From assembly GCF_016862635.1 (NCBI RefSeq), contig NZ_BONI01000005.1, positions 124,001 to 188,000 of the forward strand: a DNA stretch of 64,000 nt, read 5' to 3'. Shown one piece after another: positions 1 through 64,000 of the stretch. How positions within the stretch are numbered: the first letter of the stretch is position 1; the number at the start of each line of letters is the position of its first letter. The notes beneath the pieces were generated by a model, which made no database searches, was not told the origin of the DNA, and saw only the letters and a program-made list of their open reading frames with translations. Position numbers and translations under genes: made by a program. Source of the stretch: Catellatospora coxensis (GTDB lineage Bacteria > Actinomycetota > Actinomycetes > Mycobacteriales > Micromonosporaceae).

Positions 1-1170
1 GGGGTCGGCGGGCAGCTCGCAGGGGGTGTTGCGCAGCCAGTCGCGCAGCTGCGGGTAGCGGGCGACGCACTCGTGCCGCGACACCGTGATGCCGTCGCCG
101 CCGTACCGCTTGATGAGGTCGTTCATGGCGGGCGAGGTGACCGGCTGGTGCGTGTAGAAGGTCGGGTCGAGCACCTCGCCGAGGTCGTCGGCCACGGCCG
201 GGAAGTGCGGGTCGGCGTCCTGCGCCCACAGGCCCGTCGCGGCGTCCCTGCGGTATGCGGGCAGCCCGTCCCGCGAGAACGAGCCGGTGCGCAGGTTGAG
301 CACCATGTCCGGGGTGCCCAGGTGCTGCACCAGCAGGAAGCCGGGCCGCGGCGAGCCGTCGGCGCGGCCGGAGTCCTCCAGCACGTCCCGGCCGAGGTTG
401 TAGCCGAGCAGGCCGAACGCGCTGGACACGGCGTGGGCGTGCCAGCGCGGGGCGGCGGCGATCGCCGGGGCCGCGTCCAGCTCGAACGCGGCGCGGGCCG
501 CGTCGGCGACGAGGTAGTTCGGCAGGGCCAGGGAGAACCACAGCGTGGTGCCGTGCCTGTCGTACGCCTGCTGCGCGTACGCGTCGACGAAGGCGCGGCC
601 GAGCGCCTTGACCCCCTCGGGCTCAGCGCCCCCGAAGCGCAGCAGCGGGTTCGCGGCCCGCAGCGCGGGGTCGGCCGACAGCGCGTCGCGGCGGAACTTG
701 TGCCGGGTCGACGCGGGCGCGAGCACGACGACGCGCAGCTGCTCGGGGGTGACCAGCTTCGCGGCGATGGCGCGGCTGACCGCGTCGCGCAACGCGATGC
801 CCTTGTTCGCCGAGGTGGGGGTGAAGATGCAGATCGGCTCGCCGGTGCGCCGGATGTGCTCCACGGCGCGGGCGACGATGAGCATGGACGGGAACGTCTT
901 GGTGGTGTGCGTGCCGGGATTGCCGGTCAGGTCCATGAACTGCACGCCGTGGCCGCCGTGCGCGCCCAGCTCCCGCCAGGTGGCGTTGGCGGCGGCGAAG
1001 AACTGCCGCACGTCGTCGGACAGGTCCGGCAGGTCGAACCCGGGCGCGAAGCCCGCCGTGCCCGCCGGACCGCCGGGGCCGGCGGCCAGCCGGGCGACGG
1101 CGGCCGTGATGACCTGGTAGTAGTCGACGATGAGGTTGCGGGTCACCGGGGCGGTCGCTGTCGTGAGCAC
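1..1170 (-). CDS. Fold-type-II PLP enzyme-like protein (possibly DUF6002), 3' end cut off by window
   Basis: My own reading of the minus strand gives an open frame from a GTG at 1168-1170 to the window edge, about 390 codons with no stop. The start has an AGGAG ribosome site seven bases upstream. Residues near 80-95 (LTGNPGTHTTKTFPS) resemble the lysine loop of threonine and cysteine synthases. TPTSANKGIALRDAV resembles their phosphate-binding loop, and VVVLAPASTRHKF the following segment. I infer a PLP-dependent beta-elimination or replacement enzyme. It may be what databases call DUF6002, but I cannot confirm that. It is the last visible gene of the operon that starts with the P450 at 5539, 33 bases after the dehydrogenase gene. 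The C-terminus, and perhaps more operon genes, lie beyond position 1. Confidence 0.7.
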   Translation of the reverse strand, partial: MLTTATAPVTRNLIVDYYQVITAAVARLAAGPGGPAGTAGFAPGFDLPDLSDDVRQFFAAANATWRELGAHGGHGVQFMDLTGNPGTHTTKTFPSMLIVARAVEHIRRTGEPICIFTPTSANKGIALRDAVSRAIAAKLVTPEQLRVVVLAPASTRHKFRRDALSADPALRAANPLLRFGGAEPEGVKALGRAFVDAYAQQAYDRHGTTLWFSLALPNYLVADAARAAFELDAAPAIAAAPRWHAHAVSSAFGLLGYNLGRDVLEDSGRADGSPRPGFLLVQHLGTPDMVLNLRTGSFSRDGLPAYRRDAATGLWAQDADPHFPAVADDLGEVLDPTFYTHQPVTSPAMNDLIKRYGGDGITVSRHECVARYPQLRDWLRNTPCELPADP

Positions 1171-1203
1171 CCTTGCTCCTTTTGGGTCGGCGATGGGTTC
1201 GGT

Positions 1204-2295
1204 TCAGATGAGGGCCGGGCTGGGGCTCGTGGCCCGCAGCCGTCGGCGCAGTACGCGGAACAGGTCCTGCACCGCGTCGTAGTCGGTGGCGTCCCAGCCG
1301 TGCGCCAGCTCGGGCAGGTGGGGCTCCAGGGCGGCCACCGCGGCGGGCAGGTGCCGGACCCGGCCGCCGCCGAGTTCGATGCCGTCGCGGCGGCCGGCGC
1401 GCACGTTCCACTCGATCGCCTCCGCCGGGCTCAGGCCCGGCAGGTTCAGCGCGAGCCCGCCGCCGGTCAGCCGCACCGGGTAGCCGCCGGGCAGGCCGAG
1501 CGGTCCGGGCAGGCTGGTGTGCACCTCCGCGCCCGACAGCAGGTCGGTGAGCAGCCGTGCGCCGGCGTGCCCGGCGATCGCGTTGAGCTGCTGCCGGGGC
1601 AGTGCCCGGTCGGGCGCGAGCAGCGCCGTCACCCCGGGCACCGGCCGGCCGTCGCGCCAGGCGAGCACGTCGTCGCCCGGGTCGTCGGGGGCGTCCAGGT
1701 GCGCGTGGTGGCCGAGCACGGCGAGCCGACGCTGGTCGGGCAGCCCCAGCGCGGCCTGCAGGCAGGCCGCCAGCGTGGCGACGTTGCCGACGCCGCACAG
1801 CACCGGCAGCCCCATCGCGGCCAGCAGCGGGTTGACCGCGTCCGGGAAGCAGGCGTTGATCAGCGCGGTGTGCGGGCTGGCCGTGGTGATCGCGCGGGCC
1901 AGCCGCACCACGACGGTGGCCTGCAACGGCAGCGTCACCCCGAATCCGGCCTGCGCGACCAGCCGCGTCCACGGCGAGGGCCGCCCCACCTTCTCGTACG
2001 GCGACTGCGCGGACGCGCAGCACACCAGGTACGTCGGCTGGAGCCGGGCCAGGGTGGCGGCCTCGTCGCCGAGCCGCTCCCCGGTGAAGCTGATCGCCGT
2101 GCCCGCGACCGCGGCCCGGGCCCGGCAGTGGCGGGCGATGGCCGACACCGCGTCGGGGTTGCGGGCGAGCACGGTGACCTCGATCGGGGCCGCGTTCAGC
2201 GCGCCGTGCGGTGGTGCGAGCGCGGCCAGCGACTCGCAGATCGAGGTCGCCAGCGAGCCGCTGCCGACGATGGCGATGTGGTGCCGGTTCGACAT
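1204..2295 (-). CDS. Lactate/malate dehydrogenase-like NAD(P)-dependent reductase
   Basis: A 363-residue protein with an N-terminal Rossmann motif (HHIAIVGSGSLATSI) at residues 5-19. The middle recalls the LDH/MDH superfamily: a segment ending NACFPDAVNP sits where that family has its SNPVD loop. GVGNVATLAACLQAALGL then matches the helix before the active site, and VLGHHAH takes the place of the GEHGDS catalytic-histidine loop. Identity to classical LDH looks low, so the substrate is unlikely to be plain lactate or malate; an alpha-keto or opine-type substrate is possible. The ATG lies three bases after the panD stop, so the two genes are almost certainly co-translated. Confidence is high for the fold and low for the substrate. 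Confidence 0.75.
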   Translation of the reverse strand: MSNRHHIAIVGSGSLATSICESLAALAPPHGALNAAPIEVTVLARNPDAVSAIARHCRARAAVAGTAISFTGERLGDEAATLARLQPTYLVCCASAQSPYEKVGRPSPWTRLVAQAGFGVTLPLQATVVVRLARAITTASPHTALINACFPDAVNPLLAAMGLPVLCGVGNVATLAACLQAALGLPDQRRLAVLGHHAHLDAPDDPGDDVLAWRDGRPVPGVTALLAPDRALPRQQLNAIAGHAGARLLTDLLSGAEVHTSLPGPLGLPGGYPVRLTGGGLALNLPGLSPAEAIEWNVRAGRRDGIELGGGRVRHLPAAVAALEPHLPELAHGWDATDYDAVQDLFRVLRRRLRATSPSPALI

Positions 2296-2298
2296 GGC

Positions 2299-2670
2299 TC
2301 AGGCGGCGGGATCGCTGTGCACGGAGGAGATGCGGTTGGCCTCGTCGACGAAGACGACCTTCGGCTTGCTGTCGCGCGCCTCGTCGTCGGACATCATCGC
2401 GTACGCCGCGATGATGACCAGGTCGCCGGGGTGGACCAGGTGCGCGGCGGCGCCGTTGACGCAGACCACGCCGCTGCCCCGCTCGCCCTCGATGACGTAG
2501 GTCTCGAGCCTGGCCCCGTTGGTGACGTCCAGGACGTGGATCAGTTCACCGGGCAGCAGGTCGGCGGCGTCCATCAGATCGGGGTCGAGGGTGAGCGAGC
2601 CGACGTAGTGCAGCTCCGCCTGCGTGACCGTGGCCCGGTGGACTTTGGACTTGAGCATGGTGCGGTACAT
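2299..2670 (-). CDS. panD: Aspartate 1-decarboxylase (pyruvoyl-type)
   Basis: A 123-residue proenzyme that turns L-aspartate into beta-alanine and CO2. The N-terminus [18 protein letters not shown] is typical, and HYVGSLTLD carries the Gly-Ser bond that self-cleaves to make the pyruvoyl group. [16 protein letters not shown] and [10 protein letters not shown] complete the family signature. I start at the ATG at 2668-2670, which has GGAGG about 14 bases upstream; a longer frame to 2754 lacks conserved sequence. In primary metabolism panD usually sits with panC, but here it lies between an adenylating ligase and a dehydrogenase. I infer that this copy supplies beta-alanine to a specialised pathway rather than to coenzyme A synthesis. 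Confidence 0.92.
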
Positions 2671-2805
2671 ATTCCGCGCAGCCTCCGATGACACGACATG
2701 TCCGAGTGGGGTTCGACAGCGAGGGCCCGGGGCCTTCGCGGAAGCCATTCTCACATGGAAATACGCGAGCGGATAGTTGCTGTCACAGATATGCCACAGC
2801 GCCCT

Positions 2806-4350
2806 CTATCGCGCCACCACACCCCGGTTTTCCAGGTATTTCTCGCGCAACAACCGCTTGTCGATCTTGCCGAGCGCGGTCAGTGGTAGGCGATCCACGA
2901 AGTCCACCGCCTGCGGCGCCCATAGTGAATTGAGGCGCTCCACACACCATTGCCGCAATTCGTCGATGTCGACCGAGACGTCCGGATGGAGTTGCACCAC
3001 CGCGTGCACCGCCTCGCCGAGCCGCTCGTCCGGCACCCCGATCACCGCGGCCGCGCTCACCGCCGGATGGGCGTTGAGCACGTCCTCGACCGAGCGGGAG
3101 TACACGTTGGACGACGTCAACCCGGTGACGATCATGTCCTTTGCCCGGTCCACGAGGTACAGGTACCCGTGCTCGTCCAGGTAGCCGACGTCGCCGGTGC
3201 ACAGCCAGCCGTCGACCAGCGTCTGCGCGGTCAGCTCGGGCTGCCCCCAGTAGCCGGACGTCATCAGCCGCGCCGACGCCCACACCTGCCCCACCTCGCC
3301 CGCGGCCGCGGGCCGGCCCGCGTCGTCGCGGATCTCCACCCGGGACGGCGGCAGCGGCCTGCCGCACGAGGCCAGCCGCTCGGGGAACGCCGGATCGTGC
3401 TGCGCCGCCGGGTACGCGGCGAGCAGCGTCGCCTCGCTCATCCCGTACGCGACGAGCACGACCGGGCCGAAGCGCTCCATCGCCTGCGCCAGCCGGGACG
3501 GGGCGATCGCGCTGCCCGCGCACGACAGCATGGCCAGGCTGCCGGTGTCGGTCGCGGCCAGGTCCGGATGGTCGAGCACCTGGCACAGCATCGGCGGCGG
3601 CAACGTCGCCACGGTGATCCGTTCCCGCTGCACGGTGGCCAGGAAGCGCCCGGCGTCGAAGCCGTCGTGCTGCACCAGCAGCCCTCCGCTGAACAGCGTG
3701 ATCAGCCCCGCGGCCTGCTGGCTGGAGTGCCAGAACCCGGCCACCGCGAGCTGCCGCAGCCGCGGCCCGCCCGCGTCGAGCTGCCGCTGCGCCGCGGCGA
3801 GCACGTTGGCGAAGAAGTCGTGCCGGTGGTGCACCAGCTTCGGTAGGCCCGTCGTGCCGCCGGTCTGGAACAGCGACTGCGGCTCGGTGTGACCGACCGG
3901 CGGCAGCGCGTCCGCCGCCGACCCGCACACGTCAGGGCCGACCCCACCCGCGCCGATACACAGCACGGGCAGGTGCGGAGCCTGGGCGGCCAGGGCGGCG
4001 CCGGGCTCGGCGTGGGTGCGGGCGTCGTAGACGAACCCGTCCACCTCGGCCAGCGCAAGATACCGGGCGCTGAGCGAGGGCGGGGCGTTCGGGGCGATCC
4101 AGACCGACCGGCAGCCGAGCAGGTGCAGCGCGAGTTGCGCGTACACGGCCTCGGGCTGGTTGCCCGCGAGCACCGCGATCGCCGAACCCGGCCGCACGCC
4201 GTGCCCCAGCAGCGCCTGCGCCATGCCGAGCACGGCGGCGCGCAGCTGCGGGTACGTGATCCGCCGGTCGCCGTGCACGATCGCCTCGGCCTCGCCGTGC
4301 CCGGCGAACAGCTCCAGCCCGCGCCGGACGTAGTTGCCCTCAGCCGCCAT
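2806..4350 (-). CDS. AMP-binding acyl-CoA/acyl ligase (ANL superfamily)
   Basis: A 514-residue adenylate-forming enzyme with all core motifs in order. The P-loop is FQTGGTTGLPKLVHH near residue 160 and the aromatic/A5 motif is VAYGMSEATLL. The GWLCTGDVGYLDEHGYLYL segment holds the ATP-ribose Asp, and a C-terminal PLTALGKIDKRLL carries the catalytic lysine. It should activate a carboxylic acid as acyl-AMP and pass it to CoA or a carrier protein. No carrier protein is visible nearby. The ATG at 4348-4350 lies inside the last codons of the P450 gene, an 11-base overlap that argues for coupled translation. There is a 135-base gap before panD. The acid substrate cannot be read from sequence. Confidence 0.88.
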   Translation of the reverse strand: MAAEGNYVRRGLELFAGHGEAEAIVHGDRRITYPQLRAAVLGMAQALLGHGVRPGSAIAVLAGNQPEAVYAQLALHLLGCRSVWIAPNAPPSLSARYLALAEVDGFVYDARTHAEPGAALAAQAPHLPVLCIGAGGVGPDVCGSAADALPPVGHTEPQSLFQTGGTTGLPKLVHHRHDFFANVLAAAQRQLDAGGPRLRQLAVAGFWHSSQQAAGLITLFSGGLLVQHDGFDAGRFLATVQRERITVATLPPPMLCQVLDHPDLAATDTGSLAMLSCAGSAIAPSRLAQAMERFGPVVLVAYGMSEATLLAAYPAAQHDPAFPERLASCGRPLPPSRVEIRDDAGRPAAAGEVGQVWASARLMTSGYWGQPELTAQTLVDGWLCTGDVGYLDEHGYLYLVDRAKDMIVTGLTSSNVYSRSVEDVLNAHPAVSAAAVIGVPDERLGEAVHAVVQLHPDVSVDIDELRQWCVERLNSLWAPQAVDFVDRLPLTALGKIDKRLLREKYLENRGVVAR

Positions 4351-5539
4351 GGCACGCGACGGTGAGCGTGTCGTGCCCACGCAGGATCAGCGGCTTGGCC
4401 ACGTTGCCCGGCTGCTGCGCCAGCGCCAGCTTCGGGAACCGCTCGAACAGCGCCGGGAACGCGACCTGCCCCTCCAGGCGGCTCAGCGCCGCGCCGAGGC
4501 AGTAGTGCGGGCCGAAGCCGAAGCTCAGCGACCCCGGATCGGGCCGGGCCGGGTCGAACGCGTCCGGGTCGGTGAACCGCGCCGGGTCCCGGTTCGCCGC
4601 CCCGATCATGACCAGCACCGCCTGGCCGGCCGGGCAGGGCACGCCCTCGATCTCGGCGTCCTCCGGCGCGTACCGCACCAGGATCTGCACCGGCGGCTCG
4701 AAGCGCAGCATCTCGTCGACGTACGAGCCGACGTTGTGCGCGTTCAGCTCCGCGCGCAGCTGCGGGCGCTCCAGCAGCATGGTCAGGCCGTTGCCGAGCA
4801 GGTGGGTCGTCGTCACGAACCCGGCGTTGAACGTCGTGATCAGGTTCGCGACCAGCGCGTCGTCACTCAGGTCCGTGGCGGCCAGCAGGCTGACCAGGTC
4901 GTCGCGCGGCTCGCTGCGGCGCTTGCCCACCAGGTCGGTGAAGTACGCCGACAGCTCCCGGGCCGCGGTGTCGGCGCGGACCATGTTGCGCCAGTTCGCG
5001 CCGTCGAGTTCGAGGATCGCCCCGATCGCCAGCACCCGCGGCCGGAACCAGGCCAGGTCCTCCTGCGGCACGCCCAGCAGCTCGGCCATCACGCTGCTGG
5101 GCAGCAGGTAGGCGAACTCGCCCATGAACTCGACCGGGCCGTCGGCGGCCAGCTGCGCCAGCCGGTCGAGCAGGCGCTCGGTCAGGCCGGTGACCGCGTG
5201 CTCCAGCGCGGACACCCGCCGCGCGGTGAACGCCCGGCCGATGATCTGCCGTACGCCGTCGTGGGCGGGGCCGTCGGTGAAGAACATCGAGTCGCGCAGC
5301 ACCCGCAGCGCGGGATGCCGCCGCCACTGCGGGGTGTGCAGGTCCAGGTAGGCCGCGTCGAGCTGGCGGAACCGCGGGTCCTTGAGCACCTGGGCAACCG
5401 CGTCGAAGCCGTGCACCGCCACGGCGAAGCCCTGCGCGCCGCCGTCCACGGGCACGGCGACGCCTTCGTGGTGCAGGCGCGCGTAGAGGGCCGGCGGATC
5501 CACACGTCCCTCTTCGGAGAGCAGTGCATTGAGATCCAT
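4340..5539 (-). CDS. Cytochrome P450
   Basis: A soluble bacterial P450 of 399 residues, the usual length. Visible motifs are the I-helix oxygen-binding segment (AGFVTTTHLLGNG), the K-helix ExxR as EMLR, and the heme loop FGFGPHYCLGAALSRLE with its cysteine ligand. It will hydroxylate or otherwise oxidise a small molecule using a ferredoxin partner; none is encoded nearby. I chose the ATG at 5537-5539, with an AGGA site about eight bases upstream, over an in-frame GTG two codons earlier. It is the first gene of the five-gene operon running left to position 1, and its stop overlaps the ligase start. Confidence 0.92.
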   Translation of the reverse strand: MDLNALLSEEGRVDPPALYARLHHEGVAVPVDGGAQGFAVAVHGFDAVAQVLKDPRFRQLDAAYLDLHTPQWRRHPALRVLRDSMFFTDGPAHDGVRQIIGRAFTARRVSALEHAVTGLTERLLDRLAQLAADGPVEFMGEFAYLLPSSVMAELLGVPQEDLAWFRPRVLAIGAILELDGANWRNMVRADTAARELSAYFTDLVGKRRSEPRDDLVSLLAATDLSDDALVANLITTFNAGFVTTTHLLGNGLTMLLERPQLRAELNAHNVGSYVDEMLRFEPPVQILVRYAPEDAEIEGVPCPAGQAVLVMIGAANRDPARFTDPDAFDPARPDPGSLSFGFGPHYCLGAALSRLEGQVAFPALFERFPKLALAQQPGNVAKPLILRGHDTLTVACHGG

Positions 5540-5675
5540 GAGCACGTTCCTACCACACCACGGAACCCGCCGGTATGCCGTCGTGCCTGCCCCGCAACGG
5601 ATCCACGGCCCTGGCATGCGCCCGCGCGAACCGCTGCCGGGAACCGGACAGCGGCACCGGTTCACCGCCGCGGGG

Positions 5676-6770
5676 TCACCAGCGGGAGTTGAACCGTACG
5701 TCGTGGCGGGTGGCGTCGGGCGCGGCGAACGCGAGCAGCCGCTCGCCCTCCTCGGTCAGCTCCTGCACGTCCTTCGTCGGGATCTGGAACAGGGGCCGCA
5801 CGACCAGCGTCGCCGCCCCCTTCTTCCTGGTGATCGACCAGATCGCCTGGACGAACCCGTCGACCAGCACCGTGCCGGGCACGACCCCGGGCACCGCGAA
5901 CACGTCACGCCGGTCCCGGTCGTCCATGATCCGGAAGGTGTCGTCGTACGCGTGCAGCATCGCGTCGAAGTCGGCGAGGTAGCGGGCGGGCGCGGGGGTG
6001 TCCGGGTCCGGCAGCGGGGCGCCGGGCAGGTCGAGCAGCTCGGCCCCGTCCTCGTCCCGGTAGGCCACCAGCCGGTCGCCGAGCCGGTCGGCTACCTCGC
6101 CCAGCCCGCCGAGCCCCGACCAGGCCTGCACGTCGCGCACCGTCGCCGGCCCGAACGCGGCCAGATACCGCAGCACGAGGTCGTCCACGGTGGCCGCCGG
6201 CCCGTCTGCGGCACCGAGCCAGTGCTCGACGGTGGTGTACGCAGGCTGCCCGACCGCGCCCCACAGCCCGTGCGGCGGCACCGGCACCAGCGGCAGCCCG
6301 GCCCGCGCCGCCGCCCCGAGCGCGGCCGGATCGGCGTCGGGCCAGCGCCCGGCGAGTTCCGCGCCCAGTTCCTTCACGGTGTACGGCCGCTGCTCGGCCA
6401 GCGTCCGCGCCGCCGCGACGATCTCGGCGAGGTCCGCCCCGCGCAGCCGCTCCCGGATCGCGCCGGGCAGGTGCCGTTCCTGCACGCCCTGCAACAGCGG
6501 CCGCAGGGCGCGGGCGTCGCGGGCGCTGACCAGGTGCGGCGTGGCCTGCATCAGGCCCAGCCGCACGGCCGCCCGGGAGGTCAGCAGATCCGACAGGTCG
6601 TCGACGCGGAACTCCCGCAGCCGCGTCCACAGCCCGAGGTAGGGCGGGTTCGGCGCCTGGGCGGGCAGACCGGCCAGGTGCTCGATCGCCGCCAGCGGGG
6701 TGAGCGGCGAGCGCTCCAGCAGCAGCTGCCGCGCGAGCAGGGCACGGTTGAGATCGCGGCGGGTCAGCAT
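5676..6770 (-). CDS. Winged-helix DNA-binding protein (HTH_42, AlkZ/YcaQ-like)
   Basis: A 364-residue protein starting MLTRRDLNRALLARQ, with the early motif LAGLPAQAPNPPYLGLWTR. That motif is typical of the HTH_42 winged-helix family, which includes the DNA glycosylases AlkZ and YcaQ that unhook crosslinked or alkylated bases. Many actinobacterial members have no proven activity. The C-terminal half holds the conserved GTVLVDGFVQAIWSI segment. The gene ends 136 bases upstream of the P450 on the same strand, so it could read into that operon, but the gap is long enough for a separate promoter. In producers, AlkZ relatives sometimes give self-resistance to DNA-damaging products. Whether that applies here is speculation. 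Confidence 0.8.
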   Translation of the reverse strand: MLTRRDLNRALLARQLLLERSPLTPLAAIEHLAGLPAQAPNPPYLGLWTRLREFRVDDLSDLLTSRAAVRLGLMQATPHLVSARDARALRPLLQGVQERHLPGAIRERLRGADLAEIVAAARTLAEQRPYTVKELGAELAGRWPDADPAALGAAARAGLPLVPVPPHGLWGAVGQPAYTTVEHWLGAADGPAATVDDLVLRYLAAFGPATVRDVQAWSGLGGLGEVADRLGDRLVAYRDEDGAELLDLPGAPLPDPDTPAPARYLADFDAMLHAYDDTFRIMDDRDRRDVFAVPGVVPGTVLVDGFVQAIWSITRKKGAATLVVRPLFQIPTKDVQELTEEGERLLAFAAPDATRHDVRFNSRW

Positions 6771-6875
6771 GGGTGGATCATTTCACGCCGTCCCGCCCCG
6801 ACCCGCATGAGCAGGCGCACGGCACCGGTTCACCCGGCTCCCGGGGCACGCCCCGCACCTGCCGCGCTTTCCATC

Positions 6876-6934
6876 GACGTTGGCCTATCACATCGAATCC
6901 GGCGCACGTTTTTTCGATGACATAGGCCAACGTC
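6876..6934. repeat. 22-bp inverted repeat between divergent genes
   Basis: Arms at 6876-6897 and 6913-6934 match at 20 of 22 positions around a 15-base loop. The core of the left arm is ACGTTGGCCTAT. It is the only structured element in the 388-base gap 6771-7158 between the winged-helix gene (leftward) and the secreted-protein gene (rightward). No gene ends here, so it is not an obvious terminator. It could be a transcript hairpin, a dimer operator, or a relic of a lost gene or small mobile element. I see no gene in the rest of the gap. Confidence 0.75.
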
Positions 6935-7158
6935 CATCAAACCTGGCGCGCGCGGTCGGCCCGCGTCGCCCAGTGCCGCTCGCCACTGCCCTGAACCGAG
7001 ATCCGCACCCACCCGTACGAACGGTCGAGGAAGGTGCTTCAGGAAAGCGGCATCCACGCCCGATGCGCCGTACCGGCGCGATCCAGACGGACGGCAATGA
7101 CGCCCATGACCTCAAGCCTCGGCCTCTGCACATCGGAAACACGACCGAAGGGACCTCG

Positions 7159-7533
7159 ATGCGAAAGACATCGCGGGTGATGGCGCGTCTGGCTGTCGCC
7201 ACCGTCGCCGCCGCCTCCGTGCTGGCGTCAGCGGCTCCGGCTCCGGCTCAGGCCGCGGCCTCAAGTCTCACCTGGAAGAGTGACGAGGTTTCCGTCGACG
7301 ACAATCCCGGAACCGGGTCCAGCTGGGGCTGGGTCTGGAACGGAAGCAACGACGGGTGGGACGCAGGACTGCACGTCAAGTTCACCGACGGCTCGTACGC
7401 AGACGTCACCGCAACGACGCTCTACGGGTCCGACTCTGCCGCCTGGTGGCAGAACAGGAAAGTCGAGTGGTACCAGGCATGCAAGTTCAGTGACAACGTG
7501 CGGTACCACTGCTCCATGGTCAAATACGCGTGA
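7159..7533 (+). CDS. Small secreted protein, unknown function
   Basis: A 124-residue protein with a classic signal peptide: basic MRKTSRVMAR, a hydrophobic AVATVAAASVLAS stretch, and a likely cleavage site after the AQAAA region near residue 35. The mature part is rich in Trp, Gly, Asp and Ser (SSWGWVWNGSNDGWDAG) and holds two cysteines (QACKF, YHCSM) near the C-terminus that could form a disulfide. I do not recognise a family. The start is an ATG preceded by GAAGGGACC. A strong hairpin follows at 7538-7579, so it is a single-gene transcript. An exported structural, lectin-like or inhibitor peptide is possible but unproven. Confidence 0.75.
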   Translation: MRKTSRVMARLAVATVAAASVLASAAPAPAQAAASSLTWKSDEVSVDDNPGTGSSWGWVWNGSNDGWDAGLHVKFTDGSYADVTATTLYGSDSAAWWQNRKVEWYQACKFSDNVRYHCSMVKYA

Positions 7534-7537
7534 CCGG

Positions 7538-7579
7538 CCAGGTTTGCCGATGGCTTTGTCCCGCCATCGGCAAACCTGG
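7538..7579 (+). terminator. Rho-independent-type terminator after the secreted-protein gene
   Basis: A perfect 17-bp stem with arms 7538-7554 and 7563-7579 and an 8-base loop, starting four bases after the stop codon. A short T run follows. It also lies before the end of the convergent PIG-L gene, so it may stop both transcripts. Confidence 0.85.
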
Positions 7580-7616
7580 TTTGAGCTACGTTCCTGCTGG
7601 TGGAGTCCAGCGCGGT

Positions 7617-8402
7617 TCAGCACTGGTGGTCCCATGCGGCGTAGCCGGGCAGGCGGCCCGCCGCCGGTCGCCACGACGCCCAGACGCGGTCGGACACCGG
7701 CCCGGCGTCGACGAAGCCCTCGGTCGCGCACCAGTCCCGCATGGTCTGCTCGCCGAGCAGTGTGACCAGGCCGGAGGTCTGGGTGGCCTGTGCCCGCAGC
7801 GCGACCAGCTTGCGGTCGGCGAGCGCGTCGCCGAAGGGCACGGTCAGGCTCAGCGCGGCGGCGGGCACCGCGTGCGGCAGCCCGTCGGCGAGGAAGACGT
7901 CGATCCGGTCGTACACGTCCTGCCAGCGGGCAAGGAACTCATACGTGAGGACCGGGTGCAGCAGCCGGGCGTTCGGGGCGGCCCGCTTCCGGGCGGCCGT
8001 GGCCCAGCGGGACACCGCCTGGTGGTCGGCGTGCCCGGTGAAGCCGTCGGGCCCGAACGTGACGATGGTGTCGGGCCGCACCTGATCCACGATCGCGGCG
8101 AGCCGGTCCACGACGGCCTCCCCCTGCTCGGCGCAGCCGCCGTCGGGCAGGCCGAGCACGTGGTGCTCGGTCACGCCGAGCACGGCCAGCGAGGCGCGCA
8201 GCTCGTGGGCGCGTACCGCGGCCAGGCGCGCGGGCGGCCAGCGCACCGGGTCGCCGGTGCCGTGCTCGCCGAGCGTCGCGGTCACGCAGACCACCCGCTG
8301 CCCGGCGTCGCGGGCCGTGGCCATGAGCCCGGCGGACAGGTATACCTCGTCGTCGGGATGTGCCCAGATCCCGAGGATGGTGCCGAGCGCGGACACGGAC
8401 AT
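7617..8402 (-). CDS. PIG-L/LmbE family deacetylase
   Basis: A 261-residue zinc hydrolase. The metal-binding AHPDDE motif is at residues 14-19 (ILGIWAHPDDEVYLSAG), and TGHADHQAVSRW supplies the third histidine region. Relatives remove N-acetyl groups from GlcNAc-type sugars (mycothiol MshB, glycopeptide deacetylases). The start ATG has GAGGAG seven bases upstream. The methyltransferase gene lies just upstream on the same strand, but a strong hairpin at 8422-8448 separates them, so this gene may depend on read-through or its own weak promoter. The substrate is unknown; together with the methyltransferase and the SARP regulator it could belong to a small tailoring locus. Confidence 0.88.
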   Translation of the reverse strand: MSVSALGTILGIWAHPDDEVYLSAGLMATARDAGQRVVCVTATLGEHGTGDPVRWPPARLAAVRAHELRASLAVLGVTEHHVLGLPDGGCAEQGEAVVDRLAAIVDQVRPDTIVTFGPDGFTGHADHQAVSRWATAARKRAAPNARLLHPVLTYEFLARWQDVYDRIDVFLADGLPHAVPAAALSLTVPFGDALADRKLVALRAQATQTSGLVTLLGEQTMRDWCATEGFVDAGPVSDRVWASWRPAAGRLPGYAAWDHQC

Positions 8403-8421
8403 GACGGCTCCTCATGGGAAA

Positions 8422-8448
8422 CGGGCCCGGTCACGTGGACCGGGCCCG
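8422..8448 (-). terminator. Hairpin between methyltransferase and PIG-L genes
   Basis: An 11-bp perfect stem (8422-8432 with 8438-8448) with loop ACGTG, nine bases beyond the methyltransferase stop. There is no clear U tract, so partial attenuation is as likely as full termination. Confidence 0.7.
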
Positions 8449-8456
8449 GGTCGTGT

Positions 8457-9536
8457 TCAGACAGTGATCTCGTACAGGTTGTTGAACGGGTTGCCGATCT
8501 CGACCTTGGTGACCGAGCCGAAGCCCGCCCGCGTGCACAGTTCCCGCGCGGTGTGCTCGTTGAACCCGCACGTGCCCAGGCCCGCGCCGTGCTGGGCCAG
8601 GGACGTGGTCAGGCAGTACAGGATGCTGATGCCGTAGAAGTAGGCGCCCAGCGGTCCGGCGTTGTCGGGCAGGTGGTGGCTGGCATTGATGTCGACGCAC
8701 ACGTAGTGCCCGGCCGGGCGCAGCGCGCCGCGGATCGCCTTCAGCACCGCCGCCGGCTCGACCAGGTCGTGGATCACGTCGAACGTGGTCACGACGTCGT
8801 ACTCGCCGGGGATCCCCGCGGCGGCGTCGCAGACCTCGAACCGCACCCGGTCGGCGACCCCGGCCTCCACCGCGGCGGCACGGGCCGCGGCGATCGACTC
8901 GGGGTGCACGTCGAACCCGACGTACCGCCCGGCGGGGAAGGCGCGGGCGAGGCCGATCAGGGCCCGGCCCCGGCCGCAGCCGACGTCGGCGACCTGCGCG
9001 CCCAGCGCCAGCTTCGCGTACACCTGCGGCATCGCGGGCACCCACACCTGCGTCAGCAGGTGGTCGAAGCTGCCCGCGGTGAACCGCTCCAGCCCTTGCC
9101 ACCAGTCCTCGCCGTACGCCGCCAGCGGCACCCCGCCGCCGACGCGGAACGCCTCGGTCACCTGGCCGAGCACCCCGGTCAGCCCGTACAGAGCCTGGTG
9201 CAGGCCGCCGAAGTAGACCGGGCTGTCCGCGGCCAGCACGGGCACGTGCTCGGCCGGCAGCGTGAACCGCCCGGTGGACTCGTCGTAGGTCAGGTACCCG
9301 TGCGAGGCCATGGACGACAGCCACTCCCGGACGTAGCGCTCGCCGGTGCCGGTGCGGGCGGCCAGCTCGGCGCTGGTCACCGGGTCCGAGTGGGCCAGCG
9401 CCCGCCACAGGCCCAGCCGGTCGCCGAGCATCGCCATGGTGGTGACCATCCAGGCGCTGGTGTCGCCCGTGACCCGGCCCGCGAACTCCTCGACGGCCGC
9501 CGCGGACGCCTCGACGGTGATCTCTGCGGTGGTCAT
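8457..9536 (-). CDS. Class I SAM-dependent methyltransferase with N-terminal winged helix
   Basis: A 359-residue methyltransferase. The N-terminal ~100 residues form a winged-helix dimerisation domain (TSAELAARTGTGERYVREWL). The SAM-binding motif I is VADVGCGRG at residues 183-191, followed by GFDVHPESIAAA with the ribose acidic residue and FDVIHDL. The layout matches mycobacterial Rv2258c-like enzymes and small-molecule O-methyltransferases. The ATG at 9534-9536 is preceded by GGAGG and AAGGATC. It is divergent from the SARP gene, with three SARP-type heptamers in the shared 112-base gap, so I infer it is a direct regulatory target. Methyl acceptor unknown. Confidence 0.88.
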   Translation of the reverse strand: MTTAEITVEASAAAVEEFAGRVTGDTSAWMVTTMAMLGDRLGLWRALAHSDPVTSAELAARTGTGERYVREWLSSMASHGYLTYDESTGRFTLPAEHVPVLAADSPVYFGGLHQALYGLTGVLGQVTEAFRVGGGVPLAAYGEDWWQGLERFTAGSFDHLLTQVWVPAMPQVYAKLALGAQVADVGCGRGRALIGLARAFPAGRYVGFDVHPESIAAARAAAVEAGVADRVRFEVCDAAAGIPGEYDVVTTFDVIHDLVEPAAVLKAIRGALRPAGHYVCVDINASHHLPDNAGPLGAYFYGISILYCLTTSLAQHGAGLGTCGFNEHTARELCTRAGFGSVTKVEIGNPFNNLYEITV

Positions 9537-9605
9537 GATCCTTACGCCTCCTATAGTGAGGGGTTGTGACGGTGGAACCGACAACTCCGATGCTGGCGGC
9601 GACAC

Positions 9606-9634
9606 CTTGCAGCGCTCTTGCAGCCGACTTGCGG
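9606..9634. promoter_or_regulatory. Candidate SARP operator: three heptamers at 11-bp spacing
   Basis: CTTGCAG occurs at 9606-9612 and 9617-9623, and CTTGCGG at 9628-9634, each separated by exactly four bases. SARP regulators are known to bind heptameric direct repeats with an 11-bp period, one helical turn. The array sits 14 bases upstream of a SARP gene and about 70 bases upstream of the divergent methyltransferase. It could serve autoregulation, activation of the methyltransferase, or both. Confidence 0.7.
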
Positions 9635-9648
9635 CGGGCGGGGCCGCG

Positions 9649-12600
9649 GTGCTGACGTTCGGCGTGCTCGGGCCGCTGCTGGTCCGGTCCGGCGAACGCA
9701 ACCTGGCCATCGGCAGCCGGACGCAGCGGCTGCTGCTCACGGCGCTGCTCGCGCAGGCGGGCTCGGTGGTGTCCGCCGACCGGCTGGTGGAGATCCTGTG
9801 GGGTGACGACGCGCCCGCGACGGCGGTGCCGTCCCTGCACACGTACGTGTCCCGGCTGCGCGCGCTGCTGCACGCCGACGGCGAGGCGGCGCTGTCGACC
9901 CGGCCGCCCGGCTACCTGCTGCAGGTCACACCCGCGCAGACCGATGTCGGCCGGTTCGAGGTCCTCGTCGGCGAGGCCGGCCGGGTCTTCCCGGGCGACC
10001 CGGCGGCGGCGCTGGCACATCTGGACGAGGCCCTGGCACTGTGGCGCGGTACGGCGTACGCCGAGTTCGCCGACGAGGACTTCGCCCGGCCGGAGGCTTC
10101 CCGGCTGGCCGAGCTGCGGCTGGGCGCGGTCGAGCAGCGCTTCGAGGCCGGGCTGGCCCTGGGCCACCACGCCGAGCTGGTCGGCGCGCTCGGGGCGTAC
10201 ACCGAGGAGCAGCCGCTGCGCGAGCGGCCCTGCGGCCAGCTCATGCTCGCCCTGTACCGGTGCGGCCGCCAGGCCGAGGCGCTCGCGGCGTTCCGGGCCT
10301 TCCGGCAGCGCCTCGACGACGAACTCGCCGTCGAACCGTCAGCGGCACTGCGAGCCCTGGAGACGGCGATCCTGCGCCAGGACCCGGACCTCGACCCACG
10401 CCCGATCACCGGCACGTCACCAGGCACTCGGCCGCCCGACGCGGCAGAGACCGGCATGGGGCGCGGCGGGGCAGGAGTGGACGGGCCGGGCGGAACAGCG
10501 GCGGCCGCGCCGGAACAGGGAACGGTTCCGGAGGAGACGTCCAGTTTCATCGGCCGCGAGGACGAGCTGACCGCGATCCAGGTCGCCTTGGACACGAACC
10601 GGCTGGTCACGCTCACCGGACCCGGCGGCGTCGGCAAGACCCGGCTCGCCGTCCAGACCGCGGCCGGGGCACAGGGGTACCCCGACGGTGTGCGCTGGTG
10701 CGAGCTGGGCACGATCACGGACCCGGCCGCAGTCGGCCATGCCGTCGCCGCGGCGATCGGGGCCCGCCAGCAGCCCGGCTCGGACATCACCGAGTCGGTG
10801 CGCGCCTACCTGGCCACCCGGTCGCTGCTGCTGGTCGTCGACAACTGCGAGCACGTGCTCGACGCCGCCGCCGCGCTGCTCACCGCCCTGCTGCGCAGCT
10901 GCCCCCGGCTGACCGTGCTGGCCACCAGCCGTACCCCGCTCGGCGTGGCGGGCGAGCAGATCCAGCCGATCGCGCCGCTGCCCGTGCCCGGCGACGACAC
11001 CGACCCGGCCGGTTCGGCATCCGTGCTGCTGTTCGCCGACCGGGCCCGCGCGGTGCGGCCGGGGCTCGACCTGACCGGGCCGAACCTCGACCACGTGGCG
11101 CAGGTCTGCCGCCGGCTCGACGGGCTGCCGCTGGCCATCGAACTCGCCGCCGCCCGGATGCGCGCGCTCAACCCCGCCGACCTCGCCGACCGGCTCGGCG
11201 ACGGCCTGAGACTGCTGGCGGCCCGGTCCATGGCCGTCGAGCGGCACCGCACCCTGCGGGCTGTCGTCGACTGGTCGTACGCCCTGCTCAGCCCCGCCGA
11301 GCAGCGGCTGTTCGACCGGCTGTCGGTGTTCGCGGGCGGGTTCACCCTCGCCGCCGCCGAGCAGGTGTGCGGCGAACCCGACCTCGTCGACACCCTCGCC
11401 GCGCTGGTCGACGGTTCGCTGGTCACCGCCGGGGCGAGCGCCGGGCAGGTGCGCTACGGGATGCTGGCGACGCTGCGGGCGTACGCCGCGGAGAAGCTCG
11501 CCGAGCGGGGCGAGGCGCAGGCGCTGCACGACACGCACGCCGCATACTTCGCCGCGACCGCCGAGCGGTTCGGCGCGACCATGCGCGGCCCCGACGAGGG
11601 CCGGTGCGTGGCCGTGCTCGACGCCGACATGGCCAACCTGCGCGCCGCGCACCGGTGGGCCGTCGAGCGGCGCGACACCGGCCTGGCCATGCGCATCTCG
11701 GCCGGGCTGTACCACTACGTCGTCTACCGGTTCCACGACGAGGTCGTGTCCTGGGGCGAGACCGTGCTCGGCCTGCCCGGCGCCGCAGCCCATCCGCTGT
11801 ACCCGGTCGTCTGCGGCGCGGTCGGCGAAGGTTTCACGCTGCGCGGCGACCAGCGCCGGGCGCTCGCTGTCGCCGAGTCCGCCCTCGCCGGGGCCGCCGA
11901 CCCGCAGGGCGCGCCGTGCCTGCCGGTGTTGAAGGTGCTCGCGGCGGTCGCGCTGTACGAGGGCCGCCTGGACGACTGCAGCCGCTGGGCGCAGGAGCAG
12001 ACCCGGCTCGCCCGCGTGCACGGCGACGCGTGGCGCGAGGGCGAGGGCCTGCTGTTCCACGGGCTGGCGCGTACGTACGCCGGTGACGTGGCCGCCGGGC
12101 TGACGATCGCGCAGGAGAACCTGCGGGTGACGACCCGGCTGGGCAATCCGAGCCTGCTCGCGTGGGCGAAGTACTGCCAGGCCGAGGCCTTGTGCGGTGG
12201 CGATCCGGCGCGGGCTCGGCGGCTGTACGCCGAAGCGGTCGCGCTCGCCGACTCCGTGGCCGGGACGTTCACGGCGACCATCGCGCAGGTCGGGCTGGCC
12301 GCGCTGCTGGCCCGGTCGGGCGAGGACGCCGCCGCGCTGAGCGCCTTCCGGCAGTGCGTCGACCGGTGGCACCGCCTGCAGGTGTGGCACCACCAGTGGA
12401 CGACGCTGCGCAACCTGGTGCCGCTGCTGGTGCGGGTCGGCGCGGGCGAGGCCGCCGCGACGCTGCTCGGCGCGCTCGACGCCGCCGACACAGCCGCGTA
12501 CGGCTCCGACGCCGCCAGCCTCGCCACGGCGGCCGCCGACCTCACCGCGACGCTCGGCGTCACCGCCTACACCGAAGCCGTCGACGCCGGCGCGGCGCTC

Positions 12601-12681
12601 GGTCCCGACGGGACCGTCGCGTTCGCTCTCTCCGCGGTGGACACGGCACTCTCCCAGGCACCACACTCCGGATCTAGATGA
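9649..12681 (+). CDS. Large AfsR/SARP-family transcriptional activator
   Basis: About 1010 residues from a GTG at 9649 (VLTFGVLGPLLV). Domains in order: an OmpR-like winged helix (residues 1-95, with SVVSADRLVEILWG), the bacterial transcriptional activation domain (about 100-245), then a STAND/NB-ARC ATPase. The P-loop LTGPGGVGKTRLA is near residue 325, and LLLVVDNCEHVLDA serves as Walker B. A C-terminal TPR-like helical region from about 650 completes it. Such regulators switch on specialised-metabolite genes, often with ATP binding as a gate. Open sequence upstream of 9649 is only the mirror image of the methyltransferase. The nearest likely targets are the divergent methyltransferase and perhaps the PIG-L gene. 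Confidence 0.9.
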   Translation: MLTFGVLGPLLVRSGERNLAIGSRTQRLLLTALLAQAGSVVSADRLVEILWGDDAPATAVPSLHTYVSRLRALLHADGEAALSTRPPGYLLQVTPAQTDVGRFEVLVGEAGRVFPGDPAAALAHLDEALALWRGTAYAEFADEDFARPEASRLAELRLGAVEQRFEAGLALGHHAELVGALGAYTEEQPLRERPCGQLMLALYRCGRQAEALAAFRAFRQRLDDELAVEPSAALRALETAILRQDPDLDPRPITGTSPGTRPPDAAETGMGRGGAGVDGPGGTAAAAPEQGTVPEETSSFIGREDELTAIQVALDTNRLVTLTGPGGVGKTRLAVQTAAGAQGYPDGVRWCELGTITDPAAVGHAVAAAIGARQQPGSDITESVRAYLATRSLLLVVDNCEHVLDAAAALLTALLRSCPRLTVLATSRTPLGVAGEQIQPIAPLPVPGDDTDPAGSASVLLFADRARAVRPGLDLTGPNLDHVAQVCRRLDGLPLAIELAAARMRALNPADLADRLGDGLRLLAARSMAVERHRTLRAVVDWSYALLSPAEQRLFDRLSVFAGGFTLAAAEQVCGEPDLVDTLAALVDGSLVTAGASAGQVRYGMLATLRAYAAEKLAERGEAQALHDTHAAYFAATAERFGATMRGPDEGRCVAVLDADMANLRAAHRWAVERRDTGLAMRISAGLYHYVVYRFHDEVVSWGETVLGLPGAAAHPLYPVVCGAVGEGFTLRGDQRRALAVAESALAGAADPQGAPCLPVLKVLAAVALYEGRLDDCSRWAQEQTRLARVHGDAWREGEGLLFHGLARTYAGDVAAGLTIAQENLRVTTRLGNPSLLAWAKYCQAEALCGGDPARARRLYAEAVALADSVAGTFTATIAQVGLAALLARSGEDAAALSAFRQCVDRWHRLQVWHHQWTTLRNLVPLLVRVGAGEAAATLLGALDAADTAAYGSDAASLATAAADLTATLGVTAYTEAVDAGAALGPDGTVAFALSAVDTALSQAPHSGSR

Positions 12682-12719
12682 TTTGTCGTCGTCCCAGCGA
12701 CAACAGATCGTCTAGATCC
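12670..12719 (+). terminator. Terminator overlapping the SARP stop codon
   Basis: Arms 12670-12691 and 12698-12719 pair at 19 of 22 positions with a six-base loop. The left arm includes the TGA stop of the SARP gene, so the hairpin forms as soon as translation ends. Confidence 0.8.
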
Positions 12720-12762
12720 ACTCCTCGACGTTCCTCCGGGGGCGGGTCACGGTTGCGGCGGG

Positions 12763-13122
12763 GTGGATGCCAGCATCCAGCTTGTGATCACATCTCTGGA
12801 CGGGCGGCGTTTCGTCGCCGAGGCTGAGGTCGCGGGCGGCGAGGTCGGCACGCAGACGGAGTTCAGCTACCACGAGCAGGACGGCATGGTCTGGGCCGAG
12901 TACGGCGGCGGCGCGATCCGGCGCGGCTTCCTCGTCGGCACCCGTGACGGCGACCGGCTCGACTTCCGGTACACCCAGCTCAACACGGACGGGCAGACCT
13001 CGACCGGGCACTGCGTGTCCGTGCTGTCCCAGCTCGGCGACGGCCGGCTGCGGCTGGACGAGACCTGGGAGTGGGAGTCGCGGCCCGGCTCCGGGACCAG
13101 CGCGGTCGTCGAACAACGCTGA
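12763..13122 (+). CDS. Small conserved protein (often mislabelled n-acetylglutamate synthase)
   Basis: Up to 119 residues. The pattern GGEVGTQTEFSYHEQDGMVWAEY, broken here by position, followed by GGAIRRGFLVGTRDGDRLDFRY and a tail ending RLRLDETWEW, fits a family of about 110 residues. Databases sometimes name that family n-acetylglutamate synthase, with no evidence that I know of. It is rich in beta strands and has no membrane or signal segment. Two GTG starts are possible, at 12763 and 12784; the later one gives a length nearer the family norm. It stands alone after the SARP terminator. Function unknown. Confidence 0.65.
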   Translation: MDASIQLVITSLDGRRFVAEAEVAGGEVGTQTEFSYHEQDGMVWAEYGGGAIRRGFLVGTRDGDRLDFRYTQLNTDGQTSTGHCVSVLSQLGDGRLRLDETWEWESRPGSGTSAVVEQR

Positions 13123-13209
13123 GCCGGGCGGTCAGCTCAGCGGAAGCACCTCGCCGACCAGGGCGAGGAATCGCCGAGGTTTGTCGTACGGGTGTCCTAC
13201 CCTTCCACC

Positions 13210-13716
13210 GTGATCGGTAGCGGATTCGACCAGCGCGTCCTCGACGCGGTGCGCAGTGACCTGGCGGCGGCCGTGCTGGAGTTCGACGACGCACGCGCGT
13301 GGTTCGACGCGGCGGTGCGCGGGCCGATGGAGCCGCTGGGTGCCGAGGTGTGGGTGTTCGACCCCGCCCGGACCCGCGTCGTGCTGGTCCGGCACCCCTG
13401 GCGGGCCTGGGTGCCGCCGGGTGGCAGGGTCGAACCCGGGGAGACGCCACGCGAGGGGGCGGCCCGGGAACTGTTCGAGGAGACCGGAGTGCGCGCCGAA
13501 CTCCTCGACCGGCCGGCGGCGGTGGCCGTCCGCTCGTTCCATCCGAGCTTGCCGGTGACCCTGTCCTTCTCCTACGTGGCGGTCGCCGCCGCCTCGACAC
13601 CCCTGGTCGGCGAAGACGGGCAGCAGGCGGCCTGGAAACAGCTGGATCACGGCTGGGAGAGCTCCTTCCCGGAGGACCACGCCCGGATGCGGAGACTGGT
13701 GACGGCCTGGCCGTGA
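13210..13716 (+). CDS. Nudix hydrolase
   Basis: A Nudix protein of 168 residues. The Nudix box reads GRVEPGETPREGAARELF followed by EETGV, complete with the REL and EE metal ligands. It should hydrolyse a nucleoside diphosphate linked to another moiety, for house-cleaning or salvage; the substrate cannot be assigned. I place the start at GTG 13210 because a TACCCT box lies six bases before it, the spacing of a leaderless actinobacterial promoter. An in-frame GTG at 13192 would add six residues. It is adjacent to small unrelated genes, with no clear operon. Confidence 0.88.
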   Translation: MIGSGFDQRVLDAVRSDLAAAVLEFDDARAWFDAAVRGPMEPLGAEVWVFDPARTRVVLVRHPWRAWVPPGGRVEPGETPREGAARELFEETGVRAELLDRPAAVAVRSFHPSLPVTLSFSYVAVAAASTPLVGEDGQQAAWKQLDHGWESSFPEDHARMRRLVTAWP

Positions 13717-13889
13717 TCCACCCCGCGGTCCTCGACCACGACCGGTCTGGTCGGCCACGCCTGGGACCGTCGATTCCCGGATGCGAGGCCCCCTGGCTAC
13801 GCCGAGGCCGGTGCCGAGGCGGCGGGTGCCTCGATGACGTGGCCGGTGCGGTCTGGCGGTGAGGTGCCCGCTCGGCGAGGATCTGGTCC

Positions 13890-14249
13890 ATGGACCGTTT
13901 CGAAGGAAGCTGTCACCTGGACTGGTGGGCGAACTCCTCTTTGAACTTCTGCGGAGACGCCGTCCACGTGGTGATCACCAGCGATGACGGCGGCTGGCAC
14001 GCCGAGGGCCGCTTCCTCGCATTCAGCGAGACGGCGCTTGAGGGCGTCACGTTCCTGTGCGACCTCGATCCGGTCTTCGATCTCCGCTTCGAGGACGGCG
14101 GCACGATCCCCGTCACCGTCCACCTGATCGACGAGCGAGGGCGGTTCGCGCTCACCGCGCCGACCGGCCTGTCCGGGACGATCGACTACCAGCTCGATCT
14201 GACGACCGGGTCGGGCAGGCGCTCCGAGGTGCGTGGGGCCGTGGAGTAG
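13890..14249 (+). CDS. Hypothetical protein, 119 residues
   Basis: An open frame from an ATG with AGGA nine bases upstream. It begins MDRFEGSCHLDWWANSSLNF, is acidic overall, and looks beta-rich with no signal peptide or membrane span. I do not recognise a family. It is convergent with the DUF5682 gene, and a shared hairpin at 14236-14270 overlaps its stop, which supports it as a real transcribed gene. Confidence 0.55.
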   Translation: MDRFEGSCHLDWWANSSLNFCGDAVHVVITSDDGGWHAEGRFLAFSETALEGVTFLCDLDPVFDLRFEDGGTIPVTVHLIDERGRFALTAPTGLSGTIDYQLDLTTGSGRRSEVRGAVE

Positions 14250-14270
14250 CGGAAGGCTGCTCCACGGCCC
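14236..14270. terminator. Bidirectional hairpin between convergent genes
   Basis: A perfect 11-bp stem (14236-14246 with 14260-14270) and a 13-base loop lie between the stop at 14249 and the DUF5682 stop at 14278. It would serve both strands. Confidence 0.75.
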
Positions 14271-14277
14271 GTGTCGG

Positions 14278-17082
14278 TCAGGCGACGCCCGTCGCCGCGG
14301 CGAGCGCCACAGCCGACTCCGGATAACGGGCCAGCAGCTCGTGCACCGGCCCGCTGCCGGGCTGTGACTCCGGCACGTCCCACGCCCCCTCGCAGCCGAG
14401 CAGCGCGGCGAGCGCGTCGGTCGGCTCGGGATGCACGGCCAGCAGCGCCGCGACCGGACCGGCCTGGGCACGCGGCCCGACCGCGGCGGCCGCCGGGTCG
14501 GGAGCCGTCGCCGACCAGGGCGGGGTCCACGTGTCGAGGGTCGGCAGGTCGCCCGGGAAGACCCGGCCGGCCTCGCGGACCAGCAGGCCGACGTGGTCGC
14601 CGCCCTCCTTGCGCAGGGTCGTGATCAGGGTCGGCAGCCAGGGCAGCAGCACCGCGTCGGGCAGCCGCCCGAACGCCTGCGAGATCGCCTCGACGACGAA
14701 CCCGGCCAGCGCCGGCACCGGTTCCAGGGCCTGCACGAACCCGCTCAGATACTGCGGGTACGCGGGCAGCACCAGCGGGTTGTCCAGCAGCCCGACGCAG
14801 CGTTCGCGCAGCTCGGCCCGGGACAGCACGCCGAGCTGGTGCTGCGCCGCCCACAGCAGCGCGGTCTTGCCGGGCGTGGTCGGGTGCGACTGCGCCACGG
14901 CCAGTTCCAGCTGGGCCCGGTCGCAGCCCAGCGACAGCGCGAGGCTCTCCATACTGAACAGGAAGCCCAGCATCGCGGCGACCTGCTTGGCGCCGGTCTC
15001 CTCCTCGACGAAGGCGTTCGGCAGCAGGGTGCAGTAGTGCGCGTACCCGGCCTTGACGAACGCCTCCAGCCAGGCGGGCAGCACCGGCTCGGTGGCCCGG
15101 TAGTGGGCCAGCAGGCGGCGGGCCCGGCGCAGCACGTCCGGGGCGTCGTCGACGGTGCGTTCGGCGGCCAGCAGCTCGACCGCCCGCGCGCCGAGTTCGT
15201 CGGCGAAACGGCGGCTGCGCAGGTAAAGCGTCGCGTCCTCGACCGCACCCAGGGCGACCGCCGCCGTGGCCTGCGGACCCCAGACGGAGCGGCGCAGCCG
15301 CTGCTCCAGGACCTGCTCGACGGTGATGCCCTCGTAGCCGAGTTCGATCAGCTCGCGGGAGTGGGTGCCCAGGGCCAGGTCCCAGGACTCCTGGATGGCC
15401 CGGTGGCCGAGCCGCCGCTCGCCCATGATCGGGCGGGCCGCGCCCTGCGGCAGCAGTCGCCGCAGGATCCACAGCAGGTCCGAGCACCTGCCCAGCACGG
15501 GATCGCCGGCGATGTCGAGCAGGGCCCGCTGCACGCCGCGCTGCTCCAGTTTCAGGCCGAGCGGCGCGAGCCGGTCGTGCACGTCGCGGGCCAGCGGGGG
15601 CAGCGAGTCGTAGCCGACCTGGCCGATCCGGTCGCCGCCGAGCATGATCTCGCACAGCCGCCGCACGTCGCGGCGGCCGGGCACGGACTCCTTCTCGATG
15701 CAGGTGACGGCCGCGTCCTGGAAGTCGTACGGCGTGGGGCGGGCCCGGCCGCGCATCCCGGCGAGCAGGATCGACGTCTCGAACACGGCGATGGCGTCGG
15801 CGGTGCTGGACAGGTAGCCGTTGCGCCGGGCCAGCCGCACGATCTCGACGGACCAGCCGAGCAGCTCGTCCTCGTCGAGCGCGTCGAGGACCGGGGGCCG
15901 GGCGAGGAACCCGGACAGCCGGTCGGCGACCTGCTGCGCCTGCGGCGACACCACCGGGGCGGGCTTGGCCTTCTTCTTCGCGGTCCGGCCGCCCTGCTGG
16001 CCCTCCAGCCGGTACGGGACCACGCCGGTGCGGGTCAGCGACTTCGCGAACACCGCCGCGGCGATGGACACCGAGCCCGAGGCCAGCCCGAACTGGGCCT
16101 CGATCGAGGAGTGGCTCGACGGGATCAGGCCGTAGTGCCACTTCGTGGCGGTCCGGGGGCTGATCTCGTACGTGTCCGCGCCGTGCAGGCCGAACTCGTC
16201 GACGTGGCTGGCGGCATGGAACGCGCCGCAGACGTAGAGCGTGTCGGCGGCGTCGACGCCGGACGTGGCGAGGTGCTGCCGCATCCGGGTCCACATGTAG
16301 CGCTCGCGTTCCTCGTCGGAGGTGACCCGCTCGCGGGCGCCGGGCGCGAGCCGCCGGAACAGGCTGCCGATCAGGACCATGACCTGCCGGTACGTGTCGT
16401 AGTCGGCGTCGCCGAGGGGCTGCTCGACGTACTGGTCCCACCACTCCGACCAGTGGCGCACCTTGCCGTGGTGCAGCAGGTGCTCCTCCAGCTCGGCGAA
16501 GCGCGGCCGCAGGTCGCCGATCTCGACCCCGACGGCGTCGCCGTGCAGGTCCGCGTCCTCGACCGGTTCCGCCGCGGGTTCGGTGTTCGGCTCGGCCGCC
16601 TTGTCCTTGCGCGGCTGCCACTGGAACACGTGGTCGGTGGACCGGTCCACGAGCACCAGCTCGACCCCGGGCGTGTCCAGGGCGTACGCGATGGCCTGGT
16701 ACTCGGCCGACGCCTCGGTGATCGGCGCGACCACCGACAGCGGCGCCCAGTCCTGCGGGAAGCCGTCGAGTTCGGACGCGAACGCCTGCACCGCCACCGG
16801 CAGCCGGCAGTTGCGCAGCTCGGTGAGCAGCGGCGTCATGTCCTCGCACAGCTCCAGGTAGATGACCTTGGGCTGCTTGTCGCGCAGCCGTCTGGCCATC
16901 GCCATCGCGGACGCGGGCGAGTGGTGGCACACCGGGAAGATCTCCAGCGGTTCGGCGAGCGCCCGGTCGACGTCGTCCACGATGCCGGAGAGGATCCCGG
17001 CGAGCGCGTCCGGCCCGTCGGCGAGCGCCGCCGCCGCGTCGAGCAGCTGCGAGCGCAGCGCCCCGAAGGTCGGTGTGGTCAC
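14278..17082 (-). CDS. DUF5682 family protein (yehM-like), MoxR-VWA cluster component
   Basis: A 934-residue protein starting at GTG 17080-17082; its first bases overlap the MoxR stop by four (GTGA). The N-terminal region carries EIFPVCHHSPASAMAMARRL, then KVIYLELCEDMTPLL, which I take as the DUF5682 hallmark; E. coli YehM is, as I recall, a member. Further on are charged linkers (RKDKAAEPNTEPAAEP) and a helical C-terminal half. No catalytic motif is obvious, though the CHHSP region could bind metal. It is the last gene of a five-gene operon with zinc-knuckle, VWA and AAA+ proteins. It probably works with them as a large accessory or effector subunit. Confidence 0.82.
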   Translation of the reverse strand: MTTPTFGALRSQLLDAAAALADGPDALAGILSGIVDDVDRALAEPLEIFPVCHHSPASAMAMARRLRDKQPKVIYLELCEDMTPLLTELRNCRLPVAVQAFASELDGFPQDWAPLSVVAPITEASAEYQAIAYALDTPGVELVLVDRSTDHVFQWQPRKDKAAEPNTEPAAEPVEDADLHGDAVGVEIGDLRPRFAELEEHLLHHGKVRHWSEWWDQYVEQPLGDADYDTYRQVMVLIGSLFRRLAPGARERVTSDEERERYMWTRMRQHLATSGVDAADTLYVCGAFHAASHVDEFGLHGADTYEISPRTATKWHYGLIPSSHSSIEAQFGLASGSVSIAAAVFAKSLTRTGVVPYRLEGQQGGRTAKKKAKPAPVVSPQAQQVADRLSGFLARPPVLDALDEDELLGWSVEIVRLARRNGYLSSTADAIAVFETSILLAGMRGRARPTPYDFQDAAVTCIEKESVPGRRDVRRLCEIMLGGDRIGQVGYDSLPPLARDVHDRLAPLGLKLEQRGVQRALLDIAGDPVLGRCSDLLWILRRLLPQGAARPIMGERRLGHRAIQESWDLALGTHSRELIELGYEGITVEQVLEQRLRRSVWGPQATAAVALGAVEDATLYLRSRRFADELGARAVELLAAERTVDDAPDVLRRARRLLAHYRATEPVLPAWLEAFVKAGYAHYCTLLPNAFVEEETGAKQVAAMLGFLFSMESLALSLGCDRAQLELAVAQSHPTTPGKTALLWAAQHQLGVLSRAELRERCVGLLDNPLVLPAYPQYLSGFVQALEPVPALAGFVVEAISQAFGRLPDAVLLPWLPTLITTLRKEGGDHVGLLVREAGRVFPGDLPTLDTWTPPWSATAPDPAAAAVGPRAQAGPVAALLAVHPEPTDALAALLGCEGAWDVPESQPGSGPVHELLARYPESAVALAAATGVA

Positions 17083-18191
17083 GACAGCGTCTTGATCGCT
17101 TCGCGGCCGCCGTCGAGGAACTCGGTCCACGACCCGCCCTCGGCCTTGCTGCGCGGCTCGACGACGCCGTGCCAGTACTTGTTGAGGATGGCCAGGTCCT
17201 CCGGGGCGCGCCGGGCCAGCGACCCGACCAGGGAGCTGGCCAGGGTCTGCGCGCGCAGGGCCCGGTCGCCGAAGAAGTTGCTGTGCAGGATCGCGTCTTC
17301 GAGGACGCCGATCTGCTCGGCGGTGGACAGGGCCGATTCGAGCTTCTCGTCGTCGCTGCCCGCCGACGCGGCGGCGGCGCGCAGGTCGGCGAAGCTCTGC
17401 AGCAGGATGTCGAGCAGCGTCGGCGGCACGTCCAGCTCGATCTGGTGCCGGCGCAGCAGTTCGACGGTGCGGAACCGTACGATCTCGGCTTCGCTCTTCT
17501 TGTTGGTGACCACCGGGATGCGCACGAAGTTGAAGCGGCGCTTGAGCGCCGACGACAGGTCGTTGACGCCCCGGTCGCGGCTGTTCGCGGTCGCGATGAC
17601 CGAGAAGCCGGGCTTGGCGAAGACGATGTTGTCGTCGTCCAGCTCGGGAATGGACACGTACTTCTCGGACAGGATCGAGATCAGGGCGTCCTGGACGTCG
17701 CTGGTGGAGCGGGTCAGCTCCTCGAAGCGGCCGATGACGCCCTGCTCCATCGCCGTCATGATCGGCGACGGGATCATCGAGGCCCGGGACTGGCCGTTGG
17801 CGATGACCGCCGACACGTTCCAGGAGTACTTGATGTGGTCCTCGGTGGTGCCGGCGGTGCCCTGCACGACCAGCGTCGAGTTGCGGCTGATCGCGGCGGC
17901 GAGCAGCTCGGCGAGCCAGCTCTTGCCGGTGCCGGGGTCACCGATGAGCAGCAGGCCCCGGTCGGAGGCGAGGGTGACGATGGCGCGTTCGACGAAACTG
18001 CGGTCGCCGAACCACTTCTGGGCGACCTCGCGGTCGAGGCCGTCGGCGCGCTCGCTGCCCAGGATGAACAGCCGCACCATCTTCGGGCTCAGCCGCCACG
18101 AGAACGGCTTGGGCCCGTCGTCGATCGACTCCAGCCAGTCCAGCTCCTCGGCGTACTTGGTCTCGGCGGGGGCGCGCAGCATCTCGGTCAT
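17079..18191 (-). CDS. MoxR-type AAA+ ATPase (yehL-like)
   Basis: A 370-residue AAA+ protein. The Walker A motif GDPGTGKS is at residues 84-91, the sensor-1 region is SVIATANSRDRGVNDL, and ALKRRFNFVRIP carries the arginine-finger region typical of MoxR enzymes. MoxR ATPases act as chaperones that remodel or load metal into partner complexes, usually with a VWA protein, which is encoded just upstream. The ATG at 18189-18191 has AGGAG eight bases upstream. Its stop overlaps the DUF5682 start. Residues 65-70 hold RSFVER, a motif seen in AAA proteins of this group. Confidence 0.9.
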   Translation of the reverse strand: MTEMLRAPAETKYAEELDWLESIDDGPKPFSWRLSPKMVRLFILGSERADGLDREVAQKWFGDRSFVERAIVTLASDRGLLLIGDPGTGKSWLAELLAAAISRNSTLVVQGTAGTTEDHIKYSWNVSAVIANGQSRASMIPSPIMTAMEQGVIGRFEELTRSTSDVQDALISILSEKYVSIPELDDDNIVFAKPGFSVIATANSRDRGVNDLSSALKRRFNFVRIPVVTNKKSEAEIVRFRTVELLRRHQIELDVPPTLLDILLQSFADLRAAAASAGSDDEKLESALSTAEQIGVLEDAILHSNFFGDRALRAQTLASSLVGSLARRAPEDLAILNKYWHGVVEPRSKAEGGSWTEFLDGGREAIKTLS

Positions 18192-18202
18192 GGGTCGTTC
18201 TC

Positions 18203-19597
18203 CTATGCCAGGAAGTTCTTGAGTTCGAACACGAGCTTGCGGATGTGGCCGGACACGACCGGCGTGCCGAGGTCCTTGAAGCGCTGGCGGAACCACGGGT
18301 TGACGATGTTCTGGCCGGAGCTGGTCACCGAGCCGACGGGGATGAACCGCACCCCGGAGCGCTGCACGGCGACGATGCTGTCGTACAGCGGCTGGGAGCG
18401 GTCGAACTCGTAGAAGTCCGAGATCCACACCATCGCGGTGTTGGCCGGTTCGGCGATCTTCGGGCGGGCCATCGCCATCGCGATCGGGCCGTCGTTGCCG
18501 CCGCCCAGGTTGGTGCGCAGCAGCACCTCGAACGGGTCGTGCACCCACGGCGTCAGATCGATGGCCCTGGTGTCGTACGCGATGAGGTGCACATCCACCT
18601 TCGGCAGCCCCGCGAAGATCGAGGCGAGGATGGTGCAGTTGACCATCGAGTCGACCATCGAACCGGACTGGTCGACCACCACGATCAGCCGCGACGGCGT
18701 GGTCTTGGCGGCGGTGTGCCGGTAGAACAGCCGGTCGACGTAGAGCTTCTGGTCGTCCGGGCTCCAGTTGGTCAGGTTCTTCCAGATGGTGCGGTCCAGG
18801 TCGAGATTGCGGAACACCCGCTTCGGCGGCACACTCCGGTCGATCTTGCCGACCGCGGTGCGCTCCACCTGGGTACGCAGCACCGCCGCAACCTCCTCCA
18901 CGAACCGCCGGATCAGCGACTTCGCGTTGGCCAGCGCGACCCCGGACAGGTTCGACTTGTCGCGCAGCAGCTGCTCGATCAGCGACATGCTCGGGGTGAG
19001 CTGCGCGGCGAGCTTCGGGTCGGCCAGCACCTCGCGCAGCTTCATCCGGCCCACCAGGTCACCTTCCAGCTCGCCGAGCGTGCCGCCCATGCCCTGCCCG
19101 CTGCCGCCGCCCATGCCCCCGCCGCCCTGGCGGCGCAGGCTGCCCGGCTCCTCACCGAGGGCCCGCTCCAGCCACCCGGCATCGGACTGCCAGCGCGCCA
19201 GCTGCGTCGCCGACACCGCACCCGACCCGGTGTCGAACACGTTGAGCAGCAGCTTCGCCGCGAGCGCGGCACGCCGCACCTCGGCGGCCGAATCGCGGCC
19301 CTCCTCCGCCGCAGGGGCTTCGGCCTCGCCGGCACTCGCTGCGGCCTCGCCGGACACTGCGGCCCCGAGGTTCTCGGGCACCATCAGTCCGTCGAACTCC
19401 GTGGCAAGGTCGGGGAAGCGCTGCACGATGTTGTCGATCGACACCGACGGGTCGAGCAGGGCCGCGGGCAGGCCGATGTCCTCGATCACGGCGAGGCTGG
19501 CCGCTTCCAGGGTGCCCTGCTCCTCGCGGCTGAACAGCCGGGCGATGAGCCGCCAGTAGATCACCTGGCGGCGGTTGAAGTCCGCGTCCACGGTCAT
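18203..19597 (-). CDS. VWA domain protein (yehP-like)
   Basis: A 464-residue protein whose C-terminal half is a von Willebrand factor A domain. The MIDAS motif VVDQSGSMVDS (DxSxS) is near residue 303, followed by FAGLPKVDVHLIAYDTRA and MVWISDFYEFD. The N-terminal half (MTVDADFNRRQVIYWRLIAR) is helical. A Gly-rich linker occurs near residue 160. VWA partners of MoxR ATPases bind Mg2+ and substrate and recruit the ATPase. The ATG overlaps the stop of the preceding gene (ATGA), and the MoxR start is 11 bases downstream of its stop. Co-translation is very likely. Confidence 0.9.
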   Translation of the reverse strand: MTVDADFNRRQVIYWRLIARLFSREEQGTLEAASLAVIEDIGLPAALLDPSVSIDNIVQRFPDLATEFDGLMVPENLGAAVSGEAAASAGEAEAPAAEEGRDSAAEVRRAALAAKLLLNVFDTGSGAVSATQLARWQSDAGWLERALGEEPGSLRRQGGGGMGGGSGQGMGGTLGELEGDLVGRMKLREVLADPKLAAQLTPSMSLIEQLLRDKSNLSGVALANAKSLIRRFVEEVAAVLRTQVERTAVGKIDRSVPPKRVFRNLDLDRTIWKNLTNWSPDDQKLYVDRLFYRHTAAKTTPSRLIVVVDQSGSMVDSMVNCTILASIFAGLPKVDVHLIAYDTRAIDLTPWVHDPFEVLLRTNLGGGNDGPIAMAMARPKIAEPANTAMVWISDFYEFDRSQPLYDSIVAVQRSGVRFIPVGSVTSSGQNIVNPWFRQRFKDLGTPVVSGHIRKLVFELKNFLA

Positions 19598-20976
19598 CGG
19601 CGCAGCAACCTTCCGGCCCGCTCGCGCAGCACCTTGGCCGCGTCGGCGGCGGCCGCCTCGGCCTTGGCTCCGGCGGCGTCGGCCGCCCCGCCGGCCCACG
19701 CGCCCGCGTGTACGGCGACCGTCTTGCGCTTGACCTGCGCCTCGACGGCCAGGGGCTGGATCGTCCAGTGCCCGTCCCAGCGCAGCAGCCCGATGCACGC
19801 CGTCGACGCGGCGACCAGCGCGGGCGTGAGCGGCCCGGCGCTGTGCATACGCTCGACGTCCACCTCGACGGTCAGGCCCGGCAGGGTGAGCGTGACGCCG
19901 TCGTCATCCGCCGCCGCCGTGTACCCCTCCAGCAGCACCGGCTCGGCGATGCGCACCGGGTGCCGCTCCAGCGGTGGAACCGGCGCAGCGCTCGCCGCCG
20001 CCAGCTGCACCCGTGCGGTGGCGAACGGCTCGGCGGGCGCTCCCGCCTTCGTGTGCTCGTCGGACCAGATCAGGTCGCCGCCCGCGGTGACCGGCATGTC
20101 CGTCAGGTCCATGGCGCGCTGCTCGGTGACCGCCGCCAGCAGCGCGCTGTGGCCGCGCAGCAACTGCCACACACCCGACCCGACCAGCGTGTCCACCTTC
20201 GGCGTGGACACGCTCGCGCGCACCAGGCGCGGCCCGTCGGCGGTCTCCAGCACAGCGTGCACCTGCGCCTGCACCGCCGTCGGGTGCTCGTGCAGGTCAA
20301 CGCCGAGCGGCAGCAGCCGCCCCGACACCGTGCCCACCTCGGTCGAGGCGAGCGCGCCCGGCTGGGCCAGCAGCACCGCGCGGGCCCACAGGTCGGCCCA
20401 GCGGCGCACCGGCACCCGGGGCATCGTCGCGCCGGGCGCGCAGGCGCGCAGCTCTCCGGCGAACCCGTCGAGCAGCGCGCCCAGCCGCCGCAGCCGCAGG
20501 TCGGCGAGCAGCGCCTGCACCGCCTGGTCGGCGTGCGACACGAGGTCGTGGTCGATGCCGCGCCAGCCCGCGATGGCCAGATCGGACAGCCACGACCGGG
20601 CCGCGGCCAGCAGGTTGTCGGCTCCCGTCAAGGAGCCCAGTCCGGCGGCCGGCCATGGCTCACGGCCGCGCCCGGCCGCCTCGTCGAGCCGGGCCAGCAG
20701 CGCGTCGTGGGACGCGCCGAGCAGCGCCGAACGCGCCGCGACCAGTGCCGCGAGGTGCTCGTCGGAGATCGAACCGGCGATGGTCTTGTCCACCGCCTCG
20801 GCGACCCGGCCGGCCAGCGGGGTGCCCGACACGGCGGCGGCGAGCGCGTGCAGCGCCGCGATCTGCTCCGCACCCGGCCGCAGCAGCCCGCCGACCAGCG
20901 CGCCGTCGAACCCGGCCACCACCTCGTACGCCTCGGACACCCCGTCGACCGGGGCCGCCAGCAGGTCGAACCGCAT
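19594..20976 (-). CDS. Conserved MoxR-VWA cluster protein, unknown domain
   Basis: A 460-residue protein starting MRFDLLAAPVDGVSEAYEVV. No domain is recognisable. It is Ala/Leu-rich and mostly helical to about residue 250, then more beta-like (GVTLTLPGLTVEVDVERMH), and ends with a basic helical tail (LRERAGRLLRR). Its start overlaps the stop of the zinc-knuckle gene by one base (TGATG), and its stop overlaps the VWA start. Together with the 167-residue upstream protein it totals about 630 residues, close to E. coli YehQ. The two may therefore be a split version of that SWIM protein; this is inference from order and length only. Confidence 0.75.
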   Translation of the reverse strand: MRFDLLAAPVDGVSEAYEVVAGFDGALVGGLLRPGAEQIAALHALAAAVSGTPLAGRVAEAVDKTIAGSISDEHLAALVAARSALLGASHDALLARLDEAAGRGREPWPAAGLGSLTGADNLLAAARSWLSDLAIAGWRGIDHDLVSHADQAVQALLADLRLRRLGALLDGFAGELRACAPGATMPRVPVRRWADLWARAVLLAQPGALASTEVGTVSGRLLPLGVDLHEHPTAVQAQVHAVLETADGPRLVRASVSTPKVDTLVGSGVWQLLRGHSALLAAVTEQRAMDLTDMPVTAGGDLIWSDEHTKAGAPAEPFATARVQLAAASAAPVPPLERHPVRIAEPVLLEGYTAAADDDGVTLTLPGLTVEVDVERMHSAGPLTPALVAASTACIGLLRWDGHWTIQPLAVEAQVKRKTVAVHAGAWAGGAADAAGAKAEAAAADAAKVLRERAGRLLRR

Positions 20977-21479
20977 CAGCGCACCGCCCCGCCGGCCGGG
21001 AACCAGTGCAGCTCGGGCAGCGGCTCGGTGGTGGCGGCCAGCTCCAGGTAGGCCAGGTGCCGCAGGAAGCGGCTGAACACCGGCGCGCCCGCCGACGGCT
21101 CGTGCCACGGGTCGGCCGCCGCCAGCACGGCCGCGCCGGTCGTGGCGTCCTCGGCGACCTCGGCGCGCACGTAGCGGGCGACGCGCTCGACCCCGTACTG
21201 CAGCACCGCCTCGTCGGCCAGGGCGCGCAGGTGGTTGCAGCCGCCACGGCGGATGCCGCCACAGGGGCGGTTGTTGTTGGTGCTGCAGTGGAACGAGTGG
21301 TTCGCGGCGGTCAGCGAGGACACGTACACCCGCTCGATGTCCGAGCCGCTGGACACCACTCCCTGCAGCCGGCCGTCGGCCAGCTCCACGAACGGCACCT
21401 TGGCGAGTTTGCGCGGCCGCGCGGGCGCGACCACGAGCGCGGCGCTGCGCTCCTCCCACGGTTTCCGGGCAGCGTTCAC
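20976..21479 (-). CDS. SWIM-like zinc-knuckle protein, first gene of MoxR-VWA operon
   Basis: A 167-residue protein from GTG 21477-21479, which has a strong AAGGAGGTG ribosome site nine bases upstream. Residues near 65-95 contain FHCSTNNNRPCGGIRRGGC followed by NHL. This is a C-x7-C-x7-C-x-H arrangement that ends in the CxH of SWIM zinc fingers. A helix (RALADEAVLQYGVERV) follows, as in SWIM proteins. It probably binds zinc and mediates DNA or protein contacts. It opens a five-gene operon in which every junction overlaps or is within 11 bases. Upstream sequence to 21704 holds no gene and should contain the operon promoter; I see no clear -10 box. Confidence 0.75.
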   Translation of the reverse strand: MNAARKPWEERSAALVVAPARPRKLAKVPFVELADGRLQGVVSSGSDIERVYVSSLTAANHSFHCSTNNNRPCGGIRRGGCNHLRALADEAVLQYGVERVARYVRAEVAEDATTGAAVLAAADPWHEPSAGAPVFSRFLRHLAYLELAATTEPLPELHWFPAGGAVR

Positions 21480-21653
21480 CCTGCCTGCACCTCCTTGAAC
21501 GGCGGATCCACCGGCCAAGGTCGGCTTCGGCGGCGCGGGTGAAATTACCGTCCCCACCCGACACTTTCCACCGCACCACCGCCCCGCCACACCTCGCGCC
21601 CGGCACCCGGTCCGCAGGTCCGGGGAAACTGCACGTAAAGACAGGCACTTAGC

Positions 21654-21674
21654 TGCGGTTTCACCGAAACTGCG
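21654..21674 (-). terminator. Weak hairpin after the toxin-antitoxin pair
   Basis: GCGGTTTC at 21655-21662 pairs with GAAACTGC at 21666-21673 (one mismatch), about 30 bases beyond the PIN gene stop. The stem is short, so this is only a tentative terminator. Confidence 0.35.
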
Positions 21675-21704
21675 GACCAAGGCCTCGCTCGGGGCGTCCG
21701 GTGG

Positions 21705-22094
21705 TCAGGACAGTTCGAGGATGTCGTACGGGTCGAGGGCGTCGGCGTAGTGGTCGGGGTGGAAGGTGGCGAGTGTGGCGCCGAGGTCCTGGACGGTGGC
21801 GACGGCGTGGGCCGGGCCGTGGCCGAGGGCGCGGGCCGGGGCGGCGACGGCGGGCACCAGGTCGGTGTGCATCGGCAGGACCTGCACGGGGCTGTCCGCG
21901 CGTCCGATCAGGTCGGTGAGCAGGTCCTGCTCCTCCTTGCCGAGGTCGGGCCACAGGTCGACGAGCGCGAGGACCGGTATCCCGGCCAGGTCGCCGTCCT
22001 CGGCGACGGTCTGCATCAGCTCCCCCACGGACACGCTCTCCAGGCGGGCGTACGCGCGCAGCGCGGAGCCGTCCAGCACGACGGTGATGTTCAC
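21705..22094 (-). CDS. PIN-domain toxin (VapC-like), atypical active site
   Basis: A 129-residue protein with the PIN opening VVLDGSALRAY, giving the first acidic residue Asp8, and Glu25 in VSVGELMQ. The region that normally holds the third aspartate reads GHGPAHAVAT, and the usual TFDPD reads TFHPD (His112, Asp114). So two of the four canonical acids are replaced, and RNase activity may be weak or altered. The GTG start overlaps the antitoxin stop (GTGA). As a VapC-type toxin it would cleave RNA when the antitoxin is degraded. I am sure of the PIN resemblance and unsure of activity. Confidence 0.75.
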   Translation of the reverse strand: MNITVVLDGSALRAYARLESVSVGELMQTVAEDGDLAGIPVLALVDLWPDLGKEEQDLLTDLIGRADSPVQVLPMHTDLVPAVAAPARALGHGPAHAVATVQDLGATLATFHPDHYADALDPYDILELS

Positions 22095-22357
22095 GCGGCC
22101 TGCTGGCGGCGGTTCGCCCGTTCCCGGCGCACCCGGTGCAGCCGGTCACGCATGGCCGCCACTCCGGCGTCGGTGATCGCCTGTTCGCCGGTGTAGCCGT
22201 GCTCGGCGAGCATCGCCTTGATCCGGTCGAGGCGGCGGTCCTTCTCGATCAGGCTCGCCAGGTAGGCCGAGGTGTTGCCGTTGCCCTTGGCACGGGCGTA
22301 TTCGGCCAGATCCACCGGCAGGCTGATCGAGGTGCGGTCCACCTGTTCACGGTTCAT
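22091..22357 (-). CDS. Ribbon-helix-helix antitoxin (VapB-like)
   Basis: An 88-residue protein. RTSISLP forms the DNA-binding ribbon, VDLAEYARAKGN the first helix, and NTSAYLASLIEKDRRL the second; the remaining C-terminus is charged and would wrap the toxin. The ATG at 22355-22357 lacks a Shine-Dalgarno site. A TACAGT box lies six bases upstream on the minus strand, which suggests a leaderless transcript. Short palindromic sequence immediately upstream (22361-22380) fits autorepression. The alcohol dehydrogenase gene ends only 26 bases upstream, so read-through is possible. Confidence 0.8.
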   Translation of the reverse strand: MNREQVDRTSISLPVDLAEYARAKGNGNTSAYLASLIEKDRRLDRIKAMLAEHGYTGEQAITDAGVAAMRDRLHRVRRERANRRQQAA

Positions 22358-22360
22358 ACG

Positions 22361-22380
22361 ATTACTGTAACCCGTAATAC
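22361..22380 (-). promoter_or_regulatory. Putative leaderless promoter and operator of the TA pair
   Basis: The perfect 9-base palindrome TTACTGTAA at 22362-22370 is followed by a related GTAATAC element. On the minus strand TACAGT fits a -10 box six bases before the antitoxin ATG, so a bound RHH dimer would cover the promoter. Confidence 0.5.
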
Positions 22381-22383
22381 TGA

Positions 22384-23355
22384 TCAACCAGCGTCACCGA
22401 CCATGATGACGACGTTGCCGGTCTTGTGGCCGGTGTCGACGTAGCGGTGCGCTTCGGCGATCCGCTCCAGCGGGTAGGTGCGGTCGACGACGATCCGCAG
22501 CCGGTCCTGCTCGATGAGGTCGCGCACGTAGACCAGCAGCTCGGTCTTGTCGACGGACATGCCGCCGACGACGCGGCGGCCGCCGGTCAGGGCGGTCAGC
22601 CAGACCAGTGGCACGTTGTGCAGGCCCGTCGTCGGGACGTACCGGCCCTTCGGGGTCAGCGACGCCCGGCAGGCGCGGAAGGAGCTGCGCCCGAGCGTGT
22701 CGAACACGACGTCGTAGCGCTCGCCGTTCGCGGTGAAGTCGTCCTTCGTGTAGTCGATGACGTGGTCCGCGCCGAGTTCGGCGACCAGCGCCAGGTTGCG
22801 GGCGCCGCAGACCCCGGTCACGTGCGCGCCGAGGTGTTTGGCCAGCTGGACGGCGTACGTGCCGACGCTGCTGGACGCGCCGACCACCAGCACCCGCTGC
22901 CCGGGCCGCACCCGGGCCTGGTCGCGCAGGAAGAACAGCGCGGTGGTGGCTCCGTCGACCGCGGCGGCGGCCTGCCCGAAGGTCACGTTCGCCGGCATGA
23001 TCGCGAGCGAGCGGCCCGCCGGCATGCACTTGTAGTCGGCGTACGCGCCCAGCCCGAAGCCGGTGAAGCCGAACACCCGGTCGCCGGGCCGGAAACGGGT
23101 CACGCCCGCGCCGACGGCGGCCACCTCGCCGGCCAGTTCCATGCCGAGGGTGCGCATCCGGCGGCGCGGCCGGGTGAATCCGAGGACGACCCGGCCCCAG
23201 CGGGGTTCGCCGCGCCGCATCGCGGCCTCGGCCGCGGTGACGGTGGTCGCGACGACCTTCACCAGGACGTCGCCGTCACCGGGCACCGGTGTGTCCACCT
23301 CGGTCAGGCGCAGCACGTCGGGTGAACCGAAGTCCTGGTGCACGATCGCGCGCAT
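22384..23355 (-). CDS. Zinc-independent medium-chain dehydrogenase (quinone oxidoreductase-like)
   Basis: A 323-residue MDR-superfamily enzyme. The N-terminal GroES-like domain carries GMELAGEVAAVGAGVTRFRPGDRVFG, given here in two parts: the first to GAGV, the second RFRPGDRVFG. The cofactor motif VLVVGASSSVGTYAVQLAK binds NADPH. It lacks the usual catalytic zinc cysteines, placing it with quinone oxidoreductases and reductases of unsaturated ketones. It is a single gene; its stop lies just upstream of the antitoxin promoter. A role in detoxifying quinones or enals is likely but general. Confidence 0.85.
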   Translation of the reverse strand: MRAIVHQDFGSPDVLRLTEVDTPVPGDGDVLVKVVATTVTAAEAAMRRGEPRWGRVVLGFTRPRRRMRTLGMELAGEVAAVGAGVTRFRPGDRVFGFTGFGLGAYADYKCMPAGRSLAIMPANVTFGQAAAAVDGATTALFFLRDQARVRPGQRVLVVGASSSVGTYAVQLAKHLGAHVTGVCGARNLALVAELGADHVIDYTKDDFTANGERYDVVFDTLGRSSFRACRASLTPKGRYVPTTGLHNVPLVWLTALTGGRRVVGGMSVDKTELLVYVRDLIEQDRLRIVVDRTYPLERIAEAHRYVDTGHKTGNVVIMVGDAG

Positions 23356-23491
23356 GGCTGCTCCATCCGTGAGACGTCATCGGACGGACGACGCCGGCCG
23401 CTGCCTGCCACGCTAGGTGCGCCGCCGGAGACCTCGCATCGGCGACAACCCTGAACCCGACCCCTAAGCGAGCACCTGATCACGGTCCGTG

Positions 23492-24616
23492 TCAGACGGA
23501 CTCCTGGCTGAGGACGCTGCTGATGCCGCGCAGCTGCGCGACGTACGCCTTGCCGATGAGGCTCGGCGGGATCAGCCCGGTCAGCGTGCGTACCAGCGGA
23601 GGTAGTGGTTTGTTGGTCTGCTCGCTCGCGGCGCGCCGGGAGACCTTGCGCACCCGGCGCGCGCGCAGTGCCTCGTAGCGCCGCAGCACGCCGGGCAGGT
23701 CGGCGGTGTCGGTGCGCAGCGCGCGGCTGAGCAGCCAGGCGTCTTCCAGGGCCTGGTTGGCGCCCTGCGCCTGGGTGGGCGGGAAGGCGTGCGCGGCGTC
23801 GCCGAGCAGCGTCGCCCCACCGCGTCCCCACCGGTCGGGGATCTGGTGTGTCACGTGCCGGAACGACTCCAGGTCCTCGTCCCGGAGCTGCCGCAGCAGC
23901 CCCTGCACGAGCGGGCCGTATCCGGCGAACCGCGCGGCCAGCTCTGCGGCGGGTGAGTCGCCCAGCGGCCGGTGCACGTCGAACCACCACATGAGCAGGC
24001 CGTCGCCGGAGGGCAGCAGCCCGACCAGCCCGGCGTCGCCGACGACGCAGACGCCGGTCGTGCCGCCGACGAGTTCGGGCAGCACCGGGGTGAGGCCCTG
24101 CCAGGTGGTCCACTCGTTCTCGGCGGCGGGCGCCGGGTCGAGGACCGCGCGGCGTACGGCGGAGCGGTGCCCGTCCGCGCCCACCACGACGTCGGCCTCG
24201 TGCCGGTCGCCCGCGGCGTCGATCGCGGTCACGCCGCCGGGGTGGACCTCGACGTCGACGATCTCGCGTGAGAACTCCACCGGCACCCCCTGCGCGAGAT
24301 GCCTGAACAGGCGATCGCGGGGCACCGACGTCACCGGGAAGCCGATCCGCTTCGCGAGCACCGTCAGGTCGGCGGTGACCATGGTCCGGCCGTCGGCGCT
24401 GTCGAACCGCAGCCGGTCGAGCCGCCCGCCGAAGCCGGCCAGGGGCGCGCCGAGCCCGGCGAGCGCGGCCGCCCCGTTGCTGAAGATCGTGACGGCCGCG
24501 CCGCCGGTACGCAGCTCGGGGGCTTGCTCGAAGACGCGGACCTCGTGCCCGGATCCGGCGAGCCCGCGGGCGAGGGCCAGCCCGCCGACACCGCCTCCCG
24601 CGATGAGTACCTGCAC
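23492..24616 (-). CDS. FAD-dependent aromatic-hydroxylase-type monooxygenase
   Basis: A 374-residue flavoprotein monooxygenase starting at GTG 24614-24616. It has the FAD GxGxxG motif (VLIAGGGVGGLALARGLAG), a DG motif (VVVGADGHRSAVRRAVL), and GATLLGDAAHAFPP, which binds the flavin ribityl. Such enzymes hydroxylate aromatic or polyketide substrates with NAD(P)H. It is divergent from a TetR gene across a 57-base gap holding a perfect 12-bp palindrome. It is thus very probably repressed by that TetR and induced by its substrate or a related drug; tetracycline-inactivating enzymes have this layout, but the substrate here is unknown. Confidence 0.88.
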   Translation of the reverse strand: MQVLIAGGGVGGLALARGLAGSGHEVRVFEQAPELRTGGAAVTIFSNGAAALAGLGAPLAGFGGRLDRLRFDSADGRTMVTADLTVLAKRIGFPVTSVPRDRLFRHLAQGVPVEFSREIVDVEVHPGGVTAIDAAGDRHEADVVVGADGHRSAVRRAVLDPAPAAENEWTTWQGLTPVLPELVGGTTGVCVVGDAGLVGLLPSGDGLLMWWFDVHRPLGDSPAAELAARFAGYGPLVQGLLRQLRDEDLESFRHVTHQIPDRWGRGGATLLGDAAHAFPPTQAQGANQALEDAWLLSRALRTDTADLPGVLRRYEALRARRVRKVSRRAASEQTNKPLPPLVRTLTGLIPPSLIGKAYVAQLRGISSVLSQESV

Positions 24617-24639
24617 TGCGACACCCCATTCACTACGTA

Positions 24640-24651
24640 CGTTGTACAACG
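24640..24651. promoter_or_regulatory. Palindromic TetR operator between divergent genes
   Basis: CGTTGTACAACG is a perfect 12-bp palindrome midway between the monooxygenase and TetR genes. Its position lets one TetR dimer block both promoters. Confidence 0.7.
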
Positions 24652-24673
24652 GATGGTGCCATACACTGATCGG

Positions 24674-25276
24674 GTGCCGCCACCCAACGAACAGCGCCGG
24701 GCGTTTCTCACCGACGCGGCCATCGATCTGCTCGTGGAATCGGGCGTGCACGGCGTCACCCACCGGGCCGTCGACCGGCGCTCCGGGCTGCCCGCCGGGA
24801 CCGCGTCGAACTACTTCCGCAGCCGGGAGGCCCTGCTCGTGGCGACCGCCCGCCGCGTCGTCGAGCGCCACCAGGCCGACATGACCGAGGCGGCGAGAGC
24901 CGAGCCCGCTCCCGTCGCGGAAGACGGCGTGCAGCGGGCGATCGACCTGATCACGGGCTCATTGCTGCTGGCGGCAGGCCCGCACCGGGCGCGCTACCTG
25001 GCGATCTTCGAGCTGCGGCTGGAGAGCCTGCGACGGCCGGCCCTGGCGGCGGCGCTGGACGAGTCGATGGCGGCGATGGCCTCGTTCACCGGCGCCCACC
25101 ACGCCGACCTCGGCCTGCAGATCCCCCCGGCCGCGATCCCGCCGATGCTCGTGATGTACGGCGGTGCCTTATTCGCGCTGGTCACCGGGCCTGCTGAGGC
25201 GGTGACCAGGGAGGCGGCGCAGCCGCTCGCCGTCGCGATCGTGCAGGGCGGGCTCGCTGCAGCACGGAACGTGTGA
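24674..25276 (+). CDS. TetR-family transcriptional regulator
   Basis: About 200 residues. The N-terminal helix-turn-helix reads GVTHRAVDRRSGLPAGTASNYF, given here as its two halves GVTHRAVDRRSG and LPAGTASNYF. The C-terminal ligand domain is helical. I favour the GTG at 24674 because a TACACT box ends six bases before it, giving a leaderless transcript. An in-frame ATG at 24653 would add seven residues but overlaps the operator edge. It should repress itself and the divergent monooxygenase. Confidence 0.85.
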   Translation: MPPPNEQRRAFLTDAAIDLLVESGVHGVTHRAVDRRSGLPAGTASNYFRSREALLVATARRVVERHQADMTEAARAEPAPVAEDGVQRAIDLITGSLLLAAGPHRARYLAIFELRLESLRRPALAAALDESMAAMASFTGAHHADLGLQIPPAAIPPMLVMYGGALFALVTGPAEAVTREAAQPLAVAIVQGGLAAARNV

Positions 25277-25360
25277 CGACCACCACGCACCGTCACATGC
25301 CGTAGGGCTGTCCTGTCTTAGCTGTTCGAGCAGGGCAAACCTTACGGAACGGAGAACACC

Positions 25361-26077
25361 ATGACCGACCAGAAGCCGACCGTCGTGCTCGTGCACGGGG
25401 CCTTCGCCGAATCCGCGAGCTGGTCCGGGGTCGTGCAGCGGCTGCGGGAACGCTCGATCGACGTCGTGGCGGCCGGAAACCCGCTGCGCGGCGTGCCGGG
25501 CGACGCCGCCTACGTACGCGACGTGGTCGCCGCGATCAGCGGGCCCGTGGTGCTCGTCGGCCACTCGTACGGCGGCATGGTCATCACCGAGGCCGCGGCC
25601 GGCAACGGCAAGGTCACCGGCCTGGTGTACGTCTGCGCGTTCGCGCCCGACCACGGCGAGTCCGCGTTCGACCTGTCGACCAGGTTCCCGGGCAGCACCC
25701 TGGGCCAGGCGCTGACCGCCTACCCGGTCTCGACCGGCGGCAACGAGCTCGCCATCCGGCCCGACGTGTTCCACCAGCAGTTCGCCGCCGACGTGTCGGC
25801 CGAGCGGGCCGCCGTGATGTTCGCGACCCAGCGCCCCGTCACCGAACTCGCCCTCACCACCGGCCTGCCCGCCGCCGCACCGGCGTGGGCGTCGATCCCG
25901 TCGTGGTTCGTCTTCAGCGACGCCGACCTGTGCATCCCGGTCGAGCTGCAGCGGCACATGGCGAAGCGGGCCGAGGCCAGGAGCGTCCGGGAGGTGCCGG
26001 GCGCGTCCCACGCGATCAGCGTCTCGCAGCCCGACGCGGTCACCGCGACGATCCTCGAGGCCGTCGCGGCGGCCTGA
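25361..26077 (+). CDS. Alpha/beta hydrolase (esterase-like)
   Basis: A 238-residue hydrolase with VVLVHGAFAESASW, which gives the oxyanion region, and the nucleophile elbow VLVGHSYGGMVI with Ser at about residue 66. The C-terminal catalytic histidine is in PGASHAISVS. This subgroup, common in actinobacteria, is related to plant-type methylesterases and hydroxynitrile lyases (the salicylate-binding-protein 2 group). The ATG has GGAG upstream, and a strong terminator follows at 26086-26123. It is probably monocistronic. Substrate unknown. Confidence 0.87.
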   Translation: MTDQKPTVVLVHGAFAESASWSGVVQRLRERSIDVVAAGNPLRGVPGDAAYVRDVVAAISGPVVLVGHSYGGMVITEAAAGNGKVTGLVYVCAFAPDHGESAFDLSTRFPGSTLGQALTAYPVSTGGNELAIRPDVFHQQFAADVSAERAAVMFATQRPVTELALTTGLPAAAPAWASIPSWFVFSDADLCIPVELQRHMAKRAEARSVREVPGASHAISVSQPDAVTATILEAVAAA

Positions 26078-26085
26078 CCCGAGCC

Positions 26086-26123
26086 GGGGGTGAGGTCGTG
26101 GCGTCTCCTCGGACCTCACCCCC
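26086..26123 (+). terminator. Terminator after the alpha/beta hydrolase
   Basis: A perfect 12-bp stem (26086-26097 with 26112-26123) and a 14-base loop, nine bases after the stop codon. Confidence 0.85.
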
Positions 26124-26161
26124 TCCATCGCACAGCGGACCGAAGAAGGGCAGGTAGTGCC

Positions 26162-26803
26162 GTGAAAACCAGTCGGGTGGAGGCGTTCAGCGACGGGGTG
26201 CTCGCCATCATCATCACGATCATGGTGTTGGAGCTGCGGGTGCCGGAGGGACACGACCTGTCGGCGCTGCTCGACATGACGGGCACCGGCCTGCTGACGT
26301 ACCTGCTGAGCTTCGTCTACATCGGCATCTACTGGAACACCCACCACCACATGTTCCACCTGGTGGAGCGGGTCAGCGGCGCGGTGCTGTGGGCGAACCT
26401 GGCGCTGCTGTTCTGCCTGTCGCTGTTCCCGTTCACGACCGCCTGGGTGGACGAGTCGGGGTTCGCGCAGACGCCGGTGGTCCTCTACGGCGTGAACCTG
26501 CTCGGCTCGGCACTGGCCTACGTGGTGCTGCAGAACCTGGTCATCAAGCAGCAGGGGCCGGATTCGCCGCTACGCCGGGCCGTCGGCCGCGACCGCAAGG
26601 GCAAGGCGTCGCTGGTGCTCGACGTCGCCGGCATCCTCAGCGCGCTGCTGATCCCCGGGCAGGCCGGGGTATGGGTCGCGCTGGGCTGCTTCGTCGCCGT
26701 AGTGGTCATGTGGGTGGTGCCCGACCCGCGCATCGACCGGATCGTGCGCGAGCACACCGATCGGGACACCAGCACCGATGCCGCCGCGCGTACGGCGCTC
26801 TGA
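26162..26803 (+). CDS. TMEM175-family potassium channel-like membrane protein
   Basis: A 213-residue membrane protein. The N-terminal RVEAFSDGVLAIIITIMVLE holds the RxxxFSD signature of TMEM175 channels, whose bacterial members conduct K+. About six hydrophobic segments follow (for example ANLALLFCLSLFPFTTAW). The C-terminus is charged and cytoplasmic. The start is GTG 26162; ribosome site GGGCAGG. It is flanked by a terminator upstream, so it has its own promoter. Ion selectivity is a family inference. Confidence 0.87.
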   Translation: MKTSRVEAFSDGVLAIIITIMVLELRVPEGHDLSALLDMTGTGLLTYLLSFVYIGIYWNTHHHMFHLVERVSGAVLWANLALLFCLSLFPFTTAWVDESGFAQTPVVLYGVNLLGSALAYVVLQNLVIKQQGPDSPLRRAVGRDRKGKASLVLDVAGILSALLIPGQAGVWVALGCFVAVVVMWVVPDPRIDRIVREHTDRDTSTDAAARTAL

Positions 26804-26850
26804 CCTGGCCGGGCCCACACGGGCGACGGGCATCCACTACGTTGGCCGCC

Positions 26851-28053
26851 ATGGGATTGCTGGGAAGGTTCTTCGGATCGCCCCGGGACAGGTTCGCGGC
26901 CGAGGCGCTCCGGATCACCCGGCAGGCCCCCGGGGTCCGGCGGGCCGGCTACGACGCGGGCAAGTTCGCGATCGCGGCGTGGCGTGACGGCGCCACCACC
27001 CCGGTGTGGATCTACCTGTCGAACGTCTTCGCCGAGAGCGAGGGCGCCGGGGCGGCCGCCCGCCGGGACCGGATCGCGCAGCTCGTGCGCATCATCATGA
27101 CCCCGCACGACGACGAGGCCTGGCACGAGGTGCGCCACCGGCTGCGCCCGGTGCTGCGCGCGGAGACCTTCGGGCAGGGCGGGCCGATGGGCATGGTCCC
27201 GCCGCTGTCCCGGGCCGCCCTGCCGCACCTGCGCGAGCTGGTCGTCGTCGACCGCCCCGAGTCCATGGCGTACGTGACCCCGGCCCGGCTCGACGACTGG
27301 GAGGTCACCGCCGACGAGGTCTTCACCGCCGCGCGCGAGAACCTCCAGCGCATCGCCGAGCGCTCGCTGAGCCGGGAGTGGCCCGACGCGGGCGCGCTGA
27401 TCCGCATGGTCGACTCAGGCGACGGCTATTTCACCTCGCTGCTGCTGGCCCCGGGCTGGCTGGCCGGGGTCGGCCACGCGATGGACGCGCAGGTCGTCGC
27501 GTTCGTGCCCGACATCAACACGGTCCTGCTCTGTCCGGTCGGCGAGGGCGGCATGCCCGGCCTGTTCTCCCTCGTGGAGAGCGAGTTCAACGAGGCGACC
27601 CGCGGGGTCTCCCCGGTCGGCTACGTCGCCGGCGAGCGCGGCCGCGTCGTGCCGTACGCCCCGCCGCCGGGCCACCCGGACCACGTGCCCGCCCAGCGCG
27701 CCCAGGTCGTGCTCGCCCACACCGAGTACGGCGCGCAGACCCGGTGGCTGTCCACGCAGTACGCCGAGCACGGCATCGACGTGTTCGTGGCGTCGCTCAT
27801 CGCCGCGGCCCGCCCCGACGAGCCCGCGATCACCGTCACCACCTGGACCGACGGCATCACCACCCTGCTGCCGGAGGCCGACTTCGTCTCCTTCGTCCGC
27901 GACGGCGAGAGCTGGGGGCGGGTGCCGTGGCGCGACGTGGCCCGGCTCGTCGAGCTGACCCCCGAGCCGCTGCTCGCCCCGACCCGCTACCAGGTCGGCG
28001 ACTGGCCCGCGCCGGAGGTCATGGCACAGCTGCGGGCGCGCGCCGTCGACTGA
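26851..28053 (+). CDS. Hypothetical protein with DUF1444/YtpQ-like segment
   Basis: A 400-residue soluble protein starting MGLLGRFFGS. The stretch VVVDRPESMAYVTPARLDDW with TADEVFTAARENL recalls the DUF1444 (YtpQ) family, in which the same region reads as a talk of mouths and threonine residues before a helix. I call this only a resemblance. It lies 47 bases after the TMEM175 gene. A TACGTT box seven bases before the ATG suggests a leaderless start. The C-terminal third (ITVTTWTDGITTLLPEADFV) is unassigned. Function unknown. Confidence 0.65.
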   Translation: MGLLGRFFGSPRDRFAAEALRITRQAPGVRRAGYDAGKFAIAAWRDGATTPVWIYLSNVFAESEGAGAAARRDRIAQLVRIIMTPHDDEAWHEVRHRLRPVLRAETFGQGGPMGMVPPLSRAALPHLRELVVVDRPESMAYVTPARLDDWEVTADEVFTAARENLQRIAERSLSREWPDAGALIRMVDSGDGYFTSLLLAPGWLAGVGHAMDAQVVAFVPDINTVLLCPVGEGGMPGLFSLVESEFNEATRGVSPVGYVAGERGRVVPYAPPPGHPDHVPAQRAQVVLAHTEYGAQTRWLSTQYAEHGIDVFVASLIAAARPDEPAITVTTWTDGITTLLPEADFVSFVRDGESWGRVPWRDVARLVELTPEPLLAPTRYQVGDWPAPEVMAQLRARAVD

Positions 28054-28060
28054 CCGCGGT

Positions 28061-29056
28061 TCACGAACCGAGCACCGACGGCAGTGCGGCGATGAGCCGT
28101 TCGAGCCAGGGCGCGGCGGCGGGCCCGCCGAAGTCGCCGGCCCAGTCGATCCGCCAGGACCGCACCCGGTCCGGGTGGTAGGCGTCCGGATCGGACACCC
28201 GGCGCAGCAGGTGGCGGCGCAGGCGGTCGGGCAGGCGGGCGCCGCCCCGTTCGGCGAGCAGCACCGCGTCGTACAGGTCCTTGCCCGCGGCCGTGCCCGC
28301 GTCCGCCTGGTCGCTGTGCAGCCACTGCAGCTTCCAGACCAGCGACAGCTCCGGACCGACGGTCCACGCGGCGGTCGGCGGGCCGCCCCCGGCGCGGGGT
28401 ATCGCGGTCAGCACCGGCGCTTCCGGCAGGTGCTCGTCGTAGGAGAAGTCGAGCTGCAGCAGCCCGTGCACCGCGTCATCGACCCGCCAGGGCAGCAGCA
28501 GGCGCGTGCCACCCGTACCGTCCTCGCCGTCGTACGCGTACGCCCAGGCGTGGTCGATCTCGGCCTCGTCGGGGTCGAACAGGACGCCACCCTCGGCCTG
28601 CGGCTGCTTGCGCACGAGCATGAGCACGTCCTCGTGCGGACGGTCCAGATCCATGCGGTCCAGCGGCGGCATCCAGCGCAGCCCTTCGGGTGGCAGCACG
28701 GCGCGAATGCCGCCGGTGTCGAAGTCGTCCGGGTCCCACATCTCGTCGCCGGCCGCGCCGTGGGCCGCCTCCGGCCAGGTGCGCACCCGGTCGAGCTTGT
28801 CCAGGTAGGGATAGGGGAACGCGGGGTCGATCGGCACCCAGGCCAGGGGCCGCACGACCCAGTCCAGGTCGCCGGGTTCGCGAGCGTGCTCCCCCGCCCA
28901 GGAGAGCATCGTCATGCTGCCGCGCAGCACCAGCCGGTCCCCGCAGGGCGCCGCGGCGACCAGGGCCAGTACATGATCGAGCGCCGCCCGGTGCGCCGCC
29001 CTGAGCCGGGCGGGCACACCGGACGGCGCACTGTCGAGCGGTGCGGCGTCACCCAT
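28061..29056 (-). CDS. AbiEii/AbiGii-like nucleotidyltransferase, no antitoxin partner
   Basis: A 331-residue protein. LVLRGSMTMLSWAG followed by REPGDLDWVV matches the GS...DxD nucleotidyltransferase core of the AbiEii toxin family. WKLQWLHSD and GKDLYDAVLLAE match the downstream Lys and KDLYD motifs. AbiEii toxins modify tRNA or other targets, and normally sit behind an AbiEi antitoxin gene. No such gene is adjacent: the upstream neighbour is the CBS gene, and the downstream neighbour is convergent. It may be a housekeeping relative or an orphan toxin. Confidence 0.7.
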   Translation of the reverse strand: MGDAAPLDSAPSGVPARLRAAHRAALDHVLALVAAAPCGDRLVLRGSMTMLSWAGEHAREPGDLDWVVRPLAWVPIDPAFPYPYLDKLDRVRTWPEAAHGAAGDEMWDPDDFDTGGIRAVLPPEGLRWMPPLDRMDLDRPHEDVLMLVRKQPQAEGGVLFDPDEAEIDHAWAYAYDGEDGTGGTRLLLPWRVDDAVHGLLQLDFSYDEHLPEAPVLTAIPRAGGGPPTAAWTVGPELSLVWKLQWLHSDQADAGTAAGKDLYDAVLLAERGGARLPDRLRRHLLRRVSDPDAYHPDRVRSWRIDWAGDFGGPAAAPWLERLIAALPSVLGS

Positions 29057-29095
29057 GCCGCCAGACGCTATGCGGTCGGTCTGACAGCGTGCGGG

Positions 29096-29524
29096 TCACT
29101 GGTTGGGTGCGGCGTCACTGATGTCGGCGAGCGCCGATGCGGGGTCGCGCTCCACGGCCAGGTCGCCGAGCGAGACGATGCCCACCGGGTGGCCGCCTTC
29201 GGCGACGGGCAGGCGGCGCAGCGAGTGCTCGCGCATGAGCTGCACGGCCCGGGACACGGGTTCGTCGGGGCGGATCGTCACGGCGGGTTCGCTGAGCACG
29301 TCCTTCAGCCGGGTGCTGCCCGGCTCGCGGCCCTGGGCGAGCGCCCGGATCACGATGTCGCGGTCGGTGACGACGCCTTCGAGGTTGCCCTGCTGGTCGG
29401 TGACCAGCACGTCGCCGATGTCTCGGCTGCGCATCTGCTCGGCCGCCTCGGTGATGCTCGCCGAGTCGGGCATGCAGCAGGGGTCGCCTGTCATGATTTC
29501 TCGTACCATCTGCGCGGTTGCCAT
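29096..29524 (-). CDS. CBS-pair domain protein
   Basis: A 142-residue protein made of two CBS repeats: residues 6-60 (IMTGDPCCMPDSASITEAAE, then DIGDVLVTD and GVVTDRDIVIRAL) and 70-128 (RLPVAEGGHPVGIVSLGDLA). CBS pairs bind adenine nucleotides and sense energy or stress state. Stand-alone versions like this are common in actinobacteria and often stress-induced. The ATG has GGAGG upstream (29533 region). It is followed 39 bases later by the AbiEii-like gene on the same strand. Confidence 0.9.
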   Translation of the reverse strand: MATAQMVREIMTGDPCCMPDSASITEAAEQMRSRDIGDVLVTDQQGNLEGVVTDRDIVIRALAQGREPGSTRLKDVLSEPAVTIRPDEPVSRAVQLMREHSLRRLPVAEGGHPVGIVSLGDLAVERDPASALADISDAAPNQ

Positions 29525-29622
29525 CTGGAACCTCCTTGCGGTGGCTTTCCATGCTCTTCACCGCATTCCCCGCCCGCATCGGCCAAACACCGTGAACGGC
29601 CCGATGCGAGCGGAATGGCAAC

Positions 29623-29766
29623 TCAGGTGAAGATGCTGACACCTCCGGGGCCCACGAGCAGACCGACGACGATCAACACGATCCCCCAGAGGATCTCCCT
29701 GCGCAGCAGGGCGAAGATACCCGCGATCACCAGCACGACCGCGAGAATCCACAGCAGCGTGGCCAT
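29623..29766 (-). CDS. GPGG-motif small membrane protein
   Basis: A 47-residue membrane peptide that I read from the sequence. It has two hydrophobic segments (LLWILAVVLVIAGIFALL and LWGIVLIVVGLLV) with LRRE between them, and ends GPGGVSIFT. The GPGGVSIF ending is the hallmark of a recognised actinobacterial family of tiny membrane proteins of unknown function. The ATG at 29764-29766 is preceded by GAGGGAG. It lies between the CBS and UdgX genes on the same strand; the flanking gaps of about 100-140 bases suggest separate promoters. Confidence 0.85.
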   Translation of the reverse strand: MATLLWILAVVLVIAGIFALLRREILWGIVLIVVGLLVGPGGVSIFT

Positions 29767-29904
29767 CTCTTTCTCCCTCGTCCGAACGGCCGGCCCAGGA
29801 TGGGACAGGACTCCGGTGGGCGTACCGGGCCGATCGTCGATGCTCGACCGGGATCACCCGACATTCCGCGTACCCACGGGTGAAACATGTCAAACCGGCC
29901 CGGC

Positions 29905-30576
29905 TCATCGGCGCAGCGCCGCCACGGCCAGCCGCAGGTCCGCCACCAGGCCCTCGTACAGGGCGTCGCGGTCGACGGCGCGCAGCACCGCCGACGGATG
30001 GATGGTGGCCAGCAACTGCGCCGCGCCGTCGGCCGCGAACAGCTCGGGCTGGTACGCCGCGCCGGGCCAGGGCATCAGCACACCCCGCGCCCCGGACACG
30101 GTCGCCGACGGCCCGAGCAGCGCCTTGAGCGCCGTGCCGCCGAGCGCCACCAGCACGCGCGGACGCAGCAGGTGCAGCTCGGCGGCCAGCCAGGGCATGC
30201 AGGCGGTCATCTCGGCACGGTTCGGGTTCTGGTGGATACGCCGCTTGCCGGTGTCGGTGGACTTGAACTTGAAGTGCTTGACCACGTTGGTCACGTAGGC
30301 GTCCGCCCGGTCCAGCCCGGCCTGCTCCACCGCCCGGTCCAGCAGCTTGCCGGCCGGGCCGACGAACGGCGCGCCGCGGCGGTCCTCGACGTCACCGGGC
30401 TGCTCGCCGATCAGCACCACCCGGGCATGGGCCGGCCCCGCCCCGAAGACCGTCTGGGTGGCGTCGCGATACAGGTGGCAGCCACGGCAGCCGGCCGCGG
30501 CCTCCCGCAGCTCGCCGATCGACGCCGCCCCGTCGGGGACATACCGCTGAGCGCCCTGCTCCGTGCTCGTCGCCAT
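29905..30576 (-). CDS. udgX: UdgX-type uracil-DNA glycosylase
   Basis: A 223-residue iron-sulfur uracil-DNA glycosylase. GCRGCHLY gives the first two cysteine ligands, GEQPGD motif A has the family 4/UdgX spacing, and HPSAVLRA is the C-terminal motif. The decisive feature is KRRIHQNP, the R-loop unique to UdgX, whose histidine forms a covalent bond with the abasic site after uracil excision. It therefore probably makes suicidal crosslinks with uracil-containing DNA. The ATG at 30574-30576 was chosen over a short upstream extension. Single gene. Confidence 0.92.
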   Translation of the reverse strand: MATSTEQGAQRYVPDGAASIGELREAAAGCRGCHLYRDATQTVFGAGPAHARVVLIGEQPGDVEDRRGAPFVGPAGKLLDRAVEQAGLDRADAYVTNVVKHFKFKSTDTGKRRIHQNPNRAEMTACMPWLAAELHLLRPRVLVALGGTALKALLGPSATVSGARGVLMPWPGAAYQPELFAADGAAQLLATIHPSAVLRAVDRDALYEGLVADLRLAVAALRR

Positions 30577-30655
30577 GGTGAGCTGGTACCCGGGATGCGG
30601 ACGGACCATGCCGTGCGACCCGTTTCGCGGGCGGCTGGTCCGCCCTGGTGGCCGG

Positions 30656-31183
30656 TCAGCCGACCTCGACCGGGTCCAGGCGCAGGCGCTCGATCAGGTT
30701 CGCGCGGTGCATGTTGGCGACCGGGGCGACCAGGTCGGGGTGGCGCAGCAGGGCCGCTGCGCGGGCGTCGTCGGCGTCGGGCGTGGTGAGGCGGCTGAAG
30801 TCGCGGTCGACGACCTGGGCGTGCTCGCAGTCGGCGGTGGCGGCCACGGCGTCGGCGGCCAGCCGCGGGTCCGACAGCAGGCAGGCGGCCCAGCTGGCGA
30901 CGACCTCGTCGACCCAGCCGCGCCAGATCCGGTCGGCGGCGGAGGGCTCCTCGTGCTCGTCGGCGCGCATGACCCGGTCGAGGCCGCCGGAGCCGCCCGG
31001 CCCGAGCATCGCCAGCAGGCCGGCGTCCAGCTCCGTCGGGTAGCGCAGCCACGCGGCGACGGTGGCCGCCTGCCGGGCCTGCGCCAGCACCCGGGCAGCC
31101 TGCGCCGGACCGCCGTCGGACGGGTATGCCCGGGTCAGCCAGTGGGTGGTGGCGGCGATCACGGGGGGCAGGCCTGCGGTCAC
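30656..31183 (-). CDS. Hypothetical protein, 175 residues
   Basis: I start at GTG 31181-31183, which has GAGG eight bases upstream; a longer frame is possible but unsupported. The protein is helical and acidic (AADRIWRGWVDEVVASW), with no signal peptide, membrane span or motif I recognise. It ends 79 bases upstream of udgX on the same strand, so the two could share a transcript. It is divergent from the PHP gene. Function unknown. Confidence 0.6.
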   Translation of the reverse strand: MTAGLPPVIAATTHWLTRAYPSDGGPAQAARVLAQARQAATVAAWLRYPTELDAGLLAMLGPGGSGGLDRVMRADEHEEPSAADRIWRGWVDEVVASWAACLLSDPRLAADAVAATADCEHAQVVDRDFSRLTTPDADDARAAALLRHPDLVAPVANMHRANLIERLRLDPVEVG

Positions 31184-31328
31184 GACTACCTCATTCGGGA
31201 TGCACGAGGCCGCGCCGTTGCGGCCTGCCCCGCCGGGGCAGCGAGGATCAGCAATGCTAGCCACGACCAGGGCCAAGAACAATTCACGATCTTGATTGCG
31301 TACGCTCAGCGGGCCGCCAGGATGTGAC

Positions 31329-32405
31329 ATGTCCGATACGACGGGGTACAACTCCCTGGTGAGCCGCGATCCCGCCGCCGACCTGCTGGCCATCGCCGTG
31401 GAGCTGGAGCGCGCCGGCGAGGCCGGCTACCGCATCCGCGCCTTCCGCCGGGCCGCGGAGACCGTCGCCGCCACCGACCCCGCCGAGCTGGCCGACCGGG
31501 CCGCCCGGGGCACCCTGGCGAAGCTGCCCGGCCTGGGCGAGGTGACCGCCCGCTGCGTGGCGGAGTCACTGGCCGGGGAGGAGCCGGTCTACCTGCGCCG
31601 CCTGCTGGCCACCGCCGGCCGGCCGCTCGACGAGGCGGCCGAGGAGCTGCACAGCGCGCTGCGCGGCGACTGCCACAGCCACTCCGACTGGTCCGACGGC
31701 GCGGAGCCGATCGAGGCGATGGCCGACGCCGCCCGCGCCCTGGGCCGGGAGTACCTGGTGCTCACCGACCACTCCCCCCGCCTGACCATCGCCCGGGGGC
31801 TGACCGCGCAGCGGCTGGAGCAGCAGCTGGCCGAGGTCGAACGGCTCAACGCCGGCTACGGCGACGGCTTCCGGCTGCTGTCCGGCATCGAGGTGGACAT
31901 CCTCGACGACGGCTCGCTGGACCAGGCCGACGAGCTGCTGGGCCGGCTCGACGTGGTGGTGGCCAGCGTGCACAGCAAGCTGCGCGCCCCGACCGAGGTG
32001 ATGACCCCGCGGATGCTGGCGGCGGTCGCCGACCCGCACACCGACATCCTGGGCCACTGCACCGGGCGGGTGCTGCGCCGCGCGGGCGGGGGCACCGCGA
32101 CCGAGACCCGGCCGGAGAGCACGTTCGACGCCGAGGCCGTGTTCGCCGCGTGCGCGGACCGCGGCGTCGCCGTGGAGATCAACTCTCGGCCGGACCGGCT
32201 CGATCCGCCCAAGCGGCTGCTGCGGCTGGCCGTCGAGGCGGGCTGCCTGTTCGCCATCGACTCCGACGCCCACTTCAGCGTGCAGCTGGACTGGCTGCGC
32301 TTCGGCTGCGAGCGCGCCGCCCGCTGCGGCGTGCCGGTGGACCGGGTGGTCAACACCTGGCCGCTGGACCGGCTGCTGGCCTGGACCCGCCGCGACCGTT
32401 CCTGA
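31329..32405 (+). CDS. HhH-PHP protein (C-terminal half of PolX-like architecture)
   Basis: A 358-residue protein. The N-terminal part (about 10-90) is a helix-hairpin-helix segment (AFRRAAETVA, TLAKLPGLGEVTARCV). Residues 100-350 form a PHP phosphoesterase domain with metal ligands in GDCHSHSDWSDG, VLTDHSPRL, SGIEVDIL, ASVHSK, LGHCTGR and IDSDAHF. This is the C-terminal order of family X DNA polymerases without the polymerase domain. It may act as a DNA 3'-end phosphatase or exonuclease, or on a small phosphate ester. The ATG at 31329 was chosen by conservation. It is convergent with the next gene, five bases apart. Confidence 0.87.
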   Translation: MSDTTGYNSLVSRDPAADLLAIAVELERAGEAGYRIRAFRRAAETVAATDPAELADRAARGTLAKLPGLGEVTARCVAESLAGEEPVYLRRLLATAGRPLDEAAEELHSALRGDCHSHSDWSDGAEPIEAMADAARALGREYLVLTDHSPRLTIARGLTAQRLEQQLAEVERLNAGYGDGFRLLSGIEVDILDDGSLDQADELLGRLDVVVASVHSKLRAPTEVMTPRMLAAVADPHTDILGHCTGRVLRRAGGGTATETRPESTFDAEAVFAACADRGVAVEINSRPDRLDPPKRLLRLAVEAGCLFAIDSDAHFSVQLDWLRFGCERAARCGVPVDRVVNTWPLDRLLAWTRRDRS

Positions 32406-32410
32406 GCGGG

Positions 32411-32818
32411 TCAGCGGGTGCCCTCGCGGTGCTCCAGGCCGACGGCGTCGCGCAGCTCGATCATGTCCTGGGCCAGCTGTCCCTTGTCCTCGCTGTGCGC
32501 CTCCATCAGGTCGGCCAGGCCGTCGGCGATCGCGTTGAGCTTGTGCTGCACCGCCTCGTTGGCCCGAGTCTGGCTGTTCTGCAGCAGCGCCACCATGAGG
32601 AAGGTGATGATCGTGGTGGCCGTGTTGATGATCAACTGCCAGGTGTCGACCTTGCCGATGAAGAGGATCGACGGTGCCCACACCAGGATCAGCAGCACGC
32701 ACAGCGCGAAGAACCACGCCTTGGACGCGAAGTTGCTGGCCGCCTCCGCGAAGCGGTCGAACATCGACATGTCCTTGCCGGACACCGATGAGGGCATGTC
32801 TTCCTTACGCCCGGTCAT
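32411..32818 (-). CDS. Low-affinity iron permease-like membrane protein
   Basis: A 135-residue protein with two hydrophobic spans (AWFFALCVLLILVWAPSILF and a second centred on ATTIITFLMVALLQN) and a conserved NTATTIITF-LLQNSQ region. The latter defines the low-affinity iron permease/Fet4-like small-membrane family. QTRANEAVQHKLNAI and an acidic helical tail follow. Despite the family name, iron transport has not been shown for short bacterial members. The ATG at 32816-32818 is used; an internal ATG at 32797 is possible. Confidence 0.82.
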   Translation of the reverse strand: MTGRKEDMPSSVSGKDMSMFDRFAEAASNFASKAWFFALCVLLILVWAPSILFIGKVDTWQLIINTATTIITFLMVALLQNSQTRANEAVQHKLNAIADGLADLMEAHSEDKGQLAQDMIELRDAVGLEHREGTR

Positions 32819-33003
32819 GGCCGGCCTCCCGTCGTCAACCACACATCCCGGTATTGCCCGCCCACACCGCTTTCCATGCCTGCGCGCCCGCCCGGTCCCC
32901 GAAGCAGCCTTGAAGTCCGGATCGAGCGCAGGGAACCGTGGGCAGCTCGCGACGGTCAGTACCGGGGAACACTGGCAAGATCCGCACATCGGAGGTACCG
33001 CGC

Positions 33004-33975
33004 ATGCCCGACGAGCTGGAGATGCTGCCCGCGCTGGAGGAGCACGCGTACCGCCTGCTGGTGAAACTGGACCGGGCCCGGCCCGACGACCTCGCCGCGA
33101 TCACGACGCTGTCCCACGCCGAGGCCGCCCGGGTGCTGCAGGCGCTGCAGGCGCGCGGCCTGGCGGCGGCCCAGCCCGGCGAGGACGCGGTGTTCCGCCC
33201 CCTGCCGCCCGACGTCGCCCTCGGCAACCACCTGCTGCGCCGGTACGAGGCGCTGGAGCGGGCCCGGCAGCTGGTCGCCGACCTGAACGACGAGTACCGG
33301 GCCGGTGTGCGCCGCCTCGAAGCCGACCATCTCGTCGAGGTTGTCGTCGGCGGCGGGGCGCTGCGGGAACGGCTGCGCCAGCTGCAGGACGGGGCCCGCC
33401 AGGAGATGCTGTGGTTCTGCCGGTCCAACCCCGTCGCGCTGCCCAGCGGCGAGAACACCGCCGAGCTGGACGCGCTGCGCCGCGGCGTGCGCTACCAGGT
33501 GATCTACGACCGCGAGTTCCTGCAGTCGCCCGGCGTGCTCGACAACGCGCAGGCCGCGATGCGCCTCGGGCAGCAGGCCCGCACCCTGCCCAGCCTGCCG
33601 ATCCGGATCGCGATCGCCGACCGGGCCACCGCGATCTGCCCGCTGGTCCGCGAGACGGGCGGCGGCGAGCCCACCGCCGCCGTGATCGGCCAGAGCGAGC
33701 TGCTGACCGCCGTGCTCGCGCTGTTCGACGCGTACTGGGCGATGGCCACCCCGATCCACCCCTCGGGCGAGGCGGCCGCCGCCGACGGCCCCGACGACTC
33801 CGACCTGTACGTGCTGTCCCTGATGATCGGCGGGCTGCCCGACAAGGCCATCGCCTCCCAGCTCCGGGTCAGCCGGCGTACCGTCCAACGCCGACTCGAC
33901 CGGCTGATGGCCCTGGCCGGCGTCGACACCCGCCCCGGCCTGGCGTACCACGCGGCGCGGCACGGCTGGCTCTGA
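33004..33975 (+). CDS. TrmB-like/LuxR-type helix-turn-helix regulator
   Basis: A 323-residue regulator. The N-terminal ~70 residues are a TrmB-like winged helix (LSHAEAARVLQALQARGL). The middle resembles a phospholipase D-like sensor fold (MLWFCRSNP, GVRYQVIYDREFL), and the C-terminus is a LuxR-type HTH (GLPDKAIASQLRVSRRTVQR). This architecture is common in Streptomyces and relatives as orphan regulators, often beside antibiotic or peptide clusters. The ATG at 33004 has GGAGG upstream. It is alone between the permease and the sigma-factor gene. Confidence 0.87.
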   Translation: MPDELEMLPALEEHAYRLLVKLDRARPDDLAAITTLSHAEAARVLQALQARGLAAAQPGEDAVFRPLPPDVALGNHLLRRYEALERARQLVADLNDEYRAGVRRLEADHLVEVVVGGGALRERLRQLQDGARQEMLWFCRSNPVALPSGENTAELDALRRGVRYQVIYDREFLQSPGVLDNAQAAMRLGQQARTLPSLPIRIAIADRATAICPLVRETGGGEPTAAVIGQSELLTAVLALFDAYWAMATPIHPSGEAAAADGPDDSDLYVLSLMIGGLPDKAIASQLRVSRRTVQRRLDRLMALAGVDTRPGLAYHAARHGWL

Positions 33976-34040
33976 TCCGGAGCGCGCCGCGGAGTCGATC
34001 ACCACAGCGGCCGCCCCGGGCCGGTGGTTAGTATCGGGCC

Positions 34041-34982
34041 ATGCTGACCGCGCTGGACGTCGACCGGTTCGAAGCCGCCAGGCCGCGCCTGGCCGCCGTC
34101 GCGTACCGCATGCTCGGCTCGGCGACGGAGGCCGAGGACGCCGTGCAGGAGACGTTCCTGCGCTGGCAGGCCGCCGACGTCGAGCAGATCGAGGTCCCCG
34201 AGGCCTGGCTGACCAAGGTGCTCACCAACCTGTGCCTCAACCAGCTCACCTCCGCGCGGGCGCGCCGCGAGACGTACGTCGGCCAGTGGCTGCCCGAGCC
34301 GCTGCTCGCCGGCGACCCGATGCTCGGCCCGGCCGACACCGCCGAGCAGCGCGAATCGGTCTCCTACGCGGTCCTCACCCTGATGGAGCGCCTGTCGCCC
34401 AACGAGCGCGCCGTGTACGTGCTGCGCGAGGCGTTCGACTACCCGCACCGGGAGATCGCCGAGATCCTCGACCTCAGCGAGGCCGCCAGCCAGCAGATCT
34501 TCCACCGGGCGAAGAAGCACGTCGCGGACGGCAAGGCCCGCACCGAGATCGACGAGGCCGCCGCCCGGCGCATCGTCGAGGAGTTCCTGGCCGCAGCCAC
34601 CAGCGGCCGGACCGAGCCGCTGGTGCGGCTGCTCACCGCCGACGCGATCGCGATCGGCGACGGCGGCGGCAAGGTCCCGGCCCGCGCCAGGGCGTTCGAG
34701 GGCGCGGTCGCGGTCGCGAAGTTCCTGTGGGGCCTGTTCCGGCCCGCCGAGGCCAAGCGCGCCATCATCGGCGGGTCGCCGGAGATCTACGCGACGACCG
34801 CCAACGGCGACCCCGCCGTGGTGGCCGTCGTGGACGGCCGGGTCGTCGGCGTCATGTGCCTGGAAGTCACCGCCGAGGGCATCGCCGCGTCCCGCAACCA
34901 GGTCAACCCCGACAAGCTCGCCCGCGCCACCGCGCGCTGGGCCGCCGAGGACCACGGAAAACCCCTGTTCACCGCGTTCTGA
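34041..34982 (+). CDS. ECF41-type sigma factor with SnoaL-like C-terminal domain
   Basis: A 313-residue sigma factor. Region 2 is AYRMLGSATEAEDAVQETFL and region 4 is REIAEILDLSEAASQQIFHR. The three ECF41 hallmarks are present: WLPEPL between the sigma regions, DGGGKV, and C-terminal NPDKL. The extra SnoaL-like domain both activates and limits the factor in place of an anti-sigma protein. A TAGTAT box at 34029-34034 lies six bases before the ATG, so the transcript is probably leaderless. It is followed by an FAD oxidoreductase gene, the usual ECF41 partner class. Confidence 0.93.
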   Translation: MLTALDVDRFEAARPRLAAVAYRMLGSATEAEDAVQETFLRWQAADVEQIEVPEAWLTKVLTNLCLNQLTSARARRETYVGQWLPEPLLAGDPMLGPADTAEQRESVSYAVLTLMERLSPNERAVYVLREAFDYPHREIAEILDLSEAASQQIFHRAKKHVADGKARTEIDEAAARRIVEEFLAAATSGRTEPLVRLLTADAIAIGDGGGKVPARARAFEGAVAVAKFLWGLFRPAEAKRAIIGGSPEIYATTANGDPAVVAVVDGRVVGVMCLEVTAEGIAASRNQVNPDKLARATARWAAEDHGKPLFTAF

Positions 34983-35073
34983 CCGCCGTGTGAGCTGCTT
35001 CACAGCCGTACCTGTCAGGAAACGGCGGGCTGCCCGGTTCAAGAGGCGAACCCGCGAAGACAGGAGCAAGGAC

Positions 35074-36255
35074 ATGCAGCACCGCATCGTCGTCCTCGGA
35101 GCCGGATACACCGGCGCCATCGCCGCCGGCCGTCTCGCCAAGCGGCTGCACCGTGACGACGTCACCATCACCCTCGTCAACGCCGAGCCCGACTTCGTCG
35201 AGCGCGTCCGCATGCACCAGCTGGCCGCCGGCCAGGACCTCAAGCCCCGGCCGTTCCGCGAGATGTTCGCCGGCACCGGCGTCGAGCTGCGGCTCGCGAA
35301 GGTCACCGGCGTGGACGTCGACCGAAAGACCGTCGCCGTCTCCGACGGCGGCGAACTCGCCTACGACACCCTCGTCTACGCCCTCGGCAGCGGCTGGAAC
35401 ACCCAGGGCGTGCCGGGGACGGCCGAGCACGCGTACGAGATCGCGAGCCGCCCCGGCGCGCTGCGGCTGCGCGAGCGCCTCGCCCGCCTCGACGCCGGGC
35501 AGGCCGTGGTCGTGGTCGGCGGCGGCCTGACCGGCCTGGAGGCCGCGACCGAGATCGCCGAAACCCGGCCCGACCTCCAGGTGGCCCTGGCCGCCCGCGG
35601 CGGCCTCGGCGACTGGCTCTCGCCCAAGGGCCGTGAGCACCTGTGGAAGGTCGCCGGCAAGCTCGGTATCACCGTGTACGAGGACGCCGCCGTCACCCGC
35701 GTCGACGCCGACCGGGTCGCCCTCGCCGACGGCCGGACCGTCCCGGCCGCGGTGACCGTGTGGACCACCGGTTTCGCGGTCCACCCGATCGCGCAGGCGA
35801 CGGCTCTGGAGGTCACCGGCACCGGCCAGATCGTGGTCGACGGGACCATGCGCTCGGTCTCGCACCCGGACGTGTACGCCGTCGGCGACGCGGCGATGGC
35901 GATCGGTGCCGGGGACAAGCCGCTGCGCATGTCGTGCGCCTCGGGCACCCCGATGGCATGGCAGGCCGCCGACGCGATCGCGGCCCGCCTGACCGGCGGC
36001 GAGCTGCCGACCGCGCACCTGCGCTACTTCAACCAGTGCATCTCGCTGGGCCGCAGGGAGGGTCTGATCCAGTACGTCACCGCCGACGACGTCGCCAAGC
36101 CGGCGGTCCTGACCGGACGGCTCGCCGCCGCGTACAAGGAAGTGATCTGCAAGGGCGCCGCCTGGGGCGTGGCCAACCCGACGCTCGGCTTGCCGGTCCG
36201 CCGCCACCGCACCGTACGGGAAACGGTGGGCTCGGTCGTCGAAGCGACGGCATGA
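35074..36255 (+). CDS. NADH dehydrogenase-like FAD/NAD(P) oxidoreductase (ECF41 partner)
   Basis: A 393-residue two-dinucleotide-binding flavoprotein: FAD motif IVVLGAGYTGAIAAGRL at the N-terminus, NAD(P) motif VVVVGGGLTGLEAATEI near residue 150, and the second FAD motif HPDVYAVGDAAMAIG. It belongs to the type II NADH dehydrogenase/ferredoxin reductase-like group without a membrane anchor. ECF41 factors typically control a neighbouring oxidoreductase, epimerase or carboxymuconolactone decarboxylase gene, so this is its likely target. TGTCAGG near 35012 recalls the ECF41 -35 motif, but no good -10 follows. The ATG has GGAG upstream. Confidence 0.88.
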   Translation: MQHRIVVLGAGYTGAIAAGRLAKRLHRDDVTITLVNAEPDFVERVRMHQLAAGQDLKPRPFREMFAGTGVELRLAKVTGVDVDRKTVAVSDGGELAYDTLVYALGSGWNTQGVPGTAEHAYEIASRPGALRLRERLARLDAGQAVVVVGGGLTGLEAATEIAETRPDLQVALAARGGLGDWLSPKGREHLWKVAGKLGITVYEDAAVTRVDADRVALADGRTVPAAVTVWTTGFAVHPIAQATALEVTGTGQIVVDGTMRSVSHPDVYAVGDAAMAIGAGDKPLRMSCASGTPMAWQAADAIAARLTGGELPTAHLRYFNQCISLGRREGLIQYVTADDVAKPAVLTGRLAAAYKEVICKGAAWGVANPTLGLPVRRHRTVRETVGSVVEATA

Positions 36256-36264
36256 CGGATGAAC

Positions 36265-36299
36265 GGATGGGCGTCCTCCCGCTCGGAGGACGCCCATCC
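36265..36299. terminator. Bidirectional terminator
   Basis: A perfect 15-bp stem (36265-36279 with 36285-36299) and five-base loop lie between the convergent oxidoreductase and subtilase genes. Confidence 0.9.
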
Positions 36300-36307
36300 T
36301 TGTCCCG

Positions 36308-39300
36308 CTAGCGCAGGTCGTACGCCCGGACGACGGTCTGGGTGACCGTGTTGCCCGCGCCGTCGGTGGCCCGGGTGCGCAGCGAGACGCTGCCCGACCC
36401 GGCCGGGATGTGCGCGGTGTACGCGTCGCCGCGTCCCGTCACCCGCACCGCCCGCCAGCTCTTGCCTTCGTCGAACGACACTTCGACGACGAGCGTCGTG
36501 TGCCGCGGCGTGGGCAGACCCGCCTGGTGGCGCAGTCCGAGCCCGACCGTGTGCGCCCGCCCGGCGACCGAGCCGTTCAGGTCGGCCGGCACCCGGTAGT
36601 CGACCTGCAGCAGCGGCAGCGCCCGTGCCTTGTCCGCGGTCCCGGACCGGAACTCCCACACCGTGTCGGTACGGGTCGCCCTCGCCCACTCCGGCGAGGT
36701 CCGCGCGGTGGTCAGCTGCAGCCGGTACCCGGCCGCGCCTGCCGCCACCTCCACGTCGGCCATCGCGCTGGGCAGCTCCGCGACCAGCGTCCCGTCACGC
36801 CACAGCATGGCCGCGACCTCGTCGCCCTCGCGGAAGCCGGCGTGGCCGGCGGCGTCGACGAACTCGGGCACCCGCAGCGACAGCACGTCACCGAGGCGGG
36901 TGGACAGCAGCCCGCTCGCTGCGGCGGGACGGACCACCGGCCCGAACCAGGTCTCCCGAATCTTGCCGGGGCGGTAGCTGCGCGGCTGCTCGGTGATACC
37001 GCCGGCCAGCGGTCCCCAGCCGCCCCACGGGTACTCCTGGTGCACCCGGTGCTGCCACATCGAGTCCCCGGCCGACACCCACTCCTCGCGCGTCGACGGC
37101 GTCGCCACGAAGCGGGTGGTGTCGTTCCACGAGTAGTCCTGCCACGGACGCCAGCCGAAGCGCTGCTCACGGGCCCACGGCTCGCCGCCGTTGTGCGCGT
37201 ACGAGGTGTCGATCCGCATCGAGTTCGCGGCGGTCACCCGGTGCACGATGCGCTGCGGGACGCGGCCGTGCTCGACGTGGAAGACGTCGTACAGGTACGG
37301 GCTCACCGGGGTGAGGACCAGCTCGATCGCCGCGCTGGAGCGCGCGGTGCGGGCGAGCAGCTTCTGCCCGTCGTCGTACGCGACGACCATGGCCGGGATC
37401 GGCTCCCGCTCGCCCTGCGGCTCCCACACCGTCCACGCCGACCAGTCGGCGGGGCGGACGATGATCATCGCCGCCGCGCCCGCCGCGGCCGCGGCCGCGA
37501 TCTGCTCCTGCTCGGTGCGGTCGGTGGCCGTCTCGACGAGCGCGACCGCGTCGCGCACGCGCGCCGCCGCGAGCTGCTGTGCCGTGCCGGTGCCGGCGCG
37601 GACCAGCTTGAGCTTGCGCGGGCCGTCGTAGCCGGGCGACAGGTGCAGCAGGTTGATGTCGAGCGGGCCCTTCACCCCGTCGATCTGTGCCTGCACGATC
37701 GGCGCTACCAGCTGCCAGCGGGACGAGAACTCGTACGAGCCCGCGCTGACCGGCCTGGTCGGGGTCACGTTGACCTGCTGCACGGTACTGAAGTGCATGA
37801 CGCCGTGGCTGATGGTGCGGCCGTTGCCGTGCACCCGGTGCACGTAGTAGCTGAGGATCGCCTGCTGTTCGGACGGCTTGGGCGTCTCGATCCGGATCGG
37901 GGTGCCCTTGCGGGCGTCGAGGACCACGGTCATGTCCCGGGTGATCTTCAGTTCCGGGTCGGTGACCAGGGTGACCTGCTCGTCCAGGGGTGCGCCGTGC
38001 TCGATGAGGCCCTGCAGCAGGTAGCTGCCCTCCTCGACCTCGACGGTGCCGCCGTCGCCGACGAGCCAGGTGAGGGTGTCGGAGCGGCTGTCCTCGCCGT
38101 GCAGCATGACGACCGGCGCGGAGCCGGGCTTGCCGGCCGGGTCGAGCGCCCGCAGGGTGACCTTGTGCCGCGGCCCGGCCAGGGTGAGGCCGACGGCGGT
38201 GCGCAGGGCGATCCCGCCGGGGCCGGTCGCCGTGATGACGCCGCTGTGCCGGCCACGGTCCAGTTTGGCCGGGTCGAGGGTGGCGGTGACGTCGGCGGTG
38301 CCGCCCGCGGGCACGGTGACCTGCCGGTCGGTGGTCAGGGCGTCGGTCTCGGCGACGGCCCGGTCGACGTTGCGCAGGTCGACGGCGAGGTCGAGGGTCA
38401 CGGGCGTGCTGCCGGTGTTGGTGAACGTCAGCGTCCGGGTCGACGCCTGCGCCGCCGGCGCCACCGTGATCAGGCCGAAGTCGGCGGTGGCGGCACCGTA
38501 CACGGTCTGCGCGACGGCCCGGGTCAGGTCGACCCGGCCCGCGCCCTGCTGGTACACCGTCAGCGAAGCGTTGGCGCGGGCGGTGCTGACCAGGGCGTTC
38601 TTGAGCTGCCCGGCCTTCCAGCCCGGGTGGGCCTGGGCCAGCAGCGCGGCCGCGCCCGCCACATGCGGGGTGGCCATCGAGGTGCCCGACGCGGTCGTGT
38701 GGTTCGCGTCGACGACGGTGCCCATCGACGTTCCGGCCGCGCGGGCCGCGACGATGCCGACACCCGGCGCGGTGATCTCCGGCTTGAGGCCCTCGTCGCC
38801 CAGGCGCGGGCCACGGCTGGAGAAGTCGGCCAGGTTCTCGTCCCGGTCGACGGCCCCGACGGTCAGCGCGGACGCAGCCGCGCCGGGCGAGCCGACGCTG
38901 TAGTCCGAGCCCTCGTTGCCGGCGGCGATGACGAACAGCGTGCCGCTGGACGCGGTCAGCCGGTCCACGGCCAGGCTCATCGGGTCCTGGCCGTCGGTGG
39001 CCGAGCCGCCCAGGCTCATGCTGACGACCTCGGCGCCCTGCTCGACGGCCCACTCCATCCCCGCGACGATCCAGGACTCGTAGCCGGAGCCGCCGTCGTT
39101 GAGCACCTTGCCCACCAGCAGGTTCGCGCCCGGCGCGACGCCCTTGCGGGTGCCGCCGGAGGCCGCGCCGGTGCCGCCGACGGTCGCGGCGACGTGCGTG
39201 CCGTGCCCGTGCCGGTCGACGGCGTCGGGGCTGTCGGTGAAGTTGCGGGCCTGCCCGATGCGCCCGGCCAGGTCGGGGTGGTTCGCGTCGACGCCGGTGT

Positions 39301-40057
39301 CCAGGATCGCCACGTCGACGCCCTTGCCGTCGAACCCGGCGGCCCAGGCGTCGGGCGCGCCGATCTGCGCGACACTGCGGTCCAGGGCCGCCGCCACGCG
39401 GCCGTCGAGCCAGATCCGCTCGATGCCGCCGCCGAGGCGCCCGCCCTGCGCGGCGCGGGCCCGCACGCCGCCCGCCGAGGACGCGGCGGCCGCCGTGTCC
39501 GCCGCGGTCGGGGCGGCGGGCGCGGTGGCCCGCCAGAACCCGGCGAGGTTGTCACGGCTCGCGGTCAGCGCCGCTCCGCCGATGCTCGGCAGGTCACGCA
39601 CGCCGGTGACACCGGCCGTACGCATGGCGTTCGCGCCGCCGTCGGCGTACCGCACGATCAGCGGCAGACCGGTCGCGGTCGCGTCGCCGTACCCGGCGGC
39701 GAGCAGCTCCTCGACGTCGAACAGGTCCGCGTCGACCGCGCCCGAGGACACGTAAGGGACCACATCGGAGGGCAGCACCCGCAGGCCGCCGTCGACCTCC
39801 AGGGTGTGGAACGTGATGCGTTCCCGCCCGGGGGCGGGGCGCACCGCGGCGGTGTGCCGGCCCGCGCCGGCGTCGCTCACGGTGACGACGTCACCGGTGA
39901 TCAGCGTGACCGTCTGGCCGGCCGTCGGGGTCGCCGCGGTCCGGTCCGGCGTGGCCGGCGCGGCGGCAGCGGTCTGCTGCGCCGTGCCGAGCACGGTGAA
40001 GGTGAGTACGGCCGCCATACCGCCGGCGGCGGTGGCGCGGCCCAGGGGTGACCACAT
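36308..40057 (-). CDS. Large secreted subtilisin-like serine protease (S8)
   Basis: A 1249-residue exported protease. The signal peptide runs from MWSPLGRATAAGGMAA to AQQTAAAAPA. A propeptide follows to about residue 200. The catalytic triad is Asp in VAILDTGVDANHPDL, His in HGHGTHVAATVGG and Ser in GTSMATPHVAGAAALL. C-terminal regions contain Ig-like beta sandwiches and a PA-like segment (AAAAAGAAAMIIVRPADW). It will be secreted and self-processed, and degrade extracellular protein. GAGGAG lies upstream of the ATG at 40055-40057. A near-palindrome at 40159-40172 lies in its promoter region. Confidence 0.92.
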   Translation of the reverse strand: MWSPLGRATAAGGMAAVLTFTVLGTAQQTAAAAPATPDRTAATPTAGQTVTLITGDVVTVSDAGAGRHTAAVRPAPGRERITFHTLEVDGGLRVLPSDVVPYVSSGAVDADLFDVEELLAAGYGDATATGLPLIVRYADGGANAMRTAGVTGVRDLPSIGGAALTASRDNLAGFWRATAPAAPTAADTAAAASSAGGVRARAAQGGRLGGGIERIWLDGRVAAALDRSVAQIGAPDAWAAGFDGKGVDVAILDTGVDANHPDLAGRIGQARNFTDSPDAVDRHGHGTHVAATVGGTGAASGGTRKGVAPGANLLVGKVLNDGGSGYESWIVAGMEWAVEQGAEVVSMSLGGSATDGQDPMSLAVDRLTASSGTLFVIAAGNEGSDYSVGSPGAAASALTVGAVDRDENLADFSSRGPRLGDEGLKPEITAPGVGIVAARAAGTSMGTVVDANHTTASGTSMATPHVAGAAALLAQAHPGWKAGQLKNALVSTARANASLTVYQQGAGRVDLTRAVAQTVYGAATADFGLITVAPAAQASTRTLTFTNTGSTPVTLDLAVDLRNVDRAVAETDALTTDRQVTVPAGGTADVTATLDPAKLDRGRHSGVITATGPGGIALRTAVGLTLAGPRHKVTLRALDPAGKPGSAPVVMLHGEDSRSDTLTWLVGDGGTVEVEEGSYLLQGLIEHGAPLDEQVTLVTDPELKITRDMTVVLDARKGTPIRIETPKPSEQQAILSYYVHRVHGNGRTISHGVMHFSTVQQVNVTPTRPVSAGSYEFSSRWQLVAPIVQAQIDGVKGPLDINLLHLSPGYDGPRKLKLVRAGTGTAQQLAAARVRDAVALVETATDRTEQEQIAAAAAAGAAAMIIVRPADWSAWTVWEPQGEREPIPAMVVAYDDGQKLLARTARSSAAIELVLTPVSPYLYDVFHVEHGRVPQRIVHRVTAANSMRIDTSYAHNGGEPWAREQRFGWRPWQDYSWNDTTRFVATPSTREEWVSAGDSMWQHRVHQEYPWGGWGPLAGGITEQPRSYRPGKIRETWFGPVVRPAAASGLLSTRLGDVLSLRVPEFVDAAGHAGFREGDEVAAMLWRDGTLVAELPSAMADVEVAAGAAGYRLQLTTARTSPEWARATRTDTVWEFRSGTADKARALPLLQVDYRVPADLNGSVAGRAHTVGLGLRHQAGLPTPRHTTLVVEVSFDEGKSWRAVRVTGRGDAYTAHIPAGSGSVSLRTRATDGAGNTVTQTVVRAYDLR

Positions 40058-40158
40058 CGTGTGCAGCTCCTCACGATCATCGCCGCTGTCCACGGCGAAG
40101 GTGATCGGATTCTGCTGCGGCGACGTGTCCAAGGTCACTAGAGCGGGTGCTGCGCAAA

Positions 40159-40172
40159 GGCGACATGTCACC
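40159..40172. promoter_or_regulatory. Near-palindrome upstream of the subtilase gene
   Basis: GGCGACATGTCACC is self-complementary except for one base pair. It lies about 100 bases upstream of the protease start, in the 215-base gap 40058-40272, and could bind a dimeric regulator. Confidence 0.35.
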
Positions 40173-40213
40173 AGGTGGACAACCGGGCTTCACCGCCCGG
40201 CCACGACCTGGCA

Positions 40214-40238
40214 GCCCGGCCGCGTGGTGCGGCCGGGC
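40214..40238 (-). terminator. Terminator after DUF4132
   Basis: A perfect 10-bp GC stem (40214-40223 with 40229-40238) and five-base loop, 35 bases past the DUF4132 stop. Confidence 0.75.
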
Positions 40239-40272
40239 CGGCCCGCACCGGCTCTTGCCGCGGGCCGTGGTG

Positions 40273-42771
40273 TCAGCGCGGCGCGAGGGCCGCCAGCTGC
40301 GCCAGGATCGACGGGTCGGTGATCTTCTCGTCCTCGGCGAGCAGCAGCACCTTGCTGAGCACGACGCTCGTCATCGGATCGTCGTCGGCGAACGGCAGGA
40401 ACAGCCGCCGGTGCGGCTTGCGGCCGAACCCGTCCGGGACCACGCACAGGTAGCCACCCGGCTCGACGTGGATGCTGCCGCTGGTCAGGTGCACCCGGTA
40501 CACGGCACGCGAACCGTGCACGACGGCGGCCGTGCCCTCGACGGCGACCCGGCGCAGGCCCAGGTCCTCGATGAGCGCGGTCAGCACCTCGGCCCGGCTC
40601 TGCGCCCGCGACGGCGAGTCCAGCCGCGCCGGATCGGTGCCCGCTACCGACACGACCAGGTCGAGGTCACGCATGACCTCGGAGAACACGGTCGGCGCCA
40701 CGTCGGCCAGCGGCACGCGCTCGCGTCCGGACAGGAAGCACAGCTCGCCGATCTCCACGTCGCCCATGCCGAAGTATCCGTGGAAGTCGCAGCGCAGGGC
40801 CGCCGTCAGATTCCCCGCCGGGCGGGTGGCCTGGTGCTCGGCGTATTCGCCGTGGGTGCGCCAGCCGCGGCCGGACAGCAGCTGCCCGGCGACCCGGCCG
40901 GTCACGGTGTGGGCGGCGAAGCGCCGGGAGACGTCGACGGCTTCGCGTTCGGCGGGCGTGAGCACGTACAGCTCGCGGAACGCCTGCTTGACGGGCTGGC
41001 GCAGGCGGCGGCGCACGATCTCGGCCTGCCAGTGCCCGAGCCGCCCGGACTCGTACAGGTCGAACGGGTGCGCGGCGGTGACCGGGCCGGCCGTGTCGAC
41101 GTCGGCGAGCAGCCCGACCTCACCGGTGCGGTCGCGCCACAGCAGCGCGGGCAGCATCGCCGCGCCCGCGGGCAGTTTCAGCAGCCCGGCCAGCTCCTGC
41201 GGGCCGACCGGCGCGCCGGTCGCGACGAGCCGTTCGATGACGCCGGTGCGCAGCCTCCTGGCCTGGTCGCGCAGCAGGTCCTGGTGTTCGCGGCTCGCCG
41301 CGTGGCGGGCGTCGGCGCGTACCGCCGCGGGCACGCTCTTCAAGACCTTGCCGCCGCTGGTCACGGTGATGACCGGGTCGGGTCCGTCCATGACCACCGC
41401 GACCGTGTAGTCGCCGCACGTCCACGGCGGCGGGGTGTCGTCGGCGAGCCGGATCTCGCACTCGGTCTCCAGGCGGCTCGCGTCGGGCAGGCCCGCGACC
41501 TGCGCCAGGTGCTCCAGCGCGACCTCGATCGCGGCGGCGTGGCTGTGCCGCCGGTTCGGGCCGAGCTTCGGCCCGCGCTTGGCGACCTCCCGCAACGCCG
41601 TGTACCGGTCGAGCACCGTCTCGCCGTCGGCGAGCGGCAGCATGCCGTACGCGGCGATGCCCGCCAGGGCGTTGTTCTTCACGCGCTTGAGCACCGCCGC
41701 GCGGTTGCGCCCCAGGACCGCGCTGACCAGCTCGCACGGCGTCTGCGCCAGCAGCCGTTCAATCGTCTCCGGTCCGGCCGCCTCGGCCGCCGCCAGGATC
41801 AGCTCGCGGTCGTGGCGGACCACGGCTCCCGCCTCGATCCGGTCCACCAGCCGCAGCAGCGCCGACGCCGGTTCCAGCCCGAGCACCGGCAGCAGCCCCT
41901 CGGCGTCACCGGCTTCCCGGCGCAGGTGGAACGCGCGCAGCCGGACCTCCAGCGGGCACTGCCGCAGGTGCGCGACCAGCTCCGCCAGCTCGGCCCCGGT
42001 CAGCTCCGCCGCGCCCAGCCGCCGCCCGGTGCGCTCCTCCCCCGCCCAGTCCAGCGCCCGCAGCACGAACCGCAGCCCGCGCGGCACGACCACCTGCGGC
42101 AGCTCGTCGTCGGGCACCCCGGCCGAGGTCAGCCGCCACAGCATCTCCTCGACGTACGGCCGCACCGCGTCGGCGCACGCCGCGGGCGGCGGTGGCGGCC
42201 CACCCGCCGGATCCCGGCCCACGATCGTGTTGCCGAGCCAGCGGTCCACGGTGAACGCGTGCTCGACCAGCTCCGCGTCGAGCGCGTCCCGGGCGTGCAG
42301 GGCGTCGAGCACCCTGGTCACGGCGGGCCGGGTCAGCCGCCCCAGCGGCGTCAGCACCAGCGTCCGCATCGCGCCCACGGCACCGGACGCGATGACCCGG
42401 TCGGCCACCTCGTCCAGCGGCGGCGTCCCCCAGGCCGGGGCGCCCAGCAGTGCGCGCAGCGCCGCGTCGCGGGTCGCCGTCGCCCACGGCACGTCCAGCA
42501 CGGTGCACACGTCCGCGTCCGGGGCGAGCGGGAAGGCCTCGTCGTAGGCGTCGCTCAGCGCCCGGTCGATCTCCGGGATGCGCCGCTCCAGGTTGCCGCC
42601 GATCCGGTCGTCGCCGCGCCGGCACTGCTCGCGGATCACCGGTCCCAGCTCACGCAGCAGCGCCAGGTCACCGTCCTTGACCGCGGCACGCACCTGCTCG
42701 ACGCGCTGCCACAGTCCGTCGCGCTCCTGCTCGAACGCCGCCACGTGCACGTCGGGGATCGGGTGGTCCAT
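40273..42771 (-). CDS. DUF4132 domain protein
   Basis: An 832-residue protein. The N-terminal two thirds are helical, HEAT-like repeats rich in Ala, Leu and Arg. The C-terminal third carries the DUF4132 core (RQPVKQAFRELYVLTPAE, then RFAAHT...QLLSGRGW). The final VLSKVLLLAEDEKITDPSI resembles the DUF7737 tail. Members include the E. coli MolR/YehI group, often linked to WGR domains; no biochemical role is established. The start codon comes one base after the stop of the small Gly-Gly protein gene, so the two are translationally coupled. A terminator follows. Confidence 0.87.
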   Translation of the reverse strand: MDHPIPDVHVAAFEQERDGLWQRVEQVRAAVKDGDLALLRELGPVIREQCRRGDDRIGGNLERRIPEIDRALSDAYDEAFPLAPDADVCTVLDVPWATATRDAALRALLGAPAWGTPPLDEVADRVIASGAVGAMRTLVLTPLGRLTRPAVTRVLDALHARDALDAELVEHAFTVDRWLGNTIVGRDPAGGPPPPPAACADAVRPYVEEMLWRLTSAGVPDDELPQVVVPRGLRFVLRALDWAGEERTGRRLGAAELTGAELAELVAHLRQCPLEVRLRAFHLRREAGDAEGLLPVLGLEPASALLRLVDRIEAGAVVRHDRELILAAAEAAGPETIERLLAQTPCELVSAVLGRNRAAVLKRVKNNALAGIAAYGMLPLADGETVLDRYTALREVAKRGPKLGPNRRHSHAAAIEVALEHLAQVAGLPDASRLETECEIRLADDTPPPWTCGDYTVAVVMDGPDPVITVTSGGKVLKSVPAAVRADARHAASREHQDLLRDQARRLRTGVIERLVATGAPVGPQELAGLLKLPAGAAMLPALLWRDRTGEVGLLADVDTAGPVTAAHPFDLYESGRLGHWQAEIVRRRLRQPVKQAFRELYVLTPAEREAVDVSRRFAAHTVTGRVAGQLLSGRGWRTHGEYAEHQATRPAGNLTAALRCDFHGYFGMGDVEIGELCFLSGRERVPLADVAPTVFSEVMRDLDLVVSVAGTDPARLDSPSRAQSRAEVLTALIEDLGLRRVAVEGTAAVVHGSRAVYRVHLTSGSIHVEPGGYLCVVPDGFGRKPHRRLFLPFADDDPMTSVVLSKVLLLAEDEKITDPSILAQLAALAPR

Positions 42772-42772
42772 G

Positions 42773-43186
42773 TCAGCCGCCGACCAGTGCGGTGAGCCGC
42801 ACGAACACGACCGGCTCGCCGAGCCGCAGCACGATCTCCTCGTCCAGCAGGTCCAGCTGCCGCCCGCCGACGAACAGCGCGAACGTGCCGCGCTCGAACG
42901 CCCGCCAGGCGCGGGCCACCTCGGCCTCGACGTCGGGCGCGGCCGCCTGCCGGTCGGGCATCCGGATGACCCCGGTGCCGGCCTGGGCCCGGATGTCCTC
43001 GTCGGTCAGGTACTGCCGGTCGAGCAGGGCGCGGCACCGCGTGCTGTCGGCCTGCCAGGCGCGCACCTGCTCGGCGACGGCGGCCCGGATCAGCTCGCCC
43101 ACCGTCGTCTGTTCCCGTGCCAGCTCCACCAGCACATCGGGCAGGCGGTCCCCGCCGGGAACCCTGCTGCGCACCTCGACCCGCAC
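42773..43186 (-). CDS. Small ubiquitin-like (beta-grasp?) protein ending in Gly-Gly
   Basis: A 137-residue protein from GTG 43184-43186, which has AGGAGG six bases upstream; a longer start at 43201 would put the ribosome site inside the gene. MRVEVRSRVPG and VLVELAREQ look like a first beta hairpin, and TTVGELIRAAVAEQV like the ubiquitin helix. After a helical insert (about 45-100), LFVGGRQLDLLDEEIVL and PVVFVRLTALVGG mirror the last ubiquitin strands, including FxGxQL and the C-terminal Gly-Gly. This is my own visual comparison, not a search result. It precedes DUF4132 by one base. Function unknown. Confidence 0.7.
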   Translation of the reverse strand: MRVEVRSRVPGGDRLPDVLVELAREQTTVGELIRAAVAEQVRAWQADSTRCRALLDRQYLTDEDIRAQAGTGVIRMPDRQAAAPDVEAEVARAWRAFERGTFALFVGGRQLDLLDEEIVLRLGEPVVFVRLTALVGG

Positions 43187-43304
43187 CACGCGCCTCCTCA
43201 CCTAGGACGGCCCCGACCCTAACCGCGCCGTCCGACAACAACGGATCACTCCGAAACGGACTTAACGACCTCGGGGCGGTGATGGCGGTCACCGCGGGTA
43301 GGCA

Positions 43305-43336
43305 TACCTAGACCGGCCTAGGCATGGCTCTAGGTA
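43305..43336. promoter_or_regulatory. Operator of twin unit A: inverted TACCTAGA / TCTAGGTA
   Basis: TACCTAGA at 43305-43312 and TCTAGGTA at 43329-43336 are exact inverted half-sites, 24 bases centre to centre, with an extra CCTAGG between them. Unit B has the same half-sites at identical spacing. A conserved stretch with AAGATACG follows and may hold the -10 box. Confidence 0.65.
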
Positions 43337-43444
43337 GGTCGCGGCCAGGCAAGATACGCCGTCGCTGCGGATGGGGCGAGGGTCCGGCGGGAGGAGTATC
43401 TACCTCGTCAGCAAGACAGAGAGTCAAGGACTGAGGAGTCTGCG

Positions 43445-43591
43445 ATGTTTGGATCGCCCGAGATGTACTTCGATCTCGCGAAGTTGCATCACCGAGAGCT
43501 CATCGACGAGGCCGCGAAGGAGCGGGTAGCCAACAGGGTGCACCGCCACGGCCGCAAGCGCCGCCAGGCGCGCGACCACACGGCACGATGA
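43445..43591 (+). CDS. 48-residue basic protein, twin copy A
   Basis: A 48-residue frame that I read from the sequence, MFGSPEMYFDLAKLHHRELI onwards, ending in a very basic HRHGRKRRQARDHTAR. An amphipathic helix with a cationic tail is likely, suggesting nucleic acid or ribosome contact. The ribosome site GAGG sits in the loop of a short conserved hairpin just before the ATG. It is flanked by an operator and a terminator, and an almost identical gene lies at 46373-46519 (only conservative changes, most DNA differences silent). That purifying pattern supports real coding. No family recognised. Confidence 0.8.
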   Translation: MFGSPEMYFDLAKLHHRELIDEAAKERVANRVHRHGRKRRQARDHTAR

Positions 43592-43601
43592 GCACGACCA
43601 G

Positions 43602-43637
43602 ACAGGCCCGGGAGCCGCACCACGGCCCCGGGCCTGT
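43602..43637 (+). terminator. Terminator of twin unit A
   Basis: An 11-bp stem ACAGGCCCGGG (43602-43612) pairs with 43627-43637, ten bases past the stop codon. Confidence 0.85.
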
Positions 43638-43662
43638 TCGTATGCCCCGGTAGCCTCGGGCG

Positions 43663-44394
43663 ATGCTGACGACTCCGACGTGGTGGCATGCTGAGGCATA
43701 CCGGCTGATGGGCCTGCGGCCCGTGGTCGATCCGCGCCTGGCCGCGGAACTGGACGCCCTGGAAGGCCGCTCGGGCCTGCGGCTGCCCGCGGCGATCCGG
43801 GAGTGGTACTCGATCGCCGCCGCGCAGCGCTGGCTCGCCCACCGCCGGCAGAACTTCCTGGTCACCCCGGAAGAACTCGGCGAGCCGACCGACCGCGTCG
43901 ACCACCTCGCTTCGGGCCGGCTCGTGACCGAGACCGACTGCCAGTACTGCTGCCACTGGATCGTCCGGATCCCGCCGCCGCCCGACGGCACAGAGCCGCT
44001 GTTCCCGATGTCCGAACCCGTGCCCCGTTTCGACGAGGACCCGCCGGTGTGGGTCATCGACCCCGACGACCCCGAGCGGTTCGAGCTGCGCTACGCCGAC
44101 ACCTTCTCCGCGTACGTGCTGACGTCGGTGTGGGACTCGCGCTGGTTCGACGGCGAGGTCTCCGGATTCGACCTGCCACTGCCGCCGCACGCGCTCGACC
44201 TGCTGCGGCAGCGCTACACCGAGCTGCCCACGACCTACGCCTGGGCGGGCAACCAGGACTGCGACGCGGTCTACCGCTTCGACGGCGCCGCCCGGGTCAT
44301 GCTCGCCGTCAAGGGCCAGGTCGCCCTGTACGTCGTGGCGGGCAGCAGGGACCCCCGGCACGAGGCGGAACTCCGGTCGCTCTTCGGCCTGTGA
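43663..44394 (+). CDS. SUKH (SMI1/KNR4)-like protein
   Basis: A 243-residue protein. The region LDALEGRSGLRLPAAIREWY matches the SUKH opening helix and strand, in which an acidic protein begins LExxxGxxLPxxxxxxY. Bacterial SUKH proteins are often immunity proteins against polymorphic toxins, or adaptors. No toxin gene is visible. A TAGCCT box lies six bases before the ATG, suggesting a leaderless transcript. It follows the terminator of twin unit A. The function as an immunity protein is a family guess. Confidence 0.75.
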   Translation: MLTTPTWWHAEAYRLMGLRPVVDPRLAAELDALEGRSGLRLPAAIREWYSIAAAQRWLAHRRQNFLVTPEELGEPTDRVDHLASGRLVTETDCQYCCHWIVRIPPPPDGTEPLFPMSEPVPRFDEDPPVWVIDPDDPERFELRYADTFSAYVLTSVWDSRWFDGEVSGFDLPLPPHALDLLRQRYTELPTTYAWAGNQDCDAVYRFDGAARVMLAVKGQVALYVVAGSRDPRHEAELRSLFGL

Positions 44395-44507
44395 CACGCG
44401 TCCGATAGGAGCGCGAACGCGTCCGGCCGACGCGAGCCTGCCGGCCGCCACGCGGCGAGGATCGAATCCAGCCGCGGCAGCCGCCGCCGTACTCCCGGAG
44501 GTTCTCC

Positions 44508-44810
44508 ATGTTCATCGCGATCGTCGATTTCCGCACCGCCCCCGCCGACCGCGCCACCGCCCTCGCCCAGCTCGACGCCGAAAGCGAGCGGGTCCGCGCC
44601 ATGCCCGGCAACGTCGCCTTCCGGGTCTACGCCTCCCGCGCCGACGAGTCCGCGATCGCCATCGTGCACGAGTGGGCCGACGAGCAGTCCTTCGCCGGAT
44701 ACCAGTCGTCGGACTCGTTCACCCGCTCCGGCGAGGTGCTGCGCCCGATGATGATCGCTCCGCCGGTGAGCCGCCGCTTCCGCGCCGACCTGCTGGAGAC
44801 GGTCGGCTGA
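44508..44810 (+). CDS. ABM-domain quinol monooxygenase-like protein
   Basis: A 100-residue single-domain protein with the dimeric alpha-beta barrel (ABM) pattern: IAIVDFRTAPADRATAL, GNVAFRVYAS, IAIVHEWADEQSFAGYQSS. Members include YgiN-type quinol monooxygenases and cofactor-free oxygenases in polyketide tailoring. The ATG has GGAGG eight bases upstream. It is followed 38 bases later by an AraC gene on the same strand, so the two probably form a pair. Confidence 0.85.
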   Translation: MFIAIVDFRTAPADRATALAQLDAESERVRAMPGNVAFRVYASRADESAIAIVHEWADEQSFAGYQSSDSFTRSGEVLRPMMIAPPVSRRFRADLLETVG

Positions 44811-44847
44811 CGCCGGGCGCCTACGATGGGTCCGTGCGAGGCCGCCG

Positions 44848-45600
44848 ATGACCTGTGAGGCGTACAGCTTCGTCCGCACCTTCCCCGCAGAACCCGCCCG
44901 GGAACTGCGCGTGGACCGCCACTACCTGCTCTGCGCCTCCGCCGGAGTGCTCCGGCTGGAGGCGCAGGGCCAGGCGTGGCTGCTGCCCCCGGCACGGGCC
45001 GCCCTGATCGAGGCCGGCCGGCCGATCCTGGTCAGCATCCCGCAACCGGTCACCACCGCCTCGGTGCTGTTCGACACCGGTTTCACGGCCGCCCCGCCCG
45101 CGCCGCTGACCGTGTTCGACCTCAACCCGCTGGCCCGCGCACTCGTCGACGAATGCGGCGCCTGGGGGCAGAGCGACGAACCCCTTCCCGCGTACGCCCG
45201 GACGCTGTTCGCCGCGCTCGCCGCCGTGACCTGGCGGCTCGCCGAGCAGCCGAGCCCGGTCGTCGTCCCCGCGGGACGGTCACCGGAACTGCGCCGGGCC
45301 CTGGCCTCGACCGAGCGGCAGCTCGGCGGGGAGGTCAGCTTCGAGGACGTCGCCGCCGAGGTCGGGCTCGCGCCGCGCTCGCTGGCCCGGCGCTTCGCCG
45401 AGGAGACCGGCCTGACCTGGCGCGCGGTCCTGCGGCGGATGCGGGTGCTGCGGGCGATCGAGGAACTCGCCGCGGGCGACGCACCGGTGACCCGGATCGC
45501 GCACACGGTCGGCTACACCTCGCTGTCGGCGTTCAACGCCGCGTTCCTGGACCTCACCGGCCGCACCCCCACGGAGTACCGGGCCAGTTTCCGCCCCTGA
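44848..45600 (+). CDS. AraC-family transcriptional regulator
   Basis: A 250-residue regulator. The C-terminal ~100 residues hold two HTHs (FEDVAAEVGLAPRSLARRF and VTRIAHTVGYTSLSAFNAAF), ending GRTPTEYRASF. The N-terminal half resembles a cupin sensor domain (SIPQPVTTASVLFDTG). A TACGAT box lies about 20 bases upstream of the ATG. It may control the adjacent ABM gene. Its effector is unknown. Confidence 0.9.
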   Translation: MTCEAYSFVRTFPAEPARELRVDRHYLLCASAGVLRLEAQGQAWLLPPARAALIEAGRPILVSIPQPVTTASVLFDTGFTAAPPAPLTVFDLNPLARALVDECGAWGQSDEPLPAYARTLFAALAAVTWRLAEQPSPVVVPAGRSPELRRALASTERQLGGEVSFEDVAAEVGLAPRSLARRFAEETGLTWRAVLRRMRVLRAIEELAAGDAPVTRIAHTVGYTSLSAFNAAFLDLTGRTPTEYRASFRP

Positions 45601-45692
45601 TCACACCGTCGCGTCACGCCTCGGCATTCAGGCCCGCGAGGATCGCCCGCGCGTCCGGGGACGATCCAGCGCACGGCATGCACATCCATAAA

Positions 45693-46145
45693 TCACGTCG
45701 GGTCGCCCTTCTCACCCGGTACGGGAGGATGAGTGCAGTGGATCCCGCACCAGGCCCGGTGATCGAAGAAGCGCAGGCCGTCGACCACCGTGCCGGACTC
45801 GATCTCCGGCAGCGTCCAGGGATGGGCGGAGTAGTCGTCGACCGCCACGCCGCCCCGTTCGAGCAGCATCGCCACCGCGTACCCGACCTCCGCGGCGCCG
45901 TCGATCCGACCGGAGACGTCGATCTGCAGCCCCCAGCCGGGCAGGCTGCCGACGGCGGCTTCCACCAGCGCCACGTCGTCAGGGCCCCGGTCCCAGAAGA
46001 TGCCGCCGAAGTCGCGGCCGGTGACGAAACCGATCCAGAGCTTGCCCTCCAACACCCAGTCATCGCCACCACGTAGTAGGTGCCGGTCGAGCGTCGCGAC
46101 AGTCTCGGCCCGCTCGCCCGCCGGAAACACGAACACGCTGCGCAT
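45693..46145 (-). CDS. Hypothetical protein, 150 residues
   Basis: Starts at ATG 46143-46145 (MRSVFVFPAGERAETVATLD). The body GKLWIGFVTGRDFGGIFWDRGPDD, in shorter pieces GKLWIGFVT and GGIFWDRGPDD, alternates hydrophobic strands and helices; no motif is recognised. It has no signal peptide. It reads towards the AraC gene and lies just left of twin unit B, which begins about 80 bases beyond its start. Function unknown. Confidence 0.55.
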   Translation of the reverse strand: MRSVFVFPAGERAETVATLDRHLLRGGDDWVLEGKLWIGFVTGRDFGGIFWDRGPDDVALVEAAVGSLPGWGLQIDVSGRIDGAAEVGYAVAMLLERGGVAVDDYSAHPWTLPEIESGTVVDGLRFFDHRAWCGIHCTHPPVPGEKGDPT

Positions 46146-46232
46146 GCGTGCAGCGTAGGCGGCACAACACCCCGGCTCCACCGGTTTCGAACCGATGAGG
46201 CCGCCGGTGACCGCGGTCACGGTGCGTAGGCA

Positions 46233-46264
46233 TACCTAGATCCACCCAGGCACGCCTCTAGGTA
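46233..46264. promoter_or_regulatory. Operator of twin unit B: inverted TACCTAGA / TCTAGGTA
   Basis: TACCTAGA at 46233-46240 and TCTAGGTA at 46257-46264 repeat the half-sites of unit A with the same 16-base gap, although the sequence between them has changed. That pattern of conservation points to a protein-binding site. Confidence 0.68.
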
Positions 46265-46372
46265 GGGCACGGCCAGGCAAGATACGCCGTCGCTGCGGAT
46301 GGAACGGGGCTGTCGTCGGAGGAGTATTCATCTCGTCAGAAAGACACAGAGTCAAGGACTGAGGAGTCTGCG

Positions 46373-46519
46373 ATGTTCGGAACACCCGAGATGTACTTCG
46401 ACCTGGCGAAGCAGCATCACCGAGAGCTCATAGACGAGGCCGCGAAGGAGCGGATGGCCAACCGGCTGCACCGCCACGGCCGCAAGCGCCGCCAGGCGCG
46501 CGACCACACGGCTCGATGA
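46373..46519 (+). CDS. 48-residue basic protein, twin copy B
   Basis: Paralogue of the gene at 43445-43591. It begins MFGTPEMYFDLAKQHHRELI and keeps the basic end HRHGRKRRQARDHTAR exactly. Protein changes are Ser4Thr, Leu14Gln, Val28Met and Val32Leu; other DNA changes are silent. The leader GTCAAGGACTGAGGAGTCTG just before the ATG is identical to copy A. Transcription should be controlled by the operator at 46233-46264 and end at the hairpin 46529-46565. The pair arose by a local duplication now 2928 bases apart. Role unknown. Confidence 0.8.
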   Translation: MFGTPEMYFDLAKQHHRELIDEAAKERMANRLHRHGRKRRQARDHTAR

Positions 46520-46528
46520 GCATCGAGG

Positions 46529-46565
46529 AACAGGCCCGGGATCCGGAAACGGACCCGGGCCTGTT
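46529..46565 (+). terminator. Terminator of twin unit B
   Basis: A perfect 12-bp stem (46529-46540 with 46554-46565), the counterpart of the hairpin at 43602-43637. Confidence 0.85.
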
Positions 46566-46673
46566 CGTATGCGCGGGCTCTGGATCTTTGCGGTTCATAT
46601 GGATCACGCGTTATGTTTGCCCGCGACGTATGGCCAATGTGGAGCCATCGCTTCGGGTGGGGGACCTGCTGAC

Positions 46674-48044
46674 ATGTCGACGACGCGCACCTTTGCCGAG
46701 ATCTGCACCGACGTCGCGCCCACCGGCATGCGCCGCCTGATGTCACGGGCCGTGGTGCTGGGCGGCAGCATCGCGGGGCTGATGGCCGCCCCGGTGCTCA
46801 GCGACCACGCCGACGAGGTCCTGATCATCGAGCGCGACCCGCAGGACACCGGTGCCGAGCCGCGGCCCGGCGTGCCGCAGGGCAGCCAGGTGCATGGGCT
46901 GCTGCCCGCGGGGCAGATCCAGTTCGAGCGGTGGTTTCCGGGATTCATCCAGGAGGCGATCGCGGCGGGCGCGGTCGTGCCGCCGTACGGCGCGTTCGAG
47001 TTCGTCATGAACGGCTCGCTGCGCACCGCCAAGCCGGTCCGGCTCGAACAGCCGGGCCTGGTCGGCACCAGGCCGTTCCTGGAAGGGCTGGTCCGGCGCC
47101 GGACGCTGGCGGTGCCCAACATCAGGTTCGTGTCCGGGCGGGCCGAGGGACTGATCGTCGAGGACGGCCGGGTGGTCGGCGCGCGTTACGAGGGCGACCA
47201 GGGCTCCACCGAGGTACGGGCCGAGCTGGTCGTCGACGGCATGGGCCGGTCCAGCCGGCTCAGCGACTGGCTGGAGGGCCACGGCTTCGCCCGCCCGCCG
47301 ATGCAGCGGATGGGCATCAAACTCAACTACGCCACGGCCATGTTCCGCCGTGACCCGGCGATGGGCGACACGTGGGGCAGCATCGCGTTCAACGATGCCA
47401 GTGGCGGCGTGCCGCGCATCGGCGGGGTGAACCCGGTCGAGGGCGACCGGTGGCTGGTCCTGATCGCCGGGTACGCCGACGACCGGCCCAGCCGCGATCC
47501 CGACGAGTTCACCGAGCGCTGCGTGCGGGACTTCCCGCCGATGTTCGGCCAGGTCGCCACCGGCTGCGAGATGATCGGGCCGGTCATCACCTACCACCAG
47601 GCCGACAGCCGTCGCCGGGACTTCCACGAGGCCCGTGACCTGCCGGCGGGTGTCGTCGCGGCCGGTGACGCGGTGGCGTCGTTCAACCCGATCTACGGCC
47701 AGGGCATGACCTCGGCCGCGCTGCACGCGTCGTGCCTGTCGGCGTACCTGCGCAGCGATCCCGACCTGAGCCGCCCCGCCCGGCGGTACTTCGACCTGGT
47801 GCGGGTCGTGGTCGACGCCGCCTGGCAGACCTCCACGCTGTCCGACCTGGGGCTCGAGCACGTCGACGGCCCCTACCCGCCCGGCTACGCGCTGATCAGC
47901 CGGATCAGCGGGCGGATCGCCCGGGCGTCGATCTCCGACGATGCGGTCAACCACAAACTGAGCCTGGTCACCATGATGCTCGCCCACCCGCGCTCGCTCA
48001 TGAGCCCGTCGTTCGTGCTGCGCGCGATGCTGCGCGGCGCCTGA
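46674..48044 (+). CDS. FAD-dependent monooxygenase/oxidoreductase
   Basis: A 456-residue flavoprotein. The FAD motif is AVVLGGSIAGLMAAPVLSD; a conserved PRPGVPQGSQVHGLLPAG region and VVDGMGRSSRLSDWL follow, and AAGDAVASFNPIYGQGMTSA binds the cofactor. It belongs to the squalene-epoxidase/halogenase-like group common in actinobacteria, with unknown substrates. I chose ATG 46674 (MSTTRTFAEI), with GGGGGAC upstream; an ATG further in at 46740 is possible. It follows twin unit B and precedes a DUF4383 membrane gene on the same strand. Confidence 0.85.
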   Translation: MSTTRTFAEICTDVAPTGMRRLMSRAVVLGGSIAGLMAAPVLSDHADEVLIIERDPQDTGAEPRPGVPQGSQVHGLLPAGQIQFERWFPGFIQEAIAAGAVVPPYGAFEFVMNGSLRTAKPVRLEQPGLVGTRPFLEGLVRRRTLAVPNIRFVSGRAEGLIVEDGRVVGARYEGDQGSTEVRAELVVDGMGRSSRLSDWLEGHGFARPPMQRMGIKLNYATAMFRRDPAMGDTWGSIAFNDASGGVPRIGGVNPVEGDRWLVLIAGYADDRPSRDPDEFTERCVRDFPPMFGQVATGCEMIGPVITYHQADSRRRDFHEARDLPAGVVAAGDAVASFNPIYGQGMTSAALHASCLSAYLRSDPDLSRPARRYFDLVRVVVDAAWQTSTLSDLGLEHVDGPYPPGYALISRISGRIARASISDDAVNHKLSLVTMMLAHPRSLMSPSFVLRAMLRGA

Positions 48045-48126
48045 CCGGGCGGGTCGGCAACGCTGCGACAGGACGTCGGGCTCGTCCGACCGGTTTCCCG
48101 GCCGCTGTACGGGGCACCTGGGTGGT

Positions 48127-48618
48127 ATGCATCTGCCCATCAATCACCGGATGCGGCCGCTCTGGCGGGCGCTGGCCGGCTTGTCCGCTGTCTGCCTGCT
48201 GGTGTTCGGGGTGATCGGCGTGGTCGCCACGTCGGGGCAGCCCTTCTTCCACGACGGCGACACATCGGTGCTCGGCCTGCGTGCGAACCCCGCGCTGGCC
48301 TGGCTGTCCGTCGCCCTGGGCGTCGTGGCGCTGCTCGGAACGGCCGTCGGCGCCGCGGCCATGGCCGCCCACCTCGGCACCGGCGCGATCTGCCTGCTCG
48401 GCGGGCTGACGGCGCTCACCCTGCTGCAGACGTCGGTCAACAAACTCAACTTCGACATGTCCACCTGCATCGCGTCGTTCCTCGTGGGCTCGGTCCTGCT
48501 GACCGCCGGCCTGTACGGGAGAACGGGCACCCCCCGCCAGGCCGTGACCGAGGAGGTGCTGCGGCACAGCACTCGCCCCGGCGACAAGTTCGCGGTCGAA
48601 CCACACGCCAACCCGTAG
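48127..48618 (+). CDS. DUF4383-family membrane protein
   Basis: A 163-residue membrane protein with four hydrophobic segments. The pattern VLGLRANPALAWLSVALG followed by SVNKLNFDMSTCIASFLVG and GLYGRTG fits the actinobacterial DUF4383 family. The C-terminus is short and charged. Function unknown. It lies 82 bases after the flavoprotein gene. The next 93 bases to 48711 contain a promoter-like and ribosome-site signal for a truncated rightward frame (see findings). Confidence 0.8.
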   Translation: MHLPINHRMRPLWRALAGLSAVCLLVFGVIGVVATSGQPFFHDGDTSVLGLRANPALAWLSVALGVVALLGTAVGAAAMAAHLGTGAICLLGGLTALTLLQTSVNKLNFDMSTCIASFLVGSVLLTAGLYGRTGTPRQAVTEEVLRHSTRPGDKFAVEPHANP

Positions 48619-48711
48619 CCGCCACCCACCTGGAACCCGGCTCGCTCGCTTACGTTGACGAAGGCAGTGATTCACCGGAGGTCGGGATGATCTCGCTGGA
48701 TGCCGCCGCGG

Positions 48712-49965
48712 TCATCGTGGTCGGCCCGCAGGCGGCCCGTCGGCCGCTCCGGCGGGTTCGCGCCGCAGGGCGGTGCCGAGGGCCGCGCCGCCGGCCGCGC
48801 CGACCGCCCAGAAGACGATCATGACGAGCAGGAAGTCCGGGCGTACCACGTCGAGGACCGCCGACTGCCAGGTAGGCGGCACCGCGTCGCCGGTGCTCAG
48901 GTAGCCTGCCTGCCGCTGCGCCCAGACCAGGGCCTCGGGGACGCCGACGGCCACTATCGCCACCAGGGCGGCGAGCCCGGACAGCGCCGCGGCGCGCAGT
49001 CCCGCGCCGAACGAGCGGTTGCGCCAGGCCGTGACGAGCGCGACGGCCAGCAGCAGGACGCTCGGGCCGACGACCCAGAAGTCCAGGATGCCGCCCCTGT
49101 CGTGGGCCAGTGACCAGCGCGAGGCCGCGAACGAACCGGCCGCCACGACGACCGCCACGCCGGCTGCCGACGCCCACGCGGCCTGCGGCCGCCCGGACCG
49201 CAGCGCGGCCCACATCCCGCCCAGGGCGAACCTGCGCCGCTCGGCGGGCGGGTCGATGGCCGCGAGTTCGGCCCGCAGCGCGGCTCCCCAGGCGGACCGG
49301 TTCTCGGGCAGGTCGGCGGTGGCCAGGTCGAGCAGGAGCTGCCACCCGTCGCGGGCCGGGTGCTGTTCCGCCCCGGTGCGGGCACCGCGCGCCGCGCCGA
49401 GGACCGGCCAGGGCAGCGCCCAGATCAGCACGACCAGGAACACCGTGAACGGCAGCAGCAGGTCGCCCTCGCCGAGGTTCGCGACGGCCGGGAAGCTGCC
49501 GGGGTCGGCGAGGTAGGCGGCGCGCATGGGCAGGTGTGCGGCCGCGGTGCCGGTGGCGACGGCGACGAGCGCGAGCAGCCCGGCGACGGTTCCGGCCCCG
49601 AATCCGCGGGCTCGGGCCACGGTGGCCGCGGCCAGGGCGGCGAGCCCCGCGCAGGCGATCGCCGCGAGCAGCCCGAGCACCATGGTCAGCAGCGCCATGT
49701 CGACACCCCAGCCCGGTCCTTTCTCGACCGTGGCGAGATACAGCTGTTCGAGGCCGAAGGTGAGTGCTGCCGCGCCGGCGGTGACGCCGATCAGCAGCGG
49801 CCATACGGGACGCCTGGTGCCGCCGCGCCACCCGGCGCGGGTGCGCTGGGCGAGGGTGCCCGCACCGTGGCGGCGTACGGCGTCGCGCAGCCGGACGGCG
49901 AGTACCACGATCGCTAGCAGCGGTGCGGGTGCGAGCACCACCAGGGTGAGGAGAACGTCGAGCAT
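48712..49965 (-). CDS. Polytopic membrane protein in a PadR operon
   Basis: A 417-residue protein with about eight hydrophobic segments (LDVLLTLVVLAPAPLLAIVV, ALLTMVLGLLAAIACAGLAA and others). A soluble stretch AELAAIDPPAERRRFALGGM lies between the two membrane halves; this stretch is shared by permease-associated proteins encoded next to PadR regulators. It lies 49 bases downstream of a PadR gene and should be co-transcribed with it. Such pairs usually respond to membrane-active drugs. Function otherwise unknown. Confidence 0.75.
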   Translation of the reverse strand: MLDVLLTLVVLAPAPLLAIVVLAVRLRDAVRRHGAGTLAQRTRAGWRGGTRRPVWPLLIGVTAGAAALTFGLEQLYLATVEKGPGWGVDMALLTMVLGLLAAIACAGLAALAAATVARARGFGAGTVAGLLALVAVATGTAAAHLPMRAAYLADPGSFPAVANLGEGDLLLPFTVFLVVLIWALPWPVLGAARGARTGAEQHPARDGWQLLLDLATADLPENRSAWGAALRAELAAIDPPAERRRFALGGMWAALRSGRPQAAWASAAGVAVVVAAGSFAASRWSLAHDRGGILDFWVVGPSVLLLAVALVTAWRNRSFGAGLRAAALSGLAALVAIVAVGVPEALVWAQRQAGYLSTGDAVPPTWQSAVLDVVRPDFLLVMIVFWAVGAAGGAALGTALRREPAGAADGPPAGRPR

Positions 49966-50014
49966 CGCAGGCCTCCGAACGGCAGGGGCGGGTCGGGGAT
50001 CGAGCGGTCGAGGG

Positions 50015-50344
50015 TCAGGCGGTCCTGGGCGCGAGCGGGGCCGGGCCCGGGGCGGGTGCGGTGTCGGCGGCGCGGGCCGACGCGGTGACGGTGCGGGCGA
50101 GTTCGGCGCCCGCGGTGCTGAGCCGGTACAGGTGACGGGCCGGCCGGCCGCGTGGCGGGTCGGTCTCCCAGGAGGTCTCCACGTGTCCGCGTTCGGCGAG
50201 GCGGATGAGGATCGGGTAGACCGTGCCCGCCTTCAGGCCGAGGGTGCGGCACAGGTCGTAGCCGTGGCTCCAGTCCGCGCCGGTTTCGGCGAGGGCGACG
50301 AGCACTGCCGCGGTCTGCGGGGAGGGATGTCGTACGCGTGCCAT
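50015..50344 (-). CDS. PadR-family regulator
   Basis: A 109-residue winged-helix repressor: DLCRTLGLKAGTVYPILIRL is the recognition helix and LAERGHVETSWE the wing, with RGRPARHLYRLSTAG following. It is of the short PadR type. The ATG is preceded by a perfect 14-bp palindrome that overlaps the promoter (50355-50368), pointing to autorepression together with the downstream membrane protein gene. The same core motif recurs upstream of both 48-residue genes. Confidence 0.9.
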   Translation of the reverse strand: MARVRHPSPQTAAVLVALAETGADWSHGYDLCRTLGLKAGTVYPILIRLAERGHVETSWETDPPRGRPARHLYRLSTAGAELARTVTASARAADTAPAPGPAPLAPRTA

Positions 50345-50354
50345 GCCGCTAATA

Positions 50355-50368
50355 TCTACCTAGGTAGA
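50355..50368. promoter_or_regulatory. Palindromic PadR operator TCTACCTAGGTAGA
   Basis: A perfect 14-bp palindrome 10 bases upstream of the PadR ATG. Its two halves, TACCTAG and CTAGGTA, are the half-sites seen at the twin units. Confidence 0.75.
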
Positions 50369-50446
50369 GTTAACGCGCAAGCCCTTCCGCGTGCCGGTCG
50401 CCGGGGGTCTGCGAACGCGGCGCTCGCGTGGCAGGATCTCCTGTTC

Positions 50447-50845
50447 GTGACACCCCGCCATCCCACCCGCTCCGCCGGGTTCGTCCTGCTGGTCCTGACC
50501 GCGCTCTGCGGCGGCGTGCTCGGCCTGGTCCTGCTGGACAACCGGATCTCGCCGACGGTCTCGACCTGGCTGGCCGCGGTCTCCTTCGCGCTGTTCGTCG
50601 TGCTCTGCGGGGTCGCCGCTCTCGGCTGGTTCTGGCGGGAGCACGAGGTGTGGCAGGTGCTCGGCGGTCCGGAGCAGCTGGCAGCCCGGGTCCGGGACCG
50701 CGCGGAGCAGCAGGCGGCCTACGCGGCGGCGGTCCACGCGTCCTACCAGGCACGCGCCGCGGAAGAGGCCGCACACCGCGCCGCGAACGACCCGCACAGC
50801 ACCGAGGCCAAGGCCGGACCGCCGCCTCGGGTCAGCGGTTCTTGA
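50447..50845 (+). CDS. Small membrane protein with coiled-coil tail
   Basis: A 132-residue protein from GTG 50447 (VTPRHPTRSAG). It has two membrane spans (AGFVLLVLTALCGGVLGLVL and WLAAVSFALFVVLCGVAALG), then a long charged helix (RVRDRAEQQAAYAAAVHA, with repeats of Ala and Glu) that may form a coiled coil. It is divergent from PadR. Its last 14 bases overlap the end of the convergent lipoprotein gene. No family recognised. Confidence 0.7.
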   Translation: MTPRHPTRSAGFVLLVLTALCGGVLGLVLLDNRISPTVSTWLAAVSFALFVVLCGVAALGWFWREHEVWQVLGGPEQLAARVRDRAEQQAAYAAAVHASYQARAAEEAAHRAANDPHSTEAKAGPPPRVSGS

Positions 50846-51431
50846 CGGCGGCGACCTCGGCTGCCACCAGGGACATGAGCTTGGCGATGTTCTCCGGGGT
50901 GGCGTCCCAGCCGGCGGTCGTCGCGCCGATCACCATGGTGCCGTCGAGCACGCCGACGCCCACGTGGGTCTGGCCGTCCTTGGTCACGCTTCCGGCGAAA
51001 GCCTGCTCCCCCAGGCTCGGCACCGGCACGGCCTTGACATCGGGAACGGCGCGGCTCAGCTCGACGGCCTTCTGATATCCGGCGGAGGCGTCGGCCGCGG
51101 TCGCGTACTCGTCGGCGGAGATCGTCACCTTCTTCGAGCCGTCGCCGTTCGTGTACGCCACGCTCCTGGTGGCCGTCGGGCTGCCGGAGGCGGTGGAGTT
51201 CCAGCCGGTGGCCAGTTCCTGGCTGATCTCCGGGAAGAACCCCTGCACCTCGCTCAGCGGGATGACGGTGTTGCGCGGGAGCAGGGCGCCGGTGGCCGAC
51301 GGTGTGGCGACCCGTGGCGCGGTCGCGGACGTGACGGGCGTCGCGCAGGCCGACAGCGCGAGAATCCCGAACGCGGCAGCCCACAGCACTGCCGCCCTGC
51401 CCCAGCCCGACTTCTTGACCCGTGCGTTCAC
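50832..51431 (-). CDS. Lipoprotein, unknown function
   Basis: A 199-residue lipoprotein: MNARVKKSGWGRAAVLW, then the lipobox LSAC at about residue 29. The mature part includes an SxxV-rich globular domain (NTVIPLSEVQGFFPEI, GWNSTASGSPTATRSVAYTN) resembling sensor or substrate-binding small lipoproteins of actinobacteria. It will be anchored to the outer face of the membrane. It ends tail to tail, overlapping the convergent membrane gene by 14 bases. Confidence 0.83.
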   Translation of the reverse strand: MNARVKKSGWGRAAVLWAAAFGILALSACATPVTSATAPRVATPSATGALLPRNTVIPLSEVQGFFPEISQELATGWNSTASGSPTATRSVAYTNGDGSKKVTISADEYATAADASAGYQKAVELSRAVPDVKAVPVPSLGEQAFAGSVTKDGQTHVGVGVLDGTMVIGATTAGWDATPENIAKLMSLVAAEVAAVKNR

Positions 51432-51567
51432 GCCCGCCCCCGCTCACGGAAACCCGCTTCCGGACAGCGATCTGCCCGCAGCCGCAATATATCCCGCGAA
51501 TCGGTCCAATCTCGCCGATTCGGCCATGCTGGTGCGCACCGGATGCCGAGCAGGGCCGCCCTCCTCA

Positions 51568-51644
51568 TGATCGTTCGACTTGCCGGGCGCCTGTGCGTAT
51601 CTTGACCGCGCATACGCCCGTGTGCCTGGCAAGTCGAACGATCA
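51568..51644 (-). terminator. Long imperfect hairpin after the acyl-CoA dehydrogenase gene
   Basis: Outer arms 51568-51584 and 51628-51644 match perfectly over 17 bp. Imperfect pairing continues inward for about 16 more. It lies 17 bases beyond the dehydrogenase stop, so it probably ends that transcript. Confidence 0.7.
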
Positions 51645-51660
51645 CCGACCCCCGGCCGTC

Positions 51661-53376
51661 CTACGGCTGCATCTCGTACGCGCCGCAGAGGGACTCGACC
51701 TGGGACCACACGGCGGCCGTGCGGGAGGAGTCCCGGGCCGGGCGGCGCAGGTGGGCGAGTGCCCAGGCGGCCTGGGCGTCGGTGGTGGCCGCCTTGCCGT
51801 GCAGCTCGGTCGCGTACGCGGAGAAGTCGCCGACGAGCACCGCGAAGATCTCGTCGAGCAGGTCGCGGTCCAGGCCGGTCGCCTCCGCCTGCTCCAGGAT
51901 CAGCTGGCCGTAGACGACCAGCGCGAACAGCTGCCCGATGGTGAGCAGGAAGTCCAGGTCCCGCTGCTGGTCGGCGTCCGGGGCGTGCGCCTGCAGCAGC
52001 GCGCACAGCCCGTCGGCCTGCTCCCGGAACACCGCGACGTTGGCGAGGCCGGCGTGCCTGTCGTACGGGCCGCGCCAGTCCTGGAACCGGATCTCCCCCA
52101 GGCCGCGGGCCGGGCCCTGCCGGAACAGGAACTCGTCGTCGGCGGCGTCGTGCCGGGTCGGCACGGGCGCGAAGTCGGCGGGCCGGAACAGGTAGTTCGG
52201 CATGAACTTCAGGATCAGGGCCAGGTTGACGTGCACGGTGCCCTCGAGCTTCGGCAGGCCGCGGATGTCCTTGGCGGCCTTGTCGAAGTAGGTGTCGGCC
52301 TCGAAGCCCTTCGCGGCGATCACGTCCCACAGCAGGTCGATGACCCGCTCGCCCTCGGTGGTGACCTTCATCTTCGTCATCGGGTTGAACAGCAGATACC
52401 GCCGGTCGTCCGGGCCCGCGGACCGGAAGTAGTCGACGGCCCGGTCGCTGAACAGCTTCATCGCGACCAGCCGGGCGTACGCGTCGGCCAGCTCGCGGCG
52501 CACGTGCGGGAAGTCGGTGACCTTCCGGCCGTACAGGACGCGCCGGTGCGCGTGGGTGACCGCTTCGTACATCGCGTGCTCGCAGATGCCGATCGAGGCG
52601 GTGCACAGGTTGAACTTGCCGACGTTGACCGTGTTGAGCGCGGCGTCGAACGCGGCCTTGCCCGTGTGCAGCACGTCCTCGGCACGCACCGGGTAGTCCT
52701 CGAGCCGGAACTCGCTGACGTACATCTGCCCGTTCACCACGTTCTTGACCAGGTGGTACGCGGGGTGGCGGCTGTCGGCGGCGAAGAAGACGTAGCCGTC
52801 GGGGCCCTCCACGTCGGCGCGGCGGCCGAAGACGGACACCAGGCCGGCGACGTTGCCGTTGCCGATGTAGTACTTGCCGCCGGTGGCCCGGAAGCCGCCC
52901 GCGCCGTCCGGGGTCAGGATCATGTCGGTGGAGTAGATGTCCGCGCCGTGGGTGCGCTCGGACAGGCCGAACGCCATGACGTGCCCGTCGGCGAGCAGCT
53001 GCGCGGCGCGAGCGCGAGCGGCGGGATTGTCGCTCTGCCAGACCGGGCCGAGGCCGAGGACGGTGACCTGCCAGGTGTACCAGTAGCCGAGGCCGTAGAA
53101 GGCGAGGATCTCGCTGAGCGCGGCGTTGCGCGCGGTGTCCCAGCGGGTGCCGCCGTCGCCGTCCGCGGCCGGGGTCAGGAACGTGGCGAACAGGCCCTCC
53201 TTGGCGACGAAGTCCAGGAAGTCGGCGTACCAGGTGCGGTCGTTGTAGCTGTCGACCAGCGTCTTCTTGCCGCGGTTCTCGAAGAAGTCGACGGTGGCAC
53301 GCAGCAGCCGGCGGGACTCGTCGTCGAGGTGCGCGGGGTCGTAGGTGCGCGGGTTCAGCAGCAACGGGTGCGTCAT
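51661..53376 (-). CDS. Acyl-CoA dehydrogenase/oxidase-family protein
   Basis: A 571-residue flavoprotein. The middle domain has VMAFGLSERTHGADIYSTDM, and FRATGGKYYIGNGNVAGLV is the FAD-contact strand of the acyl-CoA dehydrogenase fold; GKFNLCTASIGICEHAMYEA and TKMKVTTEGERVIDLLWD follow. The length and C-terminal domain suggest a longer ACAD variant, possibly oxidase-like. It is co-transcribed with the PadR gene 20 bases upstream and ends at a long hairpin. It probably oxidises an unusual acyl-CoA. Confidence 0.88.
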   Translation of the reverse strand: MTHPLLLNPRTYDPAHLDDESRRLLRATVDFFENRGKKTLVDSYNDRTWYADFLDFVAKEGLFATFLTPAADGDGGTRWDTARNAALSEILAFYGLGYWYTWQVTVLGLGPVWQSDNPAARARAAQLLADGHVMAFGLSERTHGADIYSTDMILTPDGAGGFRATGGKYYIGNGNVAGLVSVFGRRADVEGPDGYVFFAADSRHPAYHLVKNVVNGQMYVSEFRLEDYPVRAEDVLHTGKAAFDAALNTVNVGKFNLCTASIGICEHAMYEAVTHAHRRVLYGRKVTDFPHVRRELADAYARLVAMKLFSDRAVDYFRSAGPDDRRYLLFNPMTKMKVTTEGERVIDLLWDVIAAKGFEADTYFDKAAKDIRGLPKLEGTVHVNLALILKFMPNYLFRPADFAPVPTRHDAADDEFLFRQGPARGLGEIRFQDWRGPYDRHAGLANVAVFREQADGLCALLQAHAPDADQQRDLDFLLTIGQLFALVVYGQLILEQAEATGLDRDLLDEIFAVLVGDFSAYATELHGKAATTDAQAAWALAHLRRPARDSSRTAAVWSQVESLCGAYEMQP

Positions 53377-53396
53377 GGCGGTTCTTCCTTGTCCGG

Positions 53397-53954
53397 TCAG
53401 AGGTCGTGGAGGGTGTGCAGGACGTCGTCGAGCCAGGCCAGGACCATGCGCTCGTACTCGATGCCGCCGCGCAGCACGACGTGCTGCAGCCGCTGCCCCG
53501 CGTCGAGGTCGGCGGGGTCGGGGAAGTCGCGCTGCTCGCCGGTCAGGTAGCGGCGCAGGGTGGTCTCGTGGTCGGCGCGGTACCGCTCGACCTCGGTGAT
53601 CAGGGCCGCCCGGCCGGCGGCGTCATCGAACGCCGCGCCGCGGATCTTGACGGCCAGCTCGTGGCGGACGGTCTCCGGCTGGACCGGTTCGCGCAGCCAG
53701 CCCGTCAGCGCATCCCGGCCCGGCTCGGCCACCGTGTAGCACCGCTTGTCGGGGCGGCCGTCCTGGCCGATCTCCTCGGCGGTGACCCAGCCGTCGGCCT
53801 CCATCCGCCGCAGCACCTTGTAGATCTGCTGGTGGGTCGCGGTCCAGAACCGGCCGATCGAGCGGTCGAACCGCCTGGCCAGCTCGTAGCCGGACCCGGG
53901 CTGCTCCAGCAGCGAGACGAGGATCGCGTGTTCCAGGGCCACGTCGGCCATCAT
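53397..53954 (-). CDS. PadR-family regulator (long type) of the acyl-CoA dehydrogenase operon
   Basis: 185 residues. The winged helix is LARRFDRSIGRFWTATHQQIYK with LRRMEADGWV, given here as pieces RFWTATHQQIYKVLRRM and DGWVTAEE; the C-terminal helix (about 90-185) mediates dimerisation. This is the long PadR type. ATGs at 53952-53954 and 53949-53951 are adjacent; the first is used. The near-palindrome 53956-53975 begins two bases upstream of the start, so it should repress itself and the dehydrogenase gene. Confidence 0.88.
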   Translation of the reverse strand: MMADVALEHAILVSLLEQPGSGYELARRFDRSIGRFWTATHQQIYKVLRRMEADGWVTAEEIGQDGRPDKRCYTVAEPGRDALTGWLREPVQPETVRHELAVKIRGAAFDDAAGRAALITEVERYRADHETTLRRYLTGEQRDFPDPADLDAGQRLQHVVLRGGIEYERMVLAWLDDVLHTLHDL

Positions 53955-53955
53955 G

Positions 53956-53975
53956 CTATGAAACTCGTTGCATAT
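53956..53975. promoter_or_regulatory. Near-palindromic PadR operator
   Basis: CTATGAAAC (53956-53964) and GTTGCATAT (53967-53975) pair at seven of nine positions. It lies immediately before the PadR start, in the 93-base gap shared with the divergent HEAT-like gene. Confidence 0.55.
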
Positions 53976-54047
53976 CAACCGGCTCATGCTGTCGCGAAGT
54001 CCGCCCGGACGAAATGCCACTGCGGCCGCCGCCAGGCTCGGGGCAGA

Positions 54048-57000
54048 ATGTGGCCCGTGTCCGACCTGATCGCCGCGTTGCTCGCCGACTTCGACCTGCT
54101 GCCCTTCTACCGCGACCGGGTGCGCCTGCTGTCGCGGCACGCCCGCGACCTCGCGGGCACCGCCGAGTTCGCGGAGCTGCTGGCGGAGCTGAGCGCGGGC
54201 AACCGGGTCCAGCGTGAGATGGCGCTGTTCATGGCGACGGTCGCCGGCCACCGCCCGGTCATCGAGGCGGCACTGACCGACCCGGATCAGTCGCTGCGCT
54301 CCGCGGCGGTCACGGCCTGGCTGCGCGACGACGCCAGGACCGCCGACGAGCTGTGGGAATGGCTGGCCGACGCGCCCGCGAACCTGCGCCGCAAGGCGTT
54401 TCGCGTGCTGCGCGCCGATCGGCTGAGCACCCTCGCCGACGGCGTGATCGACCGGGTGCGGGCGCGCTACGGCGACGTGGAGGCGGCGAGCCTGCTGCCC
54501 ACCTGCGGCGGCGAGACAGTACGGCGGCAGTTGCCGGTGCTGGGGCACGCCGTCGGCAACTGGGCGGCGCTGGGCCGGTGGCACCCGGACCCGGTGCTGT
54601 CGTGGGTGGACGATCAGCTGCGGGAGGCCGGCCCGGACGGCGAGCGCTGCTGGTGGCGATACGGGCCAGGCATCTGGGCGGCCGCCCGGCGCCTGCCGGA
54701 GAAGGTGCTCGACCTGCTGGAGGCGCACGCGCCCGGCACCCACCTGCCGGGCGACCTCACCTCATACGGTGTGCTGGCCGACGTCGACCCGCACCGCGTG
54801 CTCGCGCTGCTGACCGCCCCGGACCGGGCGGACTGGACCAGCCGCGGTCGGCTGCCGCGCGCCCTGCTGCGGCGGTTCGCGCTGCTCGACGTGGACGACC
54901 TGGCCGAACTCGCCCGCCGGCTGCGGGTGGACAGAGCCGGCACCGCCCTGCCGGTGCTGCTCAACGCGGTCGCGCCCCGCCACCGCGAGCGGTTGTACGA
55001 CGCCGCGTACGAGGGCGCCGAGCAGAGCCTGGGGATGCTGTCCGACCAAGTCCTGGACGTGCTCCCGCACCGGCGGCGCGTCGTCGAGGCGCAGCGCATG
55101 CTCGGGCTGGCCGAGGCGCGCGCCGACGAGCGGGTCACGCTGCGGCTGACCGCGTTCCTGCCGTGGGAGCAGGCGCAACCGGCGCTGGCCGCCGGCACCC
55201 GCGCCGCCGAAGCCGACGACCGGGCGTACGCGTACCGCCTGCTGGTCGGTTGTGCGCCCCGGAGCCGTGACGCAGCCGCCGTCACCGGGTCCGTCGAGTT
55301 CCTGCGCCGCCTGCGCAACGAGCAGGATCCGGTACGCCGCCAGGCGCTCGACGCGCTGGCCCGGGTCAACCCGCTGCTGGTCGACGCGGCGGCCGTCGAG
55401 GCGCTGGACCAGATCGTCACGGACGCGACGCAGGCCCGCGACGGCTCCGGGCCAACCCGGGACGCGCTCAAGCGGCTCGCCGTGAACGTACTCCAGTGCC
55501 ACACCGACACCCCCGAGCTGAGCCGGTGGGCGCAGCGCACGCTCGGCCGGCTGTTCGGCGACGACCGCCTGCCGAGCCTGTACGGCCTGCACCGGCAGCT
55601 GCGGCGCGGCCAGGAGGAGCAGTTCTTCGCCGCGGTCCGGGACTGGGTCGTCGCGGCCGTCGCGCGCGGCGGCCACGGCCCGCTGTTCGCCGTCGCGGAG
55701 GGTCTCGGCCCGCGCGCCTGGCGGCTGCCCGAACTCCAGGAGATGCTGGAGAACTCGATCAACGCGGGCAACGTCAGCGGCGTGCTCAGCCGCGCGGTGA
55801 CGCTGTGGTTGGACGACCCGAAGACCCGGCCGGCCCGCGTCGAGCAGGTGCTGCGCTGGGACACCTCGACCGTGACGATCCCCCGGGTCTGGGACACCCT
55901 GTGCGTCAGCCGTACCGACCTGCTCGACCTGGTCATCGGCGACGAGCCGCCCGCGGGCAGGTTCCTGGCGGCCGGGCCGCGCTGGGTGCCCGGACACGCG
56001 TACGGGCTGCAGCGTTGGCTGCCCCGGCACCTTCGCCGCTACGCCGAGCTGCTCAAGCGGATCGCGAACGACGCCGGTGCGGCCGAGCACACCCGCGCCG
56101 GCGCGATCCGCCAGGCCGCCCACCTCCCGGACGCGGGCCGGCCGATCGTGGACCGCTACCTCGGCTCGCCGAACACCGTGCTGGCCGAGGCGGCGCTGCA
56201 CGCCCTGGTGTGGGCCGGCCGTCCGGCCGAAGCGCTGCCGTTCCTGCTGTCGTACGCCGACGACGACAAGGCGCGCGTGGCGATCTACTCGGTGGGCAGC
56301 GCGGCGGCGATGCTGGCACCCAGCGAGCTGGGACCGTTGCTGGCGGCGGCGCTCGACGGCGCGAAGGTGACCAGCCGCAAGGAGATCCTGCGCCTGGCCG
56401 CCCGGTTCGCCGTGCCCGGGGCCGATGACCTGCTGCTGGCGCACTGGCACCGGCCGGGTCAGCACCGCGACGTGCGCGCCGCGATCGTGTCGTCGGCGCG
56501 GCAGCACCTGGCCTCGGCACAGTCGTGGCAGATCCTCACCGAGGCCGTGGCCGGTGGGCGGGAGGACGCGCTGGCGGTGCTCGCCGCCGACCCGTACGCC
56601 GTCGCCGAGGAGCACCGGCTCCGCTACGGCGCGCTCGTCACCGCCTGCTGCCTGAGCCCCGACGCGGTGGTCGCCCGCGCGGCCTGGGCGGCGCTGCTCC
56701 GCTGGGGCCGGTGGACGCCGGAAGCCGACGAGGCGGCCCTGACCCGGCTCACCGACCTGGCCGACCGGGACACCTGGCAGGTCGTCGCCGCCGCGCTGGT
56801 GACGCTGACCGAACTCGGCCGCGGCGCGCCGGTGCTGCGGCGGCTGCTGCCCCGGCTGGTCGAACTCGACCGCGCCGACGACGACGGCGACCCGGAACAC
56901 GACCGCGCCGCGCGCCGCCGCATCGAGCACCTGGTCCACGTGCTCACCACGGGCCGCCGCTGGCCGGTGACGGAGGCGACGTCCGCGTTGCTGGTCGAGC

Positions 57001-57395
57001 TCGGCGGCGAGCTGATGCGCCACGAGGACCACGTCGACAGCGGCGCCCGGCTGATGCTGCACCCGGCGCTGCGCACGCCGGACCTGCTGCTGCCGGTGCT
57101 GGACGACCTCGCGGCACGGCTGCGCGACCGGCCTGCCGCGGTGGTGGGGATCGGCGGGCGGCTCCAGGCGTCGGTCAGCCTAGAACAGGGCTGGGATGCC
57201 GGCACGGTGCTGGCCGTGGGCCGGGAACTGGCGGGGCGGGCGAACTTCGCCTCGGGGCGGTTCGCGGTCGCGCTGGCGGTCGGCGGGGCCCGCGACGGCT
57301 GGCCCGCGCCGTGGCGCTCGCTGGTGCTGCGGCTGCGCCGGCACGAGCTGGCCGACGTGCGCGCGGCCGCGTTCGGCGTCGACCTGACGGCCTGA
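54048..57395 (+). CDS. Giant HEAT/Armadillo-like repeat protein
   Basis: A 1115-residue protein from ATG 54048 (MWPVSDLIAALLADFDLLPF); GTG 54057 is an alternative. It is built of Ala/Leu/Arg-rich helical pairs such as DPDQSLRSAAVTAWLRDDA and DPVRRQALDALARVNPLLVD, the spacing of HEAT repeats, from end to end. No catalytic domain, signal or membrane span is visible. Such solenoids serve as protein-binding scaffolds. It is divergent from PadR and convergent with the ABC genes. Specific role unknown. Confidence 0.75.
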   Translation: MWPVSDLIAALLADFDLLPFYRDRVRLLSRHARDLAGTAEFAELLAELSAGNRVQREMALFMATVAGHRPVIEAALTDPDQSLRSAAVTAWLRDDARTADELWEWLADAPANLRRKAFRVLRADRLSTLADGVIDRVRARYGDVEAASLLPTCGGETVRRQLPVLGHAVGNWAALGRWHPDPVLSWVDDQLREAGPDGERCWWRYGPGIWAAARRLPEKVLDLLEAHAPGTHLPGDLTSYGVLADVDPHRVLALLTAPDRADWTSRGRLPRALLRRFALLDVDDLAELARRLRVDRAGTALPVLLNAVAPRHRERLYDAAYEGAEQSLGMLSDQVLDVLPHRRRVVEAQRMLGLAEARADERVTLRLTAFLPWEQAQPALAAGTRAAEADDRAYAYRLLVGCAPRSRDAAAVTGSVEFLRRLRNEQDPVRRQALDALARVNPLLVDAAAVEALDQIVTDATQARDGSGPTRDALKRLAVNVLQCHTDTPELSRWAQRTLGRLFGDDRLPSLYGLHRQLRRGQEEQFFAAVRDWVVAAVARGGHGPLFAVAEGLGPRAWRLPELQEMLENSINAGNVSGVLSRAVTLWLDDPKTRPARVEQVLRWDTSTVTIPRVWDTLCVSRTDLLDLVIGDEPPAGRFLAAGPRWVPGHAYGLQRWLPRHLRRYAELLKRIANDAGAAEHTRAGAIRQAAHLPDAGRPIVDRYLGSPNTVLAEAALHALVWAGRPAEALPFLLSYADDDKARVAIYSVGSAAAMLAPSELGPLLAAALDGAKVTSRKEILRLAARFAVPGADDLLLAHWHRPGQHRDVRAAIVSSARQHLASAQSWQILTEAVAGGREDALAVLAADPYAVAEEHRLRYGALVTACCLSPDAVVARAAWAALLRWGRWTPEADEAALTRLTDLADRDTWQVVAAALVTLTELGRGAPVLRRLLPRLVELDRADDDGDPEHDRAARRRIEHLVHVLTTGRRWPVTEATSALLVELGGELMRHEDHVDSGARLMLHPALRTPDLLLPVLDDLAARLRDRPAAVVGIGGRLQASVSLEQGWDAGTVLAVGRELAGRANFASGRFAVALAVGGARDGWPAPWRSLVLRLRRHELADVRAAAFGVDLTA

Positions 57396-57418
57396 CCCGC
57401 GGCCGCCACCCACGAGAA

Positions 57419-57447
57419 GGGCCTGCTTCCGTGACGGAAGCAGGCCC
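57419..57447. terminator. Bidirectional terminator
   Basis: A 12-bp perfect stem (57419-57430 with 57436-57447) between the convergent HEAT-like and ABC permease genes. Confidence 0.88.
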
Positions 57448-57461
57448 CGGGGTTCGTCCGG

Positions 57462-58298
57462 TCAGGACACGTCGCGGGTGCGGGTGAGCAGGGTGCCGAT
57501 CAGGCCGGTGACCAGCGCCCACGCGATCAGGACCACCGCGCCGACCCAGTAGCTCGGCTGGCCGGGCAGGTCAGCGCCGCTGGTCATCAGGTTCGACGCC
57601 AGCGAGGGCATGGCCCACTGGACGTTGGCGAGCCAGTCCCATTCGAGCAGGTTCGTCAGCACGTTCACGATGATCGACACGGCGATCGTGCCCACCGTGT
57701 ACATGACCATCGCGGTGATGGTCGCGCCGATCTGGCTGCGGATGAGCACGCCGATGCCGATGCCGATCAGCGCCCACAGCGCGTACGCCAGGCCGTTGAG
57801 CAGGATCGCCCGGATCACCTCCCAGTCGCCCAGGGCGGGGGTGATGTTCTCCGAGTTCAGGAAGATCGCGGTGGCCGGCACGGTGACCGCCGTGGTGACC
57901 AGCCACAGCACGACGCCGAACACGCCGCCGACCGCCGCCTTGGCCAGGATCACCGAGGTGCGCTGCGGCGTGGCCAGGAACGTCGTGGTCGCGGTCTGGT
58001 GGTGGTACTCGTTGGTGACCGTGATGATGCCCAGCAGCATCACGAACATCAGGCCGAAGTACTGCCCCGAGGTGACCATGTACGAGGTCAGCGCGACCGG
58101 TTCGGCCAGCGCCGACATCGCCGCCGCGCCCTCGGGGTCCATGCCCTCGGCCATCTCGGCCGGCTGGTCCAGCACGAAGTGCATGTTCAGCGCGTTGATC
58201 GCGAACGCCAGCAGGAGCAGGCCGAACGCGCCGAGCGCGAACAGCCACCACACGTTGGTCGTACGGATCTTCAGGAACTCGCTGCGGATGAGCCTCAC
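57462..58298 (-). CDS. ABC-2-type transporter permease
   Basis: A 278-residue membrane protein with six spans: WWLFALGAFGLLLLAFAIN, YFGLMFVMLLGIITVTNE, GVFGVVLWLVTTAVTVPA and others. The N-terminal RSEFLKIRTTNVWW is the typical entry helix of ABC-2 permeases. The ATG overlaps the ATPase stop by four bases (ATGA), so it forms an exporter with it. The substrate is unknown; drug or lipid export is common. Confidence 0.9.
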   Translation of the reverse strand: MRLIRSEFLKIRTTNVWWLFALGAFGLLLLAFAINALNMHFVLDQPAEMAEGMDPEGAAAMSALAEPVALTSYMVTSGQYFGLMFVMLLGIITVTNEYHHQTATTTFLATPQRTSVILAKAAVGGVFGVVLWLVTTAVTVPATAIFLNSENITPALGDWEVIRAILLNGLAYALWALIGIGIGVLIRSQIGATITAMVMYTVGTIAVSIIVNVLTNLLEWDWLANVQWAMPSLASNLMTSGADLPGQPSYWVGAVVLIAWALVTGLIGTLLTRTRDVS

Positions 58299-59233
58299 CG
58301 GATCGCCTCCTTGCCCGCGGTCAGGTCGAGGAACACACGCTCCAGGTCGGGGCGCTCGGTGACCAGCTCGTGCACGGCGACACCGGCGCGCAGCGCGGCG
58401 TCGCCGACCTGCTCGGCGGTGACACCGGTCAGCACCAGCGCCCCGTCCTCACTGTTGCTGCTGCCCACGCCGTCCAGCGCCGCGAGCAGCGTGTCCGGGT
58501 GCGGGGTGCGTACGCGCACCGAGCCCGCGTTGCCCGCCCCGCCGATCACGTCGGCGACCGGACCCTGCGCCACCAGCCGGCCCGCGGCGATGATGACGAC
58601 GTCGTCGGCGAGCAGCTCCATCTCCGAGAGCAGGTGGCTGGAGACCAGGATCGTGCGGCCTTCCCCGGCGAGCTTCTGCAGCAGGTCGCGCATCCAGCGG
58701 ATGCCCTCGGGGTCGAGGCCGTTGGCGGGCTCGTCGAGGATCAGCACGCGCGGGTCGCCGAGCATGGCCGCGGCGATGCCGAGGCGCTGCTTCATACCCA
58801 GCGAGTAGCCCTTGAACTTGCGCTTGGCCGCCGGGGTCAGCCCGACCAGCTCCAGCGCCTCGTCCGCGCGGGAGGCCGGCAGCCCGGCCGCGGCGGCGAT
58901 GACCCGCAGGTGGTTGCGCCCGGTGCGGCCCTTGTGCGCGCTCGACGCCTCCAGCACCGCGCCGACCGCCTGCAGCGGCTCGGCGAGGTCGGCGTAACGC
59001 ACGCCGCCGATCGTCGCCGTGCCCGCCGTCGGCGACACCAGATTCAGGATCATTCGTAACGTAGTGGTCTTGCCTGCGCCGTTAGGCCCGAGGAAGCCGG
59101 TCACCCGTCCCGGCTTGATGGTGAACGACAGCCCGTCCACGGCCTTGACCTGCTTGTAGTGCTTGGCCAGGCCGGACACGACGATCTCACCATCGGTGAT
59201 CACATTGCCCATCCGGACAGTGTGCTCGGTCAT
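58295..59233 (-). CDS. ABC transporter ATP-binding protein
   Basis: A 312-residue ATPase: Walker A GFLGPNGAGKTTTLRM, Q-loop region VGAVLEAS, signature YSLGMKQRLGIAAAML, Walker B VLILDEPANGLDPEG, and H-loop TILVSSHLL. A C-terminal extension of about 80 residues is typical of bacitracin/daunorubicin-type export ATPases. I start at ATG 59231-59233; MGNVITDGE at 59212 is an alternative. It pairs with the following permease. The serine hydrolase gene diverges from it. Confidence 0.93.
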   Translation of the reverse strand: MTEHTVRMGNVITDGEIVVSGLAKHYKQVKAVDGLSFTIKPGRVTGFLGPNGAGKTTTLRMILNLVSPTAGTATIGGVRYADLAEPLQAVGAVLEASSAHKGRTGRNHLRVIAAAAGLPASRADEALELVGLTPAAKRKFKGYSLGMKQRLGIAAAMLGDPRVLILDEPANGLDPEGIRWMRDLLQKLAGEGRTILVSSHLLSEMELLADDVVIIAAGRLVAQGPVADVIGGAGNAGSVRVRTPHPDTLLAALDGVGSSNSEDGALVLTGVTAEQVGDAALRAGVAVHELVTERPDLERVFLDLTAGKEAIR

Positions 59234-59401
59234 GGCAAGCCCGGCCAGAGCGATCCCGTCACGAATACCTACATGACATGGATATCCGCCGCCAGGACGA
59301 CCGCGGCATCCTCCGCGAGACCGACGGCGGCGTCCTTCGCCGGATTGACGGCACCGGTGCGCCGATCGGGCAGCATGAGGTTTGTCCAAAGGGGAGGGAT
59401 C

Positions 59402-60580
59402 ATGTCCAGAACACCCATCCGTACCGCTATCAGCGCTTCCGTCGCATTGGTCCTGCTGGCGGGTGCCGCGCCCGCCGCCGCGACCACGGGGACGCTGCGC
59501 CCGCAGCTGGAGGCGATCACCGCCGCCGGCATGCCCGGCGTGTTCGCGCAGGCCGTCGACGGCCGCCACCGGCAGTCCGCGGCCGCCGGGGTCGCCGACG
59601 TCACCACCGGCGCGCCGACCAAGCCCGGCATGCGCCACCGGGTCGGCAGCATCACCAAGACCTTCACCGCAACGGTGCTGCTCCAGCTCGTCGGCGAGGG
59701 GCGGTTGCGGCTCGACGCGCCGCTCGGCCACTACCTACCGGCGTACGCCGTCGACGGGGTCACCGTCCGGATGCTGCTCAACCACACCAGCGGCATCGCC
59801 GACTACGACCACGTCATCTTCGCCACCGACACCTCGCTGGAGGAGAACCGCCACCGCACCTTCACCCCCGCCGAGCTGGCCGCGTTCGGGCTGGACCAGC
59901 CCCCCACGAACCCGCCGGGCGCGGCCTGGGCCTACTCCAACACCAACTACGTGCTCGCCGGGATGATCCTGGAGAAGATCACCGGCCGGTCGGTGGCGTA
60001 CGAGACCACCAAGCGGATCATCCGGCCGCTCGGCCTGCGCCACACCTACCTGCCCGGCACCGGCACCCGCATCCACGGCCCGCACGCCGCCGCCTACATC
60101 CCCTGGTACGAGGGCGTGCTCGTCGACTTCGCCGACTACAACATGTCCTGGGGCTTCGCCGCCGGCGACCTGGTCTCCACCACCGACGACCTCAACACGT
60201 TCTACCGGGCGCTGCTGACCGGCAGGCTGCTGCGGCCCGCGCAGCTCGCCGAGATGCAGACCACCGTGCCGTGGGTGCCCGGCGCGCCGGAGTACGGCGG
60301 CTACGGCCTCGGCCTGTACTCCAATCTGCTGCCGTGCGGGCTGGCCTGGGGCCATGACGGGCTCGTGCTCGGCCACTCCGCCATCTCCTGGCACAGCGCC
60401 GACGGCCGCCGCCAGGTCACCGTCGCGCAGAACATGACCCACTACGTCGCGCCGGGTCAGCCCGACCCGATCTCCGACGCGACCATCACCATGCTGGTCA
60501 CGCAGCTGTGCGGCGAGCAGCCGGCCACCGCCCGCACCGCTGTCCGCCCGCACCTGGCCGAGCAGGCGTTCCGCCGCTGA
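59402..60580 (+). CDS. Secreted serine beta-lactamase/D,D-peptidase-like hydrolase
   Basis: A 392-residue exported enzyme. The signal peptide is MSRTPIRTAISASVALVLLA with cleavage near PAAAT. Class C beta-lactamase-family motifs: SITK as the catalytic SxxK (VGSITKTFTATVLLQL), YSN as YxN (WAYSNTNYVLAG), and GHDG in place of the KTG region. Members are D-alanyl-D-alanine carboxypeptidases, esterases or beta-lactamases. It is divergent from the ABC exporter and ends in a strong hairpin. Activity towards beta-lactams cannot be told from sequence. Confidence 0.9.
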   Translation: MSRTPIRTAISASVALVLLAGAAPAAATTGTLRPQLEAITAAGMPGVFAQAVDGRHRQSAAAGVADVTTGAPTKPGMRHRVGSITKTFTATVLLQLVGEGRLRLDAPLGHYLPAYAVDGVTVRMLLNHTSGIADYDHVIFATDTSLEENRHRTFTPAELAAFGLDQPPTNPPGAAWAYSNTNYVLAGMILEKITGRSVAYETTKRIIRPLGLRHTYLPGTGTRIHGPHAAAYIPWYEGVLVDFADYNMSWGFAAGDLVSTTDDLNTFYRALLTGRLLRPAQLAEMQTTVPWVPGAPEYGGYGLGLYSNLLPCGLAWGHDGLVLGHSAISWHSADGRRQVTVAQNMTHYVAPGQPDPISDATITMLVTQLCGEQPATARTAVRPHLAEQAFRR

Positions 60581-60585
60581 GCCCC

Positions 60586-60621
60586 CGGCTTCCGGGCGGC
60601 ACCACGACCGCCCGGAAGCCG
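60586..60621. terminator. Bidirectional terminator
   Basis: A 14-bp stem (60586-60599 with 60608-60621) and eight-base loop between the convergent serine hydrolase and ECF42 genes. Confidence 0.88.
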
Positions 60622-60627
60622 CTGCGT

Positions 60628-61881
60628 TCACCTGTCCAGACTCGCAAGCCGCTCCGACAGGAACGCCCGCTCGGTCTCGTTCGCCGCGACGGCGAGTGCC
60701 TCGGCATACGCCACGCGGGCTTCGGCCTCGCGCCCGGACCGCGTGAGCAGGTCGGCCTTGACCGCGGGCAGGTACTGGTAGCCTGCGAGGCCGCCCTCCT
60801 GTTCCAGCCGTTCGACCTCGGCGAGTGCCGCCTGCGGCCCGGCGACCATCGCGAGCGGCACGGTCCGGTTCAGCGCCACCACGGGTGAGGGCCACACCTC
60901 CAGCAGCCTGTCGTACAGCTCGACGATCTGCGGCCAGTCGGTCTGCTCGTACGAGGGCGCCTCGGCGTACAGCGACGCGATCGCCGCCTGCAGCACGTAC
61001 CGTCCGGGCCGGCCGCCGCGCAGCCCGGCCACGATGAGGTCGTGTGCCTGCGCCATCGCCGCCCTGTCCCAGCGGCTGCGGTCCTGATCCTGCAGGCGCA
61101 GCAAGCGGCCGGCGGCGTCCACCCGGGTGGCCCGGCGCGCGTCGGTGACCAGCAGCAGGGCGAGCAGGCCGCGGACCTCCGGCTCGTCGGGCATCAGCTC
61201 GCGCAGCATCCGGGCCAGGTGCAGGGCACGTTCCACGAGGTCGGCGTTCACCAGGTCCGCGCCCGACGGCGCGGTGTGTCCCATGGTGAACAGCAGATGG
61301 ATCACGCCGAGGACCGGTCGCAGGCGGTCGGGCAGCTCCGCCGCGCGCGGCACCCGGTAGGGGATGCGGGCGCCGGAGATCTTCTTCTTCGCCCGGGTGA
61401 GGCGGGCCGCCATGGTCGGTTCGGAGACCAGGAACGCCCTGGCCACGTCCGGGGTCGGCACGCCGCACACCAGTCGCAGGGTCAGCGCCACCTGGGCCTC
61501 CTGCGACAGGGCGGGATGGCAGCAGGTGAAGATGAGCCGCAGCCGGTCGTCGGGCACGCCGCCGTCGGGGTCCGCGTCGAGCAGTCGGTCCACGGTGCTC
61601 TCCTCGGGTTCGGCCAGCAGCGGCAGCTTCGACCGGAACGTCTGCTCGCGCCGGATCGCGTCGACCGCGCGCCGCCTGGCCGCCGTGGTCAGCCACGCCG
61701 CCGGGTTGTTCGGGACGCCGTCGCGGGTCCAGCTGTGCAGGGCCGCGGCGTACGCCTCCTGGACGCACTCCTCGGCCAGGTCCAGGTCACCGGCCACGCG
61801 CACCGTCGCGGCGAGCACGAGGGCCCACTCGCGGCGGTGCGCGTCGGCGATGGCCGCCGCGACGGCCGCCGGCTCGCTCAT
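60628..61881 (-). CDS. ECF42-type RNA polymerase sigma factor
   Basis: A 417-residue sigma factor. Region 2 is LAEECVQEAYAAALHSW and region 4 is PDVARAFLVSEPTMAARLTR, followed by the long ECF42 C-terminal extension with the DUF6596 and TPR-like features (CGVPTPDVARAF; LYDRLLEVWPSPVVALNRT). ECF42 factors lack an anti-sigma; the extension controls them. The start overlaps the YciI stop (TGATG), and a YciI-like partner is the hallmark of this group. The pair probably controls a DGPF-protein regulon. Confidence 0.93.
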   Translation of the reverse strand: MSEPAAVAAAIADAHRREWALVLAATVRVAGDLDLAEECVQEAYAAALHSWTRDGVPNNPAAWLTTAARRRAVDAIRREQTFRSKLPLLAEPEESTVDRLLDADPDGGVPDDRLRLIFTCCHPALSQEAQVALTLRLVCGVPTPDVARAFLVSEPTMAARLTRAKKKISGARIPYRVPRAAELPDRLRPVLGVIHLLFTMGHTAPSGADLVNADLVERALHLARMLRELMPDEPEVRGLLALLLVTDARRATRVDAAGRLLRLQDQDRSRWDRAAMAQAHDLIVAGLRGGRPGRYVLQAAIASLYAEAPSYEQTDWPQIVELYDRLLEVWPSPVVALNRTVPLAMVAGPQAALAEVERLEQEGGLAGYQYLPAVKADLLTRSGREAEARVAYAEALAVAANETERAFLSERLASLDR

Positions 61882-62234
61882 CAGGCCGGGCGCTCCACGA
61901 CGCCGCCGCCGGCGATCGGCCGGATCTCGACCCCGCCGCCGGAGTGGCAGGCCGGGTTGAGCATGGCGATCGCGAGCGCCGCGTCGAGGTCGGGCGCTTC
62001 GAGGATGTAGAAGCCGGCGACGATCTCCTTGGCGTCCACGAACGGGCCGTCGGTCACGACGTCGCCGCGCACGGAGGTCGCCAGGTCCCTGGTCGTCAGG
62101 GCGTACGCGGCCACCATCGCCCCGGAGCGCTCGAGCTCCTCGGCGTGCCGGTCGTGCGGGGCGGTCTCCTCGCGGGTGGCGTGCGCGCGGTGGGCGGAGT
62201 CGTTGGCGTAGATCAGAACTGCGTACTGGGCCAT
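61881..62234 (-). CDS. YciI-family (DGPF) protein, ECF42 partner
   Basis: A 117-residue YCII-domain protein: YAVLIYANDSAHRA at the start, and VVTDGPFVDAKEIVAGFYIL with the DGPF motif. These small proteins are nearly always encoded with ECF42 sigma factors and often serve as the only known regulon members. The stop overlaps the sigma start by one base. Some bind or degrade small molecules, but no reaction is established here. Confidence 0.92.
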   Translation of the reverse strand: MAQYAVLIYANDSAHRAHATREETAPHDRHAEELERSGAMVAAYALTTRDLATSVRGDVVTDGPFVDAKEIVAGFYILEAPDLDAALAIAMLNPACHSGGGVEIRPIAGGGVVERPA

Positions 62235-62320
62235 GATGGGCTGCCTTCCTGCGGTGTTCGGTCGGTACGCCGGTACGTCGAACGCCCGCGCGCGGAATCG
62301 ACAGCCCGTGCGGAGATTTC

Positions 62321-62640
62321 TCAGGAGACTCCTTCCGCCTCGGGCGCCGGCTCGCGGCGCATCGCTCCGACGACGGAGCCCAGTGCGATCATGGCGTACA
62401 TCGGGTAGCAGACTTCACGCAGGTCGAGGGCGTCGCCGATGTGCCACGACATCGGGTCGAGGCCGAAGTCCCGGAGATGGCGACCGTGCCGAGCAGGAAG
62501 ACGAAGTCCACGTTCGCGTGGTCCATCGTCCGGTTGGTGGTCAGGCCCCAGCCGAGCACGAGGACGATCACCCCGAGTAGCAGCAGTGCCACGCACACCA
62601 CGGGGGTGAGCACGAGCCCGGCGATCTTTCGCAGGTTCAT
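62321..62640 (-). pseudogene. Small membrane protein gene interrupted by a frameshift
   Basis: From ATG 62638-62640 the frame reads MNLRKIAGLVLTPVVCVALL and continues as a membrane span, then VDFVFLLGTVAIS before turning into low-quality sequence. The neighbouring frame picks up DFGLDPMSWHIGDALDLREV with another hydrophobic span (YPMYAMIALGSVVGAM) and a stop at 62321. The junction is near 62465-62490 and needs a -1 shift. The protein would have been about 105 residues. I cannot tell a true mutation from a base-call error. A start at 62649 is also possible. Confidence 0.55.
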
Positions 62641-62716
62641 GTCGGCCATGCCGCATGGTGCCACGTTCGCCCGATCCGCGGTGCCCCTGCGAGCGCAGCG
62701 CCGGTCGTCTGCGGGT

Positions 62717-63355
62717 TCAGTAGGCGACGCCGACGGGCCGGCCGGTCGTCGCCGGGTCGGCCAGCGCGGCCAGCATCGCGTGTGCCACGTCGGCGCGGCC
62801 GATAGTGTGGCCCCTGGCGACGTTGCCCCCGACGACCGTGCGGTAGCGGCCGGTCAGCGGCTTGTCGACCAGCTTGGGCGGCCAGAACACCGTCCACTCG
62901 GCGTGGCTGTCCCGGATCAACTGCTCCATCACCGTCAGGTCCTGGTACACCTCCTTGAAAGCCGCGCTGACCACCGGCAGCAGGATGCGCCGGCCGAAGA
63001 ACCCCTCCCCCTCGGCGGGCGGTCCGACCGGGGCGGCACTCACCGCCACGAAGCGGCGCACGCCGGTCGCCGCCATTGCGCCGAGGATCCCGCGCGTCGC
63101 ATCGGACGCGATGGTGCCGGCCTTGCGGCCACGGGAGCCGACGCCCGACAGGACCGCGTCGCTGCCTTTCACCGCGGGCAGCAGCGGGTCCGGGTCGGTC
63201 AGGCCGGGAACGGTCGCCACCTCCAGCGCCGGGTGCCGCAGGTCGAAATGCGCCGAGCCGCGGACCACGGCTGTCACCGCGTGTCCGGCGTCCAGCGCCT
63301 GGCGCACGATGTGCCCGCCGATACCGCCGGTGGCCCCGAGGACCGTCAGTTTCAT
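62717..63355 (-). CDS. NAD(P)H-binding reductase (atypical SDR/NmrA-like)
   Basis: A 212-residue protein with the NAD(P) motif KLTVLGATGGIGGHIVRQAL and the conserved VRRFVAVSAAPVG and EWTVFWPPKLVDKPLTGRY segments of the atypical SDR family. Members bind NADPH without the classical Tyr-Lys pair and act as reductases or redox sensors. The ATG 63353-63355 was chosen by conservation; upstream bases carry weak ribosome signals. It is divergent from a MarR gene and is the likely target of that regulator. Confidence 0.87.
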   Translation of the reverse strand: MKLTVLGATGGIGGHIVRQALDAGHAVTAVVRGSAHFDLRHPALEVATVPGLTDPDPLLPAVKGSDAVLSGVGSRGRKAGTIASDATRGILGAMAATGVRRFVAVSAAPVGPPAEGEGFFGRRILLPVVSAAFKEVYQDLTVMEQLIRDSHAEWTVFWPPKLVDKPLTGRYRTVVGGNVARGHTIGRADVAHAMLAALADPATTGRPVGVAY

Positions 63356-63389
63356 CGGATGCCCCTTCCTGAAATAGGGAGTCTCAGTA

Positions 63390-63410
63390 ATTGTTACCCT
63401 AGACGACAAT
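63390..63410. promoter_or_regulatory. Candidate MarR operator
   Basis: ATTGT (63390-63394) and ACAAT (63406-63410) form an inverted pair 16 bases apart centre to centre, midway between the NAD(P)-binding reductase and MarR starts. Weak but correctly placed. Confidence 0.45.
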
Positions 63411-63432
63411 ATCCCGGCCGTACAATACTGCC

Positions 63433-63921
63433 GTGCCTGCGCCTTCGAACCGACCGCTCAACGAGCGGACCAACTTCCTGCTGTCGCAGCTCGGCTTCCA
63501 CACCGCGGCGCGGTTCACCGAGCGCCTGACCGAGCTGGGCATCCAGCCCAACCATTTCGGCCTGCTCGTGCACCTGTCCCAGGGCGAGGGCCGGACTCAG
63601 CAGCAGCTCGCCGAGGCGCTCGGCATCCACCGCAAGGTGATGGTCGGGCTGCTCGACGACCTGGAGCAGCGCGGGCTGGCCGAACGCAGGCGGCATCCGG
63701 CGGACCGGCGGGCCCACGCGATCCACCTGACCGACGCCGCCCGCGCCCTGCTGCCACAGGCCCGCGCCATCGCCGACGCCGAGGAGGAAGAGCTGCTGAC
63801 CGGCCTCGACGCCGGCGAGCGGCGGCAACTGCTCGCCCTGCTGCAGCGCCTGGCCGAACACTCCGGCAACCCGCGCGGCGTCCACCCCGGACTGCGCCGC
63901 AGCCCGGGATTGCCCGCGTGA
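63433..63921 (+). CDS. MarR-family transcriptional regulator
   Basis: 162 residues from GTG 63433. The winged helix is TQQQLAEALGIHRKVMVGLL with DDLEQRGLAERRRHPADRRA, the MarR wing motif. The flanking helices provide dimerisation. It should repress the divergent reductase gene and itself, and release on a small ligand, often a phenolic or oxidant. A Pro-rich tail ends the protein. Confidence 0.9.
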   Translation: MPAPSNRPLNERTNFLLSQLGFHTAARFTERLTELGIQPNHFGLLVHLSQGEGRTQQQLAEALGIHRKVMVGLLDDLEQRGLAERRRHPADRRAHAIHLTDAARALLPQARAIADAEEEELLTGLDAGERRQLLALLQRLAEHSGNPRGVHPGLRRSPGLPA

Positions 63922-63953
63922 TTGGCGGCCGCGCCGCTGGGTAGAGGTCGGCC

Positions 63954-64000
63954 ATGACGTATGTCGAAGCGCCCGGCTACCCGGAGCCGCCGGCCATCGG
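63954..64000 (+). CDS. Start of a gene cut by the window edge
   Basis: ATG 63954 has GAGG seven bases upstream and opens a frame reading MTYVEAPGYPEPPAI to the edge. Fifteen residues are too few to assign a function. Confidence 0.4.
   Translation, partial: MTYVEAPGYPEPPAI

Follow-up and report, generated by a model that had tools for sequence, protein, structure and literature searches.

Within the window analysed here, a stretch of 64,000 nucleotides from Catellatospora coxensis, a small gene whose product ends in two glycines lies directly before a gene for a DUF4132 protein, a family for which we know of no function. The question raised by this arrangement is what the small protein, here termed Ubl, does for its neighbor, and whether its tail is activated in the manner of ubiquitin-like proteins. 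The features concerned are the following.

42773 to 43186, minus strand: Ubl gene, 137 aa, GTG start (homologues, AlphaFold, Foldseek)
42776 to 42781, minus strand: two terminal Gly codons (GGC GGC), preceding the TGA at 42775-42773
40273 to 42771, minus strand: DUF4132 protein, 832 aa, starting one base past the Ubl stop codon
40861 to 41352, minus strand: PF13569 DUF4132 domain, residues 474-637 (Pfam profile match)
40294 to 40605, minus strand: PF24879 DUF7737 domain, residues 723-826 (Pfam profile match)

The small gene and the predicted fold of its product

The preliminary description of this locus reported a 137-residue gene with a Gly-Gly end directly before DUF4132, and the frame, the codons and the one-base gap confirm it: the protein terminates in ..RLTALVGG, and its last codons (CTG GTC GGC GGC TGA) are followed by a single C and then by the DUF4132 ATG at 42771. 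The same minus-strand frame also opens upstream at a GTG at 43201, giving 142 aa in the frame listing, but the 137-aa start is favored because an ATG sits at exactly that point in two homologues, L007 and L008 (..EATMRVEVRS..).

The 137-aa protein has no match in Pfam or NCBIfam and no meaningful match among PDB sequences. Its AlphaFold model (pLDDT 84.3, pTM 0.80) is beta-grasp-like, with predicted strands at residues 2-8, 18-21 and, a short one, 26-28, a helix at 29-44, a helical insert spanning some 40 residues, a second helix at 86-98 and later strands at 102-106, 109-111, 117-119 and 126-130; tail residues 135-137 are of low confidence and predicted to be disordered. The insert is absent from the homologues L019 and L017. 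In a Foldseek search of the PDB, SUMO, MoaD/MOCS2A, ubiquitin and ISG15 made up most of the top matches, all of them weak, and 45 of the top 50, judged from title and chain length, were of the Ub/SUMO/NEDD8/ISG15/UBX/MoaD/Urm1 type (including 1wgk, which we take to be Urm1). The best probability (0.99, with a TM-score of 0.60 by target length) was to MOCS2A and the best E-value was 0.017, with no match at E ≤0.001. At the level of fold prediction, and with weak E-values, Ubl is predicted to have a beta-grasp core of two strands, a helix and further strands. Of the two refuting outcomes named in the preliminary description, a model lacking such a core was therefore not obtained.

The ubiquitin-like order of elements proposed there agrees with the AlphaFold structure, whereas the letter-by-letter comparison with ubiquitin is no more than suggestive, because Pfam, PDB-sequence and profile searches found no direct match to ubiquitin, ThiS or MoaD; ubiquitin is indeed among the Foldseek relatives, but MoaD/MOCS2A-type carriers are equally so. 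Ubl does not match the ThiS/MoaD family profile PF02597 in Pfam, and PF02597 matches in G000 fall on contigs C51, C17, C32 and C114 rather than on C5 or C37. Profile-profile comparison (hhalign) against ThiS, against CysO and against a mixed set of sulfur carriers taken from relatives gave a probability below 1% and did not exceed what 58 control clusters gave, and sequence homology to ThiS/MoaD is not claimed.

Pairing with DUF4132 and conservation of the terminal glycines

The homologue table comprises 168 rows and 167 genes (L314 and L319 being one gene), with DUF4132 detected downstream of 143; the weak matches L020, L021, L023, L024 and L025, read as other proteins, were removed by a stricter survey. 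Among the 143 DUF4132-linked homologues the C-terminus is Gly-Gly in 141 and Gly-Ala in two (L344, L359), and among the 24 without DUF4132 detected downstream, nine end in Gly-Gly and 15 do not. Contig-edge, run-on or broken members (L260, L288, L314/L319, L330, L331) were counted as lacking both Gly-Gly and a detected DUF4132; two of them at contig edges end in AGL (L288) and RSS (L260). The second refuting outcome, homologues without conserved Gly-Gly, was not obtained in full: the motif is nearly invariant where DUF4132 adjoins, but there are GG-less homologues both with and without a detected DUF4132. Among the other closely spaced pairs at 80 named loci (279 pairs, genes called by a home-made script), a single upstream protein ends in Gly-Gly, and the terminal Gly-Gly is beyond chance (141/143 versus 1/279). 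The terminal residues also rank among the best conserved of the protein.

In a sample of 396 actinobacterial genomes, all ten with a GG copy also carry DUF4132, compared with none of the eight with GG-less copies; nine of the 396 have DUF4132 with no Ubl detected, one of these nine below the cut-off. At the 80 named loci, constant positions are occupied only by Ubl (80) and DUF4132 (77), and most other repeated neighbors track Streptomyces gene order. Tight pairing is seen in Actinomycetota and Deinococcota, on a plasmid from Pseudomonadota and in a phylum labelled Armatimonadetes; no relatives were found in viral contigs or phage records. Close DUF4132 relatives, 43-46% identical to that of the window, have no neighboring Ubl, and two genomes with such a relative (G005, G009) yielded not a single Ubl match; nor was a Ubl found at L365, a DUF4132 locus adjoining VWA and SWIM genes. 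A candidate Ubl-DUF4132 fusion (L319/L314, in G879) was left out, as the DUF4132-like start past the Gly-Gly reads in another frame; it looks like frame changes and not a designed fusion.

The DUF4132 partner

The 832-aa protein matches PF13569 at 91.3 bits (gathering score 27), PF24879 at 113 bits and the end of PF18991 at 30 bits. Its model has a helical N-terminal half and an alpha+beta C-terminal half, and the fold search returned weak matches only, mostly to solenoid, repeat or scaffold proteins, with none at E 0.001 or below. Invariant polar residues in the C-terminal half are His568, Gln592, Gln596, Arg599, Glu600, Glu608, Arg635, Glu698, Arg701 and His761; cysteine is absent from the invariant residues.

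E1-like neighbors

The preliminary statement that no E1 gene is visible holds for the window, but an E1-like gene stands beside the pair elsewhere: in another phylum, three of the 24 genomes that carry a Ubl (G648, G644, G618) have a divergently adjacent ThiF-family gene, scoring 225, 201 and 186 bits, respectively. These proteins are 234-248 aa long, leaving no room for a fused rhodanese, and their best profile matches are ThiF (1zud/1zfn), MoeB (1jw9) and Uba4 (6yub). A Pfam scan of nine genes flanking these three loci revealed no common family, and no rhodanese, desulfurase or E2. E1 adjacency was not seen outside these three genomes of the one phylum. Among 30 genomes searched, 29 have ThiF genes, beside Ubl in G648 only, the next nearest being about 18 kb off (G002); 27 have a JAB match somewhere, none beside Ubl. 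In the window's genome, contigs C5 and C37 contain neither ThiF nor JAB. The three Ubl-linked E1s form one group at 58/52, in 62% of bootstrap trees; because the E1 tree is weakly resolved, no dedicated lineage is claimed for them.

The pair in Deinococcus radiodurans

D. radiodurans has the pair as DR_A0165-DR_A0166, assigned by gene order, its Ubl (134 aa, ending ..RLTALAGG, directly before the DUF4132 gene) being found by the same family profile. The genes modA, thiD and a thiazole synthase gene lie near this pair.

In the excerpts of PMC8533742 considered here, a DdrO-type motif is reported at -83, together with strong upregulation upon DdrO depletion, and mitomycin-C induces DRA0166 in the wild type but not in an irrE mutant. 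According to excerpts of PMC9650054, DR_A0165 is up after gamma and H2O2, its deletion raises antioxidant activity, it is reported as a negative regulator of oxidative resistance, it binds Trx1, and threading of the protein (there SEP068184) returns MOCS2A, SAMP1 and other MoaD-like entries. The two sources, as excerpted, are at odds over the membership of DR_A0165 in the DdrO regulon. A set of 157 shared co-IP partners was also recovered with C-terminally tagged DR_A0165 (PMC9650054, same excerpts), and therefore cannot depend on a free Gly-Gly.

Proposed mechanism and alternatives

We consider it probable, at roughly 0.6, that Ubl is an E1-activated, MoaD/Urm1-like carrier serving DUF4132. 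The stand-alone beta-grasp protein would act in the manner of MoaD or Urm1: a ThiF/MoeB-type enzyme, encoded beside Ubl in some genomes and presumably supplied in trans in that of the window, would adenylate the terminal Gly-Gly, and the tail so activated, as an acyl-adenylate, a thioester or a thiocarboxylate, would be handed to the co-encoded DUF4132 protein. The latter, a predicted helical solenoid whose C-terminal domain is conserved, might be the acceptor of the modification or an enzyme that uses the tail. The pair may act in stress physiology, given the reported DNA-damage induction in D. radiodurans and a carrier that appears to restrain oxidative-stress resistance.

It is possible, though less likely than not, that Ubl is purely a sulfur carrier, its tail becoming a thiocarboxylate whose sulfur DUF4132 uses on a small molecule or RNA, with proteins never modified. 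Such a role would suit neighboring E1s closest to ThiF and MoeB, a predicted MoaD/MOCS2A-like fold, the lack of a recognized E2 or adjoining JAB, and the modA, thiD and thiazole synthase genes near the D. radiodurans pair; it is less easily reconciled with the lack of any further gene keeping a constant position next to the pair among the 80 named loci, of rhodanese or desulfurase genes flanking the E1-linked loci, and of other than weak, mostly solenoid or scaffold-type matches to the DUF4132 model.

Covalent joining of Ubl to DUF4132 or other proteins, with DUF4132 as target or ligase, has precedents in Urm1, the SAMPs and the Bil/CBASS Ubls, and is a reading of the same, lower likelihood. 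The free Gly-Gly is kept mainly where DUF4132 is linked, an E1 gene is adjacent in three genomes, and the DUF4132 C-terminal half has many invariant polar residues, but no cysteine is among the invariant residues, two DUF4132-linked members lack Gly-Gly, no E2- or E3-like partner is recognized and JAB is not adjacent. The preliminary description, which envisaged a conjugated modifier or structural subunit, is partly supported, by the predicted beta-grasp-like fold, the conserved Gly-Gly and the DUF4132 pairing; conjugation is only a candidate role, no E2 being recognized and no JAB lying beside Ubl in the genomes searched. The bolder proposal that E1, Ubl and DUF4132 constitute an unrecognized E2-independent protein-modification pathway, induced by DNA damage and oxidation, with DUF4132 as a new type of ligase or a dedicated acceptor and a core in at least four bacterial phyla, we regard as rather unlikely.

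A purely structural role, in which Ubl binds DUF4132 non-covalently in a YukD-like way and Gly-Gly is a docking tail, also seems unlikely: the pair lacks a neighboring E1 in nearly all loci, and partners are still recovered with C-tagged DR_A0165 (PMC9650054, as excerpted), but an E1 gene adjoins the pair in three genomes, and the last residues of Ubl, predicted to be disordered, rank with the best conserved. It is highly improbable that Gly-Gly is a mere by-product of a DUF4132 ribosome-binding site that overlaps the small gene at its end, for although Ubl stop and DUF4132 start are closely spaced and the first Gly is encoded by GGT more often than elsewhere (76/137, versus 106/1062 other Gly codons in these genes), which implies some nucleotide-level constraint, each of the four Gly codons is used at both terminal positions, the first DUF4132-frame start codon ranges from -11 to +109 (found in 130/137), only 1/279 other coupled pairs has the motif, and Gly-Gly is kept where DUF4132 lies on the opposite strand about 2 kb off (L324) or was not found behind (L081, L323).

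The Ubl-DUF4132 pair points to a pathway of modification or sulfur transfer, linked to stress and so far uncharted. A Gly-Gly Ubl, with an E1 in places, gives DUF4132 a testable biochemistry, and the question is directly addressable in D. radiodurans, where induction and a deletion phenotype are reported. Conjugation, if shown, would make this a bacterial Ubl pathway lacking a recognized E2 or JAB; sulfur transfer, if shown, would make it a new sulfur-carrier route.

Comparison with known systems

Ubl shares with MoaD, ThiS and CysO (PF02597) a predicted beta-grasp, a free Gly-Gly and, in three genomes, a ThiF/MoeB-type E1 neighbor; unlike them, it has no sequence or profile match, a DUF4132 partner and a helical insert that separates the first helix from the later strands. 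Urm1-Uba4 and archaeal SAMP-UbaA use one E1 and no E2 and combine the roles of carrier and possible modifier, and Ubl would work like them if the carrier reading is right, although the E1s here (234-248 aa) lack a fused rhodanese and the DUF4132 partner is dedicated. MolR/YehI-type proteins have the DUF4132 domain in common with the 832-aa protein, whereas other DUF4132 loci, such as L365, gave no Ubl.

Bil and related systems are also bacterial E1-E2-JAB Ubl operons. Those of Iyer 2006 (rows 6a-6e, PMC1779556, as excerpted) likewise cluster a Ubl with an E1, but Ubl here is without a recognized E2 or an adjacent JAB. The ThiS/MoaD-E1-JAB operons without E2 (rows 4b-4e of the same excerpts) likewise combine a Ubl with an E1-like protein, but carry JAB and, in many cases, genes for sulfur or cysteine metabolism, in contrast to DUF4132 and no adjoining JAB (30 genomes) here; the main text of that paper does not mention MolR. 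SEP068184/DR_A0165 is a member of the window Ubl's family, with the same GG end and DUF4132 partner. The main text of PMC9650054 does not use the word ubiquitin; its excerpts make no E1 or Gly-Gly argument and present the protein as Deinococcus-only and species-specific, whereas here the family spans phyla.

The gene pair and the predicted fold

43186-42773, minus strand: predicted ubiquitin-like protein (Ubl), 137-residue frame (142 residues if the start is GTG 43201)

The terminal Gly-Gly and the adjoining DUF4132 start noted in the preliminary description are both present: the C-terminal end reads ..VFVRLTALVGG*, and the ATG of an 832-residue frame, encoding a DUF4132/DUF7737 protein, follows one base after the Ubl stop. 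The Ubl has no Pfam-A or NCBIfam match, and 19 aligned family members gave only scattered Pfam matches (best E 0.02, two members), which are taken as chance. The AlphaFold2 model (24-sequence alignment; pLDDT 84.3, pTM 0.80) predicts two strands and a third, short one, followed by a helix, a helical insert, another helix and four short strands, with confidence below 50 for the last three residues.

A Foldseek search of this model against the PDB gave zero matches at E 0.001 or below. Of the top 50 matches, classified by title and chain length, 45 are ubiquitin, SUMO, NEDD8, ISG15, UBX, Urm1 (which we take entry 1wgk to be), MoaD or bacterial multi-ubiquitin chains, the other five being haptocorrin, two EAP-type chains and two superantigen-like chains. 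The highest probability (0.99) belongs to 5mpo_A, a chain of the human molybdopterin synthase complex that we take to be MOCS2A, with a TM of 0.60 by target length. The beta-grasp resemblance first read from the order of sequence elements is upheld by a beta-grasp-like model and a nearly pure ubiquitin-like match list, with weak E-values. Because sequence-based tests of kinship with ThiS/MoaD failed, only a predicted beta-grasp-like fold is claimed, and not membership of that family. Independent threading of the Deinococcus radiodurans member, reported in PMC9650054, matched 5MPO, 3PO0 (SAMP1), 1WGK and further entries.

Conservation of the terminal Gly-Gly

Close orthologues share the C-terminal motif ..F(L/V)(K/R)L(V/T)(P/A)L(V/A)GG with a second subfamily, represented in the window's genome by a copy on contig C37 (27% identity to the window's Ubl). 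Scanning named genomes picked up 164 relatives, and the best 80 loci of these, which come mainly from Micromonosporaceae and Streptomyces and include one MAG that carries the title Armatimonadetes, all end in Gly-Gly (80/80); one of the two peptide patterns used lies immediately N-terminal of Gly-Gly, which favours conserved C-termini. Members lacking Gly-Gly came from profile searches free of that bias. The final table has 168 rows, no two alike over the last 60 residues, and represents 167 genes (L314 and L319 are one gene); the tallies are of genes and not of independent events, because many sequences are closely related.

DUF4132 was detected downstream, on the Ubl's own strand, in 143 of the 167. 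Of these linked homologues 141 end in Gly-Gly and two in Gly-Ala (L344 and L359, with giant DUF4132 proteins in the Armatimonadetes-labelled phylum). In the remaining 24 genes, some with short flanks, DUF4132 was not detected downstream; nine end in Gly-Gly and 15 do not, these being eight copies of one actinobacterial family (f30), one each from G022 (PPAG end) and G455 (EEP end), and five at contig edges, run-on or broken. The f30 homologues (L172, L173, L177, L178, L179, L042, L046, L048) keep an insert motif of about GLVQPxDAxRxxDGFRM, have lost the Gly-Gly end and come from genomes with no detected DUF4132; they are a natural branch, perhaps with another role.

Co-occurrence with DUF4132

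The Ubl and DUF4132 searches, treated as one sample of 396 actinobacterial genomes on the basis of identical handles, found the Ubl family in 18 and DUF4132 in 19. All ten genomes with a Gly-Gly copy also have DUF4132 (G000, the window's own, with G155, G186, G229, G240, G294, G303, G316, G438 and G444; in G316 and G444 the copy seems shortened or broken), and none of the eight with a Gly-Gly-less Ubl does (G109, G133, G166, G283, G356, G383, G419, G435). Nine genomes of the sample have DUF4132, one below the Pfam cut-off, and no detected Ubl, an absence less sure than presence because only 10 candidates per genome were scored. Across the 80 named loci, each up to 20 kb long, only the Ubl (80) and DUF4132 (77) recur in a fixed place, other recurrent neighbours mostly tracking Streptomyces gene order.

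Gly-Gly is also retained where DUF4132 lies about 2 kb off on the opposite strand (L324) and at four loci that showed no intact DUF4132 after the Ubl (L081, L323, L325, L335). At L334 (G017, 4384-4935, minus strand) a NADAR gene (PF08719, 171 bits) directly follows the Gly-Gly Ubl in place of DUF4132, and at L340 (G610) the Gly-Gly Ubl has a DUF4132 match of only 56 bits, apparently broken up. A Gly-Gly Ubl with DUF4132 downstream on a 1.06-Mb plasmid of the alphaproteobacterium Novosphingobium humi (L250, 8857-9225, plus strand) is evidence of spread outside Actinomycetota.

In the model of the window's DUF4132 protein (pLDDT 85.5) a helical region extends to about residue 443 and an alpha+beta part comes after it; the model has no informative PDB match; apart from the start Met, the invariant columns of 38 DUF4132 sequences lie from residue 481 onward. 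The closest relatives within the genus (43-46% identity) adjoin no Ubl gene, and nine of the ten read carry instead a short C-terminal Cys-x-x-Cys-Gly-x-x-His tail. Such tailed proteins with no Ubl neighbour occur at L168 (5986-8457, minus strand), L234, L235, L237, L238, L240, L241, L244 and L248, and genomes G005 and G009 have the tailed type and no Ubl match; the Ubl is therefore not required by every DUF4132. One 11-Mb actinobacterial genome (G016, L210-L229) has 20 DUF4132 matches and one Ubl found.

E1-like genes and proposed function

Of the 30 Ubl-bearing genomes searched, 29 have a ThiF-family (E1) gene, and in one of them (G648) it directly adjoins the Ubl. The Armatimonadetes-labelled phylum has the Ubl in 24 of 291 genomes searched, and in longer flanks from it E1 adjoins the Ubl in G644 and G618 as well. 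These loci share one layout, E1 (minus), Ubl (plus) and DUF4132 (plus), the divergent genes being 29-71 bp apart, and the nine flanking genes scanned differ between the loci (AdoHcyase and DinB; PSD1, globin and oxidoreductase; thioredoxin and MurJ). In G618 a thioredoxin gene (L343, 6536-6862; PF00085, 112 bits) stands beside the block.

The three E1 proteins (234-248 residues; Pfam ThiF 225, 201 and 186 bits) have ThiF, MoeB and Uba4 as best PDB matches. In the tree they group weakly (58/52) and fall outside a clade (97/97), called MoeB-like, of ThiF genes from eight other genomes, including the C12 copy of the window's genome. That genome has further ThiF genes on C106, C55 and C4 and a JAB gene on C51, and neither on C5 or C37. 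Searching with a profile built from the three E1s brought up no further copy among loci L001-L361, many with only about 1.5 kb of flank. Where no E1 adjoins, a purely structural role of the Ubl is possible.

That Gly-Gly is an artefact of the DUF4132 ribosome-binding site is disfavoured: in 137 Gly-Gly/DUF4132 cases all four Gly codons occur at both positions, the first DUF4132-frame start codon spans -11 to +109 (none found in 7/137), and, across the 80 named loci, only 1 of 279 further coupled pairs has Gly-Gly on the upstream protein. The first Gly codon is GGT in 76 of the 137, an enrichment that implies some nucleotide-level constraint as well. The reading we prefer, at a probability of roughly 0.6, is that the Ubl would act as an E1-activated carrier in the service of DUF4132, with sulfur transfer and protein conjugation about equally likely.

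Comparison with the Deinococcus operon

In D. radiodurans a 134-residue frame ending in ALAGG lies 3 nt upstream of a DUF4132 gene and downstream of trxC; its place in the gene order, ahead of DRA0166, identifies it as DR_A0165. The pair is repeated on three other Deinococcus plasmids, with no thioredoxin annotated by it in the stretches shown. PMC8533742 places DRA0165 putatively in one operon with drA0166, lists a DdrO-type motif at -83 and strong upregulation on DdrO depletion, and reports mitomycin C induction of the DRA0166 protein in wild type and not in an irrE mutant. According to PMC9650054, gamma radiation and H2O2 raise DR_A0165 (SEP068184), mutant assays make it a negative regulator of oxidative resistance, and pull-down with Trx1 (DR_A0164) shows that Trx1 binds the small protein; trxC, ahead of the pair at L363 (84-512), encodes this binder by the same account. 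The statement there that no RDRM precedes DR_A0165 conflicts with the DdrO-type motif in PMC8533742, and the homologues described above contradict the statement, made in PMC9650054 too, that the protein is exclusive to Deinococcus.

In the literature searched, with subscription papers and preprints mostly outside it, neither the pairing of this Ubl with DUF4132 as such nor an E1-Ubl-DUF4132 cluster was seen to be mentioned. The operon in Deinococcus has already been published, as have the MoaD-like threading matches of the small protein it encodes.
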